This document shows positions 1 through 33,020 of a stretch of DNA of 33,020 nucleotides, piece by piece. The DNA lies in assembly GCA_007693845.1 (NCBI GenBank), contig RECV01000126.1, forward strand, positions 1 through 33,020, written 5' to 3'. Each line of letters begins with the position of its first letter. Position 1 is the first letter of the stretch. Source of the stretch: Phycisphaerales bacterium. GTDB lineage: Bacteria > Planctomycetota > Phycisphaerae > Phycisphaerales > SM1A02. Position numbers and translations under genes: made by a program. The notes under the pieces were generated by a model that saw only the letters and a list, made by a program, of their open reading frames with translations, had not been told where the DNA came from and searched no databases.

Positions 1-888
1 CTCACCGATGAAGATATCGAACGCCGATCACGCGTCGCCGTGATCGGCGCGGGCGTCGCGGAGAGCTTCTTCCCGCTGGAGGATCCCCTCGGCAAGGACC
101 TGCGCATCGACGATCGCGTCTTTCGCATCGTCGGCGTGATGCAACCGATCGGTCTGGCCGGGGGCAGCGGCTCCGCGCTCGTCGGACGCGACTGGAATAT
201 GGATGTCCACATTCCGATCTCCACCGCCGAGTTGGAATTCACCGATATCGTCATGCGCCGACAAGCGGGGTCGTTCTCCGGCGAACAGGTGGAGGTCCAT
301 GAGATCTACGTCACCGCTGCATCAACCGAAAAGGTCATCGAGACGTCCGAACGGATGCGCCGCATCATTGCGCAGGAACATCCGGACATGGACGATGTGA
401 ACCTGATCGTGCCCTGGGAACTGCTCGAAAGCGCGCGCAAAACCGCCCTCGTCTGGAACGTCGTTCTGATCTCCATCGCCGCGATCAGTCTGCTCATCGG
501 CGGCATCGGAATCATGAACATCATGCTCGCTTCGGTGACCGAGCGCACCCGCGAAATCGGGATTCGGCGTGCACTCGGCGCGACACGTAAACACATTGTC
601 GCCCAGTTCCTGGTCGAGACCGGATCCCTCACCGCGCTGGGCGGCCTGCTCGGGGTCGCGCTGGGCGTGGTCGTCTCCGTCGGCGTTGAAGGGGTGCTGC
701 CGCTGATTCTTGAACTGCCCCGCCTGCGCGATATGGTCGACCCCGATTTCCGGATGGAAACGCAGGTCACCGGCTGGTCGATCGTGGTTTCGTTCGCGGT
801 GGCCGCCGCCGTCGGACTCGGATTCGGGATCTACCCGGCGATCGTGGCCAGTCGCAAGGATCCGATCGTCGCGCTCCGACACGACTGA
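1..888 (+). CDS. MacB/FtsX-type ABC transporter permease, C-terminal part
   Basis: The reading frame is open from base 1, so the gene starts upstream; 295 residues are visible. The N-terminal visible part is a periplasmic MacB-core-like region (VAVIGAGVAESFFP, then a GKDLRIDD stretch and an FRIVGVM motif). It is followed by the FtsX permease domain, with a membrane segment around VVLISIAAISLLIGGIGIMN. The cytoplasmic signature TERTREIGIRRALGAT comes next, then two further membrane segments. This order is typical of MacB-like permeases, which have four membrane helices and act with a separate ATPase in lipoprotein, peptide or drug export, or in mechanotransmission. The substrate cannot be told. 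The ATPase and any membrane-fusion partner should lie upstream, outside the window. The last helix ends near the C-terminus (IYPAIVASRKDPIVALR), also typical. Family assignment is firm; role is inferred only at family level. Confidence 0.93.
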   Translation, partial: LTDEDIERRSRVAVIGAGVAESFFPLEDPLGKDLRIDDRVFRIVGVMQPIGLAGGSGSALVGRDWNMDVHIPISTAELEFTDIVMRRQAGSFSGEQVEVHEIYVTAASTEKVIETSERMRRIIAQEHPDMDDVNLIVPWELLESARKTALVWNVVLISIAAISLLIGGIGIMNIMLASVTERTREIGIRRALGATRKHIVAQFLVETGSLTALGGLLGVALGVVVSVGVEGVLPLILELPRLRDMVDPDFRMETQVTGWSIVVSFAVAAAVGLGFGIYPAIVASRKDPIVALRHD

Positions 889-960
889 CGCACATGGCTG
901 TCCACGTTCGGGCGAGAACCCGCAGCTCAACGGCTTGAATCAATCACGGACTTGAATTGA

Positions 961-2253
961 TCACGCATCCGCGCCGTCGTTCTTCATGAGTTCCCGCAGG
1001 ACGATCGTGGCGTAGATGCCGCGCGGCAGGTCGAACGCGACCCGAATGTACCCGCCGTGTTCATCGATGCCCGAATCGACTTCGGGATCCTGAATCGTTT
1101 CACGCAATGGCCGCCGCGCGCCTTCGGGGGCATCGCGGCCTTCCTGAAGCAGTTCCGGGCTGATGCCGAACTGCTCCGCCGCGGCACGTTCGAGCTCATC
1201 GATCTTCCCTTCCGCGCGCTCCATGCTGCGCCCCCAGAGCGGGCCGGAGGGGGAGATTTCAAATCGCGCGGCCCGCTCCGCGAGTTCGCCGCTCTCCAGT
1301 TCTTCATCGGTCACCCGAAACGTGCGGCGGCGGTCGTGCTTCCACGCGCGATCGCCGGGCAGGCATGTCCCCAAGGTCCCCAAAGCGATGCGCTCATCGA
1401 GAACGCGATTGAAGATCGCGGACTGAACCGCGCTGATCCAGAACGACCAGGTGGTGCGGCCGGTGGCGTAGCACGCCTCTTTCTGCGACGCGCCTCGGCA
1501 GAGTGCCCGCAGGATCATTCGTTCAGCGCGATCCGCCGTCGTCCATTGTGTGAGCGCTCGCTCAAACTCGCCCGCATCGAACTGGGCTCTTCGCTCCTGT
1601 TGATAGGCCGGATAGGGCGTTCCTCCGGTTCCGAGCAACTCGTCGACCAACGCGTTCCAATCCTTCCGGAGCAAGTGCAGCCCGACGATGTGATTGTTGC
1701 GTCGATAGCCGAACCGCTGCGACCCGAAGTACGTGGGCACGCCGGTCTGTTCGAGTTTACGGAGGATTCGGTGCACAAAGGGCGCTTTGAGCGGATCGAC
1801 CTCACGAATTCGGATCGAAAAGCGGTTGCCGCGCAGATGCCCTCGCCGCAGTTTGTGACGGTGGCGATCCATCCAGAGCACCTTGATGCGTTCATGGGGC
1901 AGTTCCACCGCGGGCGGATCCTGAGGCAGGTGGAGCGAAACCATCTGCCGGGTCACGCCGACCTTGTCCTTCATCCCCGCGTACCCGATGGCTTTCTCCT
2001 TGACGCCGAAGTGGCGCCGGAGGCAGCTCATCAGTTCGAGATGCGACACGTTCGTGGTTTCGACCCCGAGATAAAGATGTTCACCCGCGCCCTCAAGGTC
2101 ATAGAGCGGCTGTTCGTCGACGAGAAAATCTTCGGGCCGCTGCTTGATACGACCGCCAACCCCGGGTTCATCCGTCAGATACCGCTGCGGCAGCGGGTCA
2201 TGCCCTGCCGGTTCGCTCTCGAGCAGATGTTCTCCCGGTTCCGTCATTCCCAT
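961..2253 (-). CDS. truD: tRNA pseudouridine(13) synthase TruD
   Basis: TruD converts uridine 13 of certain tRNAs to pseudouridine. The 430-residue protein carries the family signature GYAGMKDKVGVTRQ, with Asp96 in the position of the catalytic aspartate. The N-terminal RIKQRPEDFLVDE stretch, RGNRFSIRIREV and the GVPTYFGSQRFG motif also fit. The length fits the longer TruD forms with the inserted TRUD domain. The first ATG (2253) overlaps the end of the upstream gene by 10 bases. A second in-frame ATG at 2247 overlaps its TGA as ATGA and is an equally good start (428 residues). Either way translation is probably coupled to the bifunctional nuclease gene. A 433-codon open frame on the opposite strand is a shadow of GC-rich codons. 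Confidence 0.93.
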   Translation of the reverse strand: MGMTEPGEHLLESEPAGHDPLPQRYLTDEPGVGGRIKQRPEDFLVDEQPLYDLEGAGEHLYLGVETTNVSHLELMSCLRRHFGVKEKAIGYAGMKDKVGVTRQMVSLHLPQDPPAVELPHERIKVLWMDRHRHKLRRGHLRGNRFSIRIREVDPLKAPFVHRILRKLEQTGVPTYFGSQRFGYRRNNHIVGLHLLRKDWNALVDELLGTGGTPYPAYQQERRAQFDAGEFERALTQWTTADRAERMILRALCRGASQKEACYATGRTTWSFWISAVQSAIFNRVLDERIALGTLGTCLPGDRAWKHDRRRTFRVTDEELESGELAERAARFEISPSGPLWGRSMERAEGKIDELERAAAEQFGISPELLQEGRDAPEGARRPLRETIQDPEVDSGIDEHGGYIRVAFDLPRGIYATIVLRELMKNDGADA

Positions 2254-2738
2254 TTGAGTTTGTACTCACCTTCATCATCATCCTCTTCATCTTCGTCATC
2301 ATCATCCAAACCGAACTCAAAATCGCTTTGTTCGATGGCGGCATCGGCTTCGGTCTGACTGAGGACGTGCTCGGCTACGTAGATCGGCACGCCTTCCGCG
2401 ACCCCGAGCGCGATGGCGTCGGACGGCCGGGAATCCACTTCGATCTCATCGCCATCCTGTTCGATGATGAGTTTGGCGAAGAACGTTCCCTCCGCCAGGT
2501 CGCTGATCATGATCTCGCGCAGTCGGCCGCCGAGATGGGTGATGGTGGACGCCAGCAGATCGTGCGTCTGCGGCCGGGGGATTTCGATGCCCTTGAGGCG
2601 GCGTTCGATGGCGAAGGCCTCGGCGAGACCGATCACGATCGGAAAGGTCCGCTCGCCGCCGACTTCCGTCAGCTCGATAATCTGCATGTCCGTCATTTCG
2701 CGGATGAAGATCCGCGAGAGTTCCATTTGCACGGCCAT
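2244..2738 (-). CDS. bifunctional nuclease (BFN/DUF151) domain protein
   Basis: The 164-residue protein consists of one BFN/DUF151 domain. Visible family features are the start MELSRIFIREMTDMQIIEL, the segment RTFPIVIGLAEAFAIERRL, and PRPQTHDLLASTI followed by IEVDSRPSDAIALG. Related proteins (plant BBD1, Thermotoga TM0160) are reported to have RNase/DNase activity, but the bacterial role is unclear. I chose the ATG at 2738 because GGGAGA lies 5 bases upstream and the domain starts there; an earlier start would add residues with no domain match. The C-terminus is a highly acidic tail of Asp/Glu (about residues 143-157), encoded by near-repetitive GAT/GAA codons, then YKLKWE. A sigma70-like promoter lies just upstream. 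It overlaps truD, suggesting a shared transcript and perhaps a joint RNA-related role (inference). Confidence 0.88.
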   Translation of the reverse strand: MAVQMELSRIFIREMTDMQIIELTEVGGERTFPIVIGLAEAFAIERRLKGIEIPRPQTHDLLASTITHLGGRLREIMISDLAEGTFFAKLIIEQDGDEIEVDSRPSDAIALGVAEGVPIYVAEHVLSQTEADAAIEQSDFEFGLDDDDEDEEDDDEGEYKLKWE

Positions 2739-2774
2739 GGCGATCTCCCGTGTGCACGATTTAGTCTGCCTCTG

Positions 2775-2803
2775 ATTATTCGTCGCTTGGGGCACCGCTT
2801 CAA
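2775..2803 (-). promoter_or_regulatory. predicted promoter for the BFN-truD pair
   Basis: On the minus strand TTGAAG (2798-2803) and AATAAT (2775-2780) are separated by 17 bases. They match the -35 and -10 consensus at 4 and 5 of 6 positions. Transcription would begin about 30 bases before the ATG at 2738. The site lies between the dehydrogenase stop codon and the BFN start, so the last two genes can be expressed separately from the upstream ones. Found by eye only. Confidence 0.5.
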
Positions 2804-2831
2804 CAGCAGATTTGAGATTGACGCAAACGCT

Positions 2832-3743
2832 TCATGGTGCCGAGCCGGATGTTGACGCTGCGAGTTCCTCAAGAGCGGTGAACAGCGCTTGCGTGCCCTT
2901 TCGACCGCCCCCGGCCTCTTCGACCCGACGATACAACGACCGCCCCAGCTTCAGTCCAGGCAGGTCGAGCCCCATCCGCTCCGCTTCGGCCAGCGCGATC
3001 CCGAGGTCCTTGACGAAGTGTTCGACGTAGAAACCGGGTTCGAAATCGCGCGCGATCATGCGTGGCCCGAGATTGCTGATCGACCATGAACCCGCGGCTC
3101 CGGTGCTGACTGACTCAATGACCCGCAGGGGATCGAGCCCCGCACGTTGCGCGTAGATCAGCCCTTCGCAGACGCCGATCATGTTGGTCGCAATCAGAAT
3201 CTGATTGACCATCTTCGTATGCTGCCCCGCGCCGGGATCGCCCTGATGCAGAATCGTCTTGCCGATCACTCGAAAAATCGGCAAAGCCCGTTCGAAATCA
3301 TCCGATGCCCCGCCGACCATGATCGACAGCGTGGCGTTGCGCGCGCCGACATCGCCCCCGCTGACGGGCGCGTCGAGACTGCCTGCTCCCTTCGCCCGGG
3401 CGGCATCGGCGATTTCAATCGCCAGCGACGGTTCGCTGGTGGTCATGTCGATCAGAAGGGACGGCGGGCGTTTCAACGAGAGGACACCATTTGCGCCGAA
3501 ATACGTTTCCCGCACATCCTTCGGGTAGCCGACGATACTGATCACAGCATCCGCGCCCTCGGCGGCGTCGGCGGGCGAGTCCGCCCATTCCGCTCCGCGC
3601 TCAAGCAGCGGCTCGGCCTTCGTGCGCGTCCGGGTGAAAATCCGCAGTTGGAAACCGGCCTTCAGCAGGTGATCGGCCATCGCGCGGCCCATCACGCCGG
3701 TCCCGATCCAGGCAATCGTCTTGATTCCGTTCTCAGAGTTCAT
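2832..3743 (-). CDS. NAD(P)-dependent beta-hydroxyacid dehydrogenase (3-hydroxyisobutyrate / tartronate semialdehyde reductase family)
   Basis: The family performs reversible NAD(P)-linked oxidation of beta-hydroxyacids, or reduction of the semialdehydes. The N-terminal Rossmann fold shows [17 protein letters not shown] (residues 10-26, GxGxMG). The substrate-binding signature [12 protein letters not shown] is at about 123-134. The catalytic lysine is in [13 protein letters not shown] (Lys177). Length (303 residues) is normal. The Arg-Thr-Arg-Thr after the second beta strand ([10 protein letters not shown]) suggests NADP rather than NAD, but this is an inference. The substrate cannot be set from sequence: 3-hydroxyisobutyrate, tartronate semialdehyde, succinic semialdehyde and glyoxylate enzymes share these motifs. 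It follows rpiB after 36 bases on the same strand and may be its operon partner. Confidence 0.9.
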
Positions 3744-3779
3744 GCCGCGATGGTAGCGGCACGGGCGGTGTGTGGTCGA

Positions 3780-4256
3780 TTACGATCTCGTCGTCGCGGT
3801 GATCTTCGCCGGATCTTCGCCGCGCTCGATCGCTTCGATCTTCTTCACGCGGCGGGCATGACGTCCGCCCTCGAACTCAGCGCGGAGAAAGGCGTCCACC
3901 GAACGGGCGATGACGTTGATATCCGAGTGATCGCCGGAAAAGCAGATTACGTTGGCGTCATTGTGCCGCCGCGCCATTTCCGCAGCTTCGATGGAATATC
4001 CGATGGCGGCGCGGGCTCCGGCGACCTTGTTGGCCGCGATGCAAATGCCGTTCCCGGAGCCGCACACCAGCACGCCGCGGTCCGCGTTGCCGTCAGTGAC
4101 GGACTTGGCGACGAGAAACGCCTCATCCGGGTAGTCGCGTGACTGACCGTCACACGGCCCGACGAGGATGACCTCGTGACCTTGTTCGCGGAGGTGCTTC
4201 GCCAGCGACGTGACGGCGTGATCACCCCGATGATCCGACCCGAGAGCGATCTTCAT
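3780..4256 (-). CDS. rpiB: ribose 5-phosphate isomerase B
   Basis: RpiB interconverts ribose 5-phosphate and ribulose 5-phosphate in the pentose phosphate pathway. The 158-residue protein has the RpiB/LacAB features: N-terminal MKIALGSDHRG (Asp8-His9), the catalytic-cysteine loop VLVCGSGNGICIAANK (Cys65), and a His98 in ARRHNDANVICFSG that corresponds to the conserved histidine. LacA/LacB isomerases share the fold, but the general-housekeeping setting favours RpiB. The start codon lies 35 bases inside the upstream phosphatase gene, so the two are probably translationally coupled. The same gene pair (ywlE-ywlF) is found in Bacillus subtilis. Confidence 0.92.
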   Translation of the reverse strand: MKIALGSDHRGDHAVTSLAKHLREQGHEVILVGPCDGQSRDYPDEAFLVAKSVTDGNADRGVLVCGSGNGICIAANKVAGARAAIGYSIEAAEMARRHNDANVICFSGDHSDINVIARSVDAFLRAEFEGGRHARRVKKIEAIERGEDPAKITATTRS

Positions 4257-4701
4257 GGCTGAGCAACTCCTTCATCCGTTGCGGGATCAACGTCCGAAAT
4301 TTTTTCGCAAGCGCATCGTACGCCTTCTGCCCCATCCCGATGGGATCGTCTATCGGCTCATCCGGATTCAGCAGGACGATTTTGGCCGAGGCATCGGGGT
4401 CATTCTCCACGAGGTGACGCGCTTCCTCCGCGTGTCCCGGTGTCATGCAGATGACATGATCGGCTTTGCGAATCATCTCGGCGGTAAGGGGCTTGGAAGT
4501 ACCGCTATGCTCAATGCCGAAATTCTGCAGTGCGACCACCGTCTCCTCCGCGATCGGCGAGCCGCTGGAGGCGTGGGTGCCGGCGGAGGCGAAGAAAAGC
4601 TGCTCCCGCAATCCCTGCTGCCGCGACCATTCTCGCGCGATCGCTTCCGCCAGCGGGCTGCGGCAGGTGTTTCCGGTGCAAACGAAGAGTACGGTTCTCA
4701 T
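4222..4701 (-). CDS. ywlE: low-molecular-weight phosphatase, probably YwlE-type protein-arginine phosphatase
   Basis: The 159-residue protein begins with the P-loop CTGNTCRS (Cys8 nucleophile, Arg14). It has the general-acid loop DDPIGMG (Asp118/119) near the C-terminus, the standard layout of low-molecular-weight protein tyrosine phosphatases. The P-loop carries Thr12 where classical tyrosine phosphatases have Ile (CxGNICRS). In Bacillus YwlE the equivalent Thr11 is the residue reported to give phosphoarginine specificity, so an arginine phosphatase is the better guess. Synteny with rpiB supports this, since ywlE-ywlF has the same order in Bacillus. GGGAA lies before the ATG. Substrates would be proteins marked by a McsB-like arginine kinase, which is not in this window. 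A tyrosine phosphatase remains possible. Confidence 0.85.
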   Translation of the reverse strand: MRTVLFVCTGNTCRSPLAEAIAREWSRQQGLREQLFFASAGTHASSGSPIAEETVVALQNFGIEHSGTSKPLTAEMIRKADHVICMTPGHAEEARHLVENDPDASAKIVLLNPDEPIDDPIGMGQKAYDALAKKFRTLIPQRMKELLSHEDRSRVGSSG

Positions 4702-4999
4702 AGCTGTTCCCAGTCGCGCAGAGTCCTGCTTGTTCGATATCCTATCCGCACCGGCTTCGCGATGGGGGCGTCACCGGCCGCTATGCAGGAAACAATCGAT
4801 GTGGCGGGGTTGGATATTCGCGTGAATCGGACGGGATGGCGAACTCTTGCGGTCGAAATCGGGCTTTCCGGCCACGGTTCCCCCTGACCCGTTGCGCGCG
4901 GTACAGTATCGAGGGCGGGATCAGGCCCCCGACGCAGCACGCGTTCGACGTTCAGGATTCATTGCTTCAGATCAGATACCGTTACCGTGGAGATCGCAG

Positions 5000-5572
5000 G
5001 TGGAATTTGTCAGCGAAAGCGAAGTCAACGAAGTACTCAGCAGCCAGGGGATTGAGCACGACCCGCGCGGCGATGAGAAGATCTTTCTGAAGATGAATGC
5101 CGGCGATGAGCACGTGCGCCTGCATCTCTCGACCGCGGAAAGTCCCGTCGAACCGGCCGACGGCGCGACGGTGATTTCAGTCGAGATGGAGCGGCTGCCG
5201 CAAGTCATCGAGCACATCATTCACCTGCTGCACATGGATCAGATTCTGCTGGTGCCGGTCGGCAAGTGGCGGAAGGTCTTCGACGCCGTGGCGTTCAGTC
5301 TCGCGGAGAACGAAGACTGGCAGGAAATCGATGCCGCGGCAACGGTCGAACTCAACACGCGCGACCCGCTGCTGTGTGAGCCGCAGGATTTTCATACGCT
5401 GATCGCGCTGATCGGTGCGCTCATGAACGATGCGGACTCGGAGGGACAGGGCATGTTGATGATTTCCCCTGCCGCGCCGATTCTGATCGAGGTCAATCCC
5501 GCCGGCGCGATTCGGATCGATCTGGGCAATCAGGTTCTCGCCGATGAACTGGAAGATGCCTTCGTCCGGTGA
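5000..5572 (+). CDS. uncharacterised protein, first gene of a four-gene cluster
   Basis: I do not recognise this protein (190 residues from a GTG start). GTG at 5000 is preceded by GGAG at a good distance. The longer frame from 4847 would add about 50 residues of low-complexity, non-domain-like sequence, so I prefer GTG. No signal peptide or membrane segment is visible. Composition is acidic and typical of a soluble alpha/beta protein. Notable stretches are MERLPQVIEHIIHLLHMDQI and PVGKWRKVFDAVAFSLAENE. The end, APILIEVNPAGAIRIDLGNQ, looks like a beta hairpin. The next gene follows after 51 bases with its own strong ribosome site. The product is probably cytoplasmic and may work with the next two unknown proteins (inference from packing only). 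Confidence 0.75.
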   Translation: MEFVSESEVNEVLSSQGIEHDPRGDEKIFLKMNAGDEHVRLHLSTAESPVEPADGATVISVEMERLPQVIEHIIHLLHMDQILLVPVGKWRKVFDAVAFSLAENEDWQEIDAAATVELNTRDPLLCEPQDFHTLIALIGALMNDADSEGQGMLMISPAAPILIEVNPAGAIRIDLGNQVLADELEDAFVR

Positions 5573-5623
5573 AGTCGCCCGGTCAGATCGCCGATCACAC
5601 TCTACTGGCTGGAGGATTTTTCC

Positions 5624-6226
5624 ATGCAGATCTGGCTTGATACAGAACCATGTGACCTGCAGGCCGATTCGGTCGGTACGGCAATCGCCGCGTGCGCCTC
5701 GCTCGCAGAAGAGCGCGGCCGCATGATTGTCGAGATCGAAGTCGACGGCGAGTCGTGGGGGCAGCAGCAACTGGAACAACCGGAATGCCTCGGCCGAGTG
5801 GCCGGTGAAGTGCGATTGACCTCCGCCGAGCCGCGCGACCTGGTCCAGCAGACCTTCACCGATGCCGTCGCCGCGCTGGAGGAAGCCGAAACCATGCAGA
5901 CGCGCGCGGCGGAGAAGATCCAGGCCGATCAGCAAGCCGAAGCGATGGAAGAGATTCGTGAAGTCTGCGGCATCTGGCTCGCCGTCCAGCAGGCCGTGCA
6001 GCAGGGCACCGAACTGATCGATGTTGACCTCAACGAACTCAAGGTGAATGACACCACCGCGCCGGCGATCATTGAACAACTGCGCAAGCAACTCATGATC
6101 ATCCGCGAGCAACTGGAAGCGCAGGATCATCTCGCGCTCGCGGACACGCTGCTCTACGACTGTCCGGCGGTCATTCAGAACTGGCGTGACATGCTTGATT
6201 CACTGCAACGGGGACTGGACCGCTGA
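5624..6226 (+). CDS. uncharacterised helical protein, second gene of cluster
   Basis: I cannot assign a family. The 200-residue product begins with a short beta-like part (MQIWLDTEPCDLQ, then MIVEIEVDGESWG). Most of the rest reads as long amphipathic helices rich in Gln, Glu and Ala (about residues 80-110 and 125-170), with coiled-coil character. No signal peptide or membrane span is seen, so it is probably cytoplasmic. The ATG has a strong GGAGG 8 bases upstream. Four scattered cysteines (10, 24, 55 and near 115) form no CxxC motif. It lies between two other unknown genes of similar codon use, which suggests a shared function. Confidence 0.75.
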   Translation: MQIWLDTEPCDLQADSVGTAIAACASLAEERGRMIVEIEVDGESWGQQQLEQPECLGRVAGEVRLTSAEPRDLVQQTFTDAVAALEEAETMQTRAAEKIQADQQAEAMEEIREVCGIWLAVQQAVQQGTELIDVDLNELKVNDTTAPAIIEQLRKQLMIIREQLEAQDHLALADTLLYDCPAVIQNWRDMLDSLQRGLDR

Positions 6227-6275
6227 TTCGCTGCGAATGCACCTTCCCCGAACGCTTTGAAGGAATGTTCCGATC

Positions 6276-7001
6276 ATGCCATCCAGCACCAAACAGAAGA
6301 AGGTCGACGATCTGATGGAAAAGGCCAGCGCTGCGCTGAGGCGCACCGCGTACTTCGAGGCCGAACGGATGGCGCTGAAGGCGCTGCAGATGTCGCGGCA
6401 GATCGATGACTGGGATCGCATGTCACGGATCGCGCTGCCGCTGCAGGAAGCCCGCCGCCAGCGCGTCCAACTCGCCATCGATGCCGCCGAGACCGGGTCG
6501 GGCGTCACCATCCTCGATCAATCGGTGACGGAAAACATGTCGATCGAGCCCGGCTGTTACCTCGTGCAGCCGCCGCTGGTCGGCGCTGATGCGCGTCGCT
6601 TTCGGCTCGCGGCGCTGCAGCGCGAAGTACCCGTGGCCGTAATCTGCCGGGAACCTTTGACACAGTTGAAACTGCAGCCGATCGTCGCCATCGGCGCGGG
6701 TTCAACCGTGCGAACAAAGGTCAAGCCGCCGAAGAAAGTGGATGCGCCCACGCTGGCGTGGTTCCTGGATGCGATGGAGGCGATCGGCGACTGGGCGATG
6801 GAGATGATCGACACCGGTCAGGAGTTGACGAAGCAGATCGACACCCTGCTCGAACGGCTCGATGTCGTGCCGGACCACGAGAAGCTCCACCAGAAACTTG
6901 CAGACTTATGTCGGGCCAAACTGGCGAAGGAATCCGAGAAAAAGGAGACCTCCGGCCCCAACGGCAAATCCGGCTCCCGTTCCAAAGTGAAGTCCACATG
7001 A
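6276..7001 (+). CDS. uncharacterised protein with TPR-like N-terminus, third gene of cluster
   Basis: The 241-residue protein has an N-terminal helical pair (VDDLMEKASAALRR, YFEAERMALKALQMS) resembling a single TPR or related helical repeat. A middle part contains SIEPGCYLVQPPLVGADARR and EVPVAVICREP. A helical region around FLDAMEAIGDWAMEMIDTG is followed by a Lys/Ser-rich basic tail. No signal peptide is seen. GAAGGAA lies about 10 bases before the ATG. The stop codon overlaps the start of the next gene as ATGA, so the nuclease-like gene is translationally coupled. Function unknown. A scaffold role is only a guess from the helical repeats. Confidence 0.75.
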   Translation: MPSSTKQKKVDDLMEKASAALRRTAYFEAERMALKALQMSRQIDDWDRMSRIALPLQEARRQRVQLAIDAAETGSGVTILDQSVTENMSIEPGCYLVQPPLVGADARRFRLAALQREVPVAVICREPLTQLKLQPIVAIGAGSTVRTKVKPPKKVDAPTLAWFLDAMEAIGDWAMEMIDTGQELTKQIDTLLERLDVVPDHEKLHQKLADLCRAKLAKESEKKETSGPNGKSGSRSKVKST

Positions 7002-7570
7002 CCGCCCGGCGATCCGTCGCGGCACATCGTCTGCGTCGGCGGCGCTGGCCGTGGCTGCTTGCGTTCTTTCTCCTCGCCGGGCTGGTCGCCCTTGATCGCA
7101 GCGGGCTACTGCTCGCGCCGGCCCCGGATGATCTGGCGCACTACGACGGCCGCTCCGTTCGCGTGCTGCGGGTCATCAGCCCGCATACGCTCGATATCGA
7201 ATTGCCCGATCCGGTTCAACGCCGTTCCACCACGCGCGTCCGTCTGTGGGGACTGAACGCCCCCCTTCCGGCAACCGCCCAGCGGGAAGCGGAACCCGGC
7301 GCGGACCAGGCCATGATGTTCGTCGAGTCGCTGGTCGACGATCAGCGGGTGACTCTGCATCTGGAACCGGATCGACCGCGCGATTCGCTCGGCCGCGTTC
7401 TCGCCCACGTCGGCCTGCGTGCCGGCGGGACGCTCAATGAAGATTTACTCGAAGCGGGATGGGCCACGGTCGATGAACGCTGGCCGCACGGCCGACTCGC
7501 GCAGTACGCCCAGGCCGAGCATCGAGCGCGACGGCACGAACGCGGCTTGTGGGGCGAGATCGGGCGGTAG
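6998..7570 (+). CDS. membrane-anchored thermonuclease (SNase)-like protein with altered active site
   Basis: The 190-residue protein has an Arg-rich N-terminus and then a hydrophobic segment WPWLLAFFLLAGLVALDRSG (about residues 18-37), so it is probably anchored in the membrane with the domain outside the cytoplasm. The rest has the SNase fold pattern: YDGRSVRVLRVISPHTLDIE, TTRVRLWGLNAP, RDSLGRVLAHVGL and LNEDLLEAGWATVDE. Aligned by eye to staphylococcal nuclease, Arg35 and Arg87 are kept. The Ca-ligand Asp40 is Asn and catalytic Glu43 is Leu, so calcium-dependent nuclease activity is doubtful. The start was set at the ATGA overlap with the upstream gene; the longer open frame from 6758 lies inside that gene and is not real. 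It could be an inactive nucleic-acid or protein-binding SNase-like domain. Confidence 0.82.
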   Translation: MTARRSVAAHRLRRRRWPWLLAFFLLAGLVALDRSGLLLAPAPDDLAHYDGRSVRVLRVISPHTLDIELPDPVQRRSTTRVRLWGLNAPLPATAQREAEPGADQAMMFVESLVDDQRVTLHLEPDRPRDSLGRVLAHVGLRAGGTLNEDLLEAGWATVDERWPHGRLAQYAQAEHRARRHERGLWGEIGR

Positions 7571-7628
7571 ATCCACTTATGCGCCGCGACGGGCCGGGCG
7601 GACGCGATTTCCCACAGGATGCCAATGC

Positions 7629-7659
7629 AAAAACCGCGTGCACGAGGTCGTACACGCGG
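7629..7659 (-). terminator. intrinsic terminator of rpmE
   Basis: On the minus strand an 11-base stem with one mismatch (CCGCGTGTACG / CGTGCACGCGG, loop ACCT) is followed directly by TTTTT. It lies 58 bases after the rpmE stop codon. The plus strand has no T run after the stem, so it acts mainly on the minus-strand transcript. Confidence 0.8.
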
Positions 7660-7716
7660 CGTGGTTGATCAATGCAGCCTGCCGCCTGCCAGTTCATCAG
7701 CAGGCGTAACGGGCGA

Positions 7717-7941
7717 TTACTTCTTCTTGTTCTTGAAGTAGTTGCCCGCAAACTTCTTCTGGAATTTCTCGACCCGGCCGGCGGTATCCACGAACGAACT
7801 CTTGCCGGTGAAGAACGGGTGGGAACCGGACCAGATTTCGACGCTCATCTCCGGCACGGTCGCGCCGACGGTCATGACGTGCTCGCCGCGGTAGAAGACC
7901 TTGCAGTCGTGATGGTACTGGGGATGAATCTTGTCTTTCAT
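7717..7941 (-). CDS. rpmE: 50S ribosomal protein L31, zinc-free form
   Basis: bL31 is a large-subunit protein that helps bridge the two subunits. The 74-residue product begins MKDKIHPQYH and contains HPFFTGKSSFVDTAGRVEKF, both diagnostic of L31. It ends in a basic tail (NYFKNKKK). The four zinc-binding cysteines of the C+ form (CxCG and CxxC in E. coli L31) are replaced: VFYRGE instead of the first pair and WSGSHPFF instead of CSKCHPFF. It is therefore a C- type L31. The one Cys (DCKV) is off-register. The ATG at 7941 has GGGAG upstream; the longer frame is discarded because L31 starts here. The gene is flanked by a predicted promoter, a structured leader and an intrinsic terminator, so it is probably monocistronic. 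Confidence 0.95.
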   Translation of the reverse strand: MKDKIHPQYHHDCKVFYRGEHVMTVGATVPEMSVEIWSGSHPFFTGKSSFVDTAGRVEKFQKKFAGNYFKNKKK

Positions 7942-7985
7942 GGCGGACGCTCCCGCAAGAATGTTCGGGTTCTGGACGAGTTCCG

Positions 7986-8034
7986 TTCGCACGGGTGAAT
8001 GCGATGGCCGATCGGCCGTATCGCTCCGTGCGAA
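7986..8034 (-). promoter_or_regulatory. long stem-loop in the rpmE (L31) mRNA leader
   Basis: The leader folds into a nested stem: perfect 9-base arms TTCGCACGG (7986-7994) and CCGTGCGAA (8026-8034), an inner stem GCGAT (8001-8005)/ATCGC (8020-8024), and the apical palindrome GGCCGATCGGCC (8006-8017). It starts within about 10 bases of the predicted transcription start and ends 44 bases before the ATG, leaving the ribosome site free. Leader-mediated autogenous control of L31 is known in other phyla, so this may be the planctomycete counterpart (inference). Confidence 0.6.
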
Positions 8035-8046
8035 GTCGAGCCCAGT

Positions 8047-8074
8047 AGTGTAGGGATTCCGGCGTCGGATGCAA
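8047..8074 (-). promoter_or_regulatory. predicted rpmE promoter
   Basis: On the minus strand TTGCAT (8069-8074) and TACACT (8047-8052) are separated by 16 bases. The -10 matches 4 of 6 consensus bases. Transcription would begin near 8040, giving a leader of about 100 bases that contains the stem-loop at 7986-8034. Confidence 0.45.
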
Positions 8075-8127
8075 GCGGCGGAAGGGGTTACTTTTACGCG
8101 TGGATGCACAACATTTCACCCCATCGG

Positions 8128-8156
8128 TTGCCGCCGATGCCGGGAGTTGCTAAGCT
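8128..8156 (+). promoter_or_regulatory. possible rpsL promoter
   Basis: TTGCCG (8128-8133), a 17-base spacer and TAAGCT (8151-8156) lie about 60 bases before the rpsL start. The -35 matches 4 of 6 and the -10 only 3 of 6 consensus bases. It is divergent from the rpmE promoter. No other candidate between the two genes looked better. Confidence 0.33.
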
Positions 8157-8215
8157 ACGCGGCTCAGCCCAGCGTGTCCGGGCGGTTTTGGTCTGCAATT
8201 TGAGAGTTCTGTCCT

Positions 8216-8587
8216 ATGCCCACGATCAATCAGTTAGTTCGCAAACCCCGCCGCGCCCCCAAGGCCAAGAGCAAGGTCCGTGACCTTGATCAATGCCCCC
8301 AGAAGCGAGGCGTGTGTCTGCAGGTGCGTACGGTGACCCCCAAGAAGCCGAACTCCGCGCTCCGCAAGGTCGCGCGTGTCCGTTTGTCCAACGGCAAGGA
8401 AGTCACTGCGTACATCGGCGGCGAAGGACACAACCTGCAGGAACACTCCATCGTGCTGGTGCGCGGCGGTCGTGTGCGCGACCTGCCCGGCGTGCGTTAC
8501 CACGTCGTCCGCGGTTCGCTCGATACGCTCGGCGTGGACGGCCGCAAAAAAGGCCGCTCCAAGTACGGCACGAAACAGGGCAAGTAA
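8216..8587 (+). CDS. rpsL: 30S ribosomal protein S12
   Basis: uS12 lies at the decoding centre of the small subunit. The 123-residue protein has the near-invariant segments [17 protein letters not shown] (Lys43 and Lys44), [13 protein letters not shown] and [11 protein letters not shown], and ends with the usual basic KYGTKQGK. Numbering matches E. coli without gaps up to here. Position 88 is Arg (GGRVRDLPG) where most bacteria have Lys. Lys88 changes, including to Arg, are known streptomycin-resistance mutations. The neighbouring Lys43 is wild type. rpsG follows after a 179-base spacer with two strong inverted repeats. Length and start are standard. Confidence 0.98.
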
Positions 8588-8669
8588 CTCCGGAATCGGG
8601 TTGGCCTGACCATCCGATCTTCCGAAAGCAGAAAGCAAGAGCAAGTAGAACCAATTTGAGGCAAGTAAT

Positions 8670-8742
8670 CGCGTTTCACGCCTCTTCCACTCTTTGAAAC
8701 GCGGTGAACAGTGAGTTCCCGGTGCTGACCCCATTCGGGAAC
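8670..8742 (+). promoter_or_regulatory. two inverted repeats in the rpsL-rpsG spacer, candidate S7 control site
   Basis: The first hairpin has perfect 9-base arms CGCGTTTCA (8670-8678) and TGAAACGCG (8695-8703) with a 16-base loop. The second has perfect 7-base arms GTTCCCG (8715-8721) and CGGGAAC (8736-8742) with a 14-base loop. They lie 12 bases apart, and the second ends 12 bases before the strong Shine-Dalgarno sequence (8755-8762) of rpsG. In E. coli, S7 represses translation by binding the rpsL-rpsG spacer; a similar role here is an inference. No T run follows either hairpin, so they are not typical terminators. Confidence 0.5.
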
Positions 8743-8766
8743 AGATGAGCCAGCAAAGGAGGCCCT

Positions 8767-9261
8767 ATGGCCGGTCGTATTACGAAGTCAGAAGAACAGC
8801 TCCGTCCGGATCCCCGTTTCAACGACAAGGTGCTCGCGAAGTTCATCAACTGCCTGATGTGGGACGGCAAAAAAGCTGTTGCGCAACGGGTCATGTACGA
8901 TGCGCTCGATCAGATCGACCAGCGTCTCAAAAAGGAAAAGGTCGAAGGCGGGCCGGAAAACGCCATCGCCCTCTTCCGCAAGGCGATTGATAACGTCAAG
9001 CCCGAAGTCGAAGTGCGTTCCAAACGCGTCGGCGGCGCGAACTATCAGGTGCCGATGCAGGTCAACGCCCGACGTCAGCAGTCGCTCGCCTTCCGCTGGC
9101 TCCTGCAGGCGACCCGGTCCGAATCCGGCAAGCCGATGGCCAACCGAATTGCGAAGGAATTCTTCGACGCCGCCAAGGGCGAAGGCAAGGCGATGGCCAC
9201 CCGCGAGCAGACCCACCGCATGGCCGAAGCCAACAAGGCGTTCGCGCACTTTGCGTGGTAA
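8767..9261 (+). CDS. rpsG: 30S ribosomal protein S7
   Basis: uS7 starts assembly of the 30S head and contacts the E-site tRNA. The 164-residue product shows the family features: RFNDKVLAKFINCLMWDGKK, NVKPEVEVRSKRVGGANYQVP, and RREQT-type end (ATREQTHRMAEANKAFAHFAW). The length is slightly above the usual 156. A strong AAAGGAGG (8755-8762) precedes the ATG. It follows rpsL as in the str operon, but no fusA follows: a terminator-like hairpin and an unrelated exported protein come next. Confidence 0.97.
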   Translation: MAGRITKSEEQLRPDPRFNDKVLAKFINCLMWDGKKAVAQRVMYDALDQIDQRLKKEKVEGGPENAIALFRKAIDNVKPEVEVRSKRVGGANYQVPMQVNARRQQSLAFRWLLQATRSESGKPMANRIAKEFFDAAKGEGKAMATREQTHRMAEANKAFAHFAW

Positions 9262-9298
9262 TCGCCCCCCGGCTCACCACCACCACTCACGAATTCTC

Positions 9299-9334
9299 GC
9301 GGCCTCCGGCAATTGCCGGGGGCCGCGTTCGTTT
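9299..9334 (+). terminator. terminator after rpsG
   Basis: The hairpin has arms GCGGCCTCCGGC and GCCGGGGGCCGC (9299-9326, one T-G pair) around the loop AATT. It is followed by GTTCGTTT, a moderate T-rich tract. It begins 37 bases after the rpsG stop codon and separates the ribosomal genes from the next, unrelated gene. Confidence 0.6.
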
Positions 9335-9402
9335 GGCTTTCGACCGCCGATCGGATCGTCCCCACCACGACCCGTCACGACCACCACGATAGGATGCGCT
9401 GT

Positions 9403-10359
9403 ATGACACGCAGATTTCCGCGGCTCACGTCCATTCCCTCGATCCTGCTCACGCTTCTGGCGGGCGGATTCCTCACCAGCGCATCCTGCACCATCGTCGA
9501 GCACGACCGGCCCGGCAACGGCAGCGCCCCCGGCTTGGCCGTCACGGCCGCCACCGCACCCCAGTCCGTGCAGCCGTTCATCGAAACGCTCACCCGCGAA
9601 GGCGAGCGGGGACTTCGCAACCGCGTTCTGCCTCGCCAGTCGGCGGACTTTGCGAGCGAGGTCAGCAATGAAGTCAATCTGGATGACATCGCGAGAGCGA
9701 TCACGCAACGTCAGCACCGGGACCCGTTCGTCGATGCGTACATTCGTTGGCAGTTGACGAGCTTTGAACCCATGATGCCGGAGATGACCCCGCCGGACTT
9801 CACCCGGATGATCAATCTGCTCCCGCCGTATCTCGAGAATCCCGCCGCCAACGAAAATGTCCGTCAGCTCATGAACCGCGCGCGCGATGCCGGCCAGTTG
9901 TCCGCCCGGGACATTGCCCGGCTGGAAGAGGTCTATCGCGAAATGAAAGAGAACGTGGAGATGGCGAACAACATGAACCAGCCGGCCGCGGAATTTCGTG
10001 ACTGGATCGCGGCGCAGTACGAACACGATCACATGCGGGCCCTCCTCCTAGCTTTGGCGGAATGCACCGCAACGGTCGCCGGCGGATGGTCGACCCGCTC
10101 GATCAAGACGCAGATCACCCGGATGACCACGGAAGCCGGCAAGGACCCCGATTTCTCCCGACAGGACCGCCGCGTCATCGCGGAACAGATTCAGCGACTC
10201 GTCGGAATCGAACGACGCATGGTCAACGAAGTCACTTTCCTCGCCGACGGCTCGGTCAATGTGACCTTTTCCACCGCCGCCGTCACTCGCCGCGATTCCA
10301 ACAACTGGATTGATCGGCTGCACGGCAGGCACGAGAACGCCCAAAGCAACGACTCATGA
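9403..10359 (+). CDS. uncharacterised exported protein (possible lipoprotein)
   Basis: The 318-residue product has a signal peptide: basic MTRRFPR, a hydrophobic stretch SIPSILLTLLAGGF, then LTSASC. The Cys could be a lipidated +1 residue, although the lipobox is weak (Ser at -3). The mature protein is mostly helical, with a moderately charged middle and no cysteine- or metal-binding motif. The C-terminal half has a beta-like piece VNEVTFLADGSVNVTFS. I do not recognise the family. The ATG at 9403 is chosen because TAGGA lies at a suitable distance; an ATG at 9394 overlaps that site. The stop overlaps the ThiF-like gene start as ATGA, so both are probably made together. This is odd, because one is exported and the other cytoplasmic. 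Confidence 0.75.
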   Translation: MTRRFPRLTSIPSILLTLLAGGFLTSASCTIVEHDRPGNGSAPGLAVTAATAPQSVQPFIETLTREGERGLRNRVLPRQSADFASEVSNEVNLDDIARAITQRQHRDPFVDAYIRWQLTSFEPMMPEMTPPDFTRMINLLPPYLENPAANENVRQLMNRARDAGQLSARDIARLEEVYREMKENVEMANNMNQPAAEFRDWIAAQYEHDHMRALLLALAECTATVAGGWSTRSIKTQITRMTTEAGKDPDFSRQDRRVIAEQIQRLVGIERRMVNEVTFLADGSVNVTFSTAAVTRRDSNNWIDRLHGRHENAQSNDS

Positions 10360-11483
10360 GTCGGGACAAGGTTCAACCCGACCGGTATCACCGACAGAAG
10401 CTCCTGCCGGAGTTCGGCGAGAGCGGCCAACGCGCCATGCGCGAAACCACCGCGCTACTGGTCGGTTGCGGCGCGTTGGGCAGCGTGATCGCTGATCAAC
10501 TCTGCCGCGCAGGGATCGGGCGGCTGATTCTGGCGGATCGTGACCTGGTGGAGCTGACCAACCTGCAGCGGCAGGTGTTGTTCGATGAGCACGACGCCGC
10601 GCAGGCGCTGCCGAAGTCCATCGCAGCGAAGAAGCGGCTGGAGCAGATCAACCGTGAGGTCGAGGTCGAAGCACACGTGTTGGATGTGCGGGCCGAGTCG
10701 ATCGTTTCGCTGCTGAATGGCGTGGATCTGTTGCTCGACGGCCTGGACAACTACGAAACGCGGTACCTGCTCAATGATGTCGCGGTCGCGTACGGACTGC
10801 CCTACGTGTACGGCGGGGCGATCGGCACGACGGGCATGTCGATGACGATCCTGCCGCGAGCCGCGGCCGGACGACACCCTGCCCAACGTCGCATCACGTG
10901 GGACGATGCGACCGCGACCCCCTGCCTGCGGTGTCTTTTTCCCGAGATGCCCGCGCCGGGTTCCATGCCGACCTGCGATACGGCGGGCGTGCTCGGCGCG
11001 GCGGTGAACGTGATCGCCTCGCACCAGGTCGTCCAGGCGATGAAGCTGATGACCGGAAGGTTCGATCGACTCGATCGATCGCTTTACACCGTCGATGTCT
11101 GGGCGAACACGACACGGCGGATGTCTTTGCCGACCCCGCGTGCGGACTGCCCGTGTTGCGCGCAGGGGCAGTTCGACTGGCTGGACCGCTCACCTTCTCT
11201 ATCCGGTCAGACGACGACGTTGTGCGGCCGGGGGGCGGTCCAGGTGATGCCGGCGCAGACGGGCGTCGACGCTGTGGATCTGCCGGCACTCGCCGACCGA
11301 CTCGCGGCGCACGGCACGTTCTCGATGAACGAGTTTCTGCTGCGCGGTCGTCTGGCCGGCGAAACCGGCGAGGGCGGCGGGATGGTGGAGATGACGCTGT
11401 TTCCCGACGGACGCGCGATCATCCACGGTGTTTCCGACCCGCAACGGGCGCGCAGCATCTACAGTCGCTACATCGGCGCGTAG
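10356..11483 (+). CDS. ThiF/MoeB-type E1-like adenylyltransferase
   Basis: Enzymes of this family adenylate the C-terminal Gly-Gly of a ubiquitin-like sulfur carrier (ThiS, MoaD) in thiamin, molybdopterin or related thiolation pathways. The 375-residue protein has the nucleotide-binding loop LLVGCGALGS (about 34-43), then ADRDLVELTNLQRQ with the conserved Asp and Arg. The metal-binding Asp is in DGLDNYETRYLLND. Zinc ligands are CLRC and CPCC. PTCDTAGVLG holds the cysteine at the catalytic position. The C-terminal extension (EMTLFPDGRAIIHG) is typical of mid-length MoeB-like proteins; no rhodanese domain is present. No ThiS/MoaD-like partner lies in the window, so pathway is open. It overlaps the upstream exported protein gene by 4 bases. 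Confidence 0.9.
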   Translation: MSRDKVQPDRYHRQKLLPEFGESGQRAMRETTALLVGCGALGSVIADQLCRAGIGRLILADRDLVELTNLQRQVLFDEHDAAQALPKSIAAKKRLEQINREVEVEAHVLDVRAESIVSLLNGVDLLLDGLDNYETRYLLNDVAVAYGLPYVYGGAIGTTGMSMTILPRAAAGRHPAQRRITWDDATATPCLRCLFPEMPAPGSMPTCDTAGVLGAAVNVIASHQVVQAMKLMTGRFDRLDRSLYTVDVWANTTRRMSLPTPRADCPCCAQGQFDWLDRSPSLSGQTTTLCGRGAVQVMPAQTGVDAVDLPALADRLAAHGTFSMNEFLLRGRLAGETGEGGGMVEMTLFPDGRAIIHGVSDPQRARSIYSRYIGA

Positions 11484-11522
11484 GCATGCCGACTGAACGG
11501 TATCGGAGTTGGGCCGAGGGTT

Positions 11523-12170
11523 TTACGCGGTCGCGACGGGCTGATCGACCTCATCGCTGATATCCGCGATCATGCGGAACATCGCCTTCGCGGCGTCGAT
11601 GATCGTTTCCTGCTCCGCTTCATCGAATCCGACGGCATCCATGTCCGCCTTGAACGCGAGCCAGCGCGGCATCTGCTCATCGCCGTACGGATCGAAGTAC
11701 GACAGTCCCGGCTTGCCGGGCGTGAGCTGATACGACTTCATCAGATTCCGCGCGATGTACTTGGAGCCGTTGTTGCTGCCTTCGAGCACGTAGGTCAGAC
11801 CGAGAATGGACACCGGATCCTCACCGGCGCGACGCCGGACTTCGTTCATCGCCGCTTCGGTCGCCGGTTGGGGCGTCACCGCCTCCGCATCCACGCCGTG
11901 CTCCGCCAGATCGGCCCGCAGTTCGGGGGTGCGGCGCTGGTAGTCCCGCACCACCGTGGCGAACGCGCGGTGCGATGACGTCGCAGCATCGGTGACCTCT
12001 TCGAGCGTTCGGTGCAACAAGAACAACTGACCGAGATATGCCACGTACTGCTCGCGCGGCAGGGTGCCCTTCGCGAGCGCTCGCTGCATGGGACGGTTCT
12101 CCGCCTCGGTGTGCAGGTCAGCGGTGGCGGTCTTCAGTTTCGCCATGACGTTCGCGTTCTGATCGGTCAT
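11523..12170 (-). CDS. biliverdin-producing heme oxygenase family protein
   Basis: Heme oxygenase cleaves heme to biliverdin, CO and iron, for iron acquisition or for supplying a phytochrome chromophore. The 215-residue helical protein has the proximal-histidine helix LKTATADLHTEAE (His20). The distal-helix motif is LEGSNNGSKYIARNL, matching the GSxxG pattern of the PigA/BphO group, though the usual LGG is NGS here. Length is normal. The start at 12170 follows AGAGGAA; an ATG 8 codons earlier (12194) lacks such a site. A good sigma70-like promoter lies 70 bases upstream. No phytochrome or heme-uptake gene is adjacent, so the role cannot be chosen from context. Confidence 0.85.
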   Translation of the reverse strand: MTDQNANVMAKLKTATADLHTEAENRPMQRALAKGTLPREQYVAYLGQLFLLHRTLEEVTDAATSSHRAFATVVRDYQRRTPELRADLAEHGVDAEAVTPQPATEAAMNEVRRRAGEDPVSILGLTYVLEGSNNGSKYIARNLMKSYQLTPGKPGLSYFDPYGDEQMPRWLAFKADMDAVGFDEAEQETIIDAAKAMFRMIADISDEVDQPVATA

Positions 12171-12238
12171 CGTATTCCTCTGCGGTTCGGTCATGCGGAT
12201 GGGTCACTCTGGAAGAGTTCACCCTCGACAGGTGGCTA

Positions 12239-12267
12239 AGAATAGCCGTCCCGAGGGTTCATGCCAA
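12239..12267 (-). promoter_or_regulatory. predicted promoter of the heme oxygenase gene
   Basis: On the minus strand TTGGCA (12262-12267), a 17-base spacer and TATTCT (12239-12244) match the consensus at 5 and 4 of 6 positions. This is one of the best promoter matches in the window. Transcription would begin near 12232, about 60 bases before the start codon at 12170. No clear Fur-like palindrome was seen around it. Confidence 0.55.
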
Positions 12268-12446
12268 GCGTTGAGACTGAATCGCAACAGGATTTCCGAT
12301 CGAATTCAACCGGAACGATGCGGATCGAGCGTGTCTATCATTGCAGGTCCTGGCACCGGACGGCCCATCTTTTTCACTGAGCCGTAGAATTGCTGGCTTT
12401 ATCCCCGATTGTCACATTATTGTTTTTTGCCCCGGAGATTGAATTG

Positions 12447-12962
12447 ATGCCCGCTACTGAATCTTTCGCTGCCGCCCATATCAAGCCCGGCCTGCTGGTC
12501 TCGACCAACTACGCGGAGATGCTCGTCAAAGAGATTCCCGCGGAGAAGTTCGCGCATATGCCCCACCCGAAGATGAATCACCCGGCCTTCTGCCTCGGAC
12601 ACCTGTCGATCTACCCCGACAAGATGTTCGAGCTGCTCGGCATGGAGGATCGGGTGGAGGAGAAGCCCGGCTTCGAGGAGTTGTTCTCCCCGGCTGCGGA
12701 ATGCGTGGAACAGGACGGCCGCTATCCGGAGAAGGATGTCATCGTCGAATACTTCCTGGACCGCCACCGCGCGCTGGCGGAAGCTCTCCCGGAGATCTCC
12801 GACGAGACGCTGCAGCAACCAAACCCGATGGAAGGTCGGATGAGGGAACTCTTTCCGACGATCGGTGCCGCACTGATTTTCACGACGACCGGACACATCA
12901 TGATGCACCTCGGCCAAATCAGCGCGTGGCGACGCGCCATGGGGATGGGATCGGCTATGTAA
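12447..12962 (+). CDS. DinB-fold (DinB/YfiT superfamily) protein
   Basis: The 171-residue protein is a four-helix DinB-like domain. The metal-histidine pattern is visible: HPAFCLGHLSIYP in the second helix and TTGHIMMHLGQISAWRRAMG in the last (GHxxxHxGQxxxWRR). These are typical of DinB_2-type proteins, some of which are thiol transferases using bacillithiol or mycothiol, while most have no known role. The ATG at 12447 follows GGAG; the longer frame from 12390 only adds a hydrophobic stretch unlike the family. It is divergent from the heme oxygenase gene, with a 276-base gap. A TAGAAT (12385-12390) upstream resembles a -10 box, but no good -35 accompanies it. Confidence 0.82.
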   Translation: MPATESFAAAHIKPGLLVSTNYAEMLVKEIPAEKFAHMPHPKMNHPAFCLGHLSIYPDKMFELLGMEDRVEEKPGFEELFSPAAECVEQDGRYPEKDVIVEYFLDRHRALAEALPEISDETLQQPNPMEGRMRELFPTIGAALIFTTTGHIMMHLGQISAWRRAMGMGSAM

Positions 12963-13057
12963 ACGCCCGACGGAGCAACACCCATGCTCCGAATCGGTAT
13001 CAGACCCGGGCCGGCGCATTTCGCAGACCGGCTCACATACGTGCGTGGAGCTGTCAC

Positions 13058-15565
13058 ATGAAGGCGACCTTTCTCCGTTCCGGCCTCTCTCCGATCGTCC
13101 TGCTGTGCCTCACGCTGGTGGTGGGGTTGATCACCGCGCCCGCCTCGGCGCAGGGAACGTTCAACACGGTGCCGGACCCGATCGACAGTCGCGAGCTCGA
13201 CGGCTATGCCGAACGCCTGGGCCTGAGCCCGCAACAGCGTCAACTGATCTCTGAGTTTCATCAGGACTATCTGGACCGGTACCGCCAGTTGCGCGAAGGA
13301 GAGATCGAGGACTTTCTCTCGGAGATGCGGTCACTGACCCGTAGCTTCGACATGTCCAACCTGCCGATCATGGAGCGGCTGGTCCGAACCGCCGATCGAT
13401 TGATGCGGCGGATCGAACAGTTGGATGAATCCTTTTTCAACGATGTGGAGTCCGTGCTGACGGAGGATCAACAGCGTGTGGTGCCACGTGTTCGCATGGC
13501 GCGCACGCGGCTTCGGTACGGCAACGAAATGACGCGCGGTATCGACTTCATCAATCCTGCGGTGCGCATCGACCTCACGGAGTTCGTGCAGGAGCTCGAT
13601 CTCTCGCGCGCTGATCTCGAACGCATCGATCCGGTTCTGATGTCCTACGAACAGCGATTGACACGAGGCGCGAAAGACGTCTTTGAAGCGGGGGCGACGA
13701 TGATGCTTGAAGCCATGCGCGAAATGGATCGCGCGGGGTTCACCGATCCGGACCTCGAGCAACGCGAACTCATGTTGCAGATGTTTCAGCACTTCCAGGA
13801 AATCTGGGCGGATTTGACCGAAGATCTCATGAAGGAAACGAAGCGGGTCACGGATCTGCACCGCCGCACGTTCCGCGATCTGGCGCAACTGCTTCCGGAG
13901 GAACCGGCGCGTGAACTTCGCCGCAGTTACCTCTCGCGGGCGTACCCGCAGGCCGCAGCCATCGGCCGGGCGGCGGAGCGCCAGTTCACGACCGTGCTCG
14001 AAGCTGTCGACCAAGTGGATGAATCAACGCGACGTTCCGTTCGAAACATGTACGAGGCCCACCGGCAGCAGCAGGATCGCCTTGCTAACGAAATGATGGA
14101 CGTACTGGATGAGCAGCGGCAGAATCTGACCCTGGCGCAGATGATCCGCCGCTCCGAAGGCGAGTTTCGCGCTCAAATCGAAGAACTGACCGAACGTGCG
14201 AACGAGCGCGACCAGACGATCGTCAACTCACTTCACGGGCTGATCGGCACCGAGACGGCGTCCGCACTCAATCTGTCCGAAACCGTCGAGGAGGACAGTA
14301 ACCGGGGGAACCGCTGGCGTGCGCGGCGAGGCCGTCCCGGTGGTGGCGGCATGGCGCGCGGCGGGGAACGACGCGACGCGGCGGAACTCCGCCGCGAAAT
14401 GCGGCCGGAAACACCGCTGCCCGGCCCGCTCAACCGCCGCGATGTTCAACAGTTCCAGCAGCGGGCCCAACTCTCCGATGGAGAGAAGCAACTTCTGGAT
14501 GTCTTGCTGGACACCTACACCGAGGGCTACTCGGAGATCAACCGCGAAAAAATCGCTCCGCTCATGCTGGCGGTACAACGCTTCGAAAATCCCACGGGCG
14601 ATGATGCGGATCGCATGCCGGATGGCGAAGAGATCATGAAGATCATTGAAATGCATGACGCCGCACTGCGCGCCATCGTTGAACTGGAGGAATCGTTCTT
14701 CAACGATGTCGCTTCGGGGTTGTACGAAGGCGAGCCCTCGGAAGAACTCGATCGGTGGCAACTGTCCCGTCGTCGAGCGGCCTTCGCGCCGCTTCCGAGC
14801 CCGAGTGAAGCCAGCCGCGCCCAACGCGCTGGAGGTCCGGGCGGGATGAGGATGTTCGCCCAGGCCGCGGAAGCTGCGGTCGACGTGTCGCGTTTGCTGA
14901 GCGAGCTGCGCATCGATACCGCCGATCAGCGCGTTGATGAATTGCTGAAGGACTACGAATACGAAGTCACCGAGTTGTTTGAAGAGCGATACGACCTTGA
15001 ACGACAAATGCGCGGCGCGTTTCTGTCCATGCGGGCCGGCGGCGAAGGTCGTGCCCGCGGCCGTGAATTCGGCCGCGTGATGCGCGAAGTCGGCAGCACC
15101 AGCCGCGAGGTCAATGAAGCCATCGTCATCAACAACCGACACCTGCTGGATCAGCTTCTTGACGCCCTGCCGTCCGCGTCGGCCGGCCAGGTGCGCGAGC
15201 AGTACTACCGGCGCGCCTTCCCTCAGGTCTACAACGACCCCGACCGCGCGCACGACATGCTGCAGACGGTCATGAGTATCGACTCACTCTCCGATCGACA
15301 GCGGATGCGCATTCAGGAATTGAACATCGACTACCGGATGACCTACGCCGCCCTGTCCGAAGACATGGTGGACCTGATGATGAGCGGCGAAGAAGAGGAC
15401 GACGGGCGCGGCCGCGCCCGTCGTCGCAGCTTCGCAGACCCAGACCAGTCGCGGATCGAGCAGTTGCGATTTGAGCGGCGCGAATTGAGCGAACGCATTA
15501 GACGGCAGGTCCAGTCGATCCTGACCGAGCAGCAACGCGGCGCGATCGATATGGTGCAGCGGTAA
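13058..15565 (+). CDS. large exported helical protein with internal duplication
   Basis: The 835-residue protein begins with a clear signal peptide (MKATFLRSGLSPIVLLCLTL then a small-residue region ending ASAQ). The mature protein is almost entirely charged helix with coiled-coil potential. Two halves resemble each other. Half 1 has LGLSPQQRQLISEFHQDY, LDESFFNDVESVL and SYLSRAYPQA. Half 2 has AQLSDGEKQLLDVLLDTY, LEESFFNDVASGL and YYRRAFPQV, in the same order. They are joined by an Arg/Gly-rich linker (about residues 420-455). The helices with LSxxQ-type starts recall CpxP/Spy-like periplasmic proteins, but the match is loose. GGAG lies before the ATG. The long open frame upstream of 13058 lies in the DinB gene. 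Function unknown; likely periplasmic. Confidence 0.82.
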   Translation: MKATFLRSGLSPIVLLCLTLVVGLITAPASAQGTFNTVPDPIDSRELDGYAERLGLSPQQRQLISEFHQDYLDRYRQLREGEIEDFLSEMRSLTRSFDMSNLPIMERLVRTADRLMRRIEQLDESFFNDVESVLTEDQQRVVPRVRMARTRLRYGNEMTRGIDFINPAVRIDLTEFVQELDLSRADLERIDPVLMSYEQRLTRGAKDVFEAGATMMLEAMREMDRAGFTDPDLEQRELMLQMFQHFQEIWADLTEDLMKETKRVTDLHRRTFRDLAQLLPEEPARELRRSYLSRAYPQAAAIGRAAERQFTTVLEAVDQVDESTRRSVRNMYEAHRQQQDRLANEMMDVLDEQRQNLTLAQMIRRSEGEFRAQIEELTERANERDQTIVNSLHGLIGTETASALNLSETVEEDSNRGNRWRARRGRPGGGGMARGGERRDAAELRREMRPETPLPGPLNRRDVQQFQQRAQLSDGEKQLLDVLLDTYTEGYSEINREKIAPLMLAVQRFENPTGDDADRMPDGEEIMKIIEMHDAALRAIVELEESFFNDVASGLYEGEPSEELDRWQLSRRRAAFAPLPSPSEASRAQRAGGPGGMRMFAQAAEAAVDVSRLLSELRIDTADQRVDELLKDYEYEVTELFEERYDLERQMRGAFLSMRAGGEGRARGREFGRVMREVGSTSREVNEAIVINNRHLLDQLLDALPSASAGQVREQYYRRAFPQVYNDPDRAHDMLQTVMSIDSLSDRQRMRIQELNIDYRMTYAALSEDMVDLMMSGEEEDDGRGRARRRSFADPDQSRIEQLRFERRELSERIRRQVQSILTEQQRGAIDMVQR

Positions 15566-15697
15566 AGCTGTTTCCTGATTGATCGTGGGTGGGGCGGGCG
15601 TGAGGTCGAACCTGATCCCCGGCGGTCGGTTACAGTGTTGCTTCAGGATTTCAACCCCCCCGGAGGATGGGTCTCTCCCTCGCGACCGCACGCACCG

Positions 15698-17329
15698 ATG
15701 TCCTCGGTTCCACAAGACCAACTCGTGCTTGAGCCGGTCAGCGGTCCGAGTTTCGCCGCCACGACCGTTGAGCCGGACGCGCCCATGATTCTCGGCCGCG
15801 GCAGCGAAGCCGACATCATTTTGTTTGATGAAACCGTCTCACGCCGTCACGCGATGATCAGCCGGCGGCGGCAGACGTGGCTTTTGAGTGACCTGGGCAG
15901 TCGACACGGCACATTCCTCAACGGTGTGACTTTGACAGCAAACACGCCGACTGTCATCGCGAACGGCGACCTGATCGGCATCCATCCGTGGGTGCTCAAG
16001 GTCCGGATCGGCAGTCAGTCGGCCGAGTTCACGCACACTGTGGATGACACCTACAGCCAGACGTGCCTGATCGAACGCGTCACACCCGATCAGACCGCGG
16101 CCCTTGCGCAACAACGACTGGATCTGCTCATCGATTGCGCCGCGGCGATCAATTCGGCCACGGATGAACAGCAGTTGGGAGAAGCGGTGCTGGATTCGGC
16201 CCTGGCCGGCAGCGGCTTCGAACGGGCCGCCCTTCTCCGCCAGCACGGTAGCGAGAACGAAATCGAATTGCTCACGGCGCGCAATAGCGATCAAAAAGAT
16301 GCGCGCGAGGGATTCGTTTTCAGCCGATCACTCCTGCGTGTCGCGTCGCAGGGCGAACTGGCGCGCTTGACGGACCGTAACGTCGGCGCGGACTACGGCA
16401 TGTCGGTCGTGGAGAAGGGCGTGACCGCGGCTCTCTGCTCGCCCATTTTGCTGGGACCGAGCATCGCGGCGTACCTGTACCTTGACGCGGTCTCGGCCGG
16501 CAAACGCGTGGCCGATGACGCAGCGACGTTCTGCCAGGTCATTGCGCGACTCTGCGGCCTGGCGTATGCGAACCTGAAACGCCAGGATCTGGAGCGGCGA
16601 ACACGTCTTCTGGAATCGGAAATGAATGCGGCGCGCAATGCGCAGCTCATGATTCTCCCCAAACCGCACGGCGCGGTCGGACCGATCGAGTACGCGGTTG
16701 AAGTTCGCCCGGGTCGCTTTGTGGCGGGTGATCTCTTCGATGTGATTCCGCTGGATGCGGATCGAACGGCTGTCTTTCTCGGTGATGTGGCCGGCCACGG
16801 CGTCGGCGCCGGCGTGATCATGGCTGCGGCGCAGGCACACCTGCAGGCAGACCTGAAACACGGCGGCCAGCCCGCCGAGGTGGTCTCCTCACTGAATCGG
16901 TACCTCACGCATCACACCGCGCCGACGAGTTTTCTCTCGCTGTGGCTGGGCATCTTCGACCGCGCACAAGGGACCGTTCAATTTCTCGATGCCGGCCACG
17001 GCTACTGGATGATTCATGCGGGCGGCGACGATCAACCGCGCCGCTACGAACTGGGTGAGATTCCCGTCGGCATCGATCCCGATATCGAATATCAGACCGA
17101 AACGCTGGCTTTCGGTCCTGACGAGAGATTGCTGGTGTTCAGTGACGGCGTGGTGGAGCAGACACTCCCCGATGGCAGCCGCATCGGGCTTCAACGCGTG
17201 CTCGATCTCTTTCGCGGGAGCATAGATTGCCACGATGAAGTCCGCACGGTATTCAATCTGATCGAACAACTTTCGGGACGCACCAGCTTCGACGATGACA
17301 CCACGGTCGCATCCATCCGCTGGAACTGA
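15698..17329 (+). CDS. FHA-GAF-SpoIIE (PP2C) serine phosphatase
   Basis: The 543-residue protein has three domains. An N-terminal FHA domain (about 20-115) carries GRGSEAD, SRRHAMISR and LGSRHGTFLNG, the phosphothreonine-binding loops. A GAF-like domain (about 140-310) has the C-terminal pattern ILLGPSIAAYLYLDA. A SpoIIE/RsbU PP2C domain (about 330-543) shows VAGDLFDV, LGDVAGHGVGAG, LDAGHGYWM, FSDGVVE and FDDDTTV, so the metal-binding aspartates are present. Such proteins act as cytoplasmic signalling phosphatases, often on anti-sigma-factor antagonists, switched by phosphothreonine partners and small ligands. No kinase or STAS protein is next to it. A GTG at 15635 in frame would add 21 residues; the ATG is chosen because the FHA domain begins soon after. 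It converges on an ECF sigma factor gene. Confidence 0.92.
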   Translation: MSSVPQDQLVLEPVSGPSFAATTVEPDAPMILGRGSEADIILFDETVSRRHAMISRRRQTWLLSDLGSRHGTFLNGVTLTANTPTVIANGDLIGIHPWVLKVRIGSQSAEFTHTVDDTYSQTCLIERVTPDQTAALAQQRLDLLIDCAAAINSATDEQQLGEAVLDSALAGSGFERAALLRQHGSENEIELLTARNSDQKDAREGFVFSRSLLRVASQGELARLTDRNVGADYGMSVVEKGVTAALCSPILLGPSIAAYLYLDAVSAGKRVADDAATFCQVIARLCGLAYANLKRQDLERRTRLLESEMNAARNAQLMILPKPHGAVGPIEYAVEVRPGRFVAGDLFDVIPLDADRTAVFLGDVAGHGVGAGVIMAAAQAHLQADLKHGGQPAEVVSSLNRYLTHHTAPTSFLSLWLGIFDRAQGTVQFLDAGHGYWMIHAGGDDQPRRYELGEIPVGIDPDIEYQTETLAFGPDERLLVFSDGVVEQTLPDGSRIGLQRVLDLFRGSIDCHDEVRTVFNLIEQLSGRTSFDDDTTVASIRWN

Positions 17330-17448
17330 TGCTGCAACTGCAGGCCGACTCGAACTGAGCGATGACAAGAAAATGGTGATCTCGTAAGGCCGCAGGACAA
17401 TGATTCACGATTGGCCGGGTTTCGCTCGGATAAGAGCGCCAAAGCGCT

Positions 17449-18054
17449 TCAGTCGGTTGATTCGGCGCGCAGCGTGCGGCGCAACCATGCCCGGGCAAAT
17501 CGCCAGTCATCCTTGACGGTGCGTGGTGAAACATTGAGCACCAGTGCGGTCTCTTCAACGCTGAGTCCGCCGAAGAATCGCATATCCACAACACGTGCCT
17601 GCCGCGGACTGAGCTCGCGCAGGCGTTCAATCGCTTCGTGGACGGCGATGATGTCGAGCCGCTCCTCGACATCGAGGAGTTGATCCGCCTCATGCAGCGA
17701 CAATCGCGATGCGCGCCCGCCGCGCTTTTTCGCTTGTGCCGCGCGGGCGTGGTCCACCAGCACATGTCGAATCACTTCTGCCGCGAGCGCGAAAAAGTGA
17801 GTGCGGTCCTTCCACTGCACGTTCGCGCAGCCGGCGAGTTTGAGGTACGCCTCATTGACCAGTGCGGTCGCCTGAAGCGTGTGGTTGGCGCGTTCGGATT
17901 TCAGATAGGACTGCGCGAGCGCGCGCAGTTCCGGGTACAAGTTCGAGACGGCCTGGTCGATGCGCCGCGATGAGGCATCGGAGCCCGACGATGCCGCAGC
18001 GGATGAGTCCGGTCCGTCGGCCCCGGTGCCTTGCGATTTTGGCGCAGTGGACAT
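17449..18054 (-). CDS. ECF sigma factor, TIGR02999-like
   Basis: The 201-residue protein has sigma region 2 (LYPELRALAQSYLKSER, HTLQATALVNEAYLKL, HFFALAAEVIRHVLVDHAR). A basic linker (KKRGGRASRLSL) and region 4 (LRELSPRQARVVDMRFFGGL, VEETALVLNVSPRTVKDDW) follow. The pattern matches the TIGR02999 ECF group, common in Planctomycetes and Acidobacteria, which often lacks a linked anti-sigma factor; none is seen here. The N-terminal 25 residues are Ser/Ala-rich. GGAGAA before the ATG at 18054 sets the start. A promoter (TTGATT/TATATT) lies about 90 bases upstream. The FHA-PP2C gene converges on it, but a regulatory link is only a guess. Confidence 0.92.
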   Translation of the reverse strand: MSTAPKSQGTGADGPDSSAAASSGSDASSRRIDQAVSNLYPELRALAQSYLKSERANHTLQATALVNEAYLKLAGCANVQWKDRTHFFALAAEVIRHVLVDHARAAQAKKRGGRASRLSLHEADQLLDVEERLDIIAVHEAIERLRELSPRQARVVDMRFFGGLSVEETALVLNVSPRTVKDDWRFARAWLRRTLRAESTD

Positions 18055-18142
18055 GGCGATTCTCCAGAGCATCGCGGCGTGAAATCACCGGCCGCCGCAC
18101 CACCCCACGTGGACGTCGGGCGCCGGCTCACCACCCATATGG

Positions 18143-18170
18143 AATATACCACCGACGCACAACGAATCAA
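18143..18170 (-). promoter_or_regulatory. predicted promoter of the TIGR02999-like sigma gene
   Basis: On the minus strand TTGATT (18165-18170) and TATATT (18143-18148) are 16 bases apart, matching 4 and 5 of 6 consensus bases. The start site would lie about 80 bases before the ATG. The promoter lies inside the 225-base gap between this gene and the small gene upstream. Confidence 0.5.
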
Positions 18171-18279
18171 TTTGCGCGGATTGATCAGCGTTCAGGCCAC
18201 TGAAAACCGCCTGTGGACCGATGGCGTTGCCGGCCGGAACCGCTCGGACCAGGTGGGACCGGAGCCGCATCGGCAAGGG

Positions 18280-18570
18280 TCAGGCCTGAACATCGATCCG
18301 GCGCTTTCGTGACTTGTCACTGTCTTCCGGCGCGTGCGGGTTCTCGTTTCGACGATGTTCCTGCTCGGCCTGCTCGGAGTTGTTGGGCGGCAGTTTGCGG
18401 AGCGCCTCGGCGTTTTCAACGCCGGCGATGCGCAGTTCGATGACATCCTGAAATCGGCGCGCACTGGAATCGCGCGCGGCCTTTTCCTTGTCCCGCGCTT
18501 TGCTTGCTGCCTGCTGCGCCTGGGCGGCCTGCAGCAACGAGGTCTCGATGGGGGAACCGATGACACTCAT
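18280..18570 (-). CDS. small uncharacterised protein, Ala/Arg/Lys-rich N-terminal helix
   Basis: The 96-residue protein begins MSVIGSPIETSLLQAAQAQQ and continues with a charged helix (KARDKEKAARDSSARRFQD). A short ordered-looking segment DVIELRIAGVENAEALRKLP follows, then an Asn/Glu/Arg-rich, probably disordered tail ending RRIDVQA. I recall similar short proteins in planctomycete genomes with the same layout (IGS start, helical basic middle, hydrophobic 'I-AGVE' segment, disordered tail ending near 'DVxA'), but not their function. No signal peptide is present. It lies 110 bases after the exported TPR gene and upstream of the sigma gene, all on one strand. Confidence 0.7.
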   Translation of the reverse strand: MSVIGSPIETSLLQAAQAQQAASKARDKEKAARDSSARRFQDVIELRIAGVENAEALRKLPPNNSEQAEQEHRRNENPHAPEDSDKSRKRRIDVQA

Positions 18571-18680
18571 TCACAGGTATCTATCGGCCGAATCAAAGCG
18601 CGGCCTGAAGATTCCCCCGAATCATGCCGACTGCCGATAATGTCACCCTTGGCGAGCTTGTGAGACACGTCCGCTGGAGA

Positions 18681-20534
18681 TCATTTGTCCGCGGGGAGGT
18701 CAATCTCAGCGCCTTGCTCAAGAGATTCCTCGACGTGATCCCGCAGCGTATCGTCGAGATCGCCCAGCGCATCGTCATCATCAAGCCAGATGGCGCGCAG
18801 CAGCGGAACCAGCGGATCGTCCGGCCGCGCTTCGGCCAAGCTCGCCATGCCCGACTCAACCATCTCCCGGTCTTCGAACTGGTGACCGAGATAGGCGATC
18901 AGAAACGATGCCGAGGCCTTGTCTCGCGGCTGCTCCTGTCGAAGACGGAGTTCGCTGATCATTTCATCCAGGTGTTCTTGCGGCGGCAGGAGGTTAGCGC
19001 CGTAGCGCACATCGATCATTTCGGGTTGGTCGATCAACAGACGCTGCAGCGTCACGGACGCTGATCGGTAGAGTCGCCCTCCGAGTTGGGCGTGCCCGAG
19101 ACCGGCCCGGGCCACCGGGTGGTCTCGCACGATTCGCAGCGAGCGGTTGAACGTCTGCTCGGCGAGGAAGTACGACTGTGCTTCAAGCTGCTCTTCCGCC
19201 TGCCGGAACAGCTCAGCAAAACGGTCCTCTTCATCGGGCGAGAGGCGATCGATCCGCTGGCCGTGTCGAAGCGCGGGGAGCAAAGTCGAGAAGCCCGGTT
19301 CTGCGCCGATCGGACCGTCCTCGTCCGGTCCCCGCTCGCGACGGGTGGTCTCGCGCGCGAAGTCATCCGGCAAACCGATGCCACCCGTTTCAGGTGCATC
19401 GCGTTCGAGGGCATCGATCTCCTCGTCGGTCTCAAGCGGCATCGTCGCTCGGTCATCACGCGTCGGCGTACCGCGATCTCGCAACTGACGCAGGGTCTGA
19501 CGCAGATCGTCAAATTCTTCATCGAGGGCGCCGATCATGGTGGCGTCGACACTAAGGCGCACGTTCGGCGAATCAGCGTATCGATCGGCGATGCGCTGAA
19601 GGATACGCGCGTAATCGGAGTCCGGCGTCGCGCGAACCCGATCATCCGCGCGGACTTCCCGATCTCCCCGATCATCCCGATCGCGGTCCGGCGTGCGCGG
19701 GTCGGGCTCGTCGATCCAGCGCGAGAACCCGGGTTCAAACGCCGCGCCGATCTGCCGGTCAATGCGTTGGTGCGCGATATCCTGCCGAAGTCGCATGTAG
19801 TCGAAACTCGACATGGCATCGGTGATCCGTGCTTCGTCGATTGAAGCGGCGCGCAACCCCCGCAACGGGGAGGCGGTGATCACGTACGGCTCACCTTCTG
19901 CAGTGCGCATCGTGCTGACCGCATACGGTTGGATCTCGCGTTCCGCCATACGCCCGGTGGCGAGGGATGTGGTCATCCGGTCGAGTTCCACCTGAAAATC
20001 ATCGCGCGGCCGGAAGTGGTCGCCGACGAATCGATCGGTGTCGGGCATGACGCCCGATCGAACATCTCGCGCCGTCGCGCCCGAAAAATCCCGCTGGTAC
20101 TCAATCATGCCGAATTCCTGTCCGATTCGAAACGGCTCGCGGCCCATGGGGGTTCGGAACACTTCGGGACTCGACAGTGCAGCGCCGGAACGGAATCCGA
20201 AAAGATCATCCGCACCGATGGCACCCCGGAAGTCCGCCTCTGCGCCGTATCCGACCGCGCCGCGGAAACCGCGTCCGCCCGCCACATCGCCGGTCACGAT
20301 GCGATTACGCGCTCTGAAGTCCGGTTGCTGAATCGGTGTGTTCCGGCGACCGAACTGCGGGCTCAGGTTCGCATCCAGCGCATCACCCGCGCCCAGCGCG
20401 TCTTGCGCCGCGGCCGGACGGTCGGGTACCGCGATGAAAAACATCGGAATGACCCACGCTATCGCCAGAACAGGCGTGAGAGCCCGGCCTATCGGGCGAG
20501 GGCAACGACCGTTACGTGAAGTCTTGTTCATCAT
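18681..20534 (-). CDS. exported protein with C-terminal TPR-like repeats
   Basis: The 617-residue product has an N-terminal signal region (MMNKTSRNGRCPRPIGRALT then a hydrophobic core, cleavage near AAAQD). Residues about 60-190 are Gly/Arg/Phe-rich with repeated FRGA and DFR motifs. A disordered Asp/Arg-rich linker lies near 280-305. The C-terminal third has TPR-like helices: EEQLEAQSYFLAEQTFNRSL, RIVRDHPVARAGLGHAQLG and GRLYRSASVTLQRLLIDQP. The ATG at 20534 follows GAGGAG; the 35 extra codons of the longer frame cross a terminator-like hairpin and are discarded. Probably envelope or periplasmic. TPRs suggest a protein partner. The family is not recognised. Confidence 0.8.
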   Translation of the reverse strand: MMNKTSRNGRCPRPIGRALTPVLAIAWVIPMFFIAVPDRPAAAQDALGAGDALDANLSPQFGRRNTPIQQPDFRARNRIVTGDVAGGRGFRGAVGYGAEADFRGAIGADDLFGFRSGAALSSPEVFRTPMGREPFRIGQEFGMIEYQRDFSGATARDVRSGVMPDTDRFVGDHFRPRDDFQVELDRMTTSLATGRMAEREIQPYAVSTMRTAEGEPYVITASPLRGLRAASIDEARITDAMSSFDYMRLRQDIAHQRIDRQIGAAFEPGFSRWIDEPDPRTPDRDRDDRGDREVRADDRVRATPDSDYARILQRIADRYADSPNVRLSVDATMIGALDEEFDDLRQTLRQLRDRGTPTRDDRATMPLETDEEIDALERDAPETGGIGLPDDFARETTRRERGPDEDGPIGAEPGFSTLLPALRHGQRIDRLSPDEEDRFAELFRQAEEQLEAQSYFLAEQTFNRSLRIVRDHPVARAGLGHAQLGGRLYRSASVTLQRLLIDQPEMIDVRYGANLLPPQEHLDEMISELRLRQEQPRDKASASFLIAYLGHQFEDREMVESGMASLAEARPDDPLVPLLRAIWLDDDDALGDLDDTLRDHVEESLEQGAEIDLPADK

Positions 20535-20571
20535 GCCAGCACTCCTCATCCAGAGAAAGATCATCCGGAAG

Positions 20572-20613
20572 AAAAATTCGAGATCCGGAACGGGCCGCAC
20601 AGACCGGCTCGAA
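20572..20613 (-). terminator. intrinsic terminator or attenuator before the TPR gene
   Basis: On the minus strand TTCGAGCCGG and CCGGATCTCGAA (10 pairs with a 2-base bulge, 20577-20613) enclose a 15-base loop and are followed by ATTTTTC. A T-rich run also lies on the other flank, so it could act in both directions. It sits about 40 bases upstream of the TPR gene start codon. It may end the sigma/anti-sigma transcript or attenuate read-through into the TPR gene. Confidence 0.5.
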
Positions 20614-20803
20614 AAAATCCGGCCGTGACGTCCCTTCACCTGTATTCTATTCGGCTCTGCACCGCCGGGGATGATGCATTCGAATGCGAGTTACCGCAGG
20701 TCGCGCGGCGAAGCAGGTGAAACCCGCACCAACAAGAGGTGACGCCCCCCCAAACAACGGCCTGGCATGGGTGTTCTTCTTTTTCGGACAGGGCCAGCCG
20801 CGT

Positions 20804-21766
20804 TCACCGTCGCGCCAGCGTGCTGCCGATCAGTGAGGCGACCTGCTGCGTATCGTCCCGGCTGCAGCAGATGAGGAAATATGCCAAGTCGGATTCATTG
20901 GCCAACAGCACTTCCTTGCGGCACTTGCGACCGGTGTAAACGTGGTTCCACTGACCAAGCTGAAGCTTGCTGCAACCTTCGGAGAGCACAATGTTCTCCG
21001 CCGGCACGACGAAAATGCTAACGTGCCGAGACGGATTGGTCTCACACGCTTCAGCGCGGTACACGAGATGCGCGGCAGGATTCTGCTCGTGTGCTTCGCA
21101 GAACCCCATGCCGACGAACTCGTATCCGACATCACTCAAATCAAAGATGTACGCCTGATCAATGTTGAAGAACTCACCAAGGCGGACGACCGCTTGATCC
21201 ATTCGATGAACGGACAACTTCTTTTCCAGGACGGATTGATCGCTTGAGCAGCGGTTGTGCTCTTCGACGACCCATTGCGCAACGTCCGAGGCGACGGTGC
21301 CAGAGACGGGCCGATCGGCCGGACGAATCTCGTCGATCGGTGTGCCGAACATCCCGATTCCGACGACGGTGGCAACCGCGAGAATGACCACGGCGACCGC
21401 GGCGAAGCTGACCTGTTTCGGCCGCAGAAAGCGCGCGATCAATGCATCGAGCCAGCTTTCCGCGGGCGTATCCGCCGCGGGTTCAGTAGCCGTCGCGACG
21501 GACGAGGCCGTCGTTTCTGACTGAACCGTTTCGGACTGGACGGCGTCGGCCACCAGCATCGCCTGTATATCGGCCCGCAGCGACGCGGGAGCGACATCCC
21601 GACCGATCGCCACGTCCACGCGTTCACGCAGGCGCTGGTCGGCCTCGACGAAGGTCCGGGCTTCCGGACGCTCGGCGAGGAGGCGTTCGACCTGATCACG
21701 GTCGGCGGCTTCGAGTTCGCCATCGCAGTAGGCGCGTAATCGGGAGATGTCAGATTGATTCATCAT
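20804..21766 (-). CDS. anti-sigma factor with cysteine-rich ectodomain
   Basis: The 320-residue protein follows an ECF sigma gene after 83 bases. The N-terminal 50 residues (ISRLRAYCDGELEAADRD, LLAERPEARTFVEADQRL) resemble the anti-sigma domain of RsiW/ChrR type, but the zinc motif HxxxCxxC is absent; only Cys14 is near. One membrane segment is at about 119-140. The outside part holds seven cysteines (173, 223, 241, 265, 282, 300, 301). It also has the anti-sigma ectodomain pattern GYEFVGMGF, AAHLVYRAE, HVSIFVV and ANESDLAYFL. A linker has a tandem VQSET VQSET repeat. The ATG at 21766 is used; a TTG 3 codons earlier is possible. Role inferred: holds the upstream sigma factor at the membrane until an outside, perhaps redox, signal. 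Confidence 0.85.
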   Translation of the reverse strand: MMNQSDISRLRAYCDGELEAADRDQVERLLAERPEARTFVEADQRLRERVDVAIGRDVAPASLRADIQAMLVADAVQSETVQSETTASSVATATEPAADTPAESWLDALIARFLRPKQVSFAAVAVVILAVATVVGIGMFGTPIDEIRPADRPVSGTVASDVAQWVVEEHNRCSSDQSVLEKKLSVHRMDQAVVRLGEFFNIDQAYIFDLSDVGYEFVGMGFCEAHEQNPAAHLVYRAEACETNPSRHVSIFVVPAENIVLSEGCSKLQLGQWNHVYTGRKCRKEVLLANESDLAYFLICCSRDDTQQVASLIGSTLARR

Positions 21767-21849
21767 GGCAGTCAACGTGGTGATTTCGGGTCAGCAGAGA
21801 GATCCTTGCTCGGATTATCCGGCGTTCAACAGCTTCCCGCTATGTCACT

Positions 21850-22440
21850 TCAGCCGGGCGACTCGCGGTCCATCCGGCCGCTCTCATCGGTAGAACCGGA
21901 GTGCAGGCCCTTTTCTTCGGCCATTTCTGACAATTGTTCCATCAAGAGCGATCGGGCCCGGTGCAGACGGCTCATCACCGTTCCGATCGGGACTTCCTGG
22001 ATTTCCGCGATTTCGCGGTATTTCAGCCCCTCCACGCCCCAGAGCAGCAGGACGGACCGATATTCCGGCTTGAGCTGTTCGATGGCGGACTTCAGCCGGC
22101 CGTCCACGTGTTCCCAATCCAGCGACGCCAGATCCCACGCCGGCTCGGGCTCATCGGGCATGGCGATATTCGTCGTGGCATCCGGCATCTCCTCAACCGG
22201 GGTCGGTCTCCGTTTGGTCTTGCTGATATGGGTATAGAAGACGTTGTGTAGAATCTTGAAGAGCCACGGCCGGATCCCCCCGCCCTGCTCCTCAAACCGC
22301 TCCGAGGCGCGGAGTGCCTTCAGATAGGTCTCCTGCACGAGATCAGACGCCTCATCGGGATGCCGGGCCAACTGCATCGCCATGCGGTACACCGAATCGA
22401 GGTGCTCGAGCGCGAGATTCTCAAACTTCTTCCGTTCCAA
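21850..22440 (-). CDS. ECF sigma factor (RpoE-like), TTG start
   Basis: The 196-residue protein has region 2 (LEHLDSVYRMAMQLAR, DEASDLVQETYLKAL, IRPWLFKILHNVFY). Region 4 has LKPEYRSVLLLWGVEGLKY then REIAEIQEVPIGTVMSRLHR. The fold and spacing fit a classic RpoE-like ECF factor. The start must be TTG at 22440, or a much shorter form: an in-frame TGA lies three codons upstream, no ATG occurs before residue 20, and GAGGA sits a few bases before the TTG. The protein then begins MERKKFENLALEHLDSV, a normal ECF start. It is followed by its likely anti-sigma factor and is divergent from an exported thioredoxin-domain gene, across 330 bases. Confidence 0.93.
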   Translation of the reverse strand: MERKKFENLALEHLDSVYRMAMQLARHPDEASDLVQETYLKALRASERFEEQGGGIRPWLFKILHNVFYTHISKTKRRPTPVEEMPDATTNIAMPDEPEPAWDLASLDWEHVDGRLKSAIEQLKPEYRSVLLLWGVEGLKYREIAEIQEVPIGTVMSRLHRARSLLMEQLSEMAEEKGLHSGSTDESGRMDRESPG

Positions 22441-22770
22441 CGATCGTCCTCATGGGAAGGCCCAGATGCGGTGCCACCAGCTCTGTCCGTTCATGGCGGA
22501 TACTGCCCAACTCGAATCGTCGGCACTGTTTCGACACTGAATATGAACCGGGCATGATCCGCGAACTGCTCCGGCGTGGCAACTCCACCATGATCCTGGC
22601 GGGCAGAAAACAAGCTCCGAGCACGATATGTGATGTCCCACCGAGGACACTTTTTCTTCTTCGAAAGGCGGCACCCATGTGGTATGGTGAATATCACATC
22701 ACGTTTCAGGTTTTCCTGCCCGACCGTGCTTTTTCTCCGGGCGGCTTCCAGACACCAGAAGGGGTTGTTC
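22441..22770 (+). other. intergenic region between divergent sigma factor and thioredoxin genes
   Basis: These 330 bases hold no convincing gene. They should contain the promoters of both flanking genes. A candidate for the thioredoxin gene is listed separately (22660-22688). Overlapping its -10 box is a short palindrome GTGAATATCAC (22687-22697). The repeats GTGATGT (22630-22636) and ACATCAC (22696-22702) flank the promoter in inverted order. They could be operator sites. For the sigma gene I saw no clear promoter, and no GGAAC/TCTGA-type ECF self-promoter. Confidence 0.5.
22660..22688 (+). promoter_or_regulatory. possible promoter of the thioredoxin-domain gene
   Basis: TTCGAA (22660-22665), a 17-base spacer and TATGGT (22683-22688) match the consensus at 3 and 4 of 6 positions. 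The start site would lie about 75 bases before the ATG at 22771. It is weak as a housekeeping promoter and could belong to another sigma factor. Confidence 0.33.
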
Positions 22771-24108
22771 ATGTTCCAGAAGATGCATCATCATCTGTCC
22801 CGCGCTATCGCCATCGCTGCTTCGGCGCTCAGTCTGTTGCTGGTTCCGGCCGCTGTCCTTGCGGATGATGTGGCCGGCTGCGGAGCGTTTACGGATCTAT
22901 CGTACGAGGAAGCCAAGACAAAGGCCGAGGATCAGGGGCTGGTGTTCATGGTGTACGCCACGGCATCGTGGTGCGGCCCCTGCCAGTGGATGCAACGGAC
23001 GACCTGGCAGGATGAGGAACTGATCGCCCTGATTCACCAGTTCGCCGTCGTGTACAAGCTCGATGTGGATGAGGAGCGAGCGCTCGCGCAGCAGCACGGA
23101 GTGCAGGCGATGCCCACGATGATCGCCTACCGAGAAGGTGATGAATTCGAACGCACCCGCGGAGCCCGCGATGCGGACTACATGATGACGTGGATTCGCA
23201 ACGTGCACGAAGGGGAGCGAACCGTCACGCAACGCGCTCAGCGACCGGTGCCGCTGGACGTGGATCCCGATGACATCGACCCCCAAGACATTCAGCAACG
23301 AATGAATTTCGCACGACAACTGCTACGGGCACGGAAGTTCGAAGAGGCGACCGAAGAGTTTCTCTGGCTCTGGCAGAACATGCTGGAACACTCCCCCTCC
23401 ATGTATGGCGTGCGCCTCTCCTTCTTCATCAGCGACCTGAAGCGACTCTTCGCCGCACACGAACCCGCCCGCCACCCCTTCGCGGAATTGCGCGATGAAC
23501 TCGAAACGCGCATGAGTCAGGGCAAAGCCGAACGGGATGAAATCGTGGACTGGACGCACCTGAACGGGGCGCTGGGTGATGAGGAACGTTCGCTCGAGTG
23601 GTACGAGGCGCACAAGGACAACCATGACTTGAGCACGGTGATTCGTCAGGTCGAATCGACCGTGTACGATTTACTGGTGTTTCGGAACCGCTGGGCAGAA
23701 GCTGGCCGGCTGGTGCGCAACCCGAAACAGCAGATTCAGCGCTACCTGCACAGGTTGGATATGTTGCAGGAAATGCCCGAGAGAATGGACGGTGATCAGG
23801 CCGCGGAGATTCAGGCGATCATTCGGCAACAGACCGTGAAGTCCGCCAGCAGACTCTACACATCGCTGCTCGCGGCGGAACGTGATGAGGCCGCCGAAAC
23901 GGTCGGCCGGGCTCTGCTGGAGCGCATGGATGACCCCGGAACGCTGCAAACGCTCCTGGAGACGACATTGAACGCGGGGTTCGTCCGCGAGCACCAGTTG
24001 ACGTGGCTGGAGGATGCGGCGATCGCCGAGATCGATGATGAGGAAGTCCGTAGGGCACTTGCAATTCACGCCGAAACCATCCGCAACAAGTTGCCCCAGA
24101 CCATGTGA
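22771..24108 (+). CDS. exported thioredoxin-domain protein with helical C-terminus
   Basis: The 445-residue protein has a signal peptide (basic/His-rich MFQKMHHHLSRAI, hydrophobic IAASALSLLLVPAAVL, cleavage near ADD). A thioredoxin fold follows at about residues 40-155, with the redox motif ATASWCGPCQWM and the cis-proline MPTMIAYREG. After it comes a 280-residue helical part with TPR-like content (FARQLLRARKFEEATEEFLW). The role is likely thiol-disulphide exchange in the periplasm. DsbD- or TlpA-type partners are not visible. The ATG at 22771 is chosen because the signal peptide begins there and GAAGGGG lies upstream. An upstream frame from 22630 adds no domain. It is divergent from the ECF sigma/anti-sigma pair. 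Confidence 0.85.
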   Translation: MFQKMHHHLSRAIAIAASALSLLLVPAAVLADDVAGCGAFTDLSYEEAKTKAEDQGLVFMVYATASWCGPCQWMQRTTWQDEELIALIHQFAVVYKLDVDEERALAQQHGVQAMPTMIAYREGDEFERTRGARDADYMMTWIRNVHEGERTVTQRAQRPVPLDVDPDDIDPQDIQQRMNFARQLLRARKFEEATEEFLWLWQNMLEHSPSMYGVRLSFFISDLKRLFAAHEPARHPFAELRDELETRMSQGKAERDEIVDWTHLNGALGDEERSLEWYEAHKDNHDLSTVIRQVESTVYDLLVFRNRWAEAGRLVRNPKQQIQRYLHRLDMLQEMPERMDGDQAAEIQAIIRQQTVKSASRLYTSLLAAERDEAAETVGRALLERMDDPGTLQTLLETTLNAGFVREHQLTWLEDAAIAEIDDEEVRRALAIHAETIRNKLPQTM

Positions 24109-24144
24109 TTGTCCGTCGGCGCAGCCGCCTGACCGCCGGCGTTG

Positions 24145-25272
24145 TTACTGCTGCGGCCAGGGCTCATCCGCCACGACGATCGCGCTGATGCGCCAGTAGC
24201 CGTAACCGGCATCCGGGTCATCCGGGTCCGGCGGACGGATATCACGGACCGACAGTTCGATCTCATGTTCGCCCGGCGTCAGTTCCGGCAAGGGGATCAT
24301 CGTCGGCTCGACCTTCAGGCCCGGGTGCCAGCCGCTACGATCCAAATCGCTGGACCAGACCTCACGGTCACCGATGACGAATCGGCCGCTGGTCGGATTC
24401 AGCTCGCGCAGTTGCCCGCCGTTTTCCGACCACGGCCGCCAGCGCGCGATGACTTCGCCGTTGATCCGCAGAGTGTGCGTGCGGGTCACAAATTCATCGC
24501 CGCCCCGTCCGTCGGTGGCGTGGCCGGACGTGATGATCCGCAGCCGGGGGCGATCGAGGCCTTCCGGAATGCGGACGCGGCTGCGAACCGTTGGCCGCTC
24601 CGCTTTGACATCGCGAATGAAAAACAGGGGAGCTGCAAACGCCGGCCGGCGGAAACCGACCCCTTCGCGTTCGTAACTGAACTCGAGTGACAAAGACCAT
24701 CCGGGATTGGCGTAGGTGTCGATGAACGCCTGGAGTCGGACGTCGCCGTGCAGCATCGGCGCGAGGGAGGTCAGATCCGCGGTGTATGACGCCGGCCCGC
24801 CGAACGGGGTGATGAACCGGACCAGTTCGATCGTCGCGGGCGGAGATTCCATCCGCTCGTCGTGCCCGAACCTCGCGCGCTGATCCGGGGTCACCTCGTC
24901 CAGCACGAGATTGATGCTGCCGAGCCGCGTCCACGGATCGCCCGGCCGCACCCCGCGGTCACCTTCGATCAGTTGGGGCTCGATGATGATCGTTGCCGTC
25001 ACCCGGCGGGCATCGCGGAGATGGCGTGGTGGATCGGGCAGACGAACCGTCCGTTCGACGATCTGACCGTGCAATCGTCGCAGGCCGTGTTCGGTTTCGT
25101 ACGCCGCCGGTCGTTCGCCATCGAAGTCAATCGGCACCTGGTCGAACGCGGTGACCGATCGATCCTCCACGGCATGGGCGGGCGGAGCCCCGATCGAATT
25201 CAGAGCCAGAGCGAAGAAGAAGATCGCGGCGACGGCAATACGCCGACCGGCGCAGAATTGAGTTGCGAACAT
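24145..25272 (-). CDS. peptide-N-glycosidase F-like exported protein
   Basis: The 375-residue protein has a signal peptide (MFATQFCAGRRIAVAAIFFF to about APPAHA). It resembles PNGase F, which removes N-linked glycans from asparagine. The C-terminal part shows the family pattern: TSGHATDGRGGDEFVTRTHT, INGEVIARW, then DLDRSGWHPG. The middle part has IELVRFITPFGG. The cysteines of the flavobacterial enzyme's GWCPG and neighbouring motifs are replaced (GWHPG, SENGG), so disulphides differ. I could not place the catalytic residues Asp60, Glu118 and Glu206 by eye, so enzymatic activity is unproven. Start: ATG at 25272 follows AAAGG; an ATG at 25278 is possible. The protein ends 37 bases from the convergent thioredoxin gene. 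Confidence 0.68.
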   Translation of the reverse strand: MFATQFCAGRRIAVAAIFFFALALNSIGAPPAHAVEDRSVTAFDQVPIDFDGERPAAYETEHGLRRLHGQIVERTVRLPDPPRHLRDARRVTATIIIEPQLIEGDRGVRPGDPWTRLGSINLVLDEVTPDQRARFGHDERMESPPATIELVRFITPFGGPASYTADLTSLAPMLHGDVRLQAFIDTYANPGWSLSLEFSYEREGVGFRRPAFAAPLFFIRDVKAERPTVRSRVRIPEGLDRPRLRIITSGHATDGRGGDEFVTRTHTLRINGEVIARWRPWSENGGQLRELNPTSGRFVIGDREVWSSDLDRSGWHPGLKVEPTMIPLPELTPGEHEIELSVRDIRPPDPDDPDAGYGYWRISAIVVADEPWPQQ

Positions 25273-25376
25273 GGCCATACCTTTCTGACACGGCCGGGAT
25301 GGCCGATCATCCATGCTTTCGGCCGGATCACGGTCCGTCATTGAACCTTGCCGCGGAACCCGGGCGAACGGGCGGC

Positions 25377-26363
25377 TCAGGACCATGGCGCGATCTCGCC
25401 GGTCAGCGGCTCCACGAGGTCCTTCAGGGTCATCAAGCCGATGGGAACGGCGTGTTGGTCCCGTGCGACGACCGCCATGGGAATCCGTTTCTTCTGCATC
25501 TGACGCATGGCTCGACGGACGTTGGTTCCCGGTGGGAACCACTCGACATCGCGCATCAGAGACGGTACATCCCGTTCCGGCTGTAGCAGCAGGTCCATCA
25601 CCCGCACGATGCCGAGCACTCGTCCGCGGCGATCGACCACCGGAACCCGTGCGTGGTCGGTCTGCCGCAGCAGTTTCTCCCGCTGATCCGGATCCGCGTC
25701 GATCGGGAGCGTCGTGGCCTTGGGCCAGGGCACCATCTCGGCTTCGACTTTCATATCCCGCATAGCCAGGGCGCGATCGGCGAGCGTGGTCTGCGCTTCA
25801 GAGATCAGTCCCGCTGCGGTGCCCTCCTTGATCAACTGGCTCATGCGCTGTCGCGCAGTTCTCGCGGCCCCGTCGCCGGCGCCGAAGAGCCAGCCGGCAA
25901 AATCGCCGAACCACTGCGTCAACGGATTGAGGCCGGTCCAGGTCAACAACCGTTCCGAGCCGCGCAGGAACGGCGCAAAGAAGTACGACCAGCGATCGGT
26001 GTAGGTCCGGAAGAAGTCCTTCGGCAGGGTTTCGCCGAAAATGAACAGCAATGGAACCAGGATGCAGGCGTTGACGATGATCGCCTGCACGGGCGACATG
26101 CCGTAATGGTCAAGGATGAGCGCGAGCCCGAAGCTGCCGGCGTAATTCGCGATATTGTTGCCGATCAGCAGGGTGGACAACATGCGATTCGGGGGGATCA
26201 TGACCTTGCGCAGCATGAGGGCGAGGCGCTCTCCCTGATCCGCGCGGATCGACAACCGCACGCGGTTGAGGGTGTACAACCCGGTCTCAAGACCGGAGAA
26301 AAGCGCGCTGAGGCCGATTCCGATTGCCGCGAGGATGACCGCGCCGAGCAGTTCGTAGTTCAT
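25377..26363 (-). CDS. DUF21/CBS membrane protein (CNNM/CorC-like), second of a pair
   Basis: The 328-residue protein has an N-terminal DUF21 transmembrane domain (AVILAAIGIGLSALFSGLET at the start, then LFIFGETLPKDFFRTYTD). Two CBS motifs follow (RVPVVDRRGRVLGIVRVMDL and IPMAVVARDQHAVPIGLMTLKDLVEPL). The CorC_HlyC domain of related proteins is missing, since the protein ends just after the second CBS motif. Related CNNM/CorC proteins are linked with magnesium or cobalt efflux, older names calling them hemolysins; the substrate here is not known. It overlaps the upstream partner by 4 bases (ATGA), so the two probably form a heteromer. Confidence 0.9.
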   Translation of the reverse strand: MNYELLGAVILAAIGIGLSALFSGLETGLYTLNRVRLSIRADQGERLALMLRKVMIPPNRMLSTLLIGNNIANYAGSFGLALILDHYGMSPVQAIIVNACILVPLLFIFGETLPKDFFRTYTDRWSYFFAPFLRGSERLLTWTGLNPLTQWFGDFAGWLFGAGDGAARTARQRMSQLIKEGTAAGLISEAQTTLADRALAMRDMKVEAEMVPWPKATTLPIDADPDQREKLLRQTDHARVPVVDRRGRVLGIVRVMDLLLQPERDVPSLMRDVEWFPPGTNVRRAMRQMQKKRIPMAVVARDQHAVPIGLMTLKDLVEPLTGEIAPWS

Positions 26364-27703
26364 CGCGCACCTCCCTCACCGGAGGGATCGACGGATCGAT
26401 GCTCAATGTCAATTGTGTGCGGATGCAGAGTGAGTTTCGCGCGCTGCACGCGGACCCGGTCGACTTCGAGAACTTCCAGCTCCAGATTGCCCAGCGCCAC
26501 CTGGTCGCCGACGTTTGGCGCGCGCCCGAGTCGATCGATGATGAGCCCCCCGACCGTCGAGACGTGGGGCATGCCGGCGGCGTACCCGAACGCTTCGGCC
26601 CAGTCGTACACGCTCATGTCGCCGTCCACTTCCCAGGTCGTCGGCGAGAGTCGTCGCGGCGGTTCGACATCGGGCTCTTCGTTGGTCACAAGATCTCCAA
26701 CGAGCCGCTCGATGATATCTTCGAGCGTGATCAGCCCCGCGGTGCCGCCGTACTCGTCGACAACAATGGCGATGCGTGATTTCCATTTCCGAAGCTGTTC
26801 CAGCACCTGCTCCAGCGAGGCGTGAAGCGGCACGAAGTGCGGTTTGTCCATGATGCGGCGGATGGTGGTGCGACCGTCTCGCGCTGCGAGCAGATAGCGC
26901 TTGACGGGCAGCACCCCGATGACTTCATCTACATCGCCGCGGTACACGGGTAACCTGCCGTGGCCGCTCTCCATGGCAAGCTTGCGCACGTGATCCGGCT
27001 TGGCGTGAACGGGCACGGCCACCATGCGCACGCGCGGCGTCATGACATCGCGCACCTTCAGGCGGCTGAGGGAAATCACATCGAGCAAGATCCGCTGCTC
27101 TTCCGCGTCGATCACCCCCTGCTCACCGGAGATCTCCAGCAAAGTGCGCAGCTCTTCCTCGCTCAACACCGGCGGCGCCTCCGACGGCGCGGTCAATCGG
27201 CTCAACGGCGTGACGATCAACGTATCAAGCACCAGACGCAACGGCGCGATCGCCCGGTGTAACGTGAAGAGCGGCGGGGCCACCACCGAAACGAACATCA
27301 GCCGCTTGGAGTTGGCCAGCATCTTCGGCAAGACCTCGCCGAGCAACACGATCGCCAACAGGGTCAACAGCGCGAGCATCAAACCGCCCGCCACGCCGAC
27401 CTCCGCCCGCATCGTGAGCACGGAACTGATGACGAAGTAAAGCACGTTGACCGTCATGTTGCCCAGCAGGACGGTGATGAGCAGCATGCGCTGGTCGGAC
27501 AGCAGCGCTTCGACCGCGCGGCTGACGATCGATCCGCTCCGGCGCAATTGCATGCGCTCGGTGCCGGTCATACTGAACAGCGCCGTTTCGGAGCCGGAAA
27601 AGAACGCGCTGATCAGCAACAGGAACGGAAGCAGAAGCAGCAGCGGCAGATCCATCGCCTCCCAGCCGAGAAACGTCGTCGCAACGTCGGCGGAGTCGGA
27701 CAT
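26360..27703 (-). CDS. DUF21/CBS/CorC_HlyC membrane protein, first of a pair
   Basis: The 447-residue protein has the full CNNM/CorC layout. The DUF21 domain (LLLISAFFSGSETALFSMTG, LLTLLAIVLLGEVLPKMLAN) has about four membrane segments. A CBS pair follows (VRDVMTPRVRMVAVPVHAKP, then IAIVVDEYGGTAGLITLEDI). The C-terminal CorC_HlyC domain is recognisable (GLIIDRLGRAPNVGDQVALG). The ATG at 27703 is the chosen start. A GTG 9 codons upstream (27730) would lie almost at the transcription start if the TACAAT box on the minus strand (27739-27744) is the -10. The partner gene overlaps by 4 bases. Likely role: metal-ion transport in the inner membrane, by family only. Confidence 0.91.
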   Translation of the reverse strand: MSDSADVATTFLGWEAMDLPLLLLLPFLLLISAFFSGSETALFSMTGTERMQLRRSGSIVSRAVEALLSDQRMLLITVLLGNMTVNVLYFVISSVLTMRAEVGVAGGLMLALLTLLAIVLLGEVLPKMLANSKRLMFVSVVAPPLFTLHRAIAPLRLVLDTLIVTPLSRLTAPSEAPPVLSEEELRTLLEISGEQGVIDAEEQRILLDVISLSRLKVRDVMTPRVRMVAVPVHAKPDHVRKLAMESGHGRLPVYRGDVDEVIGVLPVKRYLLAARDGRTTIRRIMDKPHFVPLHASLEQVLEQLRKWKSRIAIVVDEYGGTAGLITLEDIIERLVGDLVTNEEPDVEPPRRLSPTTWEVDGDMSVYDWAEAFGYAAGMPHVSTVGGLIIDRLGRAPNVGDQVALGNLELEVLEVDRVRVQRAKLTLHPHTIDIEHRSVDPSGEGGAR

Positions 27704-27803
27704 GGTCGGCGGTTCATCGGACGGCGTCACGACCGTGAATTGTAACGATTGGACAGCGGCACCCCTGCCGGCTGCGCATCAGCCCGCACGATCGTCGCTT
27801 CGA

Positions 27804-28742
27804 TCAGGGCATCAGTTCCGTTCGGTTGCGCGGCAGATGGAAGCTGGTGGGCAAAAGATAATTACGGCCGTTGTAGCTGGTGACGCGTCCGCTGATCAGC
27901 AGCGGCTCCCGTCCGCCGGTCCGGCGCGCGCGTGCTTCGAGCCGTTCCAGCAGCAGGCACGGCAGCAGCGTCATCGGCGGATCGCTCTGGCCCGACGCGT
28001 CGGCTTCAAACACCACCCGCCACGCGCCCCCCGCACCGCGCGCCAGCCGCACACGCCGGTACAGGACCAATGTCCCCTCCGGGACCAGCCGTTCGTCATG
28101 CGCCATGGTGCCGGCTTCGATCTCCGGCCGCCGGGCGGTTTCACCCGCTCGCTCGCGCATTTCGCGCATGAGTTCCTCGGCGGAGCGCTGTCCTTCCCGA
28201 TCAGAACGTGGGCGGGCCTCTCGGTCTCGATCCTGCGCGCGCGGCGTTGCGTGCGAAATCACGCGCGGCGGGGCATGAACCAGTAAGTAGTTCTCCTGAT
28301 CGTAAACCGTGATCTCGCCGGTGATCTCAAAGATGATCTCCTGTCCCCCAGCACCGGTCAGAACCTGTTGCATCTCCCCCAGATAGATGTTCGGCAGCAG
28401 GATCAGCGAATAGACCGGCAACTCCGAATCCGGAGCATCGATTTCAAAGTGCCAGCGGCCGGTCATTTCGCTCTGGGTGACCCGCCCCCGGACCTGCGTC
28501 GCAACGCTGCCTTCCCGTAGAAGCATCCGCTGAGGCGCATGAACCTCGGATTGATCTCCGTGGGCGCCGGCCGGCGGCAGGGTCGGCTCAGGCGGCGCGA
28601 CGGAACGTTCATCCCGATTCTCCGCGGCGTCGGACGTGACGGGCATCGCGCTCGCCGGCATCGCCAAAGCGAGGATGAACAGAAGCGACACGCAGGTCGC
28701 CATGAATCCGGGGATATTCTTGCGGTGGCGATCTTCGCTCAT
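27804..28742 (-). CDS. uncharacterised exported protein with a repeated motif
   Basis: The 312-residue protein begins with a signal peptide (MSEDRHRKNIPG, hydrophobic FMATCVSLLFILALAMPA, cleavage near ASA). Two parts share a pattern: GEITVYDQENYLLVHAPPRV in the middle and GRVTSYNGRNYLLPTSFHLP at the C-terminus. Each is preceded by LLP-containing segments (SLILLPNIYL and MTLLPCLLLERL). So there is probably a duplicated small beta domain, separated by an Arg/Glu-rich, disordered linker (about residues 165-205). I recognise no family. The gene has a predicted promoter and a leader with inverted repeats. It lies 100 bases upstream of the DUF21 pair on the same strand. Confidence 0.75.
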   Translation of the reverse strand: MSEDRHRKNIPGFMATCVSLLFILALAMPASAMPVTSDAAENRDERSVAPPEPTLPPAGAHGDQSEVHAPQRMLLREGSVATQVRGRVTQSEMTGRWHFEIDAPDSELPVYSLILLPNIYLGEMQQVLTGAGGQEIIFEITGEITVYDQENYLLVHAPPRVISHATPRAQDRDREARPRSDREGQRSAEELMREMRERAGETARRPEIEAGTMAHDERLVPEGTLVLYRRVRLARGAGGAWRVVFEADASGQSDPPMTLLPCLLLERLEARARRTGGREPLLISGRVTSYNGRNYLLPTSFHLPRNRTELMP

Positions 28743-29014
28743 GAAAAAAACCTCAGCACACTTGGGAGCAACGGCATCGGTTCAACCGGCGGTCCGTAGG
28801 GACCCGCTTTGCAGCATTCGGTCCAACTCGCCGCAGGTGATGTGGAGCAGACCGACCCTCGCCCCACCGAATGACGAGGATAGCAGGTCCAATCCCAGTC
28901 AGACAATCGTCCATGCGGGGCGTCGAACCTGAGCAAACCGTCCGGCAATCGGGATGTCCATTCCGAAAAGTCCGGAGAAAGTGATTGATTCGGCCACACA
29001 TGAGGACAGACTAC
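28743..29014 (-). other. intergenic region between divergent exported-protein genes, with inverted repeats
   Basis: No convincing gene lies here, apart from the short ORF listed next. On the minus strand a promoter (28877-28906) is followed by a leader of about 128 bases. The 8-base repeats CATTCGGT (28815-28822) and ACCGAATG (28866-28873) are perfect inverted copies 43 bases apart. A short stem, GGTCC/GGACC around 28789-28805, also lies in the leader. I saw no good plus-strand promoter for the subtilase gene. Confidence 0.45.
28877..28906 (-). promoter_or_regulatory. predicted promoter of the repeated-motif exported protein gene
   Basis: On the minus strand TTGTCT (28901-28906), an 18-base spacer and TATCCT (28877-28882) match the consensus at 4 of 6 positions each. 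The start site would be near 28870, right at the 5' arm of the inverted repeat. Confidence 0.42.
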
Positions 29015-29143
29015 ATGATGAAGCAAATCGTCCAGGAACGCGTGAAGTGGTCCCAGCTCGCTTCGGTTGAGGCCACACCGGAGGGGTATGTTCGCTCGAG
29101 TGTGACCCGAAACCGACCGAATCGAATGCGAACAAAAACGTGA
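29015..29143 (+). CDS. possible 42-codon leader ORF before the subtilase
   Basis: ATG ATG begins 8 bases after GAGGA, a good ribosome site. The 42-residue product begins MMKQIVQERVKWSQLASVEA and has no hydrophobic stretch. Its TGA (29141-29143) overlaps a GTG (29140) that opens the subtilase frame, as GTGA, so it could couple translation. Codon use is mixed in third position (A and T common), unlike the strongly GC-rich neighbours. It may therefore be a leader or a chance frame. Confidence 0.3.
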   Translation: MMKQIVQERVKWSQLASVEATPEGYVRSSVTRNRPNRMRTKT

Positions 29144-29169
29144 TCCAACCTGAGTGGTCTCCTCCTGTC

Positions 29170-31299
29170 ATGAAGAATTCAAACATCACTGGCTTGTCAT
29201 CACTTGATTCCCGACCAATCCGGCGCACCGCTGCTTGGGTGGCCGGACTGGCGTGCGTGCTGACGGTCCTGATGGCGGCGGGAACATCTTCCACGCACGC
29301 CGAGACGCCGACCGCCGACCAGACGGTCGCCACGACGGAGCGGTGCCGGGTGATCTGCGGCGAGATTCTCCATCACCAGCGCATCAAGGAACGAGCGGTG
29401 ACCCTGCCGGCGGCGGAACGCCGTGAACTGTTGCGGCACGCGGGCATTGAGCCAGAACGGATGGATGGCGAGTTGGGCACGATTTATATCCGCCGAACGC
29501 TTGACGATGCGGAAATCGATGCGTGGCGGGAGCGCGGCGTGCACATCCACCGTTCGCAGTACGTCCCGCCCGTCCCCGGACGGCACCCCCACGGGTTTTA
29601 TCTCGCCTCGATCGACTACGCGGCCCTCGATGATCTGCGTGAGGATGAAACCATTGTCCGGGTCACCTCGGCGGAAACGCTGGTGGAACCGCAGCACGAT
29701 CTGGCCCTGCCGCTCCTCGACATCCCGCAGATGCATCTGGGCGTCTCGGGAATCGGCATCACACGCGGCGCGGGTATTCGTATCGCCGTGGCGGACAGCG
29801 GACTCGATCTGACCCACCCCGACCTGCCCGAGCCGGTCGAAACGTTTGATGTCACGTCCGGCCACAGTATTGATGAATGGAGCACCGACGTCTCCAACAC
29901 CGTAATCATGCACGGTACGCACGTGACGGGCACCGTCGTCGGCAGCGGCGCGCAATCGAACGGTCACTTCATCGGCGGCGCGCCGGATGCGGATCTGTAC
30001 TTCTACAAAATCGGCAACGACACGAACGGCAACGCCTCCGCAGCAGCGATCATCAAGGCCATCAACCGTGCGGCAGAAGTGGGCGTGGACATCTTCACGA
30101 TGAGCTACGGTTCTTTCGGCGTGGTGATCGACGGCAGCAGCAACATGTCCCAGGCGTACGATGCTGCGTTCGAGGCGGGCGTCCTCGGCTTCTGTTCCGC
30201 CGGGAATGCCGGGGGTTCCGGGCGGCACTACTCCGTTGAACTCGCGCCCGGTGAAGAGTCACAGAAAATCATGATGACGCTTCTGAACCCGGACGATGAG
30301 GAGGCGTGGAACCCCACGATCTTCTTTCGAGTCGTCTGGCGCGATGAGCCGGACGATGTCGAACCCAACATCGAGCTGAAGCTGGTCTCAGGATCGTTAG
30401 ATCCAAGCGATCCATTCCTCCCGGTCGGAAGCAATGGGTCATTCGGCGGCAACCAGCTCAACGAAGGCAGCTTCTCCATCAGTCCGCGTGATACAAAGTC
30501 GCGCGTGTATTCGCTCGATGCCTCCGTCGCGGCGGGCGGCACCAAGACCTACAAGTTGCGTCTCAAGAACACGGCTGAAAGCGGCGTCACGCCGAAAGTG
30601 CATCTTTACCAAACCAGCACGGGTTGGGCGTACTTTGACGGTGCGGATCCGAACTACACCCTCGGCCGCCCTGCGGATGCCGATACGGTCATGGCCGTCG
30701 GTGCGTGGGCTCACCGCGTGGAATGGATCAATTTCCTCGGCGATCTGTTCGACATCAACTGGCCGGTTGATTCACCGGCCTGGTTCACCAGTCGCGGGCC
30801 GCGCGTGGATGGCGTGCTCAAGCCGGAGATCGTCGCCCCCGGCGCGATGATGATCTCGCTACGTGACAGTGAATTCGCCAACAACGAATCGCGCATCATC
30901 TCGAACAACAGCAGTAGCGACGGATCCGGGCCGGCAGAGTATTACGTCGCGGCGGGCACCAGCATGGCTTCACCTCTCGCGGCAGCGGCGGCCGCGCTCG
31001 TTCTGGAGTTTGAACCGACCTTGACCGCCGAGCAGTTGCGCGATCGTCTCATGGAAACTGCATCGGATGCCGCGTCCCCGAACCCGCACGTCGGTCATGG
31101 TCTGATCAACGTGGTCGATGCCACCGGCGTCACGCTCGCCGATCTCAATCAGGACGGCGCGGTCGATATCCTTGATCTGCTGATTCTGCTGGAAAACTGG
31201 GGATCGTGCGCCCCGGAGGCGACGTGTCCGGGCGATGTGACCGGAATCGGCGAGGTGGGTATCCTCGATCTGCTCGAGCTGCTGGAGAATTGGTCGTGA
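29170..31299 (+). CDS. exported subtilisin-like serine protease (S8) with dockerin-like C-terminus
   Basis: The 709-residue protein has an N-terminal signal segment (RRTAAWVAGLACVLTVLMAA) and a propeptide-like region. The S8 catalytic triad is clear: Asp209 in IAVADSGLDLTHPDL, His248 in HGTHVTGTVVG, and Ser598 in AAGTSMASPLAAAAA. The oxyanion Asn is in CSAGNAGG. His and Ser are 350 residues apart; subtilisin has about 157. So roughly 190 extra residues, with beta-rich segments, are inserted. The C-terminus has two dockerin-like repeats (ADLNQDGAVDILDLLILLEN and GDVTGIGEVGILDLLELLEN), which bind calcium in typical dockerins and are common in planctomycete secreted proteins. The ATG at 29170 or GTG at 29140 may be the start. 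Role: extracellular or surface protein degradation. Confidence 0.93.
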   Translation: MKNSNITGLSSLDSRPIRRTAAWVAGLACVLTVLMAAGTSSTHAETPTADQTVATTERCRVICGEILHHQRIKERAVTLPAAERRELLRHAGIEPERMDGELGTIYIRRTLDDAEIDAWRERGVHIHRSQYVPPVPGRHPHGFYLASIDYAALDDLREDETIVRVTSAETLVEPQHDLALPLLDIPQMHLGVSGIGITRGAGIRIAVADSGLDLTHPDLPEPVETFDVTSGHSIDEWSTDVSNTVIMHGTHVTGTVVGSGAQSNGHFIGGAPDADLYFYKIGNDTNGNASAAAIIKAINRAAEVGVDIFTMSYGSFGVVIDGSSNMSQAYDAAFEAGVLGFCSAGNAGGSGRHYSVELAPGEESQKIMMTLLNPDDEEAWNPTIFFRVVWRDEPDDVEPNIELKLVSGSLDPSDPFLPVGSNGSFGGNQLNEGSFSISPRDTKSRVYSLDASVAAGGTKTYKLRLKNTAESGVTPKVHLYQTSTGWAYFDGADPNYTLGRPADADTVMAVGAWAHRVEWINFLGDLFDINWPVDSPAWFTSRGPRVDGVLKPEIVAPGAMMISLRDSEFANNESRIISNNSSSDGSGPAEYYVAAGTSMASPLAAAAAALVLEFEPTLTAEQLRDRLMETASDAASPNPHVGHGLINVVDATGVTLADLNQDGAVDILDLLILLENWGSCAPEATCPGDVTGIGEVGILDLLELLENWS

Positions 31300-31321
31300 G
31301 TGGCTCGACTTCGCCCTAAAC

Positions 31322-31633
31322 TCACGCCGCGATACTGTCGGGCGTGATTTGAGCCGGCGGCATCCAGACCCGGCAGACCTCGATGCCTTCCGCGTTGGTG
31401 CGTGTTCCGTGCGATGTCGCGTCGAGCAGCCAGATTTCCTCGTTGACGAGATACCGGAACTGATGCTCGCCCGGCCCGGGGCGGAGCGACAACCGCCAGC
31501 ACTCATCGTTGACGCGTTCCATCGGGAATCGCTGCTCGTGCCAGCCGCTGAAGACGCCGACAACATCAACGCGGCGCGCTCCGGGAATGCAGATCAGGAA
31601 GGTGAGGACGCCGCCGTCGTCGATTTCCAGCAT
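31322..31633 (-). CDS. small stand-alone CBM48 (glycogen-binding-like) protein
   Basis: The 103-residue protein is a single CBM48/AMPK-beta-like domain. Signature features are VDVVGVFSGWHEQRFPMERV, CWRLSLRPGPGEHQFRYLVN and EEIWLLDATSHGT. These match the pattern of the N-terminal domains of glycogen-branching enzymes and AMPK beta subunits, which bind alpha-glucans. No catalytic domain is attached. It may bind glycogen or act as an adaptor; both are inferences. The ATG at 31633 is the chosen start; a GTG four codons upstream (31645) is also in frame. The gene converges on the subtilase and is divergent from the last gene. Confidence 0.85.
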   Translation of the reverse strand: MLEIDDGGVLTFLICIPGARRVDVVGVFSGWHEQRFPMERVNDECWRLSLRPGPGEHQFRYLVNEEIWLLDATSHGTRTNAEGIEVCRVWMPPAQITPDSIAA

Positions 31634-31664
31634 GAGTGGATCCACTTCAAAAAAAGAATGTCAA

Positions 31665-31693
31665 TTGAGAGCAGTCACAAGAGGACTTAGGAT
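31665..31693 (+). promoter_or_regulatory. predicted promoter of the last gene
   Basis: TTGAGA (31665-31670), a 17-base spacer and TAGGAT (31688-31693) match the consensus at 5 and 4 of 6 positions. The transcription start would be about 31700, roughly 40 bases before the ATG at 31742. Confidence 0.55.
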
Positions 31694-31741
31694 CCAGTCC
31701 GGAAAGCTCTGTCCCGGAGATGAGTCGCCATCCTCACCATC

Positions 31742-33020
31742 ATGCACATTCTTCGGCTGTCCACATCTCAACTTTCGTTTCACCGGCTCATTCACTTGAG
31801 TCGCGGCCGCGGGATTCTCATGGTGCTGGTCGGCCTGTTCGGGTCGTGCCTTCTGGACCGTGCCGCCCCTGCGGATCAGGCCGCGGAATCGCACCGTCCA
31901 GTCGCGCCGCGGGGCGGGGTGATGATGGTGCCGCTGCCGCCTCGTGACGGCAATGCCCCGTGGCCGGCGGAAATGACCATCACGCTGAACGATGACCGGC
32001 AACTGACCGGGCCAATCGGCTGGATCACGCCGCAGACCCGCCCGGCACCGTTCCGCTGGACGCGCGATCCGCGACACCTTTCGATCCGCGCCATCCGCCC
32101 GGATGACCGCGCCACGTCCGGCAGACCCGGTCAGGCCGTTCTGCTCGTGGAGCTTCCCCCGGATGGCGACGGCCCGGTCCACCTCGGCGGGCGAACGCTC
32201 ACGCCCATCTGGGTGGATCTGCCGGGACTTCCCGAGGGTGGTGCCGACGACGGCAGACCACCCCGCCTGGAACGCCTCTGGCGCGATGACCGCCCCGATC
32301 CGGAATCACCCTTCGAATACTGGCGGTGGGTTCTCCTGGCGGAACGGCTCGACCGACGGCCTCCCCCGCCGCCCGGGCCGATGAGCAGCGATGAACGCGC
32401 GGACGAGATGGTCGTCTCCCTCTTGGCCCGGCATTATGCGGACCTCTGGCGCGCGGCCATTCATCGCGTTGAACGTCAGCGCGGCGATCTCGGCTCGCTG
32501 CTGCGCGACCGCCTGACGTGGACCGGCTACGCGAATTCGCGCCGCATCGCGCTCTGGGTCGCGGATCCGGCCGAAACCAGCCGCTTGCTCAACCTGCTCC
32601 TGCGCTGGGAAAGACCGATCGAGCGCATCATCGACGAGGTGCAGGATTGGTCCGATGCGCAGGATGAGGTGATCATCCGAATCGAATACGAAACCGCCAC
32701 GGAAGTGGGCCTGGCGATTGTGAATCCGGCATTTCGGCGCGCTGTCGCATTCCTGCAATGGGATCGGCCGGATGAGATCCCGCTGGCCGTCGAACTGCCT
32801 CCGGGCTCACTGACGCGGACTCGGATCGACCGACCGGCCGTTGAGCTGCGTCCCCCCTCGATTGCCGGCCAGCGGGTGCGCCCGGCCGCCCAACCCGACG
32901 AGCTCGACGTCACCATCGGCGACTGGACGCATACCTACACCATTGGCCCCCGCGCGATCGCTGTTCACCCGCCGGGTTTTGTCTTCCCCACTTTGCGCGA
33001 GCCATTTTCACTCTACGCGA
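31742..33020 (+). CDS. uncharacterised exported protein, 3' end outside the window
   Basis: An open frame from ATG 31742 runs without stop to the window end (426 codons). An N-terminal basic and hydrophobic segment (IHLSRGRGILMVLVGLFGSC) looks like a signal or lipoprotein signal peptide with Cys near residue 36. If ATG 31820 is used instead, the segment is shorter. The mature part is Pro/Arg/Asp-rich. It starts with MITITLNDDRQLTG-like beta content (EMTITLNDDRQLTGPIGWIT), continues with helices around FEYWRWVLLAERLDRR and ERIIDEVQDWSD, and ends with beta-rich IGDWTHTYTIGPRAI. I do not recognise the family. The frame is supported by a good promoter upstream and by GC-rich third positions. Confidence 0.8.
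   Translation, partial: MHILRLSTSQLSFHRLIHLSRGRGILMVLVGLFGSCLLDRAAPADQAAESHRPVAPRGGVMMVPLPPRDGNAPWPAEMTITLNDDRQLTGPIGWITPQTRPAPFRWTRDPRHLSIRAIRPDDRATSGRPGQAVLLVELPPDGDGPVHLGGRTLTPIWVDLPGLPEGGADDGRPPRLERLWRDDRPDPESPFEYWRWVLLAERLDRRPPPPPGPMSSDERADEMVVSLLARHYADLWRAAIHRVERQRGDLGSLLRDRLTWTGYANSRRIALWVADPAETSRLLNLLLRWERPIERIIDEVQDWSDAQDEVIIRIEYETATEVGLAIVNPAFRRAVAFLQWDRPDEIPLAVELPPGSLTRTRIDRPAVELRPPSIAGQRVRPAAQPDELDVTIGDWTHTYTIGPRAIAVHPPGFVFPTLREPFSLYA

Follow-up and report, generated by a model that had tools for sequence, protein, structure and literature searches.

A hairpin under apparent selection as RNA in the rpmE leader of a Phycisphaerales bacterium, and a possible general 5′ stem-loop on ribosomal-protein messages

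In the 33,020-nucleotide stretch of Phycisphaerales DNA analysed here (the window), the gene for ribosomal protein L31, rpmE, is preceded by a leader with a long hairpin. An earlier note on this DNA proposed that the hairpin is an RNA specific to L31, through which the protein controls its own gene, and the question is whether that is so or whether the hairpin belongs to something wider. In five other lineages the L31 leader is in each case a single hairpin, unrelated in sequence to the others, and the survey that describes L31 leaders makes no mention of planctomycetes (PMC7247131). Nor did a ribosomal-protein leader from a planctomycete turn up in our literature search. Conservation of a hairpin before a single ribosomal-protein gene is, alone, no evidence of autoregulation.

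The gene lies on the minus strand (7717–7941; ATG at 7941, stop at 7717) and is the single L31 copy in the genome. Its product, a bL31 protein, matches PF01197, has NF001809 as its best NCBIfam model (score above the cut-off), and is a variant without the zinc-binding cysteines, keeping one Cys while the CxC/CxxC ligands are missing, as the earlier note had said. The note went on to argue that zinc control (Zur) is less likely, which is reasonable, and that RNA control is more plausible, which does not follow; the loss of zinc ligands lowers the odds of Zur but favours no RNA mechanism, and the zinc argument is therefore non-discriminating. A hairpin resembling an intrinsic terminator (7633–7660, minus strand; 12 pairs, then TTTTGCATTG) sits 3′ of rpmE, so the gene is probably monocistronic. 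Convergent to rpmE is a gene for a staphylococcal-nuclease-like domain protein with an N-terminal hydrophobic stretch (PF00565; 6758–7570, plus strand), and its divergent neighbour is rpsL (8216, plus strand). A tRNA-Asn(GTT) gene adjoins rpmE in many relatives, mostly as the divergent upstream neighbour (L003, L006, L007, L008, L010, L014, L018, L019, L022, L026, L031, L070), a position that rpsL occupies in the window's genus. The neighbourhood of rpmE is altered between lineages, yet a 5′ hairpin is retained.

The predicted rpmE promoter (8047–8074, minus strand) has a −35 element TTGCAT at 8074–8069, a 16-nt spacer and a −10 element TACACT at 8052–8047. A strict consensus scan missed this promoter, which the earlier note had also placed upstream of the gene; however, TTGCAT, 16 nt, TACACT and then GGCTC fits a promoter form common to the rpmE genes of the order, which aligns in relatives and is kept in the congener discussed below. 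The promoter PWM derived from rpmE upstream regions shows TAnnnT and, after it, either GGCTC or the variant CGATTC, and, being trained on rpmE leaders, it must be read with caution when applied to other genes. The GGCTC element (8038–8042, minus strand) lies at the predicted 5′ end of the transcript. The genome contains 17 exact matches to TAnnnTnnnnGGCTC and 79 to the reversed control pattern, which shows no overall enrichment. Six of these 17 sites, however, precede rpmE, rpsL, rpmB, rpmI, rpmA and lepA (in the window, 8038–8042 on the minus and 8161–8165 on the plus strand; elsewhere, L074, L076, L078 and L082). This promoter form may mark the promoters of translation genes, and we infer that GGCTC would be their discriminator or initial transcribed element.

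Because rpmE is encoded on the minus strand, the relevant RNA is that of the minus strand. It forms an 18-pair hairpin (7986–8034) made up of a 9-bp basal stem with arms TTCGCACGG (8034–8026) and CCGTGCGAA (7994–7986), a 1x6 internal loop, a 5-bp stem of GCGAT (8024–8020) with ATCGC (8005–8001), a 2-nt bulge, and a 4-bp stem with a GATC loop, in which the 12-base palindrome GGCCGATCGGCC (8017–8006) folds as GGCC-GATC-GGCC. The coordinates that the earlier note gives are all exact, whereas the statement that the hairpin begins near the transcription start holds for the predicted start only; its 5′ side lies about 7–8 nt past that point, or 4 nt if a C-G/C-G extension forms. On the other side, a 31-nt linker (7955–7985) separates the hairpin from the Shine-Dalgarno sequence GGGAG (7950–7954), 8 nt before the ATG. 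Between hairpin and start codon (7942–7985, minus strand), 40 of 44 positions are identical in the congener.

Taken by itself, the window sequence gives marginal evidence for the hairpin (P about 0.02–0.05). Among dinucleotide shuffles of the leader, 2% contain perfect 9-base arms within 60 nt and 4.9% a hairpin of equal stability, and this modest significance is what speaks for a functionless chance hairpin in a GC-rich leader. The rpmE-sense strand reaches z −1.94 against its own shuffles, and the plus strand, at −0.10, folds no better than its shuffles. The comparison within the genus weighs against chance. The leader locus is present in one of the two other genomes of the genus examined (G002), where the 49-nt hairpin has equal length and differs by 11 substitutions, none of which breaks any of the 18 pairs; when the same substitutions are placed randomly on the same bases, 0.3% of trials break no pair (P 0.003). 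Five of the 11 fall in the 36 paired columns, against six in the 13 unpaired ones (Fisher p 0.047). Folded as a two-sequence consensus, the leader scores z −4.4 on the sense and −2.2 on the antisense strand; in this genus the corresponding values are +0.3 for the rpsL and +1.1 for the rpmI leader. A chance origin is thereby left quite improbable.

An operator for a regulator of the divergent rpmE and rpsL promoters, or a cruciform, would place the function in the DNA. Two nested inverted repeats do lie just downstream of the promoter, and the two species do not differ in the 12-bp palindrome; the arm pair, however, occurs once in the genome, and its arms are 31 bp apart. More telling are the changes themselves. 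One A-U pair has become G-C by change on both sides, two G-C pairs have become G-U, and one U-A has become U-G; the last three, each on one side only, preserve pairing in the rpmE-sense RNA alone, since on the opposite strand they would be A-C mismatches. Selection therefore matches the rpmE transcript rather than a DNA palindrome, an explanation that we regard as very improbable. Because no pair is broken, one change is double-sided and the G-U changes pair in the sense strand only, the hairpin is, by a comparison that comprises two sequences and one clear double change, an RNA structure under selection in the genus. To this extent the proposal of a structured RNA in the rpmE leader stands.

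Beyond the genus the hairpin could not be followed. Among 181 genomes of the same family, a search with the leader DNA matched only in G002, and a covariance model from the two sequences found no convincing homologue in 169 rpmE upstream loci (best E 0.07, outside any leader); in its own genome, that model scored significantly for the rpmE leader itself and nothing else. The alignment across Phycisphaerae that the earlier note had suggested thus fails outside the genus. No Rfam family matches the leader, and no L31 model does so at any score up to E 10, though with the same library the E. coli rpmE control matches RF03157 at 60 bits. On these searches, the rpmE hairpin as such is confined to the genus. 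Viral contigs were also scanned with the rpsL protein and gave nothing useful.

The position of the hairpin is shared far more widely than its sequence. In the sample of 169 rpmE upstream regions, most genera have a hairpin of unrelated sequence that starts within about 10 nt of the GGCTC-type element, and in 36 of 41 groups it reaches −6 kcal/mol or better, a descriptive count without a null of its own. A consensus-fold signal is present in the rpmE leaders of groups g19 (z −4.5), g17 (z −4.7) and g7 (z −2.3); failure of the sequences to align leaves the consensus folds of g33, g34 and g35 non-significant. Very short rpmE leaders (about 20–35 nt), which end in TCGGAG or TGGAG and have no room for a hairpin, are seen in g42 (L059, L245, L270–L273, L276, L279–L282) and g39 (L254–L266). 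That several genera, g39 and g18 among them, have very short leaders without a hairpin counts against a general 5′ stem-loop.

Other ribosomal-protein genes share this position. The excess of stems starting 1–6 nt into the segment after GGCT amounts to z −0.98 for rpmE, −1.15 for rpmB, −1.01 for rpmI and −0.97 for rpsL (pooled p 1.7e-11), and rpmE does not differ from the other three (p 0.91). This is an average effect across leaders, which rests on predicted transcription starts and on groups (genera or genomes) that are not fully independent. Windows further downstream are flat, and pseudo-leaders taken from upstream of the promoter score −0.24. That the invariant GGCTC letters produce the signal as an artefact was considered and rejected: shuffles in which the first six letters (GGCTCG) stay constant retain it (pooled z −0.86, p 3e-9), and it persists, more weakly, when these letters are omitted (z −0.54, p 4e-5) or when the shuffles preserve local base composition (z −0.52, p 9e-5). 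The signal also stayed after the last 14 nt were excluded, so that GGCTC pairing with the Shine-Dalgarno sequence was discarded as its cause. Whole-leader folding energy was tried as an rpmE-specific test and given up: rpmE genera have a mean z of −0.43 (p 0.005) and control ribosomal-protein leaders −0.31 (p 0.30), and since the controls are alike it is uninformative on specificity. In 400 kb of genome G033, non-ribosomal genes offered 17 weak promoters (z −0.36, p 0.19), too few that are recognisable. Short leader hairpins with apparent compensatory changes, judged by eye, are found in g19 before rpsL (CGCCT..AGGCG / CGTCT..AGACG; L352, L380–L388) and before rpmB (CGCC..GGCG-type / CGCA..TGCG; L298, L391–L402). 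Because rpmB, rpmI and rpsL show an equal excess, the 5′ stem-loop is not specific to rpmE, and it looks like a general 5′-end feature of ribosomal-protein messages.

The reading we favour, though we hold it tentatively and at somewhat short of an even chance, is that the rpmE hairpin is a large example of a lineage-wide 5′-terminal stem-loop on ribosomal-protein mRNAs, serving generic protection of the 5′ end. Ribosomal-protein transcripts of Phycisphaerales would tend to open with a GGCTC-type element and, a few nucleotides on at most, to fold into a hairpin whose sequence evolves freely, leaving open the region before the Shine-Dalgarno sequence. Such a stem-loop would make the 5′ end a poor substrate for 5′-end-dependent mRNA decay, and abundant ribosomal-protein messages would thereby last longer, in the manner of the E. 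coli ompA 5′ stem-loop. Stabilisation of mRNAs by 5′ stem-loops is established in E. coli and other bacteria (PMC7509114, PMC3997798); for rpmE, the transcription start is a predicted one and the role in mRNA stability a presumed one. The 7–8 (or 4) unpaired nucleotides before the hairpin are more than ideal for 5′-end protection, and the hairpin of this genus is much larger than such protection needs, with an asymmetric internal loop of conserved size. Its size and asymmetry, with no such structure in the rpsL and rpmI leaders of this genus, hint at something more specific.

The more specific function first proposed is autoregulation, in which L31 bound to the hairpin would reduce the translation or the mRNA level of rpmE; Phycisphaerales would then have a counterpart to the L31 leaders known from other phyla. 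Those leaders, too, are single hairpins, unrelated to one another in sequence (PMC7247131), and the one in E. coli acts through a long asymmetric stem-loop (PMC9825181), a shape present here as well. The hairpin in this genus is a single one whose 1x6 internal loop keeps its size under compensatory change, and it lies in a 5′ UTR that leads to rpmE alone. Near the start codon, a predicted 4-bp pairing of CCCG (7969–7966) with CGGG (7955–7952) overlaps the Shine-Dalgarno sequence and could mask part of it. Against these points, there are no conserved nucleotides and no homologue outside the genus, the two species have different internal-loop bases (ATTCAC / ACGGAC), the hairpin lies clear of the Shine-Dalgarno sequence, and the covariation seen extends to two congeners, with no rpmE-specific motif that covaries across many species. 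With no Rfam L31 leader recognised, no result here that indicates L31 as a ligand, and the pattern common to other ribosomal-protein genes, an L31-specific autoregulatory RNA becomes less likely, and we consider it rather doubtful. The leader could instead work by translation standby, anti-Shine-Dalgarno or other cis control, the 5′ hairpin shaping ribosome access without L31 as ligand, and the CCCG/CGGG pairing would suit this. The linker (27 of 31 identical) and the segment from Shine-Dalgarno to start (13 of 13) are the most conserved parts of the leader; yet the pairing, being invariant in the congener comparison, tells neither for nor against, covariation is absent there as it is from linker and Shine-Dalgarno as a whole, and conservation of the Shine-Dalgarno region is expected anyway. 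We think this explanation unlikely.

A broader form of the favoured stem-loop reading is possible, and we put it forward with less confidence: ribosomal-protein transcripts of Phycisphaerales might form a co-regulated class, in which a shared GGCTC-start promoter and a hairpin conserved in position and free in sequence would together make a 5′-end module that sets the output of the translation apparatus, with rpmE as one case. Such a module could, for example, combine growth-rate-dependent initiation with 5′-end protection. If the general 5′ stem-loop is true, it provides a testable rule for how Phycisphaerales mark ribosomal-protein mRNAs.

Set beside known systems, the leader resembles the L31 leaders of Rfam (clan CL00118, e.g. 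RF03157, L31-Gammaproteobacteria) in being a single hairpin upstream of a lone rpmE, and differs from them in matching no model, in showing no conserved binding nucleotides, and in that similar hairpins precede other ribosomal-protein genes. With the 5′ UTR of E. coli l31, which is repressed by L31/L31p, it shares an asymmetric internal loop in a long stem; the sequences are unrelated, and in E. coli the match to the leader model stops 6 nt short of the rpmE start codon, whereas here the linker parts hairpin and Shine-Dalgarno sequence. Compared with the ompA-type stem-loop of E. coli, the rpmE hairpin is larger and has 4–8 unpaired nucleotides at its 5′ end. The likeness to that type is that a stem-loop stands close to the predicted 5′ end of what is an abundant mRNA, with an open region before the Shine-Dalgarno sequence, and that structure is kept while sequence drifts, other genera having different hairpins at the same place.
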